From Hyphomonas sp. (GTDB taxonomy: Bacteria; Pseudomonadota; Alphaproteobacteria; Caulobacterales; Hyphomonadaceae), in assembly GCA_002700305.1 (NCBI GenBank), contig PACZ01000036.1:1-46955 (forward strand): a DNA stretch of 46,955 bases, given 5' to 3'. The stretch's first letter is position 1, and each line of letters starts with the position of its first letter. The notes under the pieces were generated by a model, which was given only the letters and a program-made list of their open reading frames with translations, was not told the origin of the DNA and ran no database searches. The translations under genes and the position numbers were made by a program. This document shows positions 1 through 46,955 of the stretch, in pieces.

Positions 1-875
1 TGGGCGCGTTCATAAGTGAGCATGGCGCGTTTGCGGGCCACACCCCAATGATAATTATGAAGACGCCCATCCGCCGCAAGGGCGCGATGACAGGGAATGA
101 ACCAGCTGACCGGGTTTGCCCCGACCGCCGCCCCGACCGCGCGCGCCGCTTTCGGATGCCCACTCGCCCGCGCCAGTTCGCCATAGGTGCAGGTCGTCCC
201 GGCGGGAATTTCCAGCAAGGCGCGCCAGACCTGGCGCCGGAACGGCGTGCCATAGAGCGCAACGGGAAGCGGCTCACCCTGTTCGAAGACCTGCGCCGCC
301 ATCCTGCGCGCCGCCGCATCATCGCGCCGGATGTCGGCATCCGGATACCGCCCGGCAAGATCGGCAAAGGCTGCATCCTCGCCATAGCCCGGATGGACAA
401 AGCCGGCCTTTTCGGGCGCCCCGTCATCGATGAAGCCCAGGGCGACGAGGCCGCGGGGGGAAATCAGCCAGGCCCCTTCCCCGAACGGGGTCGGTGCGCG
501 GCCGAGCACCAGGTCTGCCCCGCGCCCGCCCGCCTTGGCTTCGCCGGGGGTCAGGCCCTCATGCGCAATGAACAGATCATGCAGCCGCCCCGGCCCGGAG
601 AGACCGGTCTCGAATGTCGCGTCCAGAACGCTCGCGCCCTGACGCAACAGCTCGCCCGCCTCGGCATGGGCGATGGCCGACTGGAACTGGCGCGGAGAGA
701 TTCCGGCCCAGCGAGTGAACTCCCGCTGGAAATGGCTGGGGCTGAGGCCCATCCCGCCGGACACCGAGGCAAGGTCCGGCCAGTCGCGCCAGGTGTCGCC
801 CAGATAGGACAGGGCCTCCGCCATGCGGTCATAGGCTGCAGCACGTTCATCGAGAGGGGGCATCCGGTTCGTCAT
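1..875 (-). CDS. AraC-type regulator / methylated-DNA cysteine S-methyltransferase (Ada-like, 3' end cut by window)
   Basis: Direct-reversal DNA repair protein that moves alkyl groups from O6-alkylguanine onto its own cysteine. Reading leftwards from the ATG at 873-875, the frame stays open to base 1, giving about 291 residues and lacking the last few. Residues ~10-100 are an AraC helix-turn-helix region (LSPSHFQREFTRWAGISPRQFQ-like, split here by meaning only), and residues ~180-290 are the methyltransferase domain with the acceptor motif PCHR (Cys262). The N-terminal zinc-binding Ada domain that senses methylphosphotriesters is absent, so this is the shorter AraC-MGMT architecture rather than full Ada. 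A strong antisense frame exists on the + strand but is a coding shadow. The symbol is left blank because ada normally implies the three-domain protein. Confidence 0.88.
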   Translation of the reverse strand, partial: MTNRMPPLDERAAAYDRMAEALSYLGDTWRDWPDLASVSGGMGLSPSHFQREFTRWAGISPRQFQSAIAHAEAGELLRQGASVLDATFETGLSGPGRLHDLFIAHEGLTPGEAKAGGRGADLVLGRAPTPFGEGAWLISPRGLVALGFIDDGAPEKAGFVHPGYGEDAAFADLAGRYPDADIRRDDAAARRMAAQVFEQGEPLPVALYGTPFRRQVWRALLEIPAGTTCTYGELARASGHPKAARAVGAAVGANPVSWFIPCHRALAADGRLHNYHWGVARKRAMLTYERA

Positions 876-1025
876 GTGCCGCAATCTGCCTGAGCCCCCA
901 GGTTCCGGCCACCCGATTCTTGCGCATGGACGCAAAGCGGCCTGGTCAGAATTGGCCTCTTCCCTGCCTGCGAAAAGCCCGGCATGACTACAGGATCGAA
1001 AACAAGAGACCGGAGTGAAACGGCC

Positions 1026-1973
1026 ATGGCGGACGCACGCAGCATTATTCTGCACGAATACCCTACTTCGCCATATGCTGAGAAAATCCGCCTGGCGCTG
1101 CGCCTGAAGAACCTTGCCTGGTCGTGCGTCGAAATCCCCGTCATCATGCCCCGGCCGGACCTGATGCCACTGACCGGCGGGTATCGCCGCACGCCGGTCA
1201 TGCAGATCGGCGCCGACATTTACTGCGACACGGCGATCATCCTGCGCGAACTGGAAGCGCGCTATCCGATGCCGGCGCTGAAACTGCCGGGCCATGAAGG
1301 TCTTGCCCAGATGGTGGCCGGCTGGACGGACGGGCGCTGGTTCCAGTCGTCTGTCGCCGTCATCTTCGGTGAGCTGGGCGACAAGGTCGGCGAGGACTTC
1401 AAAAAGGACCGGGAAAAACTCTCGGGCCGTCCGTTCGACGTGGAGGCCATGAAAGCCGTCGCGCCGATGATGCGCGACCAGTGGCGCGCCCGGCTGATGC
1501 TGCTGGAGGAACGCCTGCAGGGCGGGCAGGGCGCCGGGGCAGGCCTGTACCTCGTTGGCGCAAAGCCAGGCCTGGTGGACGTGCACGCCTATATGAATGT
1601 CTGGTTCATGCACCAGAACGTGCCGGACTTCCTGGAGAAGTGTTTCGAGACGGCGGACCTGACAAAGGCCTGGTTCGAGCGCCTGAGGGAGTTTGAAGGC
1701 CAGGAGCCGGAAACCATCTCGTCGAAGGAAGCGCTGGAAATCGGCAAGCATGCCGCGCCGCGCCTTGTCATGGCGACGACGAAATACGAACCGCAGGACA
1801 TCGCGCCCGGCGACATGGTGGCCGTGGCCCCGGACGATTACGGGCAGGTCTGGGTGGAGGGGGAGATCGTGCACGCAGATTCCCAGCGCGTGATCCTGCA
1901 GCGGTTTTCGGAAGAAGCCGAGACCGTGCATGTCCACTTCCCGCGCGCAGGATTCCTCGTCCGCCGCATCTGA
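1026..1973 (+). CDS. Glutathione S-transferase family protein with extra C-terminal domain
   Basis: A 315-residue cytosolic GST-like protein. The thioredoxin-fold N-terminal domain (residues ~6-80) begins EYPTSPYAEKIRLALR, with the active-site Ser/Tyr region near SPYAEK and the cis-Pro TPVMQ later. An all-helical GST C-terminal domain spans ~90-235. Residues ~255-315 form an additional beta-rich segment (GDMVAVAPDDYGQVWVEGEIV and following, cited in part) that standard GSTs of about 200-230 residues lack and that resembles a small Tudor/SH3-type barrel. The start at 1026 is preferred over an upstream in-frame ATG at 984 because GGAG lies 10 bases before it and the GST fold begins right after. 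Substrate unknown. Confidence 0.82.
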   Translation: MADARSIILHEYPTSPYAEKIRLALRLKNLAWSCVEIPVIMPRPDLMPLTGGYRRTPVMQIGADIYCDTAIILRELEARYPMPALKLPGHEGLAQMVAGWTDGRWFQSSVAVIFGELGDKVGEDFKKDREKLSGRPFDVEAMKAVAPMMRDQWRARLMLLEERLQGGQGAGAGLYLVGAKPGLVDVHAYMNVWFMHQNVPDFLEKCFETADLTKAWFERLREFEGQEPETISSKEALEIGKHAAPRLVMATTKYEPQDIAPGDMVAVAPDDYGQVWVEGEIVHADSQRVILQRFSEEAETVHVHFPRAGFLVRRI

Positions 1974-2059
1974 CAAGGCGTCTCTGACCGGTCTTAACCG
2001 ACTGGCCCTGTTCCCGGCGGCACAATGCGCTACATTTGCTGCCAAGGAGGGCTACGCCC

Positions 2060-2869
2060 ATGGACCGACGCCTTTGCCTGATTACAGGAGCTTCCGCCGG
2101 GATCGGCGCGGAGTTCGCCCGCCAGTATGCCGCGCTCGGCTGGGACGTGGCGCTGACCGCCCGCCGCGCCGACCGGCTGGATGCGCTCGCCGCCGAGCTA
2201 CAGGAAAAATACAGGATCACGGCGATCGTGATCGCCGAAGACCTCGCCAAGAAGTCTGCCCCGGCCAAGATCCTCGCCGCGCTGGAGGAAAAGGGCCGCC
2301 ATGTCGATGCGCTGGTGAACAATGCCGGATACGGCCTGCCGGGCACCTTCTTTTCCACCAGCTGGAAGGAACAGGGCGATTTCATCCAGGTGCTCTACAC
2401 CGCGCCGATAGAGCTGGCGCACCGCGTGCTGCCGGGCATGGCCGAGCGCGGCTATGGCCGCATCATCAATGTCGCTTCCCTCGCCGGCTATGCCGCCGGA
2501 AGCGCCGGGCACACGCTGTATGCCAGTGTGAAAGCGGGCATGATCAAATTCTCCGAAAGCCTGAATGCCGAATGCGAGGCCCTCGGCCATGAGGACATCC
2601 ACTGCACCGCGCTCTGCCCCGGCTTCACCTGGAGCGAGTTCCATGACGCCAATGGCACGCGCGAGCAGACCAACAAGATGCCGAAATGGATGTGGATGGA
2701 CGCAGAACCGGTCGTCCGGCAGGGCATCGAGGCCGTAAACAGGGGACAGCCGGTAATTGTGCCGGGCCTGGTCAACAAGGGAATGGCGACCCTGTCCCGT
2801 ATCCTGCCGGAACCATTGGGCCGGGCCATGGTACGGTCTCAGGGAAAGCGTTTCCGCAAAATCGACTGA
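2060..2869 (+). CDS. Short-chain dehydrogenase/reductase (SDR) family oxidoreductase
   Basis: A 269-residue classical SDR, expected to be an NAD(P)-dependent oxidoreductase in the cytoplasm. The cofactor motif TGASAGIG is at residues 9-16, NNAG at 87-90 and the catalytic set Ser140, Tyr154, Lys158 (YASVK) is complete. ALTARRADRL after the second strand, with paired Arg, suggests NADP(H) preference. The start at 2060 follows a strong AAGGAGG at 2044-2050. It lies 88 bases upstream of the mcd-like gene on the same strand, but mcd has its own promoter-like sequence, so co-transcription is not certain. Substrate cannot be inferred. Confidence 0.88.
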   Translation: MDRRLCLITGASAGIGAEFARQYAALGWDVALTARRADRLDALAAELQEKYRITAIVIAEDLAKKSAPAKILAALEEKGRHVDALVNNAGYGLPGTFFSTSWKEQGDFIQVLYTAPIELAHRVLPGMAERGYGRIINVASLAGYAAGSAGHTLYASVKAGMIKFSESLNAECEALGHEDIHCTALCPGFTWSEFHDANGTREQTNKMPKWMWMDAEPVVRQGIEAVNRGQPVIVPGLVNKGMATLSRILPEPLGRAMVRSQGKRFRKID

Positions 2870-2878
2870 GTCCCTGCG

Positions 2879-2894
2879 TTGTTGCACCGCACAA
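2879..2894. promoter_or_regulatory. Imperfect inverted repeat upstream of mcd promoter
   Basis: TTGTTGCACCGCACAA has outer arms TTGT/ACAA and an inner TGC-ACC-GCA core. It ends seven bases before the candidate -35 hexamer of mcd, a position typical of an activator site. The core resembles the TGC-N3-GCA sequences bound by PhaR-type regulators of polyhydroxyalkanoate metabolism; that link is inference. Confidence 0.4.
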
Positions 2895-2901
2895 ATATGG
2901 A

Positions 2902-2930
2902 CTGACAGAGCCAAAAGAGGCCCCTATAAG
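2902..2930 (+). promoter_or_regulatory. Candidate sigma-70 promoter of mcd
   Basis: CTGACA at 2902-2907 and TATAAG at 2925-2930 are separated by 17 bases, each one mismatch from the sigma-70 consensus. The predicted transcription start near 2937 leaves a leader of about 20 bases before the ATG at 2958. Confidence 0.55.
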
Positions 2931-2957
2931 GGCAAAAAACTGAAAAGGGGCAAGGAT

Positions 2958-4658
2958 ATGAGCACCGGCGAAATGGTTCAGGAAAAGCAATCTGCGGTCA
3001 TGGACGGCCTCACGGCCACGATGCGCGACGCCCTTGGCGCGCTCGACACATATGCCGCGGCTGCTACTTCCGGCGCACGCGGCGAGCTTGTCGGCGAAGA
3101 CGGCCGCCCGGACCGGAAGGCGTTCGAACGCCACCAGCACCTCGCCCACGGCCTGTCCTGGCTGGTCACCTATGTCGAGACGCTGCGCCAGGTGTCTGAA
3201 TGGGCCTCCCGCCTCGAAGCCGAAGGTAAGTTCGGCCAGGTCGAGGCCCTGCTCTCCCAGATCCTGTTCAGCGAATACTGCGCCCAGATCGTCGGCGGCA
3301 TTCCGATGAACCAGGGCGAGACCATCCGCCCGCACGAACTTGGCAGCCTTGAGGCCTCGGGCGCGCTGTTCGCAGACCCGGCGATCCGGAAGCTGATCAC
3401 CGAGGGCAAGACGCCGGCCTCCATGGCCGAAGCTGCCGCCCTCCTGCCGGACGCCCTGACGCGCAACACGGTCGAGGAGACCGGTCTCGACGAAACCATG
3501 AGCATGGTGCGCGAGCAGTTCGCCAAATACGCCTCCGAGCGTATCAAGCCGCACGCCCATGGCTGGCACCTGCGCAATGATTACATCCCGATGGATGTGG
3601 TCAACGAAATGGCAGAGCTCGGCGTGTTCGGCCTGACCATTCCGGAAGACTTCGGCGGTCTCGGCATGGGCAAGACGGCGATGTGCGTCGTCTCCGAGGA
3701 ATTGTCGCGCGGCTATATCGGCACCGGCTCGCTCGGCACACGGTCTGAAATCGCGGCCGAGCTGATCCTCATCGGCGGCACGGCGGAGCAGAAGGAAAAA
3801 TGGCTGCCGATGATCGCCAGCGGCGAGATCCTGCCGACAGCTGTCTTCACCGAACCGAACACCGGCTCCGACCTCGGCTCCCTGCGCACCCGCGCGGTGA
3901 AGGATGCCGACGGCGAGAACTACACGATCACCGGCAACAAGACCTGGATCACCCATCCGGTGCGCGCCGACGTGATGACGCTGCTCGCCCGGACCGATCC
4001 GGCGACGAACAATTTCTCCGGCCTATCCATGTTCCTGGCCGAAAAGCCGCGCGGCGACGATGCCAATCCGTTCCCGGCTGACGGCATGACCGGCGGCGAG
4101 ATCGAAGTGCTCGGCTATCGCGGCATGAAGGAATACGAAATCGGCTTTGACGAATTCAAGGTGAAGTCCGAGAACCTGCTCGGCGGTGTCGAAGGCCAGG
4201 GCTTCAAGCATCTGATGGCCACGTTCGAAAGCGCCCGCATCCAGACAGCTGCCCGCGCCATCGGCGTGGCGCAGAACGCGTTCGAGACCGGCCTGCAATA
4301 CGCCCTCGACCGCAACCAGTTCGGCAAGCCGATCTTCGAATTCCCACGCGTTGCCAACAAGCTGGTGATGATGGCGGCCGAACTCGTCGGCGTGCGCCAG
4401 CTGACCTATTACTCTGCCCGCAAGAAGGACGAAGGTAAGCGCTGCGACCTGGAAGCCGGCATGGCGAAACTGCTCGGCGCCCGCGTGGCCTGGGCCGCAG
4501 CGGACAATGCCGTGCAGATCCATGGCGGCAACGGCTTCGCCCTCGAATACACGATCAGCCGCATCCTGCAGGATGCCCGTATCCTCAATATCTTCGAGGG
4601 TGCCGGCGAAGTTCAGGCCATGGTCATCGCGCGCCGTCTGGTCGAGGGGGGCAACTAG
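2958..4658 (+). CDS. mcd: Acyl-CoA dehydrogenase, probable (2S)-methylsuccinyl-CoA dehydrogenase
   Basis: A 566-residue flavoprotein that would oxidise methylsuccinyl-CoA to mesaconyl-CoA in the ethylmalonyl-CoA pathway. Residues ~1-165 are a helical N-terminal extension not found in ordinary ~380-residue acyl-CoA dehydrogenases but known from Mcd. Residues ~175-566 are the canonical acyl-CoA dehydrogenase fold, with the FAD/substrate loop near VFTEPNTGSDLGSLRT, the QIHGGNGF segment and the catalytic-base motif FEGAGEVQ (Glu547). The length, about 61 kDa, matches Mcd. The start at 2958 follows AAGGGGCAAGGA. mch and mcl2-like genes lie at the other end of the window, which supports the specific assignment. 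An alternative is another long-form acyl-CoA dehydrogenase. Confidence 0.75.
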   Translation: MSTGEMVQEKQSAVMDGLTATMRDALGALDTYAAAATSGARGELVGEDGRPDRKAFERHQHLAHGLSWLVTYVETLRQVSEWASRLEAEGKFGQVEALLSQILFSEYCAQIVGGIPMNQGETIRPHELGSLEASGALFADPAIRKLITEGKTPASMAEAAALLPDALTRNTVEETGLDETMSMVREQFAKYASERIKPHAHGWHLRNDYIPMDVVNEMAELGVFGLTIPEDFGGLGMGKTAMCVVSEELSRGYIGTGSLGTRSEIAAELILIGGTAEQKEKWLPMIASGEILPTAVFTEPNTGSDLGSLRTRAVKDADGENYTITGNKTWITHPVRADVMTLLARTDPATNNFSGLSMFLAEKPRGDDANPFPADGMTGGEIEVLGYRGMKEYEIGFDEFKVKSENLLGGVEGQGFKHLMATFESARIQTAARAIGVAQNAFETGLQYALDRNQFGKPIFEFPRVANKLVMMAAELVGVRQLTYYSARKKDEGKRCDLEAGMAKLLGARVAWAAADNAVQIHGGNGFALEYTISRILQDARILNIFEGAGEVQAMVIARRLVEGGN

Positions 4659-4697
4659 CCCTCCCCGCCTTTCCAGGCCCGTCTGTCTGCAGGCGGT

Positions 4698-5537
4698 CTA
4701 TTCCGCAGGCGGGACGTGTTCGTAAACGCGGACCCAGTCGACAATGAATTTGTCCGGGAAAGTTGCCGGGTCCGGCACGTTCGCCCACCACTTGTTCGCC
4801 GCGCCGTCAGTCGTATCGACCTCACCGGACAATTTCACCCAGAGCGGCACCTGGGAAACGCCGCCCGCAGAGGTACGCCAGGTTTCGTCGCCATCGACAT
4901 AGAAGATGTATTTGTCCGGGAACCATTCCAGCGTGAATGTGTGCCAGCCCTTCCGGATGCCCGGCCGCATGGAGGCGAAGACGCTCCACTGATGGTCTTC
5001 CTCATAACTGTCCCAGTGCAGGGCGTGGTTCACCTTGTCGGTCCAGCCGAAGGTTTCCATGATGTCGACTTCCGTCCCGTCCCGGCCGGACCCGTCGACA
5101 TTGTGCACCGAGCGGGAGAACAGCCAGAAGGCTGACCACCACCCTGCCGACCGGGGCAGTTTCGCACGCACTTCAAACCGGCCGAACGCCTGCTCGAACT
5201 TGCCCTCCGTCGAGACCATCGCGCTGGCATAGTCGTAAGGGTCGGAATCCTCCTGCGGGTTCCGGTTATCGATCACGCTTGTCCGGATGACGAGCTGGCC
5301 GAGGCCATTGAGATAGACATTGCCCGCGTCCCACCAGCCATCGGGGCCGTTTCTGTTGGGCCGGCGGTTGTATTCCCTGGAAATCCATTTGTCCGGATCC
5401 GGACGGCCCTTGCCACTGAATTCGTCCTGGAACACCAGGCGCCATTCCGGCGACTGTTCATCCAGCGCCGAAAAGGTCGGGGTTTCACAGGCCGAGACGA
5501 ACAGGGCCAGGAACAGGGGCGCAAGGAGGCGTTTCAT
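4698..5537 (-). CDS. Glycoside hydrolase family 16 lipoprotein
   Basis: A 279-residue exported beta-glucanase-type enzyme. A signal peptide ends in the lipobox VSAC (Cys17), so the protein is probably anchored in the envelope. The GH16 jelly-roll catalytic motif ExDxxE is intact as EVDIME, with Glu156 as nucleophile, Asp158 and Glu161 as acid/base. Aromatic residues along the cleft (WWSAFWLFS, WFPDKYIFYVDG) fit a polysaccharide substrate such as laminarin, agar or porphyran, which cannot be told apart here. It begins one codon after the stop of the upstream metallo-hydrolase (TAG GGAGGC ATG), so the two are translated from the same message. Confidence 0.88.
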   Translation of the reverse strand: MKRLLAPLFLALFVSACETPTFSALDEQSPEWRLVFQDEFSGKGRPDPDKWISREYNRRPNRNGPDGWWDAGNVYLNGLGQLVIRTSVIDNRNPQEDSDPYDYASAMVSTEGKFEQAFGRFEVRAKLPRSAGWWSAFWLFSRSVHNVDGSGRDGTEVDIMETFGWTDKVNHALHWDSYEEDHQWSVFASMRPGIRKGWHTFTLEWFPDKYIFYVDGDETWRTSAGGVSQVPLWVKLSGEVDTTDGAANKWWANVPDPATFPDKFIVDWVRVYEHVPPAE

Positions 5538-5543
5538 GCCTCC

Positions 5544-6443
5544 CTACCGGATCATGCCGCCGAGCGGCTCAACATCATCCGGTTCGTGTTGCAGGATCAC
5601 TTCCGCGCCGAGCTCATCGGCCAGCGCTTCGAACTTGTCCATGGAGGCCAGCGTTTCCGGCTCGCTCCAGTTAAAGCGGGGTACGCGGCGCAGCTCGCGG
5701 CTCTCCTTGCGGTGATACAGGTCGCCTGCGAGCAGGACCGGGCCGCTTTCCGGCATGTCCAGCAACAGCACCGAATGGCCCGGCGTGTGGCCCGGCATTT
5801 CGATGATTTTCACCGTGCCGTCGCCGAAAACATCATAGTCGCCGCTGATCTTCTCCACCTTCAGCGGGGCGAAGGCCGCCCACATGGCCGCGAGCTGCGG
5901 GTCGGCATTGGACTCGGTGCCTTCCGGCGGGAACATGTCGTTATACTCGTCTTCCTGCACGATCCAGGTGGCGTTCTGAACCTGGCCGACCTGTCCGATA
6001 TGATCGAAATGGTCGTGCGAGAGCGAGACATAGTCGATATCGTCCGGCGTGAGGCCGAGATCGGCCAGCTGCGCGGTGATCGTCTTGTCGAGCGAGACGT
6101 TGAAGATGCCGCCGAGATTCTGCTCCCCGGCGCCAGCCAGCATGCCCGGCAGGCCAAGATCCCACAGCAGGCGGCCATCCGGATGGTTGATGACGTAGCA
6201 GGTGTCGGTGAATGTGTCCGTCTGGCCGGCATAGTCCCCGGCGCTGGAGAAGGCATCGAGATCGAGCACGTTGATCGTGCCGCAGTCCAGCACATTCACG
6301 GTCAGCGGTGCAGGTGCTTCGGCCTCGGCCACTTCTTCGATGGCGGGCGTGTCTGCAGGCGTATCCGCCGGGGCTGCTTTCGGCGCACAGGCAGGTGCAA
6401 GCAGGAACGCAGTTGTGGCGAGCAGCGCATGTGACAGGCGCAT
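5544..6443 (-). CDS. Exported metallo-beta-lactamase-fold hydrolase (N-acyl homoserine lactonase-like)
   Basis: A 299-residue protein with a signal peptide (possible weak lipobox ending at Cys19) and an Ala/Pro/Glu-rich linker to residue ~47. The di-metal motif HDHFDH is at residues 143-148, followed by PGHTPGH at ~217-223 and AGDLYH with Asp241. This arrangement is shared with AttM/AiiA-type lactonases. Family members hydrolyse lactones, but substrate range in this fold is broad and the lactonase role is inference. It lies directly upstream of the GH16 gene with only a few bases between them. Confidence 0.82.
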   Translation of the reverse strand: MRLSHALLATTAFLLAPACAPKAAPADTPADTPAIEEVAEAEAPAPLTVNVLDCGTINVLDLDAFSSAGDYAGQTDTFTDTCYVINHPDGRLLWDLGLPGMLAGAGEQNLGGIFNVSLDKTITAQLADLGLTPDDIDYVSLSHDHFDHIGQVGQVQNATWIVQEDEYNDMFPPEGTESNADPQLAAMWAAFAPLKVEKISGDYDVFGDGTVKIIEMPGHTPGHSVLLLDMPESGPVLLAGDLYHRKESRELRRVPRFNWSEPETLASMDKFEALADELGAEVILQHEPDDVEPLGGMIR

Positions 6444-6485
6444 CGGAACCCCCTTCAGTTCTCTGAAAACCCAGTGAAGGAGAGC

Positions 6486-6887
6486 CTAACCCATGTCCGG
6501 ATCGCGGGAAAGCGCAGACCCGTCAAAGGGGACAATGCGGTAAAAACAACTCGCCCGGCCGGTGTGACAGGCCCCACCGGTCTGTTTTACCTTCAGCAGG
6601 ACCGCGTCCTGGTCGCAGTCGATCCGCACCTCGACCACTTCCTGAACATGGCCGGAGGTTTCGCCCTTCACCCATAATTCCCCGCGCGAACGGGACCAGT
6701 AAGTGGCCCGGCGCGTCTCCAGCGTCGCGGCCAGTGCGTCGGCGTTCATCCAGGCCATCATGAGCACATCGCCGGTATCGGCGTCCTGCGCGATCGCGGC
6801 GATCAGGCCGTCGGCATTGAATTTCGGGCGCAGGTCCGGCGTCTCGTCCTGCGCGCTGCCGGAAAGGGGGGGCGGAAATTGAGTCAT
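6486..6887 (-). CDS. hisI: Phosphoribosyl-AMP cyclohydrolase
   Basis: The 133-residue enzyme opens the purine ring of phosphoribosyl-AMP in the third step of histidine biosynthesis. The metal motif DCDQD gives Mg ligands Asp90, Asp92 and Asp94 and Zn ligand Cys91; the other Zn ligands are Cys107 and Cys114 in [11 protein letters not shown]. Only the cyclohydrolase half is present, with no fused HisE pyrophosphatase. The ATG at 6887 is preferred over an in-frame GTG at 6905 because GGAG sits eight bases upstream of the ATG. The gene stands apart from any his operon. Confidence 0.94.
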
Positions 6888-6985
6888 GCCCGCTCCATAC
6901 GTCACCCCTCCCCTTCGCGCCAGCCAGAGTCTAGGCTGTGTTCATAAGAGTCCAAACCGGACCAACCCATGACGGAGGCATGACC

Positions 6986-7801
6986 ATGGCGGATTATGAG
7001 CAGATCCTGAGCGACCTGAAGGACGGGGTGCTGACACTGACCCTCAACCGGCCCGACCGGTTGAACGCGTGGACCGATGTCATGCACAATGAGCTGAAAC
7101 ACGCCATCGTCACCGCCAGCAGTGATGACGCCGTGCGGGTGATCGTTGTGACCGGCGCCGGGCGCGGCTTCTGCGCCGGGGCGGACATGGACGTGCTGCA
7201 GGGCATTCAGGGCGGCGCGCGCGACCGGCTGACGGAGATCGAGGAGGCCCCGTCCGATGTGCGCGATCTCTATCCCGGCCGGTTCGGCTACATGTATGCC
7301 TGCCCGAAGCCGATCATTGCGGCGATCAATGGCGCCTGCGCCGGGATCGGCCTGATCTTCGCCCTGTTCGCAGACCTGCGCTATGCCGCGGCCGAGGCGA
7401 AATTCACGACCGCCTTTTCCCAGCGCGGCCTGATTGCCGAGCATGGCATTGCCTGGCTGCTGCCGCGGCTGATCGGCGAGGCGAAGGCGCTGGACCTTCT
7501 CTTCACCGCCCGCAAGTTTACCGGGGCCGAGGCCGCCGAGCTGGGCCTCGTCAACGACGCCCTGCCGACCGGCGAACTGATGGGCAATGTCCAGCACACT
7601 GCCCACCATCTCGCCAATATGGTCTCGCCCCGCTCCATCGCGGTGATGAAACAGCAGGTGCGCAAGACCTATTTCCAGAGTTTCGGTGACTCTCTTGCAG
7701 AGGCAGATGCTGCAATGGAGGAAAGCTTCACCACATTCGACTTCAAGGAAGGCGTGGCGAGCTTTGTGGAGCGCCGTGCCGCACAGTTCAAAGGACGATA
7801 G
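6986..7801 (+). CDS. Enoyl-CoA hydratase/isomerase family protein
   Basis: A 271-residue crotonase-fold enzyme expected to hydrate enoyl-CoA thioesters. The oxyanion-hole segments are GAGRGFCAGADM (residues ~52-63) and NGACAGIGLIFAL, and a catalytic-type Glu lies in RGLIAEHG. The start at 6986 is chosen over the ATG two codons earlier because the GGAGG at 6974-6978 is seven bases away, a normal spacing. Its stop is eight bases from the start of the HMG-CoA lyase gene, so both are likely one operon concerned with branched-chain or isoprenoid acyl-CoA breakdown. Confidence 0.9.
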   Translation: MADYEQILSDLKDGVLTLTLNRPDRLNAWTDVMHNELKHAIVTASSDDAVRVIVVTGAGRGFCAGADMDVLQGIQGGARDRLTEIEEAPSDVRDLYPGRFGYMYACPKPIIAAINGACAGIGLIFALFADLRYAAAEAKFTTAFSQRGLIAEHGIAWLLPRLIGEAKALDLLFTARKFTGAEAAELGLVNDALPTGELMGNVQHTAHHLANMVSPRSIAVMKQQVRKTYFQSFGDSLAEADAAMEESFTTFDFKEGVASFVERRAAQFKGR

Positions 7802-7808
7802 GAGCAAC

Positions 7809-8723
7809 ATGACCCGCCGCATCGACATTGTGGAAGTCGGCCCGCGTGACGGGTTGCAGAACGATCCCGCCAATCTGACGGTTGAGCAGAAGCTGGAATT
7901 CATTTCCCGCCTCGAAGAGGCCGGGGTGAAGCGGATGGAATCCGGCAGCTTCGTGAACCCCAAGGCCGTGCCGAAAATGGCGGACAGCCCGGCCGTCTTC
8001 GCGGGGCTCGACCGGTCGAAGCCGACGCGCCACATCGCCCTCGCCCTGAACGAGAAAGGCGTACGCCGGGCGATCGATGCGCAGGCCGACGAGATCAATT
8101 TCGTGCTGGTGGCCAGTGAAACCTTCGGCCGCAAGAATCAGGGCATGAGCCCGCAGGACAGCGCCGATATGCTGGCCCAGTGCGCGCCGCTGGCGCATGA
8201 GGCGGGCATCCCCCTCTCCGCCACCATCTCTGTCGCCTTTGGCGACCCGTATGATGGCGAGGTCGATCTCGGCGTGGTGGCCAATCTTGCGGCCCAGTCG
8301 CAGCGCGCAGGCGTTGCGGAACTGGCCCTCGGCGACACAATTGGCGTCGCTGACCCGTGGGCCGTGCGCCGCGCCATCGACCGGGTACGGATGGAAGCGC
8401 CGGACGTGTACCTGCGCATGCACTTCCACGACACGCGCGGACAGGCCTTGGCAAATGTCGCAGCAGCCGTGGATGCGGGCGTGGATGTCATCGATGCGAG
8501 CTGCGGCGGCATCGGCGGCTGCCCCTTCGCTCCGGCGGCGACGGGCAATGTGGCAACCGAAGACGTCGTCTACATGCTGGAACGCGGCGGCTTCGAAACG
8601 GGGCTGGACCTCAGCAAACTGATCGAAACCGCGAAATGGCTGGAAACAGTCCTGCAGCATCCCGTCAGCTCAGCCCTCAGCAAGGCGGGCGGGTTTCCTG
8701 TGAAAAGCGCTGCTACTTCTTAG
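7809..8723 (+). CDS. mvaB: Hydroxymethylglutaryl-CoA lyase
   Basis: The 304-residue TIM-barrel enzyme cleaves HMG-CoA to acetoacetate and acetyl-CoA, the last step of leucine catabolism. It carries the start signature [11 protein letters not shown], the metal-binding MHFHD, and the catalytic cysteine loop [12 protein letters not shown]. Translation starts at 7809, where GGAG lies just after the upstream stop. The other leucine-degradation genes (isovaleryl-CoA dehydrogenase, methylcrotonyl-CoA carboxylase) are not in the window. The last 11 bases overlap the end of cobT on the opposite strand. Confidence 0.92.
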
Positions 8724-10713
8724 CGCCCTTCACTTCCTGAAAGCTGGTCGTCTTTACGGCGCGGCCGATGTCGACTTTCCGGCCTTTGCCATAGGAGGGC
8801 GCGCCGCTGGTGGCGCCTGAGACGGCGCCGGGGCGGACGGTGCGTTCCGTCAGCGGAGGAATGGCCATGGCTTTCGGGTTCGGCTGGTTCTCGTCGAACA
8901 GGCTGGCGAGCTGGTCCGTCATCGCGCCGCCGAGTTGCTCCGCATCCACGATGGTGACGGCGCGCTTGTAATAGCGCGTCACATCGTGGCCGATGCCGAT
9001 GGCGATCAGTTCCACAGGGCTGCGCGTTTCGATCTCTTCGATCACCTGGCGCAAATGGCGCTCAAGATAATTGCCGACATTCACGTTCAGCGTTGAATCG
9101 TCGACCGGCGCACCATCGGAAATCACCATCAGGATCTTGCGCTGTTCGGTCCGGGCCAGCAGACGGTCATGTGCCCAGAGCAGCGCTTCGCCGTCGATAT
9201 TCTCTTTCAGCAGGCCTTCGCGCATCATCAGGCCGAGGTTCCGGCGCGCGCGGCGCCAGGGGGCGTCGGCCTGCTTGTAGACGATGTGGCGCACATCATT
9301 GAGACGCCCCGGAGAAGACGGTTTGCCCGCCTTCACCCAGTCTTCGCGCGACAGGCCGCCTTTCCACGCCTTGGTGGTGAAGCCGAGCACTTCGGTCTTC
9401 ACATTGCAGCGTTCCAGCGTGCGGGCCAGAATGTCCGCACACAGCGCCGCCACCATGATCGGCCGGCCGCGCATGGATCCGGAATTGTCCAGCAGCAGCG
9501 TCACGATCGTGTCGCGGAATTCGGAATCGTCTTCCTGCTTGAAAGACAGCGGCGCGGTCGGGTCTGTGATGACGCGGGTGAGGCGCGCGGTGTCCAGCAC
9601 GCCCTCTTCCAGATCGAAGCTCCACGACCGGTTCTGCTGTGCCATCAGCAGGCGCTGCAGCTTGTTCGCCAATTTCGAGACCGCGCCCTGCAGGCCCTGC
9701 AGCTGGTGGTCCAGATAGGCGCGCAGGCGCGTCAGTTCTTCGGCGTCGCAAAGGTCAGGCGCCTGAGCGACTTCGTCATGCTCACGCGTGAAGACCGAAT
9801 AGGTGAACCGGTCCTTGTCGTCGCCATCGCGGAAATTGGGGCGCAGCGGCTGGGTGCCGTCTTCCTCGTCATCCGGCGTGTCGTCGGATTCCATGTCCAT
9901 GTCCTGATCGACAGAGACATTGGTTTCCTCGCCTTCCATTTCATCCGTGTCGCCGGCTTCCATCTGCTCGGCGGAGGCGCCCATCTCCTCCTCGGACTGC
10001 ATGTCCTGATCGCCCTGGTCCGGCTGCTGCTCGGACTCCATTTCGCTGTCCTGCTGGTCCTCGCTGGTCTCAGCGTCGTCGCTGGGCACATCGGTAGCCG
10101 TCAGGTCGCGGATCATGTCGCGGACGGTGCGGGCAAAGCCCGGCTGGTCGTGCAGCTGGGAGATCAGCTTGTCGAGCGCGTCGCCGGTCTTCTCGGCCAC
10201 CTGCTCGCGCCAGACATCGGCGACGCGGCTTGCAGCCTCCGGCAGGGCCCGGCCGGTCAGGCGCTCACGCAGCAGGAATTCGATGGCCGGGGCCAGGACG
10301 GCCTCCGGTTCTTCGGTGCCCATGGCGAACTCGCCGGACTCGCAGCGATGCGTCAGGACGGCGTCCAGATTGTCCGCCGTGCCGCGCATGGCGTTTGCGC
10401 CGAGGCTTTCGATCCGGGCGGTTTCGGCCGCATCATAGACCTGCCGGGGCAGATCCCCCTGCGGACGATGCTTCATATGGGCGCTCGCATCATGGTGCGC
10501 CTTGCGCAGCGCGACAGCGTCTGCCTCGCCGCGGATCCGCGCGGCCACTTCCGCCGGCAGCGTGACCGGCGGCGGGCGCAGGACGATCCGTTCGGCATCG
10601 GCGCCTGCGTCATTGCCAAAGCCGACTTCCACGTCCCGGTCGGCGCTCATCGCCTTGGTCGTCACGGCGAGCGCTTGCTTGAAGAGTTCCTGGGGGGTGG
10701 TGTCCTTGGCCAT
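8713..10713 (-). CDS. cobT: CobT-type cobaltochelatase subunit
   Basis: A 666-residue protein that with CobS forms the AAA+ complex energising cobalt insertion by CobN in aerobic cobalamin synthesis. The N-terminal ~200 residues are the CobT helical domain. Residues ~210-290 are a very acidic, Asp/Glu/Gln/Met-rich linker typical of CobT. The C-terminal VWA domain carries the MIDAS sequence DNSGS at 409-413. It follows the dienelactone hydrolase gene after 32 bases and is third in the cobS-DLH-cobT unit. cobN is not in the window. In some alphaproteobacteria CobS/CobT persist without complete B12 synthesis, so a different client protein cannot be excluded. Confidence 0.9.
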
Positions 10714-10745
10714 ATAAGTCTTGTCTTGTGCGCCTTCAGCGCAGT

Positions 10746-11426
10746 CTAGAAGCCGGCATCGGCCGCGGCCTGGTTGAACAGGTCGAGCGTGCGGCGGAAA
10801 GCGAGTTCGTCGGCGTGGGCGTCATAATCGTCCGAACGCCGCCGGGCAAAGCCGTGGCCGGCGTCATAGATATAGACCGGCACATCGCGCCGGGCCTGTT
10901 CGAACGCGCGCACGCCGTCCATCGGGATGTGTGCATCATGCTGGCCGAAATGGACGATGGTGGGGCATTTCGGCGACTGGTCCTTCGCGCCGGGCACGAG
11001 GCTGCCATAATAACCGCTGGCCGCCGACAGCCCGTCCAGCTGGCAGGCGGCGAGATAGGCCATCGACCCGCCATAACAGAAACCGGTGATGAAGACCGGC
11101 GCCTCCAATTCGGCGATGCAGGCCGCAATGTCCGCCATCGCATTGTCGAGCCCATTGGCGCGGGCATAGCCGCCGCCTTGCGCGATGGCGTCGGGCGAGT
11201 GGCTCTCTGTGGAGAAGCCTTTGTCCTGCCGGTCGAACATGGACGGGGCGAGCACTTCATAGCCCTCGGCGGCGAAACGTTTGCACGCCTCGATCATGTA
11301 GGAATTCACGCCGAAAATTTCCTGCACCAGCACAAGGCCGCCCTTGCGTGCGCCCTGCGCCGATACATGCAGCGCATTGAACCGGAAGCCGTCACCGCTC
11401 GTCAGCTCGATGACCTTGGTGTTCAT
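10746..11426 (-). CDS. Dienelactone hydrolase family protein
   Basis: A 226-residue alpha/beta hydrolase with the dienelactone hydrolase catalytic set: Glu36 (QEIFG), nucleophile Cys117 in GFCYGG, Asp164 (GQHDAHI) and His191 (AGHGF). A cysteine nucleophile, rather than serine, is typical of this family. It starts one base after the cobS stop codon and ends 32 bases before cobT, so it is embedded in the cobST operon and probably translationally coupled. No other aromatic-degradation genes are nearby, so the natural substrate is unknown. Confidence 0.9.
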
Positions 11427-11427
11427 C

Positions 11428-12411
11428 TCAGGCCACCTTCACCATCAGGGCGCTTTCAGGCAGTTCCTCCGCGAAGCAGCGCTGGTACATCTCGGCCACC
11501 AGAGGCCGCTCCAGCTCGTCGCACTTGTTGAGGAAGGTCATGCGGAAGGCATGGCCGAGATTGCCGAAGATAGCGAAATTTTCCGCCCAGGTGATCACGG
11601 TCCGCGGGCTCATCACGGTGGAGAGATCACCGGACATGAAGGCGTTCCGCGTCAGGTCCGCCAGCGTCACCATCTTGGCCAGCGTGTCGTCGTCGACGCC
11701 GGTTGCCTTGGACTTCACGATCTCCACTTCGGCATCGTGCTCCAGATAGTTCAGCGTGGTCACGATGTTCCAGCGGTCCATCTGGCCCTGGTTCAGCTGT
11801 TGCGTGCCGTGATAGAGGCCCGTCGTGTCGCCGAGGCCGACCGTGTTGGTGGTCGAGAACAGGCGGAAATACGGGTTCGGCGCGATCACACGGTTCTGGT
11901 CCAGCAGGGTCAGCTTGCCGGAGCTTTCCAGAACGCGCTGGATGACGAACATCACGTCCGGACGGCCGGCATCGTATTCGTCGAAAGTGATCGCCACCGG
12001 GCGCTGAAGGGCCCATGGCAGAATGCCTTCGCGGAATTCGGTGATCTGCTGGCCGTCTTTCAGGACGATGGCGTCCTTGCCGACCATGTCGATCCGGCTG
12101 ACATGGCTGTCCAGGTTGACCCGGATCATCGGCCAGTTGAGGCGTGCGGCCACCTGTTCGATATGGGTGGATTTCCCGGTGCCGTGATAGCCCTGCACCA
12201 TGACGCGGCGGTTGTGCTCGAAGCCCGCGAGGATCGCCAGCGTCGTCTGCGGGTCGAACCGGTAGGCGTCGTCAATCTCCGGGACATATTCGGTGCGGGT
12301 CTTGAAGCCATGCACCACCATGTCCGTATCGAGGCCGAACACCTTGCGGACATTGATTTTCTCGGTCGGCTCCATGCCGTCCAGGGCGGTGGTGTCACTC
12401 ATTACGGTCAT
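11428..12411 (-). CDS. cobS: CobS-type cobaltochelatase AAA+ subunit
   Basis: A 327-residue AAA+ ATPase of the MoxR/CobS group, partner of CobT. Walker A is GYHGTGKS at residues 74-81 and Walker B lies at VAITFDEYD (~139-147). The N-terminal segment before residue 50 is the CobS-specific helical part. The first ATG of the frame at 12411 is used; a second at 12402 is equally possible because neither has a strong ribosome site. It heads the cobS-DLH-cobT unit. A TATGAT-like -10 on the minus strand (12441-12446) lies just upstream without a convincing -35. I see no cobalamin riboswitch. Confidence 0.92.
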
Positions 12412-12520
12412 TGCAAATATCTCAGGCTTCGGGAGGTCTAATCATACATCTAGGCTTCTAGCACGGCTACGTGTCCGGGCTAGTGCGACGTAGGGTAAAT
12501 CCTGCAGCTGTTTCGGCCAG

Positions 12521-12985
12521 CTAGCGGTCTTCCGGGGCGGGCGCGCCGGAGCCCATATCGGCAATCCACTTCCAGCTGCCGTCCTCCTGACGCTGCCAGA
12601 CCGTGATATACTTGCCGTAGGATGCTCCTTCCTGCCCTTCCCGTGTGTAGGTGGCATAGCCCCAAGTATAGCCGAAATCCCCGCCCTTCCCGGCATGAGC
12701 GGCTTCCGGCGCCCATTCGACGATCATCTCCTCCGGCCACTGGGACGTCCACGCTTCGACGGCGGCCTTGCCCGTTTCCGGCACCCCGGCAGACGGGAAA
12801 ATCGTGACGTCATCGGCGGCGAACTCGACAAAGGCCGGACCGGCGCCGATCTCCAGTGCCCGGGCGGCAAAGGCTTGGTCGGCGGCGAGAAGCGCCTGTT
12901 CCGTGTTGGCGGGGGTGGAAACGGTGGCACAAGCGGCAAGGCCCATCGCCGGCAGGGCGATGAGACGCGGCATAAAAGGAGGCAT
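12521..12985 (-). CDS. DUF4440/SnoaL-like lipoprotein
   Basis: A 154-residue lipoprotein with lipobox LAAC (Cys19) and a single cone-fold domain typical of NTF2/SnoaL-like DUF4440 proteins (LLAADQAFAARALEIG, then WKWIADMGSG at the end). Members of this family bind small molecules and most have no known reaction. The start follows AAGGAGAGGCGC. It is 24 bases downstream of the larger amidohydrolase lipoprotein on the same strand, so the two are likely co-expressed in the envelope. Confidence 0.72.
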   Translation of the reverse strand: MPPFMPRLIALPAMGLAACATVSTPANTEQALLAADQAFAARALEIGAGPAFVEFAADDVTIFPSAGVPETGKAAVEAWTSQWPEEMIVEWAPEAAHAGKGGDFGYTWGYATYTREGQEGASYGKYITVWQRQEDGSWKWIADMGSGAPAPEDR

Positions 12986-13009
12986 GCGCCTCTCCTTTGA
13001 TTTGTACCC

Positions 13010-14692
13010 CTACTGGCCCTCAGCCGTGCTGGAATCATACACGATCTTGCCGCCGACAACAGTCATCACGGTTTTCGCATCGAGGATTTCCGCTTCCGGC
13101 ACGGTCATCAGGTCGATGTCGAAGACGGTGAAGTCTGCGAGCTTGCCGGCTTCGATCGTGCCGAGATCGTCTTCCTGGAAGGCCGCATAGGCGGCTGCCG
13201 AGGTGAAGAGGGCGAGCGCCTGCTCGCGGGTCAACTTCTGTTCCGGGTGCCAGCCTTCGCCTTCGAAGCCTTTCAGGTCTTTCCGGGCCACGGCGGCGTA
13301 GAACTCGATCAGCGGCGAGCCGACTTCCACCGGGGCATCGGAGCCGCCGGCCACAACAGCGCCGTCATCGATCAGCGTTTTCCAGGCATAGGCGCCGGCC
13401 AGGCGGTCCATGCCGAGGCGGGACGGCGCGAAGTGAAGATCGCCAATGGCATGGCTCGGCTGCATGGAGGCGATCAGGCCAAGCGCACCGACACGGGCAA
13501 TGTCGGTCGGGGCGAGGATCTGGGTATGTTCGATGCGCCAGCGCTTCTCAGGCGGGTAGCCGCCCGCTTCATAGATATCGAGGAGGCGCTGATTGGCGAG
13601 GTCGCCGATGGCGTGGACCGCCACCTGAATGCCGGCCTCGTCGGCGCGCTTCATGAAGTCAGCCAGGTCCTCATCGGTAATCAGGGAGAGGCCGGACGTG
13701 TCCGGGCGGTCGGAATAAGGCTTGATCAGCTGGGCCCCGCGCGAGCCGAGCGCGCCGTCCATATAGAGCTTGATGGCGTGATTGGTGATCGTCGGCGCCT
13801 CATAGTCCTGCGCGGCGGCCAGCGCCATGCCCTCTTCGGTCGCGTCGAAGGCGTTCCAAAGGCGGAGGGGCATTTTCCCCTCCCCGGCCAGTTCCAGCAT
13901 GATCGGCGCCTCGTCCGGGCCGACGCTCATATTGTGCACACCCGTCCAGCCGCGCGAGACATAGACCTTCGCACCGGTTTCCAGAGCCAACGCCTTGGCG
14001 GCGGCATCCGGCTCGGTCCACAAGGATGAGAGCAGGCGCTGCGCATTGTCGATCATCATGTCGGTGGCGTGGCCGTCCGCATCGCGTTCGATGGCGCCGC
14101 CATCCGGGTTTTCGGTCTCGTCGGTGATGCCGGCCGCCGTCAACGCGGCAGTGTTCACGACCATGGCGTGGCCATCGGCGCGGGAGAGGATGACCGGATT
14201 GTCCGGGCTGACGGCATCGAGGTCTGCCGCAGACGGCATGCGGCCTTCCGGCCAGCCGGTCTCGATCCAGCCGCGGCCATAGAGCAGCACGCCCGGCTCC
14301 ATGCCCTCAAGTTCGGCGCCGATCCGGGTGACCAGCTCCGCAATGGAGGCCGTGCCTTCGAGGGTGAGGTTCAGCTCCCGCTGGCCAATGCCCATCAGGT
14401 GGGCATGGGCATCGGTAAAGCCCGGATACATGAAGGCGCCCTTGAGATCGACGAGATCGATCTCGGCCTCGTCCCAGTCTTCCGACAACGGCGGAGCCGT
14501 GCCGACGATGCGGCCATCTTCGCCGACCACGACGGCATCGACGGTCGGAAGATCAGGATTTCCGGTATAGATCGTGCCGCCGGTGAAGACGGTCAGGCGT
14601 TGCGCCGGCTCTGTCTCTGCCGCCTCTGGTGTCTGGCCCGTACTACAGGCCGCAAGGGTCAGGGCTAGGGCGAGACTGGCAATGCGCAACAT
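13010..14692 (-). CDS. YtcJ-type amidohydrolase lipoprotein
   Basis: A 560-residue metal-dependent amidohydrolase. The signal peptide ends in LAAC with Cys16, so it is probably anchored to a membrane outside the cytoplasm. The metal motif FTDAHAHLMG follows the usual beta-sandwich start, and the C-terminal part ends with IEAGKLADFTVFDID, a hallmark of YtcJ-like and D-aminoacylase relatives. Members hydrolyse amides or related bonds, but the substrate is not predictable. It may share its messenger with the DUF4440-like gene downstream. The rpmB terminator lies 56 bases upstream of its start. Confidence 0.82.
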   Translation of the reverse strand: MLRIASLALALTLAACSTGQTPEAAETEPAQRLTVFTGGTIYTGNPDLPTVDAVVVGEDGRIVGTAPPLSEDWDEAEIDLVDLKGAFMYPGFTDAHAHLMGIGQRELNLTLEGTASIAELVTRIGAELEGMEPGVLLYGRGWIETGWPEGRMPSAADLDAVSPDNPVILSRADGHAMVVNTAALTAAGITDETENPDGGAIERDADGHATDMMIDNAQRLLSSLWTEPDAAAKALALETGAKVYVSRGWTGVHNMSVGPDEAPIMLELAGEGKMPLRLWNAFDATEEGMALAAAQDYEAPTITNHAIKLYMDGALGSRGAQLIKPYSDRPDTSGLSLITDEDLADFMKRADEAGIQVAVHAIGDLANQRLLDIYEAGGYPPEKRWRIEHTQILAPTDIARVGALGLIASMQPSHAIGDLHFAPSRLGMDRLAGAYAWKTLIDDGAVVAGGSDAPVEVGSPLIEFYAAVARKDLKGFEGEGWHPEQKLTREQALALFTSAAAYAAFQEDDLGTIEAGKLADFTVFDIDLMTVPEAEILDAKTVMTVVGGKIVYDSSTAEGQ

Positions 14693-14747
14693 CTAGGACC
14701 TCCATCGATCATCGGCCCTTGTCCTGCCACGTGTTCTGATGGCGGGC

Positions 14748-14777
14748 AAAAGAAAAGCGCGCCAGAATTGGCGCGCT
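14748..14777 (-). terminator. Rho-independent terminator of rpmB
   Basis: On the minus strand a perfect 9-bp stem AGCGCGCCA / TGGCGCGCT with a four-base loop is followed by TTTCTTTT. It lies 40 bases after the rpmB stop codon and separates rpmB from the amidohydrolase gene. Confidence 0.85.
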
Positions 14778-14817
14778 GTTCCGTTTCTGCAATTTTCACC
14801 GCAGCTATGGGCAGATA

Positions 14818-15102
14818 TCAGGCAACGGCCTTTTTAGCGATATCGCGCTTGATCTTGAGGGCCTTGGCCGACAGCGTGTCGTCCTTGGCTTTGGCCAGGA
14901 AGCCGTCGAGGCCGCCCAGCTTGTCGACGGTGCGCAGGGCCGAAGCCGTAATGCGCATCGGGAAGTTCTGGTTCAGCGCTTCGGAGTGAAGCGTGACGCG
15001 CACAAGGTTCGGACGGAAAATCCGCTTCGTCTTGACTTGGGAGTGGCTGACACGGTGGCCGACCATCGGCTTGGTGCCGGTAAGTTCACACTCGCGGGAC
15101 AT
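14818..15102 (-). CDS. rpmB: 50S ribosomal protein L28
   Basis: The 94-residue ribosomal protein belongs to the large subunit. The N-terminus SRECELTGTKPMVGHRVSHS and the basic RIFRPNLVRV segment are characteristic of L28, and the size agrees with alphaproteobacterial members. A GGAG lies seven bases before the ATG. The gene forms its own transcription unit: a promoter-like sequence sits 40-70 bases upstream and a strong terminator follows. Confidence 0.96.
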   Translation of the reverse strand: MSRECELTGTKPMVGHRVSHSQVKTKRIFRPNLVRVTLHSEALNQNFPMRITASALRTVDKLGGLDGFLAKAKDDTLSAKALKIKRDIAKKAVA

Positions 15103-15142
15103 GGTCTCGCTCCAATAAATGGGTCTTATCTCGAAGGCGCGC

Positions 15143-15171
15143 TGTTAAAACGCCGGAGGCCTGCCTGTCAA
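15143..15171 (-). promoter_or_regulatory. Candidate promoter of rpmB
   Basis: On the minus strand TTGACA (15171-15166) is a perfect -35, followed after 17 bases by TTAACA as a weaker -10 (15148-15143). The start of transcription would fall about 35 bases before the rpmB ATG. It lies in the longest non-coding gap of the window (15103-15357), in which I see nothing else but upstream sequence for the divergent DUF3108 gene. Confidence 0.5.
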
Positions 15172-15357
15172 CTCTGCTTTGCGGCGATTCCTCAGTTCCG
15201 GCGGCCTGTAACTGCTTGTCACAAGGTTTGACCTCAAATCCGCCAGATTGCGGCGTGAAAACGGCAGCCTTGTTCAGGCAGCGTTGGCCCCCAATGCTTA
15301 TATAGGGCAAAACAGAGTGTCCGGACCTTCCGCCGGACAGGAAACGGTACAGTTCAG

Positions 15358-16275
15358 ATGATGAAACGTTCGATCTTCCTTGCATCCGCCGCCGCACTGG
15401 CCCTGACAGGGCTCGCCACGGCCGGCCTCGCCGCTGCGGACAAGTCCCCCGCCCCGACCAATGCGTCCGGCGCCATCCTCACCAATGTGAAGGCCGGCAC
15501 GCCGACGCGGATGGAGTATGAACTGCGGGCCAAGGCCTATATCTTCTTCATTCCGGCAACCGGGCGGGCAACGTTCACGACAGACCTGATGCCTGACCGC
15601 TACACGATCGATTCCCGCGTGAAGGTCACCGGCATCGCGGACTGGTTCGTCAATTACGACATGAACATCCATGCCGAAGGCGAAACCCGGGACAATGAAC
15701 TGAAGACCCGCACCTATGTTTCGCAGAACAAGGACGGGAAAAAGAACCGCAAGGTGGAGCTCGCCATCAGCGAGACCGACTTCACCATGAACGCGACCCC
15801 GCGCTTCGGGAATCTCGGCGATCCGGCCGCAACCACCGAACAGGTGCTGAAGACGAATGATCCGATCACCGCGCTGATCACCTTCGCGCTTGAGCCCCGC
15901 GCCCCGGGCGAAGACCCGTGCGGCGGCCCGATCCGTATCTTTGACGGGCGGCAGCTGACCTATCTACACCTCAAGAATGCGGGCACTAAGCGGGTCGATA
16001 CGCCGGTCTGGACCGGCGAGGCCATCGAGTGCCACGTCACCATGGACAAGATCGCCGGCTACAAGAAGGGCGAGGCGGACAATGACAATCTGACCGGCAT
16101 CGACGGCCCGCTGCGCATGTGGCTTGCCCCGCTGGACAATGGCGCCTCCGTCCCGATCAAGATTGCCGCCGATTCCAAGAAGATCGGTGATGTAACCCTG
16201 ACAGCGAAGACCCTGCGCTTCGAACCGCTGGTGACGACCGAGGCAGCGGCCGGACAGAACGTGGCAGAGAACTAG
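15358..16275 (+). CDS. DUF3108-family exported protein
   Basis: A 305-residue protein with a cleavable signal peptide (cleavage near ATAGLAA/ADK) and a DUF3108 domain covering most of the mature part, predicted to be all beta. The family has no experimentally assigned role; its lipocalin-like fold suggests envelope binding of a lipidic compound, which is only inference. Two successive ATG codons (15358, 15361) can serve as start, with no close ribosome site to decide. The stop overlaps the stop region of convergent rluD by four bases. Confidence 0.75.
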   Translation: MMKRSIFLASAAALALTGLATAGLAAADKSPAPTNASGAILTNVKAGTPTRMEYELRAKAYIFFIPATGRATFTTDLMPDRYTIDSRVKVTGIADWFVNYDMNIHAEGETRDNELKTRTYVSQNKDGKKNRKVELAISETDFTMNATPRFGNLGDPAATTEQVLKTNDPITALITFALEPRAPGEDPCGGPIRIFDGRQLTYLHLKNAGTKRVDTPVWTGEAIECHVTMDKIAGYKKGEADNDNLTGIDGPLRMWLAPLDNGASVPIKIAADSKKIGDVTLTAKTLRFEPLVTTEAAAGQNVAEN

Positions 16276-17303
16276 ACCTTTTTGGGCAGGCGCCTCAGCG
16301 CCGCGATCAGGTCACTCATATCCTCAGGAAGGGGCGCTTCGAACCGGAGCGCCTCTTTCGTTATGGGATGGATGAAGCCAAGCACCGCCGCGTGCAGCGC
16401 CTGGCGCGGAAAGGCGCGCGCGGCATCGAAGCCGGCATCCCGGCCCGGCCCGCTGCCGAGCACCGAGACGCCCTTGTGGCGGCCATAGATCGGATCGCCG
16501 ACCAGCGGCGTGCCGATATGCGCCATGTGAACGCGGATCTGGTGCGTTCGCCCCGTTTCCAGCCGGCATTCGACCAACGCGGCGGAGGGAAAATTCGTGC
16601 CCTTCTCGCGGATGCCAAACGTCTCCAGCGTCTTGTAATGCGTCACGGCATGGCGCCCGAACCCGGCTTCGGGGTTCTTGACCACCGCCATCTTTTTCCG
16701 GTCACCTGAAGACCGCGCGAGATGCTCGTCCACCGTACCCTGCGAGGGCCGCGGCGCCCCGCGCGTCACGGCGAGATAGGCGCGTTCGATATCGTGCGTG
16801 CTGAACAGGGCCGACAAGCCAAGATGCGCCGGTTCTGTCTTGGCGGCGACCAGGACGCCCGTCGTCAGCTTGTCGATCCGGTGCACGATGCCCGGCCGCT
16901 CCACACCGCCGATGCCGGAGAGCTGGCCCTGGCAATGGAACAGCAGCGCATTGACCAGCGTCCCGTCATGACTGCCCGGCGCGGGATGCACGGCCATGCC
17001 GGACGGTTTGTTGATGACGATCAGATGCTCATCCTCGAACAGCACGTCGAGCGGGATGTCCTGCGGCTCAGGCGTTGCGGCCACCGGTTCCGGCACGGCG
17101 ACGGCATATTCCGCGCCCGCCACGACAGGCTTTTTCGGATTGGTTTCTGCCGTGCCGTCCATCGTCACCGCCCCATCCAGGATCAGGGCTTTCAGGCGGG
17201 AGCGCGACAGGTCGTCGGCCGCCGCGGCGAGGAAAACATCGAGGCGTTTGCCGGCATCGTCGGGCGCAGCGGTGAAGGTCAGTTTGTGAGTCGGGCGGGT
17301 CAT
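16272..17303 (-). CDS. rluD: RluD-type ribosomal large-subunit pseudouridine synthase
   Basis: A 343-residue tRNA/rRNA uridine isomerase of the RluA family, expected to modify helix 69 of 23S rRNA. Residues ~14-65 are an S4 RNA-binding domain (SRSRLKALILDGAVTMDG) and ~85-340 the catalytic domain with NKPSGMAVHP and the signature HRIDKLTTG; Asp144 is the catalytic aspartate. The S4 domain plus this length indicates RluD rather than RluA. The start follows no clear ribosome site. Confidence 0.85.
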   Translation of the reverse strand: MTRPTHKLTFTAAPDDAGKRLDVFLAAAADDLSRSRLKALILDGAVTMDGTAETNPKKPVVAGAEYAVAVPEPVAATPEPQDIPLDVLFEDEHLIVINKPSGMAVHPAPGSHDGTLVNALLFHCQGQLSGIGGVERPGIVHRIDKLTTGVLVAAKTEPAHLGLSALFSTHDIERAYLAVTRGAPRPSQGTVDEHLARSSGDRKKMAVVKNPEAGFGRHAVTHYKTLETFGIREKGTNFPSAALVECRLETGRTHQIRVHMAHIGTPLVGDPIYGRHKGVSVLGSGPGRDAGFDAARAFPRQALHAAVLGFIHPITKEALRFEAPLPEDMSDLIAALRRLPKKV

Positions 17304-17393
17304 CGCGCGGCTTATAGACGAAAGGTGAGGCGTGCGTCATGCTATTGTCTCGAACCGGCGCTAGACCGGCCCCGCCCAGTTGGAGGATACCCC

Positions 17394-19088
17394 ATGACAA
17401 ACGTCACACGCCGCGGCCTGCTTGGTGCTGCCGCCACCGGAACGCTCAGCCTTGCCGCCTGCGCCACCCCGGCCCCGAAAACCGCCCCGGCCGGCTATGC
17501 CGGTGAAGTCGAGTTCCTCCACGGCGTGGCCTCCGGCGACCCGCTGACCGACCGCGTTATCCTGTGGACCCGCGTGACGCCAAAAACCGGCGACGGCGCC
17601 ATCCCGGTCAAATACGAAGTGTTCGGCCAGGACGGGAGTCTCGTCACCTCCGGCATGCTGAGCGCGGATGCCGCGCATGATTTCTGCGTCAAGGCAGACG
17701 CGAAAGGCCTCAAGCCGGCAACGGTCTACACCTACAAATTCACCGCCATGACCGAAGGCGGCGATGTCACCTCCCCGACCGGGCGCACGCGCACCACGGC
17801 GGCCTCCGGCGATACGCCGGTCAAGATGATCGTTATCTCCTGCTCCAACTGGCAGTTCGGCTATTTCAACGCCTACAAGGCCCTGTCGGAAGAACCCGAT
17901 GTCGATGCGATCCTGCACCTAGGCGATTACATCTACGAATACGGTATCGACGGCTATGGCGGTGAGATCGCCGAGAAGCTTGGCCGGCAGCACGATCCGA
18001 TTACGGAATGTATCACCCTGTCGGACTACCGCCGCCGTCACGCCCAGTACAAGACCGACCCGAACCTGCAGGCTGCCCATGCCGCCGCGCCGTGGATCTG
18101 CACCTGGGACGACCATGAAAGCGCCAATGATTCCTACCGTACCGGCGCGCAGAACCATAATCCGGAAGAGAATGAAGGCAGCTGGTCGGATCGCAAGATG
18201 GCCGCCATCCAGGCCTATTTCGAATGGATCCCGATCCGCGAACCGGAAGCCGGCAACATCACGTCCGCCGTCTGGCGCAGCTTCGAATTCGGTGATGTGG
18301 CCTCAGTCCACGCACTGGAATCGCGCCTGACCGGCCGCTCGCCGGAACTGGAATGGTACTCGGTCGTGACCGGTAATCCGTCTCAGGAAGAGATGATGGC
18401 CCGGATTCAGGCGAAACTGGCCGAAGTCAACGATCCCACCCGCACCATGCTGGGCGCCGAACAGGAAGCCTGGCTGGAAGGCGAGCTTGGCAAATCCGTC
18501 GCCGACGGGAAAACCTGGCAGGTGCTGGCCAATCAGGTGATCATGGCCAAGGTGGCCCTGCCGAAGATGGGCGAAGTCCTCACGCCCGAACAGATCGCCG
18601 CGCAGGACAGCCCCTATGTCGAAGGCATGGTCGGCTTCTCCGCCCTCGGCCTGCCGTTCAATCTGGACGCCTGGGACGGCTTCCCGGCCGCCCGCGAACG
18701 TCTCTACACGTCCGCAAAGAAAACCGGCGCGCGCCTCGTCACGGTCACCGGCGACACGCACACGGCCTGGGCCAACACGCTGCACGACGCAGCGGGCGAC
18801 CAGCGCGGCGTGGAATTCGGCTGCACCTCGATCACATCACCTGGCATGGGATCCGTCATCAAGGACGTGCCGAACCTCGGCCAGCTGTTCACAGACGCCA
18901 ACAAGGAAGTCGACTGGCACGACCCGTTCGGCCATGGCTACATCGTGATGACGCTGACCCCGGACACAGCGCATGCGGAGTTCAAGAAAGTCTCCGGCAT
19001 CCTCAGCAATGACTGGACGCTGGAATCTGTCTCGGCATGGAAAGCCGAAGCCGAAGACGGCGGCATGACAGACCTTAAACCCGCCTGA
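17394..19088 (+). CDS. phoD: PhoD-like alkaline phosphatase, Tat-exported
   Basis: A 564-residue phosphodiesterase/phosphomonoesterase of the PhoD family. The N-terminus MTNVTRRGLLGAAATG has the twin arginines Arg6-Arg7 of a Tat signal, and LAAC (Cys23) makes it a candidate Tat lipoprotein. A PhoD N-terminal domain (~40-140) precedes the metallophosphatase domain, with metal residues around ISCSNWQFG, HLGDYIYEY, WDDHESAND and VTGDTHTAW. Family enzymes use Ca and Fe. The start at 17394 has GGAGG seven bases ahead; earlier in-frame codons belong to sequence overlapping rluD. No Pho box was obvious upstream. Confidence 0.88.
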   Translation: MTNVTRRGLLGAAATGTLSLAACATPAPKTAPAGYAGEVEFLHGVASGDPLTDRVILWTRVTPKTGDGAIPVKYEVFGQDGSLVTSGMLSADAAHDFCVKADAKGLKPATVYTYKFTAMTEGGDVTSPTGRTRTTAASGDTPVKMIVISCSNWQFGYFNAYKALSEEPDVDAILHLGDYIYEYGIDGYGGEIAEKLGRQHDPITECITLSDYRRRHAQYKTDPNLQAAHAAAPWICTWDDHESANDSYRTGAQNHNPEENEGSWSDRKMAAIQAYFEWIPIREPEAGNITSAVWRSFEFGDVASVHALESRLTGRSPELEWYSVVTGNPSQEEMMARIQAKLAEVNDPTRTMLGAEQEAWLEGELGKSVADGKTWQVLANQVIMAKVALPKMGEVLTPEQIAAQDSPYVEGMVGFSALGLPFNLDAWDGFPAARERLYTSAKKTGARLVTVTGDTHTAWANTLHDAAGDQRGVEFGCTSITSPGMGSVIKDVPNLGQLFTDANKEVDWHDPFGHGYIVMTLTPDTAHAEFKKVSGILSNDWTLESVSAWKAEAEDGGMTDLKPA

Positions 19089-19856
19089 TCAGTCCAGAAT
19101 ACCGGCGAGGCCTGACCGGCCCCCATCGAGGTGCATCACCTCGCCGGTAATGATGGCGGCTTCCGGAGAGGCCAGGAAGGCGGCGGCATCGGCAATCTCG
19201 TCGGCGAGCGCGGCGCGGCCCAGCGGCGTGCGCTTGCCGGTCCAGGATTCCATTTTTTCCTCACGCGGACGGATCGCCACGATGGCGTTCACGCGGATGC
19301 CGGCCTCGGCCAGGTCGAGCGATCCGGCGCGGACAACCCCCAGAACACCGGCCTGCGTCACCGATTCGGTGAACCGCCCCGGCATGGTGGCGAGGGCGGA
19401 ATAGGAGAGAACGAAGGTCACCGTACCGCGCTGGCGGATGCGTTCGGCTCCGCTCGTCGGCAGGTCCGCCTGGTCGGCGATCCGCTCGGCAAAAACCTTG
19501 AGGCTCTGGGCGGCGCCGCGAACGGTGCGGGCCAGTGCCTTGTCGAATTTCTCCTGCTGGAAATCATGGATCGAATCGGGATCGTCGATGCTGGGAATGA
19601 CGATCAGATTGTCGATCCGGCCAAAGCCTTCGACGGCCGCGGCGACGGCGTTGCGCAGGCCCAGCTTCGTATGCAGGTCGCCGAGATGCAGCAGCACTTT
19701 CTCCGGCATGGCGTTTTGCGCCGTCAGCATACGGTCACCGCTGGAATCGGCGGCGAGCACATTGTGCCCCAGTTCGTGGAACCGGCGCGCGACGGCGTCG
19801 CCGACTTCGCGGCCCAGTCCTAGGATGGCGGTTACGGGAGAGCCCACGGCGGTCAA
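19089..19856 (-). CDS. Degenerate SDR-fold protein (catalytic Tyr and Lys lost)
   Basis: A 255-residue protein with SDR architecture: a Rossmann-like start, a central region aligning with NNAG as VIPSID, and the end EVMHLDGGRS, typical of SDRs. Two defining elements are missing. The cofactor motif TGxxxGIG reads LGLGREVG, and the YxxxK site that should precede AGVLGVVRAG reads ESVTQ, so Tyr and Lys are replaced by Glu and Gln. It is probably not a normal dehydrogenase and may be a binding or scaffold protein. Translation probably starts at the TTG at 19854-19856, which overlaps the upstream stop as TTGA behind GGAAG. Confidence 0.6.
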   Translation of the reverse strand: MTAVGSPVTAILGLGREVGDAVARRFHELGHNVLAADSSGDRMLTAQNAMPEKVLLHLGDLHTKLGLRNAVAAAVEGFGRIDNLIVIPSIDDPDSIHDFQQEKFDKALARTVRGAAQSLKVFAERIADQADLPTSGAERIRQRGTVTFVLSYSALATMPGRFTESVTQAGVLGVVRAGSLDLAEAGIRVNAIVAIRPREEKMESWTGKRTPLGRAALADEIADAAAFLASPEAAIITGEVMHLDGGRSGLAGILD

Positions 19857-20158
19857 TCTTCTTCCGCGTCGCGTACTGCGCGCAGATCGTCGCCCAGCAC
19901 GGTCAGCCGGTCATTCAGCCGGTGCATCGCGGCCAGCAGCTCGGTCAGCAGCCGCACGACGAGGAACAGGAATGCGAGAAAAACAGCGGCGCCGAGCACT
20001 TCGACGCAGGCACTAATGAAATGCCCGGTGAAAAAGCGCCCGAGCCCGCGTAGCACTGCCAGCACGCCCAGGGCGGCCAGCAGAAGATTGAAAATACCCG
20101 CTGCCTGGCGGATCACGCCAAGGCTGAGCGATTTGTCCTGATCGAAAATGTCCCGCAT
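19853..20158 (-). CDS. Small two-helix membrane protein, DUF4282-like
   Basis: A 101-residue inner-membrane protein. Two hydrophobic helices (about residues 15-37 and 47-70) are followed by a charged C-terminal helix, the layout of DUF4282 proteins, whose function is unknown. The ATG at 20158 is preceded by AAAGGA at normal spacing; an in-frame ATG ten codons earlier has no such site. Its stop codon overlaps the TTG start of the SDR-like gene downstream, so the two products are probably made together. Confidence 0.65.
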   Translation of the reverse strand: MRDIFDQDKSLSLGVIRQAAGIFNLLLAALGVLAVLRGLGRFFTGHFISACVEVLGAAVFLAFLFLVVRLLTELLAAMHRLNDRLTVLGDDLRAVRDAEED

Positions 20159-20218
20159 GGAACCGGTCCTTTCGCCTGCTGCAATCAACGGCGAAAGGAC
20201 CTGGGGTCCATTCAGCCG

Positions 20219-20386
20219 TTAGCTGGCTTCAAGCCATCGCAGCTCTTCTTTAATCTTGAGTTTCCGTCGCTTGAGGTCTTTGAGGCGGAGGGCGTCTGCA
20301 GCCGGGCGTTTTTCTTCTTCTTCGATTTTCTGGTCCAGCTTACGGTGCTTGTTTGCGAGCTCACTGATCCGGCCCTGTAGCGACAT
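20219..20386 (-). CDS. DUF465 / YdcH-family protein
   Basis: A 55-codon reading frame of DUF465 type: an almost wholly helical, highly charged peptide with the family pattern MSLQGRISELANKHRKLD and a C-terminal ELRWLEA. DUF465 proteins are small coiled-coil polypeptides, common in Alphaproteobacteria, of unknown function. The start at 20386 is fixed by AGGAGG about seven bases ahead; an earlier in-frame ATG has nothing comparable. It is monocistronic. Confidence 0.8.
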   Translation of the reverse strand: MSLQGRISELANKHRKLDQKIEEEEKRPAADALRLKDLKRRKLKIKEELRWLEAS

Positions 20387-20406
20387 ATCTGCCTCCTTCT
20401 TGCTAG

Positions 20407-20438
20407 TTAAGTGGCTGTGTCCTAACGGCAACACTTAA
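20407..20438. promoter_or_regulatory. Inverted repeat upstream of DUF465 gene
   Basis: TTAAGTG (20407-20413) and CACTTAA (20432-20438) are exact inverse copies separated by 18 bases, in the presumed promoter region of the DUF465 gene. It could be an operator for a dimeric regulator; no known regulator consensus was recognised. Confidence 0.25.
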
Positions 20439-20502
20439 GCACAAGGTTTGCGGTTCGTCACCCTGATCTCAAATGAATCCTCCTTTAGATTCGGACTCCG
20501 CC

Positions 20503-21189
20503 TCACTTGCGGGCAGACCGCCCGCTTTTCCTGTGCGCCTTCTGTGCAAACATCGCCTGATCGGCCCGAGCGATGAGGTGCTGGGCGTCTTCGCCAGGCT
20601 GCCAGGCGACCACGCCGCAGGAGGCACCGATGCGCAAGCCGCGGTCTGGCGCATCGTCAGCGCCGCGCACCGTCAACGCATCGATCTGCTCGGTCAGCTG
20701 GAGGGCCTTGCGCTCTGAATCGGCCAGCGTGGCCTGCGACAGGACGATGCCGAACTCGTCGCCGCCGAGGCGGCCGACAATATCGGTGTCCCGCGTCAGG
20801 CCCAGCAGGATTTCCGAGACTTTCAACAGGACGGCATCGCCCGTGGCATGGCCGTAAATGTCGTTGACCGGCTTGAAATGGTCGAGATCGGTGAAAATCA
20901 GGCTCAGCGGCGTGCCGAACCGGCTCGCCAGCGCGATCTCCCGGCGGACTTCGCGCTCAAAAGCACGCCGGTTGAACATCGGGCAGAGGGCATCATTGTC
21001 GGCCAGCAATTCGGCCTCAGACAGCGCCTTGCGTGCCCCGGCCAGCTCTTCGCGCAAAGAAATCACCTCATCGCACAGCGCCTCGATTGCCGCGCGGGTG
21101 CGCCGGTCCACCGCCTCAAGATCGACCCCCAGAATGTCGATCAGCGCGCGCCGCCGGTCTGCCTGCAGGGAAAAGCCATCATCTGCCAT
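20503..21189 (-). CDS. Diguanylate cyclase with GGDEF domain
   Basis: A 228-residue protein making the second messenger c-di-GMP from two GTP. Residues ~20-62 are a helical, probably coiled-coil dimerising segment. The GGDEF domain occupies ~65-220, with an intact active site GGDEF at 142-146 and an allosteric inhibition site RDTD (133-136) five residues before it. No transmembrane or sensor domain is present, so control is likely by oligomerisation and product inhibition. The start at 21189 is the first methionine of the cytoplasmic domain; no clear ribosome site supports a choice. Confidence 0.88.
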
Positions 21190-21302
21190 TTCATGACGAT
21201 ACTTGCAGTCCCGCGCCTTGTAGAGCGAGTTCTCCCAGCAGGCGGCAGTTGACGAGGCAGGCCGCCTGCATATGGTGCGCGCTTTCCGCCAGCGAGGAAG
21301 CC

Positions 21303-21797
21303 ATGGCAACAAGCGAATCCCCCAAGGTCGGCATCATTATGGGCAGCCAGTCGGACTGGCCCGTGATGAAGGAAGCGGCTCGCCTGCTGGGCGAGCTTGG
21401 CGTGGCCTATGAAGCCCGGATTGTCTCAGCGCACCGCACGCCGGACCGGCTGGTCAGCTATGCCAAGGACGCGAAGAGCCGCGGCCTGAAAGTGATTATC
21501 GCGGGCGCCGGCGGGGCTGCGCACCTGCCCGGCATGACCGCCTCCATGACCCCCCTGCCCGTGCTGGGAGTGCCGGTCCAATCGAAAACCCTGTCCGGCC
21601 TCGACAGCCTGCTCTCCATTGTCCAGATGCCGCGCGGCGTGCCGGTCGGTACCCTCGCCATCGGCGAAGCGGGCGCAGTGAATGCCGGCATCATGGCCGC
21701 CTCCATCGTGGCGCTGGAAGATGACGGCGTCGCGGCAAAGCTCGACGCCTACCGTCAGGCGCAGACCGATGGGGTCGGGGAGACGCCGGAAGGATGA
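21303..21797 (+). CDS. purE: N5-carboxyaminoimidazole ribonucleotide mutase
   Basis: A 164-residue mutase converting N5-CAIR to CAIR in purine synthesis. Class I PurE features are visible: [10 protein letters not shown] near the start, [19 protein letters not shown] and the [22 protein letters not shown] loop. An AGGAAG precedes the ATG at 21303. Its end overlaps the start of purK as ATGA, so the two are translationally coupled. Confidence 0.97.
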
Positions 21798-22873
21798 CCC
21801 CCGTCGCGCCAGGCAGCGTTATCGGGATCCTTGGCGGCGGCCAGCTCGGCCGCATGCTGGCCAATGCCGCGCAGCGACTTGGCTTCGATGTCGACATCTA
21901 TTGCCCGGAAGACGATCCGCCCGCAGCCCGTGTGGCCCGCCATCACTGGAAAGGCGCCTATGATAACAAGGCCTTGCTGACCGAGTTCGCCGAGGCCTGC
22001 GCCGTTATCACGCTGGAATTCGAGAACATCCCCGTCATCGCCGCTGACGTCATTGAGGCCACAGGCCACCATCTTTACCCCGGCGCGAAATCGCTCGCAG
22101 TGTCGCAGGACCGGGCTGAAGAGAAGGCCTTCCTGAACGATATCGGCATCGCTACGGCGGACTATCGCGTGATCAATTCGGATCATGACATTGCCAAAGC
22201 CCTTCCGGAACTGGGCGGAACCGGACTGCTGAAGCCCCGCCGCGACGGCTATGACGGCAAGGGCCAGGCCTGGGTTCGCTCCCCCGATGATATCGCCGCC
22301 GCCTGGGCCGGGGTCGGCGCCGCTCCCTGCGTGCTGGAAGCGCCTGTCCCGTTCGAGCGCGAAATCTCTGTCATCGTCGCCCGCTCCAGCCGGGGCGAGA
22401 CCGCCACCTGGGCCCCGCCGCAAAATATGCACCGGGACGGCATTCTCGCCACTTCCACCGTGCCCTCCGGCCTGCCGCTGGACGTGGAACAGGCCGCCCG
22501 GGAGAAAGCCATCGCGCTGGTCGATGCGCTGGGCCATGTCGGCGTGCTGGCGCTGGAACTGTTCGTGTTGCCGGATGGCGGCCTGCTGGCCAATGAATTT
22601 GCCCCGCGCGTGCACAATTCCGGCCACTGGACGCCGGAAGCCTGCCAGACCGGCCAGTTCGAACAACATATCCGCGCCATTTGCGGCTGGCCGCTGGGCG
22701 ATACGCGCCGCCTGTTCGATGCCGAGATGGAAAACCTGATCGGCGAAGCGGGTAATGTGGACCCCGCCACCCTTGCCCCCGGCGACGTGCTGACCCTTTA
22801 TGGCAAGCACGAGGCCCGCCCCGGCCGCAAGATGGGCCACATCACCCGCAGACTCGCCCCCCGGAAGGCCTGA
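21794..22873 (+). CDS. purK: N5-carboxyaminoimidazole ribonucleotide synthase
   Basis: A 359-residue ATP-grasp enzyme making N5-CAIR from AIR, bicarbonate and ATP, the substrate for PurE. Characteristic stretches are [20 protein letters not shown] at the N-terminus, [14 protein letters not shown] of the ATP-grasp fold, [28 protein letters not shown] C-terminal motif (cited in part) and the final [15 protein letters not shown]. The ATG at 21794 overlaps the purE stop. The pair is a typical bacterial purEK operon. Confidence 0.97.
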
Positions 22874-22890
22874 AATCTAGGACTGACGCC

Positions 22891-23646
22891 ATGCTGCTTC
22901 CCGTTTCGACCTGGCAGGACATCGAATCCTGGCTGAAAACATCCCGCACCATCCTGATCCCGATCGGGTCCATGGAACAGCACGGGCCGAACGGCTTTAT
23001 CGGCACCGATGCGCTCTGCCCGGAAATCATCGCCCGCCATGCCGAAGCGCAGGCGCCGGACGAGGTTCTCGTCGGCCCGACCTTCTCGGTCGGCTGCGCG
23101 CAGCACCATCTGGGCTTCCCGGGCACGATCACGCTGCGCCCCTCCACGATGATCGCCGCCATGGCGGACTGGACCGAGAGCCTGATCAGGCACGGCTTCG
23201 AGCGAATCTACTGGCTGAACGGCCATGGCGGGAACGTCGCCACGATTCAGGCGGCCTTCTCCGAGATCCATGCCCGGCGCAGTTTCGACCCGCGCGGCGC
23301 AGACAACCGCCCAGGCCTGGAGCTGAAATTGCGCAATTGGTGGGATTTCTCGCCGGTCATGCAGCTCTGCAACCAGCTTTATCCGGTCGGCCATGGCAGC
23401 CACGCGACGGCGTCTGAAGTCTCCGTCACCTATTTCGGCTATCCGGACCGGGCCCGGCCTGAGGTGGAAATGAACCCGAAAATCGCGCCGAACGGCAAGA
23501 TCGGCGATGCGGTGCAATACCGCCGCGACTTCCCGGATGGCCGCATCGGCTCGGACCCGACCCAGTCGAATGCCGAAGACGGAGCGAAGATCGTCGAGGC
23601 CGCCGCGAAAGCCGTTCTGGACGAGGTGAAACGCTTCGCGGCGTAA
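22891..23646 (+). CDS. Creatininase-family amidohydrolase
   Basis: A 251-residue protein of the creatininase fold. The metal ligands are recognisable: Glu29 and His31 in GSMEQHGPNG, Asp40 in GTDAL, and His112 in NGHGGN. The family includes creatininase and hydrolases of cyclic amides in riboflavin/deazaflavin and mycofactocin metabolism, and the substrate here cannot be assigned. It starts 17 bases after purK on the same strand, so it may be transcribed with purEK, but a functional link to purine synthesis is only a guess. Confidence 0.85.
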   Translation: MLLPVSTWQDIESWLKTSRTILIPIGSMEQHGPNGFIGTDALCPEIIARHAEAQAPDEVLVGPTFSVGCAQHHLGFPGTITLRPSTMIAAMADWTESLIRHGFERIYWLNGHGGNVATIQAAFSEIHARRSFDPRGADNRPGLELKLRNWWDFSPVMQLCNQLYPVGHGSHATASEVSVTYFGYPDRARPEVEMNPKIAPNGKIGDAVQYRRDFPDGRIGSDPTQSNAEDGAKIVEAAAKAVLDEVKRFAA

Positions 23647-23744
23647 CCCAACCTTACTGACAGCGTAATTTTCCAAAGTCTGGCCAGACGCGGCCAAGGG
23701 CGGTATCAGAATCTTCCAATGGAAAGAGGCGTCTGAACCAGAGA

Positions 23745-24476
23745 ATGCTCGACATTCAAGGTCTGGAGAAAAGTTTTGGCGCCAAGCGCGCCGTGCAGGG
23801 CGTTTCATTCACGCTTGAGAAGGGCACGGTGCTTGGCTTTCTCGGTCCGAACGGGGCCGGCAAGTCCACAACCATGCGCATGATTGCCGGCGTTCTTGAG
23901 CCGGATTCGGGCGACGCGCTGATCAATGGCAAATCCATCGTCTCTCACCGCCGGCAGGCGCAGGCCGCGCTCGGTTATCTGCCAGAGGGCGCACCGCTTT
24001 ATGAAGACATGACCCCGCCGGAATTCCTGAATTTCATGGCCGCCGCCCGCAAGATCGAACGCAGCAAGCGCAAGGATGCCGTCGAGCGCGCCATTGCGGA
24101 CGCCCGTATCACGACCGTGGCAAGCCAGCGGATCGGCTCTCTCTCCAAGGGCTATCGCCGGCGTGTGGGCCTTGCCGGGGCGATCCTGCACGACCCGCCG
24201 GTCCTGCTGCTGGACGAGCCGACCGATGGCCTCGACCCCAACCAGAAACGCGCCGTGCGCGCCCTGATCGCGCGGATGGCCCCGACCAAGGCAATCCTCA
24301 TCTCCACCCACACGCTGACCGAAGTGCCCGCCATGTGCACACGCGCCATCGTGGTCGACCGCGGCATGATCGTTGCCGACGGCACGCCGGAACAGCTGGC
24401 GAAGAAATCCGATGACGGATCGCTGGAAGGCGCCTTCATGCGCCTGACCGACCAGGCCGAGGCGAACGCGCGATGA
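23745..24476 (+). CDS. ABC transporter ATP-binding protein (GldA-like)
   Basis: A 243-residue ABC ATPase. Walker A is GPNGAGKST, the signature region reads LSKGYRRRVGLAGAI, and Walker B is VLLLDEPTDGLDP. Together with the next three genes it matches the Gld-type layout (ATPase, permease, GldG-like, DUF4340) seen in bacteria that do not glide, where the system is thought to be a membrane transporter of unknown cargo. Its last bases overlap the start of the permease as ATGA. Confidence 0.9.
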   Translation: MLDIQGLEKSFGAKRAVQGVSFTLEKGTVLGFLGPNGAGKSTTMRMIAGVLEPDSGDALINGKSIVSHRRQAQAALGYLPEGAPLYEDMTPPEFLNFMAAARKIERSKRKDAVERAIADARITTVASQRIGSLSKGYRRRVGLAGAILHDPPVLLLDEPTDGLDPNQKRAVRALIARMAPTKAILISTHTLTEVPAMCTRAIVVDRGMIVADGTPEQLAKKSDDGSLEGAFMRLTDQAEANAR

Positions 24477-25231
24477 TGGAGTTCCTTCGCCAGCAGATGG
24501 GCGGCTTCGGCGCGACCTACCGGCGTGAGCTTGGCGCCTATTTCGCCACGCCCATGGCTTATGTGTTCCTCGCCGTCTTCCTGCTGGCCGTCGGCGTGTT
24601 CACCTGGGAGGCCGGGAATTTCTTCGGCGCAGGCTCTGCAGACCTGTCGACCTTCTTCGTCTGGCACCCCTGGCTCTACATGATCTTCCTGCCCGCGCTG
24701 GCCATGCGCCTCTGGGCAGACGAGCAGGGCGCGGGAACGGATGAGCTGTTGCTGTCGCTGCCGCTTGGCATGCCGGGGCTGGTCCTCGGCAAACTTTGCG
24801 CGGCGTGGACAGTGGCCGGTGTCGGCCTGCTGCTGACCTTCCCGATGTGGATCACGGTGAATTACCTTGGCGGGCCGGACAATACCGCCATCGCGCTGAC
24901 CTATCTGGTCAGCTTCCTGATGGCGGGTGCCTATCTCTCCATCGGCTCGGCCGTGTCGGCCCTGACCGGCAGCCAGGTGACGGCTTTTGTCATCAGTGTC
25001 CTGATCGCCTTTGCCTTCACCGCCGCCGGCTGGCCGCTGGTGCTCTCGACCGTGAAAGCGGTGTTCGGCACAGGCTTTGCCGACCTTGTCGCGCAGTTCT
25101 CCTTCCTCACCCAGTTCGAGGGCGCCCAGCGTGGCGTGCTGGAATTACGCTCGGTCATGTTCTTCCTCGGCTTCACCGCCTTCTGGTCCATCCTCAACGG
25201 CCTCTGGGCCGCCCGCCAGAGGCTCAGCTGA
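24473..25231 (+). CDS. ABC transporter permease (GldF-like)
   Basis: A 252-residue membrane protein with about six helices, starting with a cytoplasmic loop (QMGGFGATYRRELGAYFATPMAY) and showing the ABC-2-type permease pattern in which the first hydrophobic span follows the characteristic YFATP. The start overlaps the end of the ATPase gene by four bases. It should form the membrane channel for that ATPase, with GldG-like and DUF4340 proteins as accessory parts. Confidence 0.86.
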   Translation: MMEFLRQQMGGFGATYRRELGAYFATPMAYVFLAVFLLAVGVFTWEAGNFFGAGSADLSTFFVWHPWLYMIFLPALAMRLWADEQGAGTDELLLSLPLGMPGLVLGKLCAAWTVAGVGLLLTFPMWITVNYLGGPDNTAIALTYLVSFLMAGAYLSIGSAVSALTGSQVTAFVISVLIAFAFTAAGWPLVLSTVKAVFGTGFADLVAQFSFLTQFEGAQRGVLELRSVMFFLGFTAFWSILNGLWAARQRLS

Positions 25232-25232
25232 G

Positions 25233-27131
25233 ATGAAGTCGAAGCATTACCTCCTCATTGCAACAGCGCTGGTGACCGTCATTTTCGTGGCGGGAAACCT
25301 GCTCGCGCAGAGAGTGCTGACCGGCGTCCAGATCGATTTCACCCAGAACCACCTTTACTCGCTGTCGAAGGCGACAAAGGAGAAACTGTCGGACATTGCC
25401 GAACCGGTGGACATCACGCTCGTCTATTCGCGCAGCGTCGGACAGGACTATCCGGCCGTGCGGGCCTATGCCGCCCGCGTGCGGGAATTGCTGAAAGCCT
25501 ATGAGGCCCAGTCCGGCGGAAATGTCCGGGTGCGGGAGATCGATCCTTCTCCCTTCTCGACCGCGGAAGACGAAGCGCTGGCGGCCGGGATCACCGCCAT
25601 CGACACGAATGGCGACGACCCGCTCTATTTCGGCATCATCGGGCACAACACGATCGACGACCAGCGGGTGATCCCCTTCCTCGCGCCGGAACGGGAAGTC
25701 ACGCTGGAATATGATCTCACCCGCATGGTCGCGCGTCTGGACGATCCCGACCCGCCGCGTGTCGGCATCCTGACCACGTTGCCGGGCATGTCCGCGCCGG
25801 GCGGACAGGGCGGCTACACGCTTCTGGCGGACATCGACCGGTCTTTTGAAATTGTCCCGATTGCCGACAACTTCCAGTCCCTGCCATCCGATCTCGATGT
25901 GCTTCTGGTCGCCCATCCCCCGCCCCTGTCGGATCGTCAGGAATGGCTGATCGACCAGTTCGTGCTGCGCAAGGGCCGCGCCGTGTTCCTCGTCGATCCG
26001 GCGGCCAAGACGGCGGTCGGACAGGGTCTGTTCGACGTGTCCACTGCGGAGGCGAAGTCCGATCTCGGACTGTTGGGTGACTCCTGGGGCATTTCGCTGT
26101 CGATGGATGCCGTTGCCGATGCGGCAGGGTCCCTGCCCGTTCCGGTCGATCTGGGCGATGGCCGGGTCGAGGAACAGGCCCACCCGCTGTTCATCGCCGC
26201 GCCGGCCGGCGACATGAACCAGGACGACCTGATCACTGCAGACCTGACCCGCGCCGTCAATTTCGGCGCGCCGGGCGCGCTGGTCACCTCCGAGCTGCCG
26301 GCGGACGTGACCTTCTCTCCCCTGATCGAGACCGGGCCCAGCCCCTCCTATATCGATGCCGACCGGGCCGTGCGCGACATGACCCCGTCCGACACACTGA
26401 AAGCCTACCAGACCCAGCCGGGGCCGCTGGTGCTCGCCGCACGCCTCTCAGGGCCGCTGGTCACCGCCTTCCCGGCCGGGGCACCGGCGCTGGAGGAACC
26501 GTCCGACCCCGTCATGGCCGAACTTGCCCGGGCCGACGCCGCCAACGCCCCGCCGCACATCTCCGCCAGCCAGACGGACGCCGAACTTGTCTTCATCGCC
26601 GATGTCGATTTCATTGCGGACGATTTCTACATCGTCCCCGGGCGCGGCATCGTGGTGGCCGACAATGGCGCGCTGGTCCTGAATGCGCTGGACGCGCTCG
26701 CGGGCGGCGGGGAACTTTCCCGTCTGCGCTCACGCGCGCCGAGCCTCAGGCCCATGACGCGGATCGACGATATGCGCGCGTCTGCCGAAGCGATCTATTT
26801 CCGCCAGCAAGCCGAACTGGAAGCGAGCCTCAACGAAGCCCAGGGCCGGTTGGAGGAATTGCAGGCAATCGGCTCCACCGACGGCTTCTTCCAGGGCGAC
26901 GAGGCCGCTGATCTGACCGACGACGAGCGGACCGAACTGGCCGAGCTGCGCGAACGGATCGTGACCCTGCGCGGCGAACTGCGGGCCATCGAACGTGACT
27001 ACCGCCACGACATCGACCGGATGGAAGCGACGCTGAAAGCCATCAATATCTGGGGCGGCCCGATTCTGATTGCGCTGGCCGGCCTGCTTGTCTGGCGCCG
27101 CCAGCAAGCGCGTGCGCGGAGGGAGTCATGA
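25233..27131 (+). CDS. GldG-like ABC accessory protein
   Basis: A 632-residue protein with an N-terminal helix (about residues 5-25), a large extracytoplasmic part and a C-terminal helix near INIWGGPILIALAGLLVW, ending in a short basic cytoplasmic tail. The interior has the GldG-type (DUF4350-like) fold: VDITLVYSRSVG, PDPPRVGILTTLPG and HPPPLSDRQEWLIDQFV. A coiled-coil stretch rich in Glu and Arg lies at ~515-605. The ATG lies one base after the permease stop, and the stop overlaps the next gene as ATGA. Confidence 0.85.
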   Translation: MKSKHYLLIATALVTVIFVAGNLLAQRVLTGVQIDFTQNHLYSLSKATKEKLSDIAEPVDITLVYSRSVGQDYPAVRAYAARVRELLKAYEAQSGGNVRVREIDPSPFSTAEDEALAAGITAIDTNGDDPLYFGIIGHNTIDDQRVIPFLAPEREVTLEYDLTRMVARLDDPDPPRVGILTTLPGMSAPGGQGGYTLLADIDRSFEIVPIADNFQSLPSDLDVLLVAHPPPLSDRQEWLIDQFVLRKGRAVFLVDPAAKTAVGQGLFDVSTAEAKSDLGLLGDSWGISLSMDAVADAAGSLPVPVDLGDGRVEEQAHPLFIAAPAGDMNQDDLITADLTRAVNFGAPGALVTSELPADVTFSPLIETGPSPSYIDADRAVRDMTPSDTLKAYQTQPGPLVLAARLSGPLVTAFPAGAPALEEPSDPVMAELARADAANAPPHISASQTDAELVFIADVDFIADDFYIVPGRGIVVADNGALVLNALDALAGGGELSRLRSRAPSLRPMTRIDDMRASAEAIYFRQQAELEASLNEAQGRLEELQAIGSTDGFFQGDEAADLTDDERTELAELRERIVTLRGELRAIERDYRHDIDRMEATLKAINIWGGPILIALAGLLVWRRQQARARRES

Positions 27132-28168
27132 CAGAGCTCCGCCAGCGCCAGCGGCGCAAACGCCTTCAGATCCTCGGCGCAGCCGCAGCCGTGCTGACGG
27201 TCCTCGCCGTGCTCGTGAATATGGATTTCCGGGGTGGCCCGGCGCAGACCGGACGGACCGGCCAGCCCGTTCTGCCGGACTTCGCTGCAACCCGCGCCGA
27301 AGCGACGGAAATCCGCGTGACGCTGGCCGACGAATCCTACCGTCTGCTGAACACGGCCGATGGCTGGACGCTGGAAGGGTCGAATGGCTATCCCGTCCGC
27401 GCCGACCGGCTGGCGGACCTCGCGACCGGGCTTGGCGAACTGACCTGGGGCGAAGCGCGCACGCGCGATCCGGACAAGCTGAACCGGGTCGGCCTCGGCG
27501 ATCCACGCAAGGGCGGCACCGGCGCGCTGATCGAGCTGGCCAATAGCGATGGGGAAGTGACCGCTTCCATCGTGACGGGGCGCAAAGGAGAGCACCTTTA
27601 TGCGCGCCGGCCAGACGAGATGCAGGCCTATCGCGTCACCGGGGACCTGCCACCGCTCTACAATGGCGATGCCTGGCTGGACCTCGATATTCTCGACATC
27701 AGCCCGGATGCCGTCTCCGCCGTGCGCCTGTTCGACAGATATGGCGAGAGCCTTTACCTGCAGCGCGCCGTCGGGACGAGCGAACGCAGTTTCCGTCCCG
27801 GGCCGCCCTATCAGGACTTCCGCCTGATCAGCCGGCTGGCCGCCTCCACCCCTGCCCTCGCCCTGACGCGTTTCCAGCCCATCGGCGTGAAACCAGCGGA
27901 CGACCTGACAACCCGCCCGGTCGGGCGGCACATCACGGAAACGCATGACGGGCTGGAAGTGGAAGTCGAAGCCTATCGCGAGCCCGATGGCTTCTTCGTC
28001 ACGCTTCGCGCCATTGAGGCCGGCGAAGGCGCCCACCGGGGCAGCACGATCAATGACAAGGCCACAGGCTGGGCATTCGAACTGTCGGAATATGACTGGA
28101 ACGATTTCACACCGGCGGTCAGCTCCATCGTCCGGCCGCCGGAAATCGCGGTGCCGGAAAACCCCTGA
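27128..28168 (+). CDS. DUF4340-family protein, last gene of the ABC operon
   Basis: A 346-residue protein with one N-terminal membrane helix (about residues 12-30) and two consecutive DUF4340-type segments (YRLLNTADGWTLEGSNGYPV, LIELANSDGEV, and LYLQRAVGTSERSF). In the Gld-like operon the DUF4340 protein is the usual fourth gene and is assumed to sit on the outer face of the permease. The start overlaps the GldG-like stop. The stop is only two bases from the convergent DUF1223 stop. Confidence 0.85.
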   Translation: MTELRQRQRRKRLQILGAAAAVLTVLAVLVNMDFRGGPAQTGRTGQPVLPDFAATRAEATEIRVTLADESYRLLNTADGWTLEGSNGYPVRADRLADLATGLGELTWGEARTRDPDKLNRVGLGDPRKGGTGALIELANSDGEVTASIVTGRKGEHLYARRPDEMQAYRVTGDLPPLYNGDAWLDLDILDISPDAVSAVRLFDRYGESLYLQRAVGTSERSFRPGPPYQDFRLISRLAASTPALALTRFQPIGVKPADDLTTRPVGRHITETHDGLEVEVEAYREPDGFFVTLRAIEAGEGAHRGSTINDKATGWAFELSEYDWNDFTPAVSSIVRPPEIAVPENP

Positions 28169-28170
28169 GC

Positions 28171-28833
28171 TTACTCTGCGGCCGGCGGATCCAGCGGCAG
28201 CGTGGCCAGCACGGGCCCGAAGCCGGCTTCCTGCACGATCAGCGCGCAATGTGAATGGCAGACGGGCAGCGTGATCTGGGTGCGCCCGCCAAGCCACGGA
28301 CCGAGCGCGGTCACCTGCGTGACGGGATGAACCATGTCGGTCGTGTTGTCTTCGCCGTCCAGGTAATCGACATACCAGATGTCGGTCAGGCCATCGGCCT
28401 TGCCGCTCAGCTCCACCCCGTCTCCCTTGCGCACAAGACGCACGCCGGCCGGCGTTTCCTTACTGGCCTTGGAGATGGCGGTTTCGACCTTGCCGGGCTT
28501 GTTGCCCGGGCATTGTTCGACGCCGTTATAGACGGTCTGAGGCGTATAGGGCCCGCGCAGGCGGAACCGGTCGACATAGGCGCGCTGGCGCTCTTTCGAC
28601 TCACCCATGGCCATGGGGTCCTTGCCGCCCAGATAGTCCCAGTAATCCACCGACCAGGTGAGGATCAGGACATCGTCGCGGGCTTCCTCAACAGCCTTCA
28701 GTGTCGCATGCGCCTTCGGACAGGCCCGGCAATTCTGGGATGCGAAGAGCTCAATGAGGGTCGGCGACTCCGCCTGGGCGGCGGGGACGGCGACGGGCGA
28801 CAGGACGAAAAGGGCTGCGAGCAGGCGTTTCAT
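28171..28833 (-). CDS. DUF1223-family thioredoxin-like exported protein
   Basis: A 220-residue protein with a cleavable signal peptide (cleavage near AAQA/ES) and a thioredoxin-like DUF1223 domain. The CxxC-like site is CRAC (Cys35-Cys38) in LFASQNCRACPKA, followed by a typical thioredoxin second helix. The family is abundant in Alphaproteobacteria and its partner is not known. It is transcribed away from the ABC operon and towards the acnA terminator region, with a 120-base gap to acnA. Confidence 0.8.
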   Translation of the reverse strand: MKRLLAALFVLSPVAVPAAQAESPTLIELFASQNCRACPKAHATLKAVEEARDDVLILTWSVDYWDYLGGKDPMAMGESKERQRAYVDRFRLRGPYTPQTVYNGVEQCPGNKPGKVETAISKASKETPAGVRLVRKGDGVELSGKADGLTDIWYVDYLDGEDNTTDMVHPVTQVTALGPWLGGRTQITLPVCHSHCALIVQEAGFGPVLATLPLDPPAAE

Positions 28834-28895
28834 AGCGGTTTTATGTATAGATCACCCTTGCCCTGACAACACAATCACAGCGGTGTGAGGGCTGC

Positions 28896-28927
28896 AAAAA
28901 ACCCCCACAGCGCCTGCTGCGGGGGTT
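28896..28927 (-). terminator. Rho-independent terminator of acnA
   Basis: On the minus strand a 12-bp stem AACCCCCGCAGC / GCTGTGGGGGTT (one G-T pair) with loop AGGC is followed by a run of T. It lies 26 bases after the acnA stop codon, the textbook arrangement. Confidence 0.9.
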
Positions 28928-28953
28928 CTGAAGATGTGTTCCGGTCAGCCGCC

Positions 28954-31641
28954 TCAGGCAGCGCCGCGCGCCAGGTTGCGCAGCACATAGTGCAGGATGC
29001 CGCCATTGCGGTAATAGTCCAGCTCGTTCTCGGTATCGATGCGGACCACCGTGTTGGCGGTGAAGGTCGTGCCGTCTTCACGGGTGATCTTCACTTCCAT
29101 CGACTGGCGCGGCTTGATGTTACCGATGCCTTCGATGGTCACCTGCTCCTTACCGGTCAGGCCGAGGGCGCCAACGCTTTCGCCTTCCGCAAACTCCAGC
29201 GGCAGGACGCCCATGCCGATCAGGTTGGAGCGGTGGATCCGCTCGAAGCTGCCAGCGATCACGGCGCGGACGCCGAGCAGCACGGTGCCTTTGGCGGCCC
29301 AGTCACGCGAAGATCCGTTGCCGTAGAGGTCGCCGGCAAACACGACCAGCGGCGTACCTTCGGCCTCGTACTTCATGGCGGCATCATAGATCGGCATCTG
29401 TTCGCCGTCCGGATAGTGGATCGTCACGCCGCCTTCGACACCCGGAACCATCTGGTTCTTGATGCGGATATTGGCGAAGGTGCCGCGCATCATGACTTCA
29501 TGGTTGCCCCGGCGCGAGCCGTAGGAGTTGAAGTCCAGCGGCGAGACCTGGTGTTCCTGCAGGTAGATGCCAGCCGGGCTGGAGGCCTTGATCGAACCGG
29601 CCGGAGAAATGTGGTCGGTGGTGATCGAGTCGCCGAAGACGGCAAGCACCCGGGCATCCTTCACATCGGTCGGCGCATCCACGTCGAGGGTCATGCCTTC
29701 GAAGTAAGGCGGGTTTTGGACATAGGTCGAGGCAGGCGGCCAGCTATAGGTCTGTCCGCCGGAGACTTCGATGCCCTGCCAGTGCTCGTCGCCCTTGAAG
29801 ACGTCGGAATAGCGCTCGGCGAACATTTGCGGGGTCACGGCCTTGGCCATGATTTCGGCAATCTCGTGCGAGGTCGGCCAGATGTCTTTCAGGTAGACGT
29901 CATTGCCATTCTTGTCGGTGCCGATCGGATCCTTGGTCAGGTTCTTGCGCAGCGTACCAGCAATCGCATAGGCGACGACCAGCGGCGGCGAGGCGAGATA
30001 GTTCGCCTTGATGTCCGGGCCGATACGGCCTTCGAAGTTCCGGTTGCCCGAGAGAACCGAGCAGGACACGAGGTCGCCGTCTGCGATGGCTTTCGCCAGC
30101 GGCGGATCCAGCGGTCCGGAGTTACCGATACAGGTGGTGCAGCCATAGCCGACCAGGTTGAAGCCGAGGGCGTTCAGGTCGTCGGTCAGGCCGGCCTTGT
30201 CGAGATAGTCGGTGACGACCTGCGATCCGGGCGCCAGCGACGTCTTCACCCACGGCTTGCGGGTGAGGCCCAGTTCATGGGCCTTCCTGGCCACGAGGCC
30301 CGCGGCGATCAGCACGGACGGGTTGGACGTGTTGGTACAGGAGGTGATGGCAGCGATGAACACGTCACCATGGGTGACCGTGTAGTCTTCGCCTTCCACG
30401 GCAATCGGCTCAGCCGCGTCGGACGCCTTTCCGAACTCTTTCGACATGGCTTCGGCGAACGCGATATCGCCTTCGGACAGCAGCACGCGGTCCTGCGGGC
30501 GTTTCGGGCCGGAGATCGACGGCACAACGGCGCCGAGGTCGAGTTCCAGCGTGTCGGTGAAGATCGGCTCGGCCTGGTCCGGACGCCAGTAGCCCTGCGC
30601 CTTGGCATAGGCTTCGACCAGTTCGACACGGTCCGCATCGCGGCCGGTATTGCTGAGATATTTCACCGTATCATGGTCGACCGGGAAGAAGCCGCAGGTC
30701 GCGCCGTATTCCGGTGCCATGTTGGAGATGGTCGCCTGGTCTTCCAGGGTCAGGTTCGACAGGCCCGGGCCATAGAATTCGACGAATTTGCCGACAACGC
30801 CCTTCTGGCGGAGCATCTGCACGACGGTGAGCACGAGGTCGGTCGCCGTGGCGCCTTCAGCCATCTTGCCGTCGAGGCGGAAGCCGATGACTTCCGGGAT
30901 CAGCATGGAGACCGGCTGGCCAAGCATGGCGGCTTCAGCCTCGATCCCGCCGACACCCCAACCAAGGACGGACAGGCCGTTGATCATGGTCGTATGCGAG
31001 TCGGTGCCGACACAGGTGTCCGGATAGGCGACCAGTTCGCCGTCCTCTTCCTTCGTCCAGACGGTCTGGCCGAGATATTCGAGGTTCACCTGGTGGCAGA
31101 TGCCGGTGCCGGGCGGCACAACGCGGAAATTCTCGAACGCGGTCGAGCCCCAGCGCAGGAACTCGTAGCGCTCCTGGTTGCGCTTGTATTCGATCTCGAC
31201 GTTCTTCTTGAAGCTGTCCGGGCCGGCGAAGCTGTCGACCATGACCGAGTGGTCGATGACGAGGTCGACCGGGACCTGCGGATTGATGGCTTCAGCCGAA
31301 GCGCCGAGCTTCTTGGCGGCGTCGCGCATGGCGGCAAGGTCGACCACGGCCGGAACGCCGGTGAAGTCCTGCATCAGGACGCGCGCCGGGCGGTAGGCGA
31401 TCTCGTGATCGTCCTTGCCCTTGTTGTCGAGCCATTTCTTGAACGCGAGAATGTCGTCCTTGGTGACGGTCTTGCCGTCTTCAAAGCGCAGCATGTTTTC
31501 CAGCAGCACTTTCAGCGAGGCCGGAAGGCGGGAAACATCGCCAAGTCCGTTCTCGGCGGCGGCCTCGATGGAATAATAGGTGTAAGTCTTGCCACCAGCG
31601 GTGAGCGTGCGTTTGGAATTAAAGCTGTCGAGGGACGGCAT
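28954..31641 (-). CDS. acnA: Aconitate hydratase A
   Basis: An 895-residue [4Fe-4S] enzyme interconverting citrate and isocitrate in the TCA cycle. The Cys ligands of the cluster are Cys435 (TSCTN), Cys501 and Cys504 (GCTTCIG), and the substrate-binding segments [14 protein letters not shown] and [10 protein letters not shown] are present. The size and order fit the IRP1-like AcnA group rather than AcnB. GAGG lies about 10 bases before the ATG. It is followed by a strong terminator and reads alone. Confidence 0.97.
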
Positions 31642-31812
31642 GGGAGGGGAACCTCGCGTCTGAGATGTGAATCCGGGGCCGCCTGGCGGAATGGGCGGCG
31701 CGTGCCCGTCTCATATAAGGCTGAACGCGCTGACGCAATCGGGACAAAGGGACTATCCTGCAGCGCCTGAGCCGATAAAACGGGCCTTCAAACAGGCAGG
31801 TAGGAGATCCTG

Positions 31813-31884
31813 ATGTCCCCACACACGCCAGATTCCCTTGATTTGCGCCAGTCCGGGCGCGGAAACGGGTGCTGCGCAGCGTGA
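31813..31884 (+). CDS. Possible 23-residue leader peptide upstream of ccmA
   Basis: AGGAG at 31802-31806, six bases before an ATG at 31813, introduces a 23-codon frame MSPHTPDSLDLRQSGRGNG followed by CCAA and stop. Its TGA overlaps a GTG at 31881 in the form GTGA, so the ribosome finishing this peptide could begin ccmA. The peptide itself resembles no known family. Codon use is not distinctive. It may be a translated leader that tunes ccm expression, or just an accident of a good ribosome site; both are possible. Confidence 0.4.
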   Translation: MSPHTPDSLDLRQSGRGNGCCAA

Positions 31885-32453
31885 CGGATACCCTGCTCTC
31901 TGCCACCGGCCTCGGCATGATTCGGGGGGAACGGGTGTTATTCACCGGCGTCGGCCTGTCGGTGGCGCCGGGCGAAAGCCTCGTCCTGCGCGGCTCGAAC
32001 GGCGCGGGCAAAACGACCCTGCTGCGCATCCTGGCAGGGCTGACCCGGCCGGAGGCTGGCGATGTGACCCGCAACGGCCTGCACCACTGGTTCGCGCACC
32101 GCGAAGGGCTGAAGCCGCACGAGACCCCGCGTACACATCTTGGACTCTGGGCGAAGGCCTGGGGCTCGGACGCCGATCTGGACTCAGTGCTCACCCAAAT
32201 GGGACTGAAACGCCCGGCAGACGTGCCCGCACGCTATCTTTCCGCCGGGCAGCGCCGTCGCACAGCCCTTGGCCGTCTTTTGCTGGAGAAACGGCCGATC
32301 TGGATGCTGGACGAACCCTACACCGCCCTTGATGCCGAAGGCCGCGACCTGGTGCTGGAGCTGATCGAGGATCATCTGAAATCCGGCGGCGGCGTGATTG
32401 CGGCCATCCATGGCGAGTCCGGCTTCGTCCCATCGAATGAGGTCGTGTTGTGA
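31881..32453 (+). CDS. ccmA: Cytochrome c biogenesis ABC exporter ATPase CcmA
   Basis: A 190-residue ATPase of the haem-handling System I pathway, which supplies haem for periplasmic cytochromes c. Walker A is GSNGAGKTT, the signature LSAGQRRR and Walker B WMLDEP. The likely start is the GTG at 31881, coupled to the leader frame; a GTG twelve bases earlier (31869) gives four more residues and lacks a ribosome site. The end overlaps ccmB (GTGA). Other ccm genes (E, F, H) are not in this window. Confidence 0.92.
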   Translation: MTDTLLSATGLGMIRGERVLFTGVGLSVAPGESLVLRGSNGAGKTTLLRILAGLTRPEAGDVTRNGLHHWFAHREGLKPHETPRTHLGLWAKAWGSDADLDSVLTQMGLKRPADVPARYLSAGQRRRTALGRLLLEKRPIWMLDEPYTALDAEGRDLVLELIEDHLKSGGGVIAAIHGESGFVPSNEVVL

Positions 32454-33115
32454 GGCCCGCGCCGATCCTCTCCGCTTTCCGCCAGGCACTGGGCGAAGCC
32501 TGGGCCGGCGGGGCAGGCGCGCTGCTGCCGCTTGGCTTTTTTGCTGGCGCTGCCGTGCTCGTGCCGCTCGGCATCGGCACCGACCCGGCAACGCTGCGTG
32601 CCGTGGGGCCCGGCATTCTCTGGGTTGCGCTTGCGCTCTCCAGCCTCGTCACGCTGGAACGGATCTTCCAGGCGGATACAGAAGACGGTGCGCTGGACCT
32701 GTGGCTGCAGACGGGCGCGCCTGCCTCCGCGATTGCCGGGGCCAAGACGTTTGCACACTGGCTGGCCGCGGGCCTGCCGCTTGCGCTGCTCTCCCCGCTC
32801 CTTGCGCTGATGTTCCAGGCCGAAGCCTCCGCTGACCTCCTGCGCAATGCAGCGCTCTACGCCCTTGGCGGACTTGCCTTCTATTTCTGGGGCGGTGTCG
32901 GCGCAGCCCTGTCAGCGACGGTGCGGCGAGGCGGCCTGTTGATCAGCCTCATCGCCCTGCCATTGTATGTCCCGACCGCCATTTTCGGAGCGCTCTCGAT
33001 GACCCATGGCCCCGGCAGCGAAAGCGCGCCCCTGTTCCTGGCGGCCTCCACCCTGTTCGCGCTGGCCGTCGCGCCGTTTGCCATGGCTGCAGCCTTGCGC
33101 TTGGCGGCAGACTGA
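32450..33115 (+). CDS. ccmB: Cytochrome c biogenesis membrane protein CcmB
   Basis: A 221-residue permease with six predicted membrane helices, partner of CcmA in the haem release step of CcmC/CcmE. It begins with a GTG whose first bases are shared with the ccmA stop, a sign of coupled translation. The sequence runs as expected for CcmB, for example FRQALGEAWAGG at the N-terminus and SADLLRNAALYAL in the middle. A gap of 20 bases separates it from ccmC. Confidence 0.9.
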   Translation: MRPAPILSAFRQALGEAWAGGAGALLPLGFFAGAAVLVPLGIGTDPATLRAVGPGILWVALALSSLVTLERIFQADTEDGALDLWLQTGAPASAIAGAKTFAHWLAAGLPLALLSPLLALMFQAEASADLLRNAALYALGGLAFYFWGGVGAALSATVRRGGLLISLIALPLYVPTAIFGALSMTHGPGSESAPLFLAASTLFALAVAPFAMAAALRLAAD

Positions 33116-33135
33116 GGGAGCGGTATCGCAAGTCC

Positions 33136-33867
33136 ATGTTTTCCTGGTTCGCAAACCCCCTCCGTTTCATGCGCCTGTCGAACTGGCTGGCCCCGCTTTG
33201 CTATGCGCTGGCCGTGCTGCTGATCGGCTGGGGCCTGTGGCAAGGCCTCTGGGTGGTTCCGAAGGACGAATATCAGGGCGGGGACATCATGCGCGTGATG
33301 TTCCTGCATGTGCCGGCCGCATGGCTTGCCATGGCAAGCTACATGGCGATGGCGGTGATGAGTTTCATCTGGTTCATCTGGCGCCATGAAGTGGCTGACA
33401 TCGCGGCGAAATCCATCGCCCCGCTGGGCGCAGTCTGGACGGCGATCTGCCTGGCCACCGGATCGATCTGGGGCAAGCCGACCTGGGGCACCTGGTGGCA
33501 ATGGGATGACGCCCGGATGATGTCGGTCCTGTTCATGTTCTTCCTCTTCCTCGGCTACATGGCGCTGCGCGCCTCGATGGATACCCGCCAGAAGGCGGCC
33601 CGGGCGGGCGCGATCCTCGCCATGGTGGGCGCGATCAATGTGCCGCTGATCAAATTCTCCGTGGACCTCTTCACCTCTCTACACCAGGATTCCAGCGTGC
33701 TGACCGCAGACGGCCCGAAAATGGCCGCCGTCTATCTCTGGCCCCTGCTGGCCAGCGGTCTTGGCCACACCCTGCTCTTCGCTGGCCTGACGCAGACGCT
33801 GATGCGCGCCGAGATCTGGGACCGGCGCACCGCACAGGCGAATGCAAAACTTATGGCGGAGGGCTGA
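33136..33867 (+). CDS. ccmC: Haem exporter / haem-handling protein CcmC
   Basis: A 243-residue, six-helix membrane protein that loads haem onto CcmE. The tryptophan-rich WWD domain reads WGTWWQWDDARMMS, with the histidine-bearing loops FLHVPAAWL and SLHQDSS on either side. Known family members have WDAR, so the WDDAR here is one residue longer; whether this is a lineage trait or an oddity is unclear. It follows ccmB by 20 bases and ends six bases from ccmD. Confidence 0.9.
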   Translation: MFSWFANPLRFMRLSNWLAPLCYALAVLLIGWGLWQGLWVVPKDEYQGGDIMRVMFLHVPAAWLAMASYMAMAVMSFIWFIWRHEVADIAAKSIAPLGAVWTAICLATGSIWGKPTWGTWWQWDDARMMSVLFMFFLFLGYMALRASMDTRQKAARAGAILAMVGAINVPLIKFSVDLFTSLHQDSSVLTADGPKMAAVYLWPLLASGLGHTLLFAGLTQTLMRAEIWDRRTAQANAKLMAEG

Positions 33868-33873
33868 GCAATC

Positions 33874-34038
33874 ATGCTGCCGGACTTCGACAAGAATGCC
33901 GTCTTCATCTGGGCCTGCTATGGCATCGGCGCCGTCAGCCTGGGCCTGACCATCCTGATCGTCACCCTGCGGGCGAAAGCTTCGCAGGCAAAAATGCAGC
34001 GGGCTGAAGCGCGCCTGCGCGGAGATGACGCAGCATGA
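33874..34038 (+). CDS. ccmD: CcmD
   Basis: A 54-residue protein with one membrane helix (ACYGIGAVSLGLTILIVTL) and a basic C-terminal tail. In known systems CcmD stabilises the CcmABC complex during release of holo-CcmE. The ATG at 33874 follows the ccmC stop by six bases, and the stop overlaps the first ATG of ccmG (ATGA at 34035-34038). It is shorter than many automatic gene finders report. Confidence 0.85.
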   Translation: MLPDFDKNAVFIWACYGIGAVSLGLTILIVTLRAKASQAKMQRAEARLRGDDAA

Positions 34039-34556
34039 AACGCTGGCTCGCGGCCATTCCGGTCACTGCACTCGTCCTGTTTGCGGGCCTGGCCGGCTGG
34101 GAACTCAGCCATCCGGCGAAAGGCGATTTCGAGCGCGTCTCCCGCACAGCGCCGGACCGGAGCTTCGAACGGCTGGAAGGCGGCACGCTGAGTTTCGCGC
34201 CCAGTCCGACCGGGGAGACGATCGCCGTGAACCTGTTTGCGAGCTGGTGCGCGCCCTGTGAGGCCGAGCATCCGCGTCTGACAGCGCTGGCGAAGGCCCA
34301 TCCGGGGCAGGTTTATGGGGTGCTGTACAAGGATGCACCGGCCAATGGACGGAAATTCCTGAACGAACTTGGCAATCCGTATGCCGATATCGTGCTGGAT
34401 CCGGATGGTCAGGGCGGTCTGGACTTCGGCCTGACAGGTGTGCCGGAAACCTTTGTGATCTCAGCCGATGGCGAGATTCTGGAGCATATTGCCGGACCGC
34501 TCGATGCGGACGCGGTGAAACGGGTGGGCGAGGCGCTCAGCGCGCCCCGCCCCTGA
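34035..34556 (+). CDS. ccmG: Thiol:disulfide interchange protein CcmG/DsbE
   Basis: A 173-residue, membrane-anchored thioredoxin that keeps apocytochrome c cysteines reduced. A membrane helix spans residues ~6-22. The active site WCAPC has Cys72 and Cys75, and GVPETF is the cis-proline loop, of the usual form in CcmG. Its ATG lies inside the ccmD stop. The stop is 15 bases from the convergent MarR gene. Confidence 0.94.
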   Translation: MKRWLAAIPVTALVLFAGLAGWELSHPAKGDFERVSRTAPDRSFERLEGGTLSFAPSPTGETIAVNLFASWCAPCEAEHPRLTALAKAHPGQVYGVLYKDAPANGRKFLNELGNPYADIVLDPDGQGGLDFGLTGVPETFVISADGEILEHIAGPLDADAVKRVGEALSAPRP

Positions 34557-34571
34557 ACCCTTTAAGCCAGA

Positions 34572-35279
34572 TTACTTCTTCTTGGCTTTACGAGCGGCCG
34601 GCTTCTTGGCCGGAGCTTTTTTCACGGCCGGTGCTTTTGCAGCAGCAGCGGCTTTCTTCGGTGCAGCCTTCTTAGGAGCGGCTTTTTTCGGAGCGGCCTT
34701 CTTGGCGGCCGGTTTTGCGGCAGCTTTCTTCGGTGCAGCGGCCTTTTTGGCAGCCGGCTTCTTGGCCGGTGCTTTTTTCGCAGCAGGTGCTTTCTTGGCC
34801 GGAGCCTTCTTCGGTGCAGCAGCCTTCGGCGCGGCTTTCGGAGCCGGGGCCGGCTTGGCTTCTTCTTCCGTCAGGCCGACGAGGCCGGACATCAGGGCGT
34901 CCTGCTTCACTTTCGCGAGGCCGGAGAAGAGTGCAGCGTCAGCAGCCTGAACAGCCGGAAGGGCCTTATCCAGGGCTTTCTTGCCTTTTGCCGTCAGGGA
35001 GACAGACTTGGCACGCGCATCGGTTTTCGAAGCAGCACGCTTGATCAGACCGCTGGTTTCCATACGGGCGACCATGTCTGCGAGGGTCGAACGGTCGATG
35101 CCGGTGGCATTGACGAGATCCGACTGGCTGGCGCCTTCATTGCCGTCCAGGGCTGCGAGCAGCGAGAACTGGCGCAGCGTGATGCCGGCGGAGCGGAGCG
35201 CCTTGGCGCTGTGGTTTGCAGCAGCCTGCTGAGCGCGGTGCAGCAGGTGGCTTGGCGAAGCATTGAGATTGAATGACAT
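34572..35279 (-). CDS. MarR-type DNA-binding protein with histone-H1-like Lys/Ala/Pro tail
   Basis: A 235-residue protein in two parts. Residues ~1-135 are a winged-helix MarR domain (TLRQFSLLAALDGNEGASQSDLVNATG, IDRSTLADMVARMETSGLIKRAA, cited in part) with the usual dimerising helices. Residues 141-235 consist almost entirely of Lys, Ala and Pro in KKAAPKKA and AKKAPA units (only Val219 and Arg230 differ), a composition shared with eukaryotic linker-histone tails and tails of mycobacterial HupB. It would bind DNA without sequence preference. The gene is transcribed alone. The tail-coding DNA is a GC-rich imperfect repeat of the units AAGAAGGC/GCAGCA type, so slippage or assembly error in length is possible. 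Confidence 0.85.
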   Translation of the reverse strand: MSFNLNASPSHLLHRAQQAAANHSAKALRSAGITLRQFSLLAALDGNEGASQSDLVNATGIDRSTLADMVARMETSGLIKRAASKTDARAKSVSLTAKGKKALDKALPAVQAADAALFSGLAKVKQDALMSGLVGLTEEEAKPAPAPKAAPKAAAPKKAPAKKAPAAKKAPAKKPAAKKAAAPKKAAAKPAAKKAAPKKAAPKKAAPKKAAAAAKAPAVKKAPAKKPAARKAKKK

Positions 35280-35403
35280 TTTCGTTTACCTTTCGAGGGA
35301 TGACTTAACTAGATCGGCGGCCGACCCACCCACAAGCCCCCTAAAGCAGAGGCCCGTGTGCGGATCAATACCCCTCTCTTAGAACGCGATTGGATAACAA
35401 CAG

Positions 35404-35955
35404 ATGACGGATCAATTATCGAATCCTTTCATTTCGCCCCTTTTTCACATGGAAACGCCCGAAGGAGACGATAAATTGCGGCGTGTTTGCGCGCATTGCC
35501 GGTTTATCGACTATGTGAACCCAAAAATCGTTGCCGGGTCGGTTGTGACCAAAGATGACCGGATTTTACTCTGCCGGCGCGCAATCGAGCCCCGAAAAGG
35601 TTACTGGACCCTCCCGGCCGGATTCATGGAAGAAGGGGAAACGGTCGAGGAAGGTGCACGGAGGGAAGCCCAGGAAGAAGCGTGCGCGGATATCCGGATC
35701 CAACAGTTACTCGCCGTTTACTCTGTTCCCCGCATTGCGCAGGTTCAGGTCATGTTCCGGGCGGAGCTGATGTCTGACATTGCCGCCGGGCCGGAGAGTG
35801 AGGAAGTCGGATTATTTGCCTGGAAGGACATACCTTGGTCGGAACTCGCTTTTCCGACTGTCATCTGGGCGCTGACCCACTATGCGGAAACCCGGCACCT
35901 GCCCGCCTTTCCGCCCTTCGCCAACCCTCCGGGAACTGAAAAGCTCACCCATTAG
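35404..35955 (+). CDS. Nudix hydrolase
   Basis: A 183-residue hydrolase of nucleoside-diphosphate-linked compounds. The Nudix box runs from Gly73 to Ala95 (GFMEEGETVEEGARREAQEEA) with the REUxEE core complete, and a CxxC (Cys29, Cys32) before IDYVNPK resembles the N-terminal zinc-like element in NADH pyrophosphatase-type Nudix enzymes. The substrate is uncertain (ADP-ribose, NADH or another). The gene is convergent with the septation-protein gene; the stops are five bases apart. Confidence 0.88.
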   Translation: MTDQLSNPFISPLFHMETPEGDDKLRRVCAHCRFIDYVNPKIVAGSVVTKDDRILLCRRAIEPRKGYWTLPAGFMEEGETVEEGARREAQEEACADIRIQQLLAVYSVPRIAQVQVMFRAELMSDIAAGPESEEVGLFAWKDIPWSELAFPTVIWALTHYAETRHLPAFPPFANPPGTEKLTH

Positions 35956-35960
35956 GCGAG

Positions 35961-36620
35961 TTAGCGCTCGTTAGGGTGCGTCTGCATGTGCTTCAGGGTA
36001 TAGGGCGTGTTCGCAAGGGCGAACAAAAAGCCAATGACGATGTTGCCCATCTTCCAGTTCGCCCAGGCAGCCTCACCGAAGGCCTGCCACACCACGATGT
36101 TCCATATCGCCATTGCGATAAAGTATAGGCCCCAACGGATAGCCAGCACACGCCAGGCATAGTCCGGGAGATGAAAAAGCTCGTTGAACAGCATTTTCCA
36201 AATATTGCGGCCAACAGCGAGACCGCCGAAAATCGCACCGGCAAACATCAGATTGATAATGGTGGGCTTCAGGAAAAGCAGAAGCTTGGAATGAAACGCG
36301 ATGCCCAGAACGCCGAATACACCGATCAGGCTTGAGGAAACGAGCAGGAATGGCGGAATTCTCTGTTTACGGATCAGTTTCATGCCAATCACGGCAGTCG
36401 TTGCCACGATGAGAACACCCGTGGCCCAGAAGAGTGCGTTTTCCTTGGAAAACAACCCCTCCTCCGGAAAGCGCAGCATGACGTTGTAGATGACAATGAA
36501 GGCCAGCGTCGGGCCGAGTTCGGTCCAGATTCCCCCGGCACGTGCGGCAGCATCCTTGACGTTCGCCTGCTGCGGGTCATCGTCCGGGTGGGGCGCGGTC
36601 TTCTGATCAAACTCGGTCAT
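35961..36620 (-). CDS. Septation protein A (IspZ/YciB family)
   Basis: A 219-residue inner-membrane protein with five or six helices. It has the YciB/IspZ layout, with a first helix ending near FVIVYNVMLR-like sequence and the signature region IRWGLYFIAMAIWNIVVWQAF, followed by NPYTLKHM at the end. The family influences cell division and envelope integrity. The ATG at 36620 is preferred over earlier in-frame ones because AGGAAG is close to it; the N-terminal ~30 residues are polar and cytoplasmic. Confidence 0.82.
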   Translation of the reverse strand: MTEFDQKTAPHPDDDPQQANVKDAAARAGGIWTELGPTLAFIVIYNVMLRFPEEGLFSKENALFWATGVLIVATTAVIGMKLIRKQRIPPFLLVSSSLIGVFGVLGIAFHSKLLLFLKPTIINLMFAGAIFGGLAVGRNIWKMLFNELFHLPDYAWRVLAIRWGLYFIAMAIWNIVVWQAFGEAAWANWKMGNIVIGFLFALANTPYTLKHMQTHPNER

Positions 36621-36695
36621 GTACTTCCTACGCACCATCCGTGCTTGCGGTTTTGTTAAAACCGCTGTCGCACGAAATGTCACAGACGGCGAGTC

Positions 36696-37562
36696 TCACA
36701 CTGCGCCGGCCTGCATCAGGACCAGACCGGTGGCGAGAACCGAGGCCGCGACGATGCGCCGGGCACCGAAACTCTCTTTCAGGAACACGGCCGCCATGAT
36801 GGCCGCGAAGACGACGGAGGTCTCCCGCAGCGCCGTCACCATGGCTGCATCTGTCATCGTATAGGCAAAGATCGCCATGCCATATGACAGGCACCCGACA
36901 ATGCCGCCGATCACGCCGGAGCGGAGCTGTGGGCGGATCGTCTGCATGTACCGTCCGCGCCGCTGCCAGAGGAAGACGAGCGTCACACCAATCCAGTCGA
37001 CCAGGAACAGGATAATGACGAAGGTCATCGGGTGCGGCATCGCCCGCGCCGCGCGCGTGTCGCTGACGGCGTAAAGTCCGATCCCGACCGCCGTCAGCAC
37101 GGCCCAGAACAGAGCCCGCCGGTCGAGGCTGCGCCCTTCCCGCGTCGCAGCGGTCGGCAGGGCAAAGAAAAGAATGGCAAAGGATGCGCAGAACAGGCCG
37201 ATCTGCTGCATGGGCGCGAGATGCTCCTGCAACAGGAATGTCGCGAACACCGCTGTGGCAAGCGGACCAAGCCCGCGCATCACCGGATAGACGAGCGAAA
37301 GATCGCCCCGGTGCATCGCCCGGATCAGGCAGGCCTGATAGAACCAGTGTGACACCATGGAGATGCCCAGAAGCGGCCAGGTGCTCAGAGGCGGCATCGG
37401 AAAGACAAATGCAAAAGGCAGGACGATCAGCGCCGCGGTGACCTGAACGAGCATCCGTCCGGTCAGGATGTCGCCGCCGCCTTTGACCAGGACATTGGTA
37501 GTCGCCAGCGTGATCGCCGACATGAGGCAGAGCGCAATAGGGAGGATTTCAGAGACAGGCAT
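36696..37562 (-). CDS. DMT-superfamily (EamA) transporter
   Basis: A 288-residue membrane protein with ten predicted helices in two repeated EamA halves, including the first-half helix pattern PVMRGLGPLATAVFATFLL and second-half AIFAYTMTDAAMVTALRE. Members export or import small metabolites; the substrate is not predictable. It is divergent from the D-aminoacylase-type gene, with 133 bases in between. Confidence 0.85.
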   Translation of the reverse strand: MPVSEILPIALCLMSAITLATTNVLVKGGGDILTGRMLVQVTAALIVLPFAFVFPMPPLSTWPLLGISMVSHWFYQACLIRAMHRGDLSLVYPVMRGLGPLATAVFATFLLQEHLAPMQQIGLFCASFAILFFALPTAATREGRSLDRRALFWAVLTAVGIGLYAVSDTRAARAMPHPMTFVIILFLVDWIGVTLVFLWQRRGRYMQTIRPQLRSGVIGGIVGCLSYGMAIFAYTMTDAAMVTALRETSVVFAAIMAAVFLKESFGARRIVAASVLATGLVLMQAGAV

Positions 37563-37695
37563 GTCGTTCCGGGAGGCAGCTGGAAGGCCCGTCTCATGCC
37601 CGAGTTTCCGAAGCCTTTAAACTGCTGACGCGCGGTCAGGCTTTCTCCTGCCCGGCTGCTCTGGCATCCTTCCGGAAAAGATAAAGGAGGAAACC

Positions 37696-39435
37696 ATGGC
37701 GACAAGCGATCTGATTATCCGCGGCGGGACAATCGTGGACGGCACAGGCGCTGCACCCTTCGAAGGCGATGTGGCTGTCTCCGGCGGCCAGATCACCGCC
37801 ATCGGCAAGGTTTCCGGCAAGGGCATCGAAGAGATTGACGCGCGCGGACAGGTCGTCACGCCCGGCTTTGTCGACATTCATACCCATTATGACGGCCAGG
37901 CGGCCTGGGGCGAAGCGATCAGCCCTTCCTCCCTTCATGGCTGCACGACCGTGATCATGGGCAATTGCGGCGTTGGCTTTGCCCCCTGCCGTCCGGAAGA
38001 CCATGACCGGCTGATCCGCCTGATGGAGGGTGTGGAGGACATCCCCTTCCCCGTCCTCTCCGAAGGCCTGCCCTGGAGCTGGGAGAGTTTCCCGGACTAT
38101 CTGGACTTTCTGTCATCCCGCCAGTTCGACACCGACATCGGCGCCCAGCTGCCGCATGCCGCCCTGCGTGTTTATGTGATGGGCGAGCGCGGCGCGAACC
38201 GCGAAGACGCGACCCCCGAAGACATCGCCGCCATGAAACAGCTGGCGAAGGAGGCCGTGATGGCCGGCGCGCTCGGCTTCTCCACCTCCCGCACACTGAA
38301 CCATCGCACGTCCGATGGTCAGCCGACGCCAACCCTGACGGCCAGCGAAGCAGAACTGATCGGCATTGCGGAAGGCCTGAAGGAAGCAGGCCGCGGCGTG
38401 TTGCAGTTCGTGTCTGACTTCAATGATCCGCAGAAAGAAGCCGCCATGCTGCGCCGGATCGTCGAAGAATCCGGACGGCCGCTATCCGTCTCCCTCGCTC
38501 AGGCCGATGTCGCGCCGGAAGGCTGGCGCGCCCTTCTCGGCGCGATTGAGACAGCCATGAATGACGGCCTGCCGATGCGGGCACAGGTGGCGCCGCGCCC
38601 CGTGGGTGTGCTGCTTGGCCTTGAGCTGACAATGAACCCGTTCAGCGCGCATCCGTCCTATGCGGCGATTGCCAAACAGCCGCTGGCCGAACGGGTTGCC
38701 GCGCTACGCGACCCGGCTTTCCGCGAAAAGCTGCTGTCGGAAGAACCGGCCTCGGACAATCCGTTCCTGAAAGTCATGCTGCGCAGCTTCGGCAAGATGT
38801 TCCAGCTGCGTGACCCGGTGAATTACGAGCCCGGTCCGGAAAGTACGCTGGAATACACGGCCAATGCGCGCGGGATCAGCCCGGAGGAGATGGCCCTCGA
38901 CCTGATGCTGGAGCGCGACGGGCATGGCGTGCTCTATCTGCCCTTCCTCAATTACTCGCAGGGTTCGCTCGAACCCATCCGGGCGATGATGGAGAGCCCG
39001 GCCACCCTGCCCGGCCTGTCCGATGGCGGGGCACATGTCGGCATGATCTGCGATGGTTCCTTCACCACGACGATGCTGACCCATTGGGCGCGGGACCGCC
39101 AGCGTGGGCCGAAGCTGCCAATCGAGTATCTGGTGAAGCGCCAGACGCAGGGCACGGCTCAGTGGATGGGCCTGCACGACCGCGGCGTGATCGCGCCCGG
39201 CTACCGCGCAGACCTCAACGTGATCGACCTGGCGAACCTGAAACTCCACCTGCCGGAAGTGCAATATGACCTGCCAGCCGGCGGACGGCGCCTGATGCAG
39301 CGGGCCTCCGGCTACACCGCGACGATCCTCAAAGGCGAGATCACGCACCGGGATGGCGACCCGACCGGCGCAAAGCCGGGCCGGATGATCCGCGGAGCGC
39401 AGGCCCTTCAGACCGCGGCCATCGCGGCGGAATAG
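37696..39435 (+). CDS. N-acyl-D-amino-acid deacylase-type amidohydrolase
   Basis: A 579-residue amidohydrolase. The metal motif is HTHYDGQ (residues 61-67), the carboxylysine region is near NCGVGFAPC, and later [10 protein letters not shown] carries the catalytic Asp. It ends [11 protein letters not shown], the beta-sandwich signature of D-aminoacylases and dihydroorotase-like enzymes. Members act on N-acylated D-amino acids or other amides. The start follows AAAGGAGG at 37683-37690. No signal peptide, so it is cytoplasmic. Confidence 0.86.
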
Positions 39436-39453
39436 AACCTTTGTAAAGGGTGC

Positions 39454-39482
39454 TTGACAAAGTAAAGCCTGCTTGTCATATT
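39454..39482 (+). promoter_or_regulatory. Promoter of membrane-protein/XRE pair
   Basis: A perfect -35 TTGACA (39454-39459), a 17-base spacer and a -10 CATATT (39477-39482) lie 32 bases before the first ATG. The spacer and following bases are AT-rich. Confidence 0.55.
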
Positions 39483-39500
39483 GTCAGGGTAACTTGACAA
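39454..39500. promoter_or_regulatory. Repeat-containing operator-like region over the XRE-pair promoter
   Basis: Four hexamers of form TTGNCA occur: TTGACA at 39454 and 39494, TTGTCA at 39473 and 39481. The TTGTCA at 39481-39486 and TGACAA at 39495-39500 make an inverted repeat with an 8-base gap. The -35, -10 and start region are all covered, so a DNA-binding protein could shut the promoter. The XRE protein encoded just downstream is the natural candidate; this is inference. Confidence 0.45.
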
Positions 39501-39513
39501 AAGGACCTGACTT

Positions 39514-39921
39514 ATGGCCCAGACACGTGGTTTCCGCACGGCCAATCGCCGCTACAGATTTCTCTTCTGGACAATGATGGGCATCTATGTGGCCGTGGTT
39601 TTGGGGGCGAAATTCTTCATTGATGACGAATCCGCGCCGACATGGCTAAATGCCGCGTGCGCCATCGCAGCCACGCTGCCAATCTTCGGAACGCTTTACG
39701 CCATTCGCCGCCAGACCGATGAAACGGATGAATATACGCGCATGCGCTATCTGAAGGCCCTGCGCGATGCCGGGCTGATCACCTGCGGCGTGATCTTTCT
39801 GTTTGGTTTCCTGCAGATCTTCGATGTGGTCGGCAGTCTCGACGTGTTCTGGTTCGGGCCGCTTTTCTTCTTTGCCTTCGGCCTGGCTCGCCTTCCGGAA
39901 TGCCTTGGCCGGACGGTATAG
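39514..39921 (+). CDS. Four-helix membrane protein of unknown function
   Basis: A 135-residue membrane protein. Hydrophobic segments lie at about residues 18-36, 46-63, 88-105 and 110-128, with a charged loop RRQTDETDEYTRMRYLKAL between the second and third. It resembles small DUF2178-like proteins that are commonly encoded with an XRE-type regulator. A ribosome site AAAGGA precedes the ATG. It is eight bases from the regulator gene, so the pair is one operon; the partner protein suggests a regulated membrane function, but no reaction can be named. Confidence 0.65.
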   Translation: MAQTRGFRTANRRYRFLFWTMMGIYVAVVLGAKFFIDDESAPTWLNAACAIAATLPIFGTLYAIRRQTDETDEYTRMRYLKALRDAGLITCGVIFLFGFLQIFDVVGSLDVFWFGPLFFFAFGLARLPECLGRTV

Positions 39922-39929
39922 GGCTGGGT

Positions 39930-40145
39930 ATGAAGAACATTCTCCGCATCCTGCGTTCAGAAAAGGGATGGAGCCAGGCCGAGCTGGCCGACCGGCTCGA
40001 CGTCTCCCGCCAGTCCGTGAACGCCATCGAGACCGGGAAGTATGACCCGTCCCTGCCGCTGGCCTTCGCCATCGCCCGCCTGTTCGGGCGCAGCATCGAG
40101 GAAATCTTCGATGATGAAGCTGAAACCGCCGAAGCCGCCGAATAA
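39930..40145 (+). CDS. XRE-family transcriptional regulator (helix-turn-helix only)
   Basis: A 71-residue DNA-binding protein made of a single helix-turn-helix domain: IRLRSEKGWSQAELADRLDVSRQSVNAIETGKYDPSLPLAFAIA, given here in part as GWSQAELADRLDVSRQSV. Proteins of this minimal type act as autoregulators of the adjacent membrane-protein gene in many bacteria. An acidic tail EEIFDDEAETAEAAE follows. The ATG at 39930 is preferred over an in-frame ATG at 39900 because the latter lies inside the preceding gene. Its stop is five bases from that of ftsY on the opposite strand. Confidence 0.85.
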   Translation: MKNILRILRSEKGWSQAELADRLDVSRQSVNAIETGKYDPSLPLAFAIARLFGRSIEEIFDDEAETAEAAE

Positions 40146-40150
40146 GCGGC

Positions 40151-41536
40151 CTAGGCGCTGACGCCCACCAAAGCTTTCGAGAAGGCCTCCGCACTGAACG
40201 GGCGGAGGTCTTCTGCCTTTTCTCCGATACCGATGAAGTGGATCGGCAAATCATAGGCTTCGGCAATCGCAACCAGCACGCCGCCCTTCGCCGTGCCGTC
40301 CAGCTTGGTCATGACGAGGCCCGTCACACCGGCCGTGTTGCGGAAGGCTTCCACCTGGCTGAGCGCGTTCTGGCCAACCGTGGCATCTAAAACCAGGATC
40401 ACATCATGCGGCGCGGTCGGGTCGAGCTTCTTGATGACACGGACGACTTTCTCAAGCTCCGACATCAGCTCGGTCTTGTTCTGCAGGCGCCCGGCCGTGT
40501 CGATCAGGACAAGATCCAGATCCTCCGCCTTCGCCTTTTCGATGGCCTCATAGACGAGACCCGCCGCATCAGCTCCCGTCGGTTTCGACATGACCGGGAT
40601 TCCGGCGCGGTCGCCCCAGACGGTCAGCTGCTCGATGGCCGCGGCCCGGAACGTATCGCCTGCCACCAGAAGGGCTTTCGCCCCCTGTTCTTTCAGTTTC
40701 GACGCGATCTTGCCGATTGTCGTCGTCTTGCCGGATCCGTTGACGCCCACGAACAAGACAATGCGCGGGCTGGTGCCATCGGAAAAATCGACGATCTTCT
40801 CACGCGGTTTCAGCACGTCTGTAATCTCGCTGGCGAGCGCGAGTTTGATCTCTTCTTCGCTGATTTCGCGGTCAAACCGCTCTTTTGAGAGGTTTTTCGT
40901 GACCCGGGCCGCAACTTTCGAGCCGAGATCCGACGTGATCAGAAGGTCTTCGAGTTCCTCAATTGTATCATCGTCGAGCTTGCGGCGGCCGAGTGCCGCG
41001 AGGCCTTCCGTCAGGCGGGAGGAAGACCGTGACAGGCCCTGCCCCAGCTTCGCAACGAAGCCCGGATTGTTGGCTTCGGCTTCCATTGCCGCGCGGGCGG
41101 CTGCTTCGGCTTCCGCGCGCAGGCGTTCGGCCTCGCGCCGGTCGGCCAGAAGTTTCAGTTCGGCTTCGGCTTTCGCCTGTTGAGCGGCGCGTTCCTCGCG
41201 CGCCTTACGGGCTTTTTCCGCCTCTTCTGCAAGGCGGGCGGCTTCCTCCGCATCGGCCGCCGCGGCGGCCTCTTCCGCCCGGCGCGCTTCGTCTTCCAGG
41301 CGTTTGGCCTCGGCCGCCGCCTCTTCCGCTTCGCGGGCCTGACGCTCTTCCCAGGCACGGTTGGCTTCGGCGACGACGCGTTCGATTTCTTCCTTTTCGG
41401 CAGCCGCCTTCGCGGCTTCGGCCTCAGCGGCCTCCTTCGCGGCGAGCTCCTCAGCCGACAGCTCCGGCGAGGCCATCTCCGCGCCCGCCGCCTTCATCTC
41501 CTCTTTTTTCTTTTTCTTCCCGAACCAGAGGATCAT
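40151..41536 (-). CDS. ftsY: Signal recognition particle receptor FtsY
   Basis: A 461-residue GTPase that docks SRP-bound ribosomes at the inner membrane. Residues ~1-155 are the long acidic, Ala/Glu-rich A domain typical of FtsY, much of it predicted coiled coil, preceded by a basic KKKKK cluster. The NG domain (~165-461) carries G1 GVNGSGKT (264-271), DTAGR (346-350) and TKLD (near the C-terminus). The first ATG is embedded in the mtaB stop (ATGA), so ftsY is coupled to mtaB. Confidence 0.97.
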   Translation of the reverse strand: MILWFGKKKKKEEMKAAGAEMASPELSAEELAAKEAAEAEAAKAAAEKEEIERVVAEANRAWEERQAREAEEAAAEAKRLEDEARRAEEAAAAADAEEAARLAEEAEKARKAREERAAQQAKAEAELKLLADRREAERLRAEAEAAARAAMEAEANNPGFVAKLGQGLSRSSSRLTEGLAALGRRKLDDDTIEELEDLLITSDLGSKVAARVTKNLSKERFDREISEEEIKLALASEITDVLKPREKIVDFSDGTSPRIVLFVGVNGSGKTTTIGKIASKLKEQGAKALLVAGDTFRAAAIEQLTVWGDRAGIPVMSKPTGADAAGLVYEAIEKAKAEDLDLVLIDTAGRLQNKTELMSELEKVVRVIKKLDPTAPHDVILVLDATVGQNALSQVEAFRNTAGVTGLVMTKLDGTAKGGVLVAIAEAYDLPIHFIGIGEKAEDLRPFSAEAFSKALVGVSA

Positions 41537-42810
41537 GCGTCTATTTCTCCGATCAGCTGCCTGCCGTCATGCCCGGTTATATGGGCCCGCACGGGCCGTC
41601 CAGCTTGGCCGGGGTCGCGCGACAGTTCTACGGGGGTAAAGTCAGGCAGGCGCGCGGAGGTTTCCCGCTCCACCAGAACGTCACAGATTTGGCCAATATG
41701 GCGCGAAAAATGGGTTTTGAGCGCGTTTTCGCCCGCTTCGCGCAGGCGCGCGGCGCGTTCCTTGATCACGGCCTTGTCCAGCTGAGGCATTCGCGCGGCG
41801 GGCGTGCCGGGCCGCGGGCTGTAAGGAAAGACGTGCAGGAAGGCGAGGCCGCAATCGTCCACAAGACGGACCGAGTTCTCGAAATGCGCCTCAGTCTCGG
41901 TTGGAAACCCTGCGATGATGTCTGCGCCGAGTGCAATATCCGGACGCAAGGCGCGCAATTTCTCCGCCAGCGCTATCGCGTCATCCCGGGAATGGCGGCG
42001 CTTCATCCGCTTCAGGATGAGATTGTCCCCGTGCTGCAGGGACAAATGCATGAAGGGCGCAAGGCGCGGTTCGCCCATCGCCTCAAACAGGGCATCGTCG
42101 ATCTCGATGGCATCAATGGAGGAAATGCGGAGCTGTTTCAGCTCCGGCACCAGTTTCAGGATGCGCTGGACCAGATTGCCGAGCTGCGGCGTGCCGGGAA
42201 GATCCGCGCCCCAGCTGGTCAGGTCCACGCCCGTCAGCACAACCTCATAATGCCCCGTCCCCACGAGGCGGCGCACCTGCTCCACGACCTCCCCTGCCGG
42301 GACGGAGCGGGAATTCCCACGTCCGTAAGGAATGATGCAGAAGGTGCAGCGATGATCGCAGCCATTCTGGACCTGAACATAGGCCCGCGCGCGCCCGTCC
42401 ATGCCATCGATCAGGTGGGCGGCGGTCTCCTTCACCGACATGATGTCATTGACGCGGACCTTTTCGTGTCCGCCCAGTAGGTCTGCCGGTTTCCAGGTCT
42501 CGGCCTTCATCTTCTCATGATTGCCGATGACGCGGGTGACTTCCGGCATCTTCGCGAACATGTCCGGATCGATCTGGGCAGCGCAGCCTGTCACCAGAAT
42601 GGGCGCGCCCGGATGGTCCTTCGCGGCACGGCGGATGGCCTGTCGGGCGGAGCGCACCGCCTCCCCCGTCACCGCACAAGTGTTCACGATCACCGCATCC
42701 TGCAGCCCTGCCTCCACCGCATGGCCGCGCATCACCTCGGACTCATAGGAGTTGAGGCGGCATCCGAGCGTTATCAGCGTCGGGCTGGAGGGGGTTTCAG
42801 GCTTCGTCAT
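41533..42810 (-). CDS. mtaB: tRNA (N6-threonylcarbamoyladenosine37-C2)-methylthiotransferase
   Basis: A 425-residue radical-SAM enzyme making ms2t6A in tRNAs reading ANN codons. The N-terminal domain has Cys17, Cys45 and Cys76 (LGCRLNS, NTCAVT, GCAAQ) for the second cluster. The radical SAM motif CDHRCTFC has Cys151, Cys155 and Cys158. The C-terminal TRAM domain follows. The NTCAVT and the absence of extra features favour MtaB over MiaB or RimO. ATG at 42810 is chosen over a GTG at 42849. Confidence 0.92.
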   Translation of the reverse strand: MTKPETPSSPTLITLGCRLNSYESEVMRGHAVEAGLQDAVIVNTCAVTGEAVRSARQAIRRAAKDHPGAPILVTGCAAQIDPDMFAKMPEVTRVIGNHEKMKAETWKPADLLGGHEKVRVNDIMSVKETAAHLIDGMDGRARAYVQVQNGCDHRCTFCIIPYGRGNSRSVPAGEVVEQVRRLVGTGHYEVVLTGVDLTSWGADLPGTPQLGNLVQRILKLVPELKQLRISSIDAIEIDDALFEAMGEPRLAPFMHLSLQHGDNLILKRMKRRHSRDDAIALAEKLRALRPDIALGADIIAGFPTETEAHFENSVRLVDDCGLAFLHVFPYSPRPGTPAARMPQLDKAVIKERAARLREAGENALKTHFSRHIGQICDVLVERETSARLPDFTPVELSRDPGQAGRPVRAHITGHDGRQLIGEIDA

Positions 42811-42866
42811 GGCGATATCGTCCAGCGCACATCGCGCCGGAACGGACACGAATCAAGCATTCAGGC

Positions 42867-43676
42867 TCAGATTTCGGTTTCGAATTCCAGTTCGACCGGG
42901 CCGGTCATGTAGACGCGGTCGTCGCTTTCGCGCCATTCGATCAGCAATTCGCCGCCATCAAGGATCAGCTTCGCCGTGCGGTCGGTGAGCTTGGCCCGCG
43001 CCGCACAGACCAGTGCTGCGCAGGCGCCCGTGCCACACGCCCTGGTCAGCCCTGCCCCGCGTTCCCAGACGCGCAGGCGGATCGTGTTCCGGTCAATCAC
43101 CTGCGCGAAGCCGACATTCGTCCCTTCCGGGAAGAGCGGGTGCCACTCCACCAACGGGCCGAGCGCAGGAATGTCGTAAGCATCGACATCGGAGACGAAG
43201 AACACCGCGTGCGGATTGCCCATGGAAACAACCGCCGGTCGTGACAGGATGGGGTTGTCCATCGGGCCGATTTTCACGTCGACACCGCGTACATCCATCT
43301 TTTCCGCCAGCGGAATGTCTTCCCAGCCCATCAGGGGCGAACCCATGTCCACCGTGATCAACCCGTCATCGGCGCGGAAGGCGCGCAGCATGTCGGCTTC
43401 AGTCTGGATTGTAATCCGGTCCTTGCCGGTCTCGTCCAGCAGGAGACGGCCGACACAGCGGCTGGCATTGCCGCAAGCCGAGACCTCACCGCCATCCTTG
43501 TTCCAGATCCGCATGAACACGTCGCGCGCGGCATCCCGCTCCAGCGCGATCACCTGGTCCGCCTTCATTTCCTCGGCAAGCTGGCGCACCTGATCCTCCG
43601 TCGGGGAGAACGGCACAGACCGGGCGTCGAAAATGGCAAACGCGTTGCCCGCCCCGTTCATCTTCCAGATTTTCAT
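42867..43676 (-). CDS. dapF: Diaminopimelate epimerase
   Basis: A 269-residue PLP-independent epimerase converting LL- to meso-diaminopimelate for lysine and peptidoglycan synthesis. The two catalytic cysteines are Cys68 (SACGNASRC) and Cys214 (RACGTGACA), and the N-terminal WKMNGAGNAF is characteristic. It is the first gene of the dapF-mtaB-ftsY cluster, in the order found in many Alphaproteobacteria, with 56 bases to the mtaB ATG. Confidence 0.97.
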   Translation of the reverse strand: MKIWKMNGAGNAFAIFDARSVPFSPTEDQVRQLAEEMKADQVIALERDAARDVFMRIWNKDGGEVSACGNASRCVGRLLLDETGKDRITIQTEADMLRAFRADDGLITVDMGSPLMGWEDIPLAEKMDVRGVDVKIGPMDNPILSRPAVVSMGNPHAVFFVSDVDAYDIPALGPLVEWHPLFPEGTNVGFAQVIDRNTIRLRVWERGAGLTRACGTGACAALVCAARAKLTDRTAKLILDGGELLIEWRESDDRVYMTGPVELEFETEI

Positions 43677-43727
43677 GTACGTTTCCGGCTCCGGTATTCA
43701 GGCAACTGCGCCGCGGGTTCTATTGCC

Positions 43728-44144
43728 CTATCGCGGCAGCCGCGTCGAGACGATCCATCCGGCGACCTGAATGCCAAGCGCCAGAAGCAGAATGGCAGGG
43801 ACCAGACGGTGCGACACGAACATCGAAAGCGCAGCGGCTGCCATACAGCCATAGTCGACCAGGTCCGACGACATCAGCCAGCCTTCCGGCGTGCGGGCCC
43901 GGCGGACATCCAGCAATGTCACGCTGCGCCAGACACGACCCATGTCCGGCGGACCGAACACTTCCTGAAGGCGTTTCGGATCACGGATACCGGTCATTTC
44001 GGCAAGATCACCGACCTGCGCTTCGCCGAGCGCAATGTTCCGCTTGCGGCCCGACGTGCCGATCAGGCTCACCAATGCCGACAGGAACACCGCGAGTGCG
44101 ATGGCCATCAGCGTAAATCCGTCAAAAGGGCCATACCCGCTCAT
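43728..44144 (-). CDS. Small membrane protein of unknown function
   Basis: A 138-residue protein with one N-terminal helix (about residues 8-27), a cytoplasmic region with a positively charged RKRN stretch and DPKRLQEVFGPPDMGRVW, then a second and third helix (about 95-135). I recognise no family. Start is uncertain between 44144 and 44153, since neither has a clear ribosome site. It lies 37 bases downstream of mch and could be part of that message. Confidence 0.6.
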   Translation of the reverse strand: MSGYGPFDGFTLMAIALAVFLSALVSLIGTSGRKRNIALGEAQVGDLAEMTGIRDPKRLQEVFGPPDMGRVWRSVTLLDVRRARTPEGWLMSSDLVDYGCMAAAALSMFVSHRLVPAILLLALGIQVAGWIVSTRLPR

Positions 44145-44181
44145 GGCGTGCATATAGGCGTGGGCGGCCCGTTCCGGAAGA

Positions 44182-45240
44182 TCAACGGCCGCTGAGCTTT
44201 GGGATGGCGGCCCAGTAGTCGAAGTCCAGCAGCACGCCGTCGGCATATTTGCCATCGCCGGTCTTGTAGGCGAAGGCGCCGGGATCCTGGTCCTTCACGG
44301 CCACGAGACGCAGGCGCAGGGCCCCTGCCTTGTCCGACAGGTCCGCCTTGTCCAGCACTTCGCTCCACGCATAGATCGTGTCGCCGGCGAACAACGGGCT
44401 GGCATGCGTGCCGGCATTGATGGCCAGCACCTGGCCCGCATTGGCGAGACCGTTGAAGGCGAGCGAACGGGCAATCGAGATGACCACGCCGCCATAGATC
44501 AGGCGCTTGCCGAAACGGCTGGATTTCTGTCCGTGAGCGTCGAAGTGGACCTTCGCGGTGTTCTGGTAGAGGCGGGTTGCGATCTGGTGCTCGGCTTCTT
44601 CCACCGTCATGCCGTCGACGTGATTGATCTTCTCGCCGATCTCATAATCTTCATAGCCGTATGGCGAGCCGGCGAGGGAAAAGTCCCAGTCCTCCATCGG
44701 GGCGAAGCCTTCCAGCTCATTTCCCGGCACGGCGTCTGGAAGGTCCGGAATGTGGGTGGGCGGTACGGCGGCATCCTCTTCCCACTTGTTCACCATCACC
44801 CAGCGCACGAACGACATGACCTCGATGCCATTCTGGTTGAAACCGCGTGTGCGGACCCAGACAACGCCGGTGCGCTTGTTGGAGTTTTCCTTCATGCCGA
44901 TGACTTCAGACACGGTGTTCAGCGTGTCGCCCGGCATGATCGGACGGCGAATGCGGCCATCGGCATAGCCGAGGTTTGCCACCGCGTTCAGCGAGATGTC
45001 CGGGACCGACTTGCCGAAGACCACATGAAAGGCATGGATCGGATCGATGGCGAGGCCCGGCAGGCCAGCGGCCCGGGCAAACTCAGCCGAGGAATACTGG
45101 GCGTAGCGGTTCCCGGTCAGCGCGCGGTAGAGCGCGATGTCACCCTCGGTCACCGTCTGGGGCGTGGCATGGACGAGTTCCATGCCGATCGAGAAGTCCT
45201 CGAAATAATTGCCGGGATTGGATTTGGTCTGTGCGGTCAT
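44182..45240 (-). CDS. mch: Mesaconyl-CoA hydratase (MaoC-type)
   Basis: A 352-residue protein with two hot-dog domains. It would hydrate mesaconyl-CoA to beta-methylmalyl-CoA, the step after Mcd in the ethylmalonyl-CoA pathway. The N-terminal half starts YFEDFSIGMELVHATPQTVTEG and the second half has the hydratase-2 pattern QNTAKVHFDAH followed by RLIYGGVVISIARSLAF. The length is close to that of known Mch proteins (about 340-350 residues). The start at 45240 follows a weak GAGG. It is upstream of the 138-residue membrane protein. Confidence 0.8.
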   Translation of the reverse strand: MTAQTKSNPGNYFEDFSIGMELVHATPQTVTEGDIALYRALTGNRYAQYSSAEFARAAGLPGLAIDPIHAFHVVFGKSVPDISLNAVANLGYADGRIRRPIMPGDTLNTVSEVIGMKENSNKRTGVVWVRTRGFNQNGIEVMSFVRWVMVNKWEEDAAVPPTHIPDLPDAVPGNELEGFAPMEDWDFSLAGSPYGYEDYEIGEKINHVDGMTVEEAEHQIATRLYQNTAKVHFDAHGQKSSRFGKRLIYGGVVISIARSLAFNGLANAGQVLAINAGTHASPLFAGDTIYAWSEVLDKADLSDKAGALRLRLVAVKDQDPGAFAYKTGDGKYADGVLLDFDYWAAIPKLSGR

Positions 45241-45273
45241 GGCAGCCTCGGTTGCGGGGCTGCTGCTGGACGA

Positions 45274-45291
45274 CAGATCTCCCTAGATCTG
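45274..45291. repeat. Perfect inverted repeat between a small membrane gene and mch
   Basis: CAGATCT-CCCT-AGATCTG has two 7-bp arms around a 4-base gap. It overlaps the stop codon of the upstream 88-residue gene and ends 34 bases before the mch ATG. No T-run follows, so it is not a rho-independent terminator; an operator or RNA hairpin are open alternatives. Confidence 0.6.
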
Positions 45292-45549
45292 CCAGCCGCC
45301 GCCCGTCATCTGATCGGCCATTACCTGCACGTTCGTGCCATGGGAAATCAAGGCCGGAGACGCCTGAAGCACCCAAACCAGCGAAATCGCCGCAGTCAGC
45401 AAGCCCCCCAACATCGCCTTGTCCGTCAGGCGCACGCGCAGCCGGTCCAGCATGTGCGGACCGGACACGAGGTATGGCAGCCCGAAGAAGCAAAAACCGG
45501 CAAAGGCCAGGCAAAGGGCTGCAGCGGCGGGAAGAGCAAACATCATCAT
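45283..45549 (-). CDS. Small membrane protein of unknown function
   Basis: An 88-residue protein beginning MMMFALPAAAALCLAFAGFC, with two predicted membrane helices (about residues 5-28 and 47-65), a basic loop with LRVRLTDKAM between them and a polar end VMADQMTGGGWQI. I do not recognise the family. It is upstream of mch on the same strand, 42 bases apart, and may be co-transcribed. Confidence 0.55.
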   Translation of the reverse strand: MMMFALPAAAALCLAFAGFCFFGLPYLVSGPHMLDRLRVRLTDKAMLGGLLTAAISLVWVLQASPALISHGTNVQVMADQMTGGGWQI

Positions 45550-45641
45550 GCCGCAAGATTCGCGCGGAATGGCTTATATCCGGCGACAGGAATCGATGAA
45601 ATTTGATCGAATCGGGCCATTTCGGCCCGAATTCGCAGTTT

Positions 45642-45989
45642 TCAGACGAGTTTCAGCAGGTCTTCCGGCGGGCGGCCCAGCACGGCCTTCTTGCCCTTGA
45701 TGCCGATCGGGCGCTGGATCAGCTTCGGGTTCTCCGCCATCGCCTCGAAAACCGCCTCATCGCTGGCATCCGCATCGATGCCGGCCGCCGGGGCGTCCTT
45801 GGCGCGCAGGAAGGCGCGCGGGCTGACCCCGCCCATCTTCTTCGCGATGTCTTTCAGCTCCTCAACCGAAAGCCGTTCGGTGGCGTTCATGTACTTGCGC
45901 ACCTCAGGCTCAACACCGGCCTCTTTCAGCATGTCCAGTCCCTTGCGGGAGGTGGAGCAGTTCGGATTGTGGAGGATCGTATAGGTCAT
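45642..45989 (-). CDS. ArsC-family arsenate reductase-like protein
   Basis: A 115-residue thioredoxin-fold protein. The catalytic Cys11 lies in NPNCSTSRKG, and IQRPIGIKG matches the arginine-containing end of the active site. ArsC reduces arsenate with glutaredoxin, but close relatives (Spx/YffB-like) have other roles, and no ars genes are nearby, so the assignment is to the family only. The start has GGGAGA ahead and lies 20 bases after the mcl2 stop, so it is probably in one operon with it. Confidence 0.82.
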   Translation of the reverse strand: MTYTILHNPNCSTSRKGLDMLKEAGVEPEVRKYMNATERLSVEELKDIAKKMGGVSPRAFLRAKDAPAAGIDADASDEAVFEAMAENPKLIQRPIGIKGKKAVLGRPPEDLLKLV

Positions 45990-46009
45990 CAGCGTCTCCC
46001 CTCTTCCGG

Positions 46010-46897
46010 TCAGGCCGTTTCGAATGCGCGGATGGCTTCATCCATCGCCACAGTGCGGCGGGCTTCGTCGAGATGCAGCAGCTCGGTCATCTTGCCATTC
46101 ACCTTCAGCACACCCTTGCCGGCATTGGCCGGGTCGGCGAAGGCTTCGATCACGGCTTTGGCTTGTTCCACATCATGCTGGCTCGGCGCGAAGACGCGGT
46201 TGGCCGTTTCCAGCTGCGAGGGGTGGATCAGCGTCTTGCCATCAAAGCCGAGGTCGCGGCCCTGTTCGCATTCATTGATCAGGCCATCCTCATCCTTGAT
46301 GTCATTGAAGACGCCATCAATCGCATAGAGGCCGTAGGCGCGCGCCGCCGCGATGGAGAGTTGCAATGCCGTCTGGAAAGCAATCCGGTCCGGCGTCATC
46401 CTGGCGCGATATTCCTTGGCCAGATCGTTGGTGCCCATCACGAACGTGGTCAGGCGCGTGTCTTCAGACGCCGCTGCAATCTCTTCGACCCTTAGAATTG
46501 CCTTCGGCATTTCGATCATGACCCAGAGGCCAAAATCGTTCGGCGCGCCAGCTTCAGTCAGCGCCGCATCCAGGGTCATGATGTCTGCAGCCGATTCCAC
46601 TTTGGGCGCCAAAACGGCCTTGGCGCCGCACGCGACGGCGGCTTTGAGGTCATCCTCGCCCCATTCCGTGTTCAGCCCGTTCATACGGATGACGATCTCA
46701 CGATGGCCATAACCACCCTGCTTCACGGCGCTCACGATGGCTTCGCGCGCCGTGAGCTTGGCGTCAGGCGCCACAGCATCTTCGAGGTCCAGCAAAAGCG
46801 TATCGGCTGGCAGGCCGCGGGCCTTTTCGAGGGCCCGTTCATTGGCGCCCGGCATATAGAGACAGGAGCGGCGCGGGCGGTGCGTCTGTGAAGCCAT
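46010..46897 (-). CDS. mcl2: Probable (3S)-malyl-CoA thioesterase / CoA-ester lyase family
   Basis: A 295-residue HpcH/HpaI-type protein. It has the fold's Arg-rich start RRSCLYMPGANERALEKA, the metal/acid stretch LLLDLEDAVAPDAK, then IEMPKAI and GTNDLAKE, and CEQGRDLGFDGKTLIHPSQ near the C-terminus. This set, and the length, are closer to Mcl2 (malyl-CoA thioesterase) than to the ~320-residue Mcl1 lyase. Mcl2 hydrolyses malyl-CoA to malate in the ethylmalonyl-CoA pathway. Start at 46897, with GGGA upstream. Confidence 0.75.
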   Translation of the reverse strand: MASQTHRPRRSCLYMPGANERALEKARGLPADTLLLDLEDAVAPDAKLTAREAIVSAVKQGGYGHREIVIRMNGLNTEWGEDDLKAAVACGAKAVLAPKVESAADIMTLDAALTEAGAPNDFGLWVMIEMPKAILRVEEIAAASEDTRLTTFVMGTNDLAKEYRARMTPDRIAFQTALQLSIAAARAYGLYAIDGVFNDIKDEDGLINECEQGRDLGFDGKTLIHPSQLETANRVFAPSQHDVEQAKAVIEAFADPANAGKGVLKVNGKMTELLHLDEARRTVAMDEAIRAFETA

Positions 46898-46926
46898 GGT
46901 CGTTCAATCCCTTTTCAAGCGCGCGG

Positions 46927-46955
46927 ACTATCGCCCTGCACTGCAACTGGCGCAA
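46927..46955 (-). promoter_or_regulatory. Weak promoter-like sequence upstream of mcl2
   Basis: On the minus strand TTGCGC (46955-46950), a 17-base spacer and GATAGT (46932-46927) could form a promoter, each hexamer only partly matching consensus. The spacer holds a TGCACTGCA core, similar to that in front of mcd. The -35 touches the edge of the window. Confidence 0.3.

Follow-up and report, generated by a model that had tools for sequence, protein, structure and literature searches.

Is a bacterial transcription regulator that ends in a histone-like tail a regulator of particular sites, a general chromosome-coating protein, or an ordinary regulator with an inert appendage? This question is raised by a gene of Hyphomonas sp. 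that lies in the window (the whole stretch of DNA analyzed here, 46,955 nucleotides long) and encodes a MarR-family domain followed by a tail composed almost entirely of lysine, alanine and proline. Eukaryotic linker histone H1 has the same layout, a winged-helix globular domain and then a Lys/Ala/Pro tail; the likeness is one of architecture, with no sequence relation shown, and MarR proteins are dimers whereas H1 is not. The initial annotation, made from the sequence alone, proposed that the MarR half provides targeting or dimerization, that the tail provides broad binding by charge, and that the protein may be a nucleoid-associated regulator rather than a simple repressor.

The features of the locus are as follows.

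34572..35279, minus strand: MarR-family protein with Lys/Ala/Pro tail, ATG-initiated open reading frame of 235 aa, stop codon within the coordinates
34860..35279, minus strand: MarR winged-helix domain, residues 1-140 (Pfam, structure model, structural matches)
35079..35105, minus strand: residues 59-67, TGIDRSTLA, leading into the DNA-recognition helix (domain alignment)
34575..34859, minus strand: Lys/Ala/Pro tail, residues 141-235 (composition count)
35280..35403, no strand assigned: 124-bp region separating the divergent MarR and NUDIX genes
35354..35368, minus strand: TTGATCCGCACACGG, conserved block upstream of the MarR gene, weak candidate operator (CCG-N4-CGG dyad)
35404..35955, plus strand: NUDIX hydrolase with Zn-ribbon, divergent neighbor kept in many related loci (Pfam, synteny)
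35961..36683, minus strand: YciB/IspA family protein (PF04279), conserved neighbor (Pfam, synteny)
31869..34556, plus strand: cytochrome c maturation genes (ABC ATPase, CcmB, CcmC-type, thioredoxin-like), convergent conserved neighbors (Pfam, synteny)

Results

The MarR domain

The N-terminal half is a winged-helix MarR domain, as first annotated: both Pfam families match well above their cut-offs (MarR_2, PF12802, at residues 32-90, E 1e-14, 54.9 bits versus 27; PF01047, 44.5 bits versus 24.6), and a structure model of the monomer (mean pLDDT 90.6) has the MarR fold and is backed by structural matches. The model places helices at residues 9-31, 35-44, 52-59, 63-75, 97-117 and 123-138, and strands at 79-83 and 91-95. 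The solved chains of MarR regulators of the PcaV, HosA, BpsR and CouR type are 143-195 aa long, compared with 235 aa here.

The domain is strongly conserved where DNA is expected to be read. Across 38 aligned domains (45-89% identical to that of the window), 23 positions are invariant, including T59, G60, D62, R63, S64, T65 and A67 of the recognition-helix region (T-G-x-D-R-S-T-x-A), H11, R15 and Q18 of helix 1, and T34 and R36 at about the start of helix 2. The recognition helix of the tailed protein resembles those of ordinary, specific MarRs. R15 is aligned with the arginine of the H-L-A-R-R motif of PcaV, which we take to be a ligand-binding residue in that protein; a small aromatic acid as the ligand here would be a guess from the fold and this conserved first-helix arginine. 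SlyA and CouR touch the DNA backbone in the region of T34 and R36, where helix 2 begins (PMC4737184). Over the first 135 codons, one same-species genome and two same-genus genomes differ from the window at 7, 11 and 10 codons, respectively, and all of these differences are synonymous; seven further Hyphomonas loci show 1-18 amino-acid differences in the domain.

The Lys/Ala/Pro tail

Residues 141-235 consist of 43 Ala, 33 Lys, 17 Pro, one Val (residue 219) and one Arg (residue 230), which agrees with the annotated count of about 95 residues with Val219 and Arg230 as the only exceptions. The lysines are encoded by 19 AAG and 14 AAA codons and the alanines by 17 GCC, 16 GCT, 8 GCA and 2 GCG, and no exact DNA repeat within the tail exceeds 17 bases, compared with 15.8 ± 3.0 after random synonymous recoding (191 of 500 recodings reach 17). 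Because the Lys and Ala codons are mixed and the longest repeat is no longer than recoding gives, slippage or an assembly error is an unlikely source of the tail; with tails also present in the records of other databases, we rejected this artefact. Tandem Repeats Finder reports repeats with periods of 15, 30 and 45 bases (65-88% match); such periods could arise simply from the pattern of the protein. On the opposite strand, an Ala/Phe/Gly-rich open frame (window 34582-34950, plus strand) runs antisense to the tail and mirrors its Lys/Ala codons.

The initial annotation had held that absence of the tail from re-sequenced relatives, as with an assembly or slippage error, would overturn the chromatin-protein idea. 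We looked for such absence and found tails mostly present, with few tailless relatives. Among the matches listed, a basic end (at least 8 K/R and a net charge of at least +4 in the last 25 residues) was found in 114 of 120 homologues of the window protein (2361 matches in all) and in 107 of 120 homologues of a Caulobacter-like relative (4788 in all); the 6 and 13 without it apparently mix cut or frame-broken records with real differences.

Within its own genome the tail stands alone. There are 21 PF12802 matches, 17 of them over the cut-off, and only the window protein has a Lys-rich end: its last 50 residues hold 19 K/R and no D/E, versus 2-11 K/R in the others (the frame of listed length was taken for each). 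A search of this genome with the tail only found no other gene at E 0.01, under a composition correction that may mask other Lys-rich proteins. The Histone H1-like nucleoprotein HC2 family (PF07382) reaches 16.6 bits over the tail, below its cut-off of 40.

Distribution and gene neighborhood

Closely similar tailed proteins occur in sister species and across the order. Searching with the domain alone at E 1e-20 gave one match apiece for 98 of 105 family genomes, the protein's own included; at 1e-15, 255 of 299 order genomes had a match, and one of these had two. About 50 genomes of these two samples gave none. When 26 of them were re-searched with a profile, 19 yielded nothing at 1e-14 and seven only matches of at most 63 bits, none of them ortholog-like, indicating that the gene is truly absent from some genomes or genera. 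In the class sample, the profile matched 147 of 387 genomes at 1e-18, a mixture of likely orthologs (about 170-205 bits) and ordinary MarRs, and the phylum sample of 397 genomes gave 22 matches at 1e-32, with nothing strong outside the class (one match, 115 bits).

The homologues listed include records named Caulobacter that carry a tailed relative. Where a source name is given among the matches listed, it is mostly MarR family or winged helix-turn-helix regulator. At least five Caulobacter-like relatives (P0123, P0171, P0189, P0219, P0233) are called 'temperature-dependent positive regulator of motility' by JGI, a name that seems to come from automatic annotation.

The gene had been described as having no adjacent partner. 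This does not hold: a NUDIX gene lies divergently 124 bp away, and the pairing is kept in many, not all, related loci. In 14 of 20 loci from other genera of the family, the gene immediately upstream is NUDIX, and 16 have YciB within five genes. Among 15 loci from other orders, 14 have NUDIX no more than five genes away (13 of them as the first gene); at that range YciB, CcmC and CcmB each occur in 10 loci, and an FtsY-like gene occurs in 9. By the same count the pairing is looser elsewhere in the order: NUDIX is first in 8 of 20 loci of families f3 and f5, and in only 2 of 20 loci of f2, f4 and f5, where YciB lies within five genes in 11. (FtsY, MtaB and aconitase neighbors were named by sequence inspection, not by family search.) At least two core neighbors are present at 88 of 112 C-tailed loci counted (41/58, 38/45 and 9/9); since some contigs end nearby and ORF calling was crude, such counts are lower bounds. 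The divergent pair of Zn-ribbon NUDIX and tailed MarR genes (window 34572-35955) thus recurs over several alphaproteobacterial orders, and this common position supports orthology and vertical descent.

Tail variation, gain and loss

Tails were collected from 30 family loci, 20 loci of a further search, 40 order loci, 40 class loci from the top of the list and 80 named loci, many of the latter being from the same organisms as other loci. A profile found the MarR domain in 214 of 216 loci. The set compared here comprises 175 distinct domains, after exclusion of the copy in the window, four frames that were incomplete, fragments of the domain and duplicates of the same sequence. A C-terminal tail was called basic if it had at least 10 K/R and a net charge of at least +5; by this definition 138 of the 175 are tailed, one has a basic N-terminal extension instead (L184), and 36 have neither.

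The architecture search across Alphaproteobacteria that the initial annotation had suggested bears out the tail as the usual state of close relatives: of 144 domains scoring at least 175 bits, 138 are C-tailed (with tails of 23 to 860 residues), one is N-tailed and five are untailed, while none of the 31 domains below 175 bits has a tail (three of the 31 are further MarRs from the genome that contains the window). The cut was picked after the scores were seen, and some near relatives without a tail fall just below it, namely L140 and L159 (170 and 173 bits, like tailless L137) and L191 (172 bits, with a short basic end), a sister of L184 that adjoins a NUDIX gene. The five tailless relatives above the cut are L094 (with a short basic end), L137, L149, L169 and L174. 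Since three of them (L094, L169 and L174) sit in the conserved neighborhood, the tail can evidently be lost.

Trees gave a check that does not depend on the 175-bit cut. A quick tree built from 69 thinned rows has a single branch (SH-aLRT 96) that takes in every tailed row, 44 with C-terminal tails and one N-terminal, along with ten untailed rows; tail labels change 7 times on it, compared with 20.9 for shuffled labels. A larger FastTree run gave 6 tail-state changes versus a mean of 34 for shuffled labels, a clustering that near-copies assist; both trees contain unresolved forks, and the larger one also long branches. The simplest reading of these sequence data, though not a proven one, is one old gain of the tail and several losses.

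What the tails keep is charge. Over the 138 tails, the K+R fraction ranges from 0.23 to 0.61 (median 0.38) and, with a coefficient of variation (CV) of 0.18, is the least variable of the five components measured (Ala 0.42, D+E 0.60, Pro 0.63, S+T 0.79); 131 of the 138 have a net charge of at least +5 in their last 20 residues. The letters change: motifs shift from KKAPA to DKKKKK, KRKTA or KKDKK between relatives, and insertions and deletions separate even close ones. At the extreme, a 1000-aa MarR protein (L182:3995-6994, genome G460) carries a tail of about 860 residues of K/R/A/T/P, in which 57-base units repeat with a match of 68-75% and longer periods with one of 65-82%; because these units have diverged, the long tail is not a fresh expansion. 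Of its same-genus relatives, L183 runs off the contig end after 531 aa and another is 191 aa in total. In L184 (genome G449) a predicted Lys/Ala-rich stretch stands before the MarR domain, not behind it, and the adjoining NUDIX gene belongs to the same cluster as elsewhere. Charge is kept while letters, length and, in one case, the end of the protein that bears it vary; selection thus seems to favor a flexible basic arm over any particular sequence. Many related bacteria have one gene each for a closely related tailed protein, so that the tail looks, at the sequence level, like an old, maintained feature and not a sequencing accident.

A candidate operator

A short-dyad scan upstream of 80 thinned loci ranked CCG-N4-CGG first (33 of 80, versus 5.9 expected from shuffles), a dyad that had been spotted by eye before the scan. 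Outside the Hyphomonadaceae, it is found at 14 of 35 loci, compared with 3.5 from shuffles and with a fraction of 0.216 in real upstream regions of other long ORFs (n=259); within the Hyphomonadaceae, where shared ancestry is a caveat, it is found at 7 of 16, compared with 0.191 (n=94). The longer form TCCG-N4-CGGA is clearer in proportion (5/35 versus 0.019, and 2/16 versus 0/94 upstream of other long ORFs). The block TTGATCCGCACACGG, or a close form with its middle changed, stands upstream in Hyphomonas and Henriciella-type loci. Because real upstream regions shrink the excess that shuffles made look strong, we regard the CCG-N4-CGG block upstream of the MarR gene as only a weak candidate operator.

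Across seven genomes, TTGATCCG-N4-CGG has 5 to 26 sites each (94 in total, including the gene's own), compared with 0 or 1 per genome for the same pattern read backwards. Most inspected sites fall inside ORFs, and the excess may therefore be coding bias. No regulon emerged from the nine promoter-like sites inspected: seven are inside ORFs predicted to be coding-like, two of them weakly so, L272 overlaps a predicted ORF start, and L265 lies between genes.

Codon use

Codon adaptation of the MarR domain was compared with that of background genes in six genomes (the same-species genome G055 and five others), using rough GC3 gene calls and 10-24 reference genes a genome. Against 18-23 background genes, the domain ranks at the 77th-94th percentile in four of them and at the 25th and 30th in the other two. 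G055 and the others took the place of genome G000 because the ribosomal S3 C-terminal family has no match in G000, an assembly rated 99.93% complete, whereas a same-species genome has one; the missing match is possibly an assembly gap.

Discussion

The reading that we favor, and to which we give somewhat better than an even chance, is that the protein is a mostly single-copy, vertically inherited MarR regulator whose winged-helix dimer sits at specific sites while its Lys-rich tails hold flanking DNA. We observe the two-part architecture itself, its concentration in one lineage, the conservation of the recognition helix, and the keeping of tail charge over tail sequence. In this scheme, the winged-helix domains would dimerize as MarR proteins do, presenting two DNA-reading helices and two basic arms; the dimer would find specific sites, with its own divergent promoter most likely among them; the two long tails, presumably flexible, would grip flanking DNA by charge; and the grip would slow dissociation or spread binding onto neighboring DNA beside a specific site.

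Lys-rich tails on DNA-binding proteins are a known kind, and the long basic tail found here on a DNA-binding domain places the protein among those of the TopA, HupB and AlgP type, a kind and not a homology family. Actinobacterial TopA, HupB/HupS, Ku and HrdB likewise carry basic C-terminal repeats, on folded domains that differ from this one. As reviewed in PMC7398561, Lys repeats on DNA-binding proteins are reported to make their complexes with DNA more stable: C-terminal Lys repeats keep Streptomyces TopA on DNA, their loss raising dissociation and lowering processivity; the Lys-rich ends of Ku and HupB are required for DNA interaction; and Caulobacter crescentus TopA has Lys repeats too. 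In our view the nearest precedent in kind for a tailed MarR is Har, a Porphyromonas homologue of Fur and thus not a MarR, whose Lys-rich tail is lineage-wide like the one here: according to PMC4222909 it is found only among Bacteroidetes Fur homologues, and the authors removed it for DNA-binding assays to avoid non-specific interactions. By analogy with the tails of TopA, Ku, HupB, AlgP and the Fur homologue, a non-specific hold beside a specific site may be expected of the tail.

The chief rival is an abundant nucleoid-associated protein in which the MarR half clamps DNA as a dimer, with compaction by the tail in the manner of linker histone H1. A winged-helix fold is also found in TrmBL2. 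That archaeal DNA-binding protein is thought to shape chromatin (PMC4877046), and the single copy in most sampled family and order genomes, the tail of up to 860 residues with diverged repeats still in frame, and codon use above the 75th percentile of the background in four of six genomes all fit such a role. They are offset by low codon use in the other two genomes, by a recognition helix like that of ordinary MarRs with a first-helix arginine aligned with PcaV, and by the 26 re-searched genomes (of about 50 matchless ones) that gave no ortholog-like match, and we consider this reading unlikely. Of the initial proposal, the two-part layout and the notion of binding by charge agree with the data, basic charge being kept across the lineage; the further step to a nucleoid-associated protein is not supported yet, because the codon data are mixed, the recognition helix resembles those of ordinary MarRs and tailless orthologs occur in the same neighborhood.

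Could the tail be nearly neutral low-complexity sequence that drifts and does little? Its wide variation in length (23-860 residues) and letters, the indels between close relatives, and the five tailless relatives above 175 bits, with more just below, are what such drift would leave. Drift accords poorly, however, with charge that is kept while letters change, with the few tail-state changes on the tree (6 versus a mean of 34, near-copies helping), and with the lack of tails among the more distant MarRs inspected, and we hold it to be improbable. We give still less credence to a tail that binds another polyanion (polyphosphate granules or RNA) or tethers cargo to the nucleoid, DNA regulation being a separate matter. 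The AlgP and PhaF tails, for which such roles are proposed, speak for it; against it stands the folded half, a MarR domain, which binds DNA in known members. In AlgP and PhaF of Pseudomonas the C-terminal region is disordered and K/P/A-rich, with 154 aa of repeats in AlgP; according to PMC9239181, K/P/A repeat peptides of AlgP bind DNA, and the protein associates with polyP granules, whose spacing depends on its C-terminal region. Granule positioning and nucleoid association are the work proposed for these proteins, and the N-terminal half of AlgP is a putative helical domain, not MarR.

Among titles and abstract openings of the open-licence literature on tails, histone-like and nucleoid proteins in connection with MarR or Lys-rich sequences, we found no MarR family with such a tail. 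Nor did we meet there a mostly single-copy lineage of tailed MarRs in which some members have lost the tail, one bears it at the N-terminus and one extends it to 860 residues.

MarR regulators tend to have a patchy distribution. The regulator favored here, by comparison, is a single gene in most sampled genomes, often in one neighborhood, with a histone-like tail, which points to a basic role. Its natural variants (tailless, with the Lys-rich stretch at the other end, or with an 860-residue tail) offer a ready comparison of the effects of a basic tail on a transcription factor, and because records named Caulobacter carry the tailed gene, a genus with good genetics is at hand. It is also conceivable, though we think it doubtful, that the protein is an old alphaproteobacterial counterpart of the linker histone, built independently, in which the MarR winged helix reads specific sites and tails of as many as 860 residues coat or bridge the surrounding chromosome; if true, this would join site-specific control and chromatin compaction in one protein.
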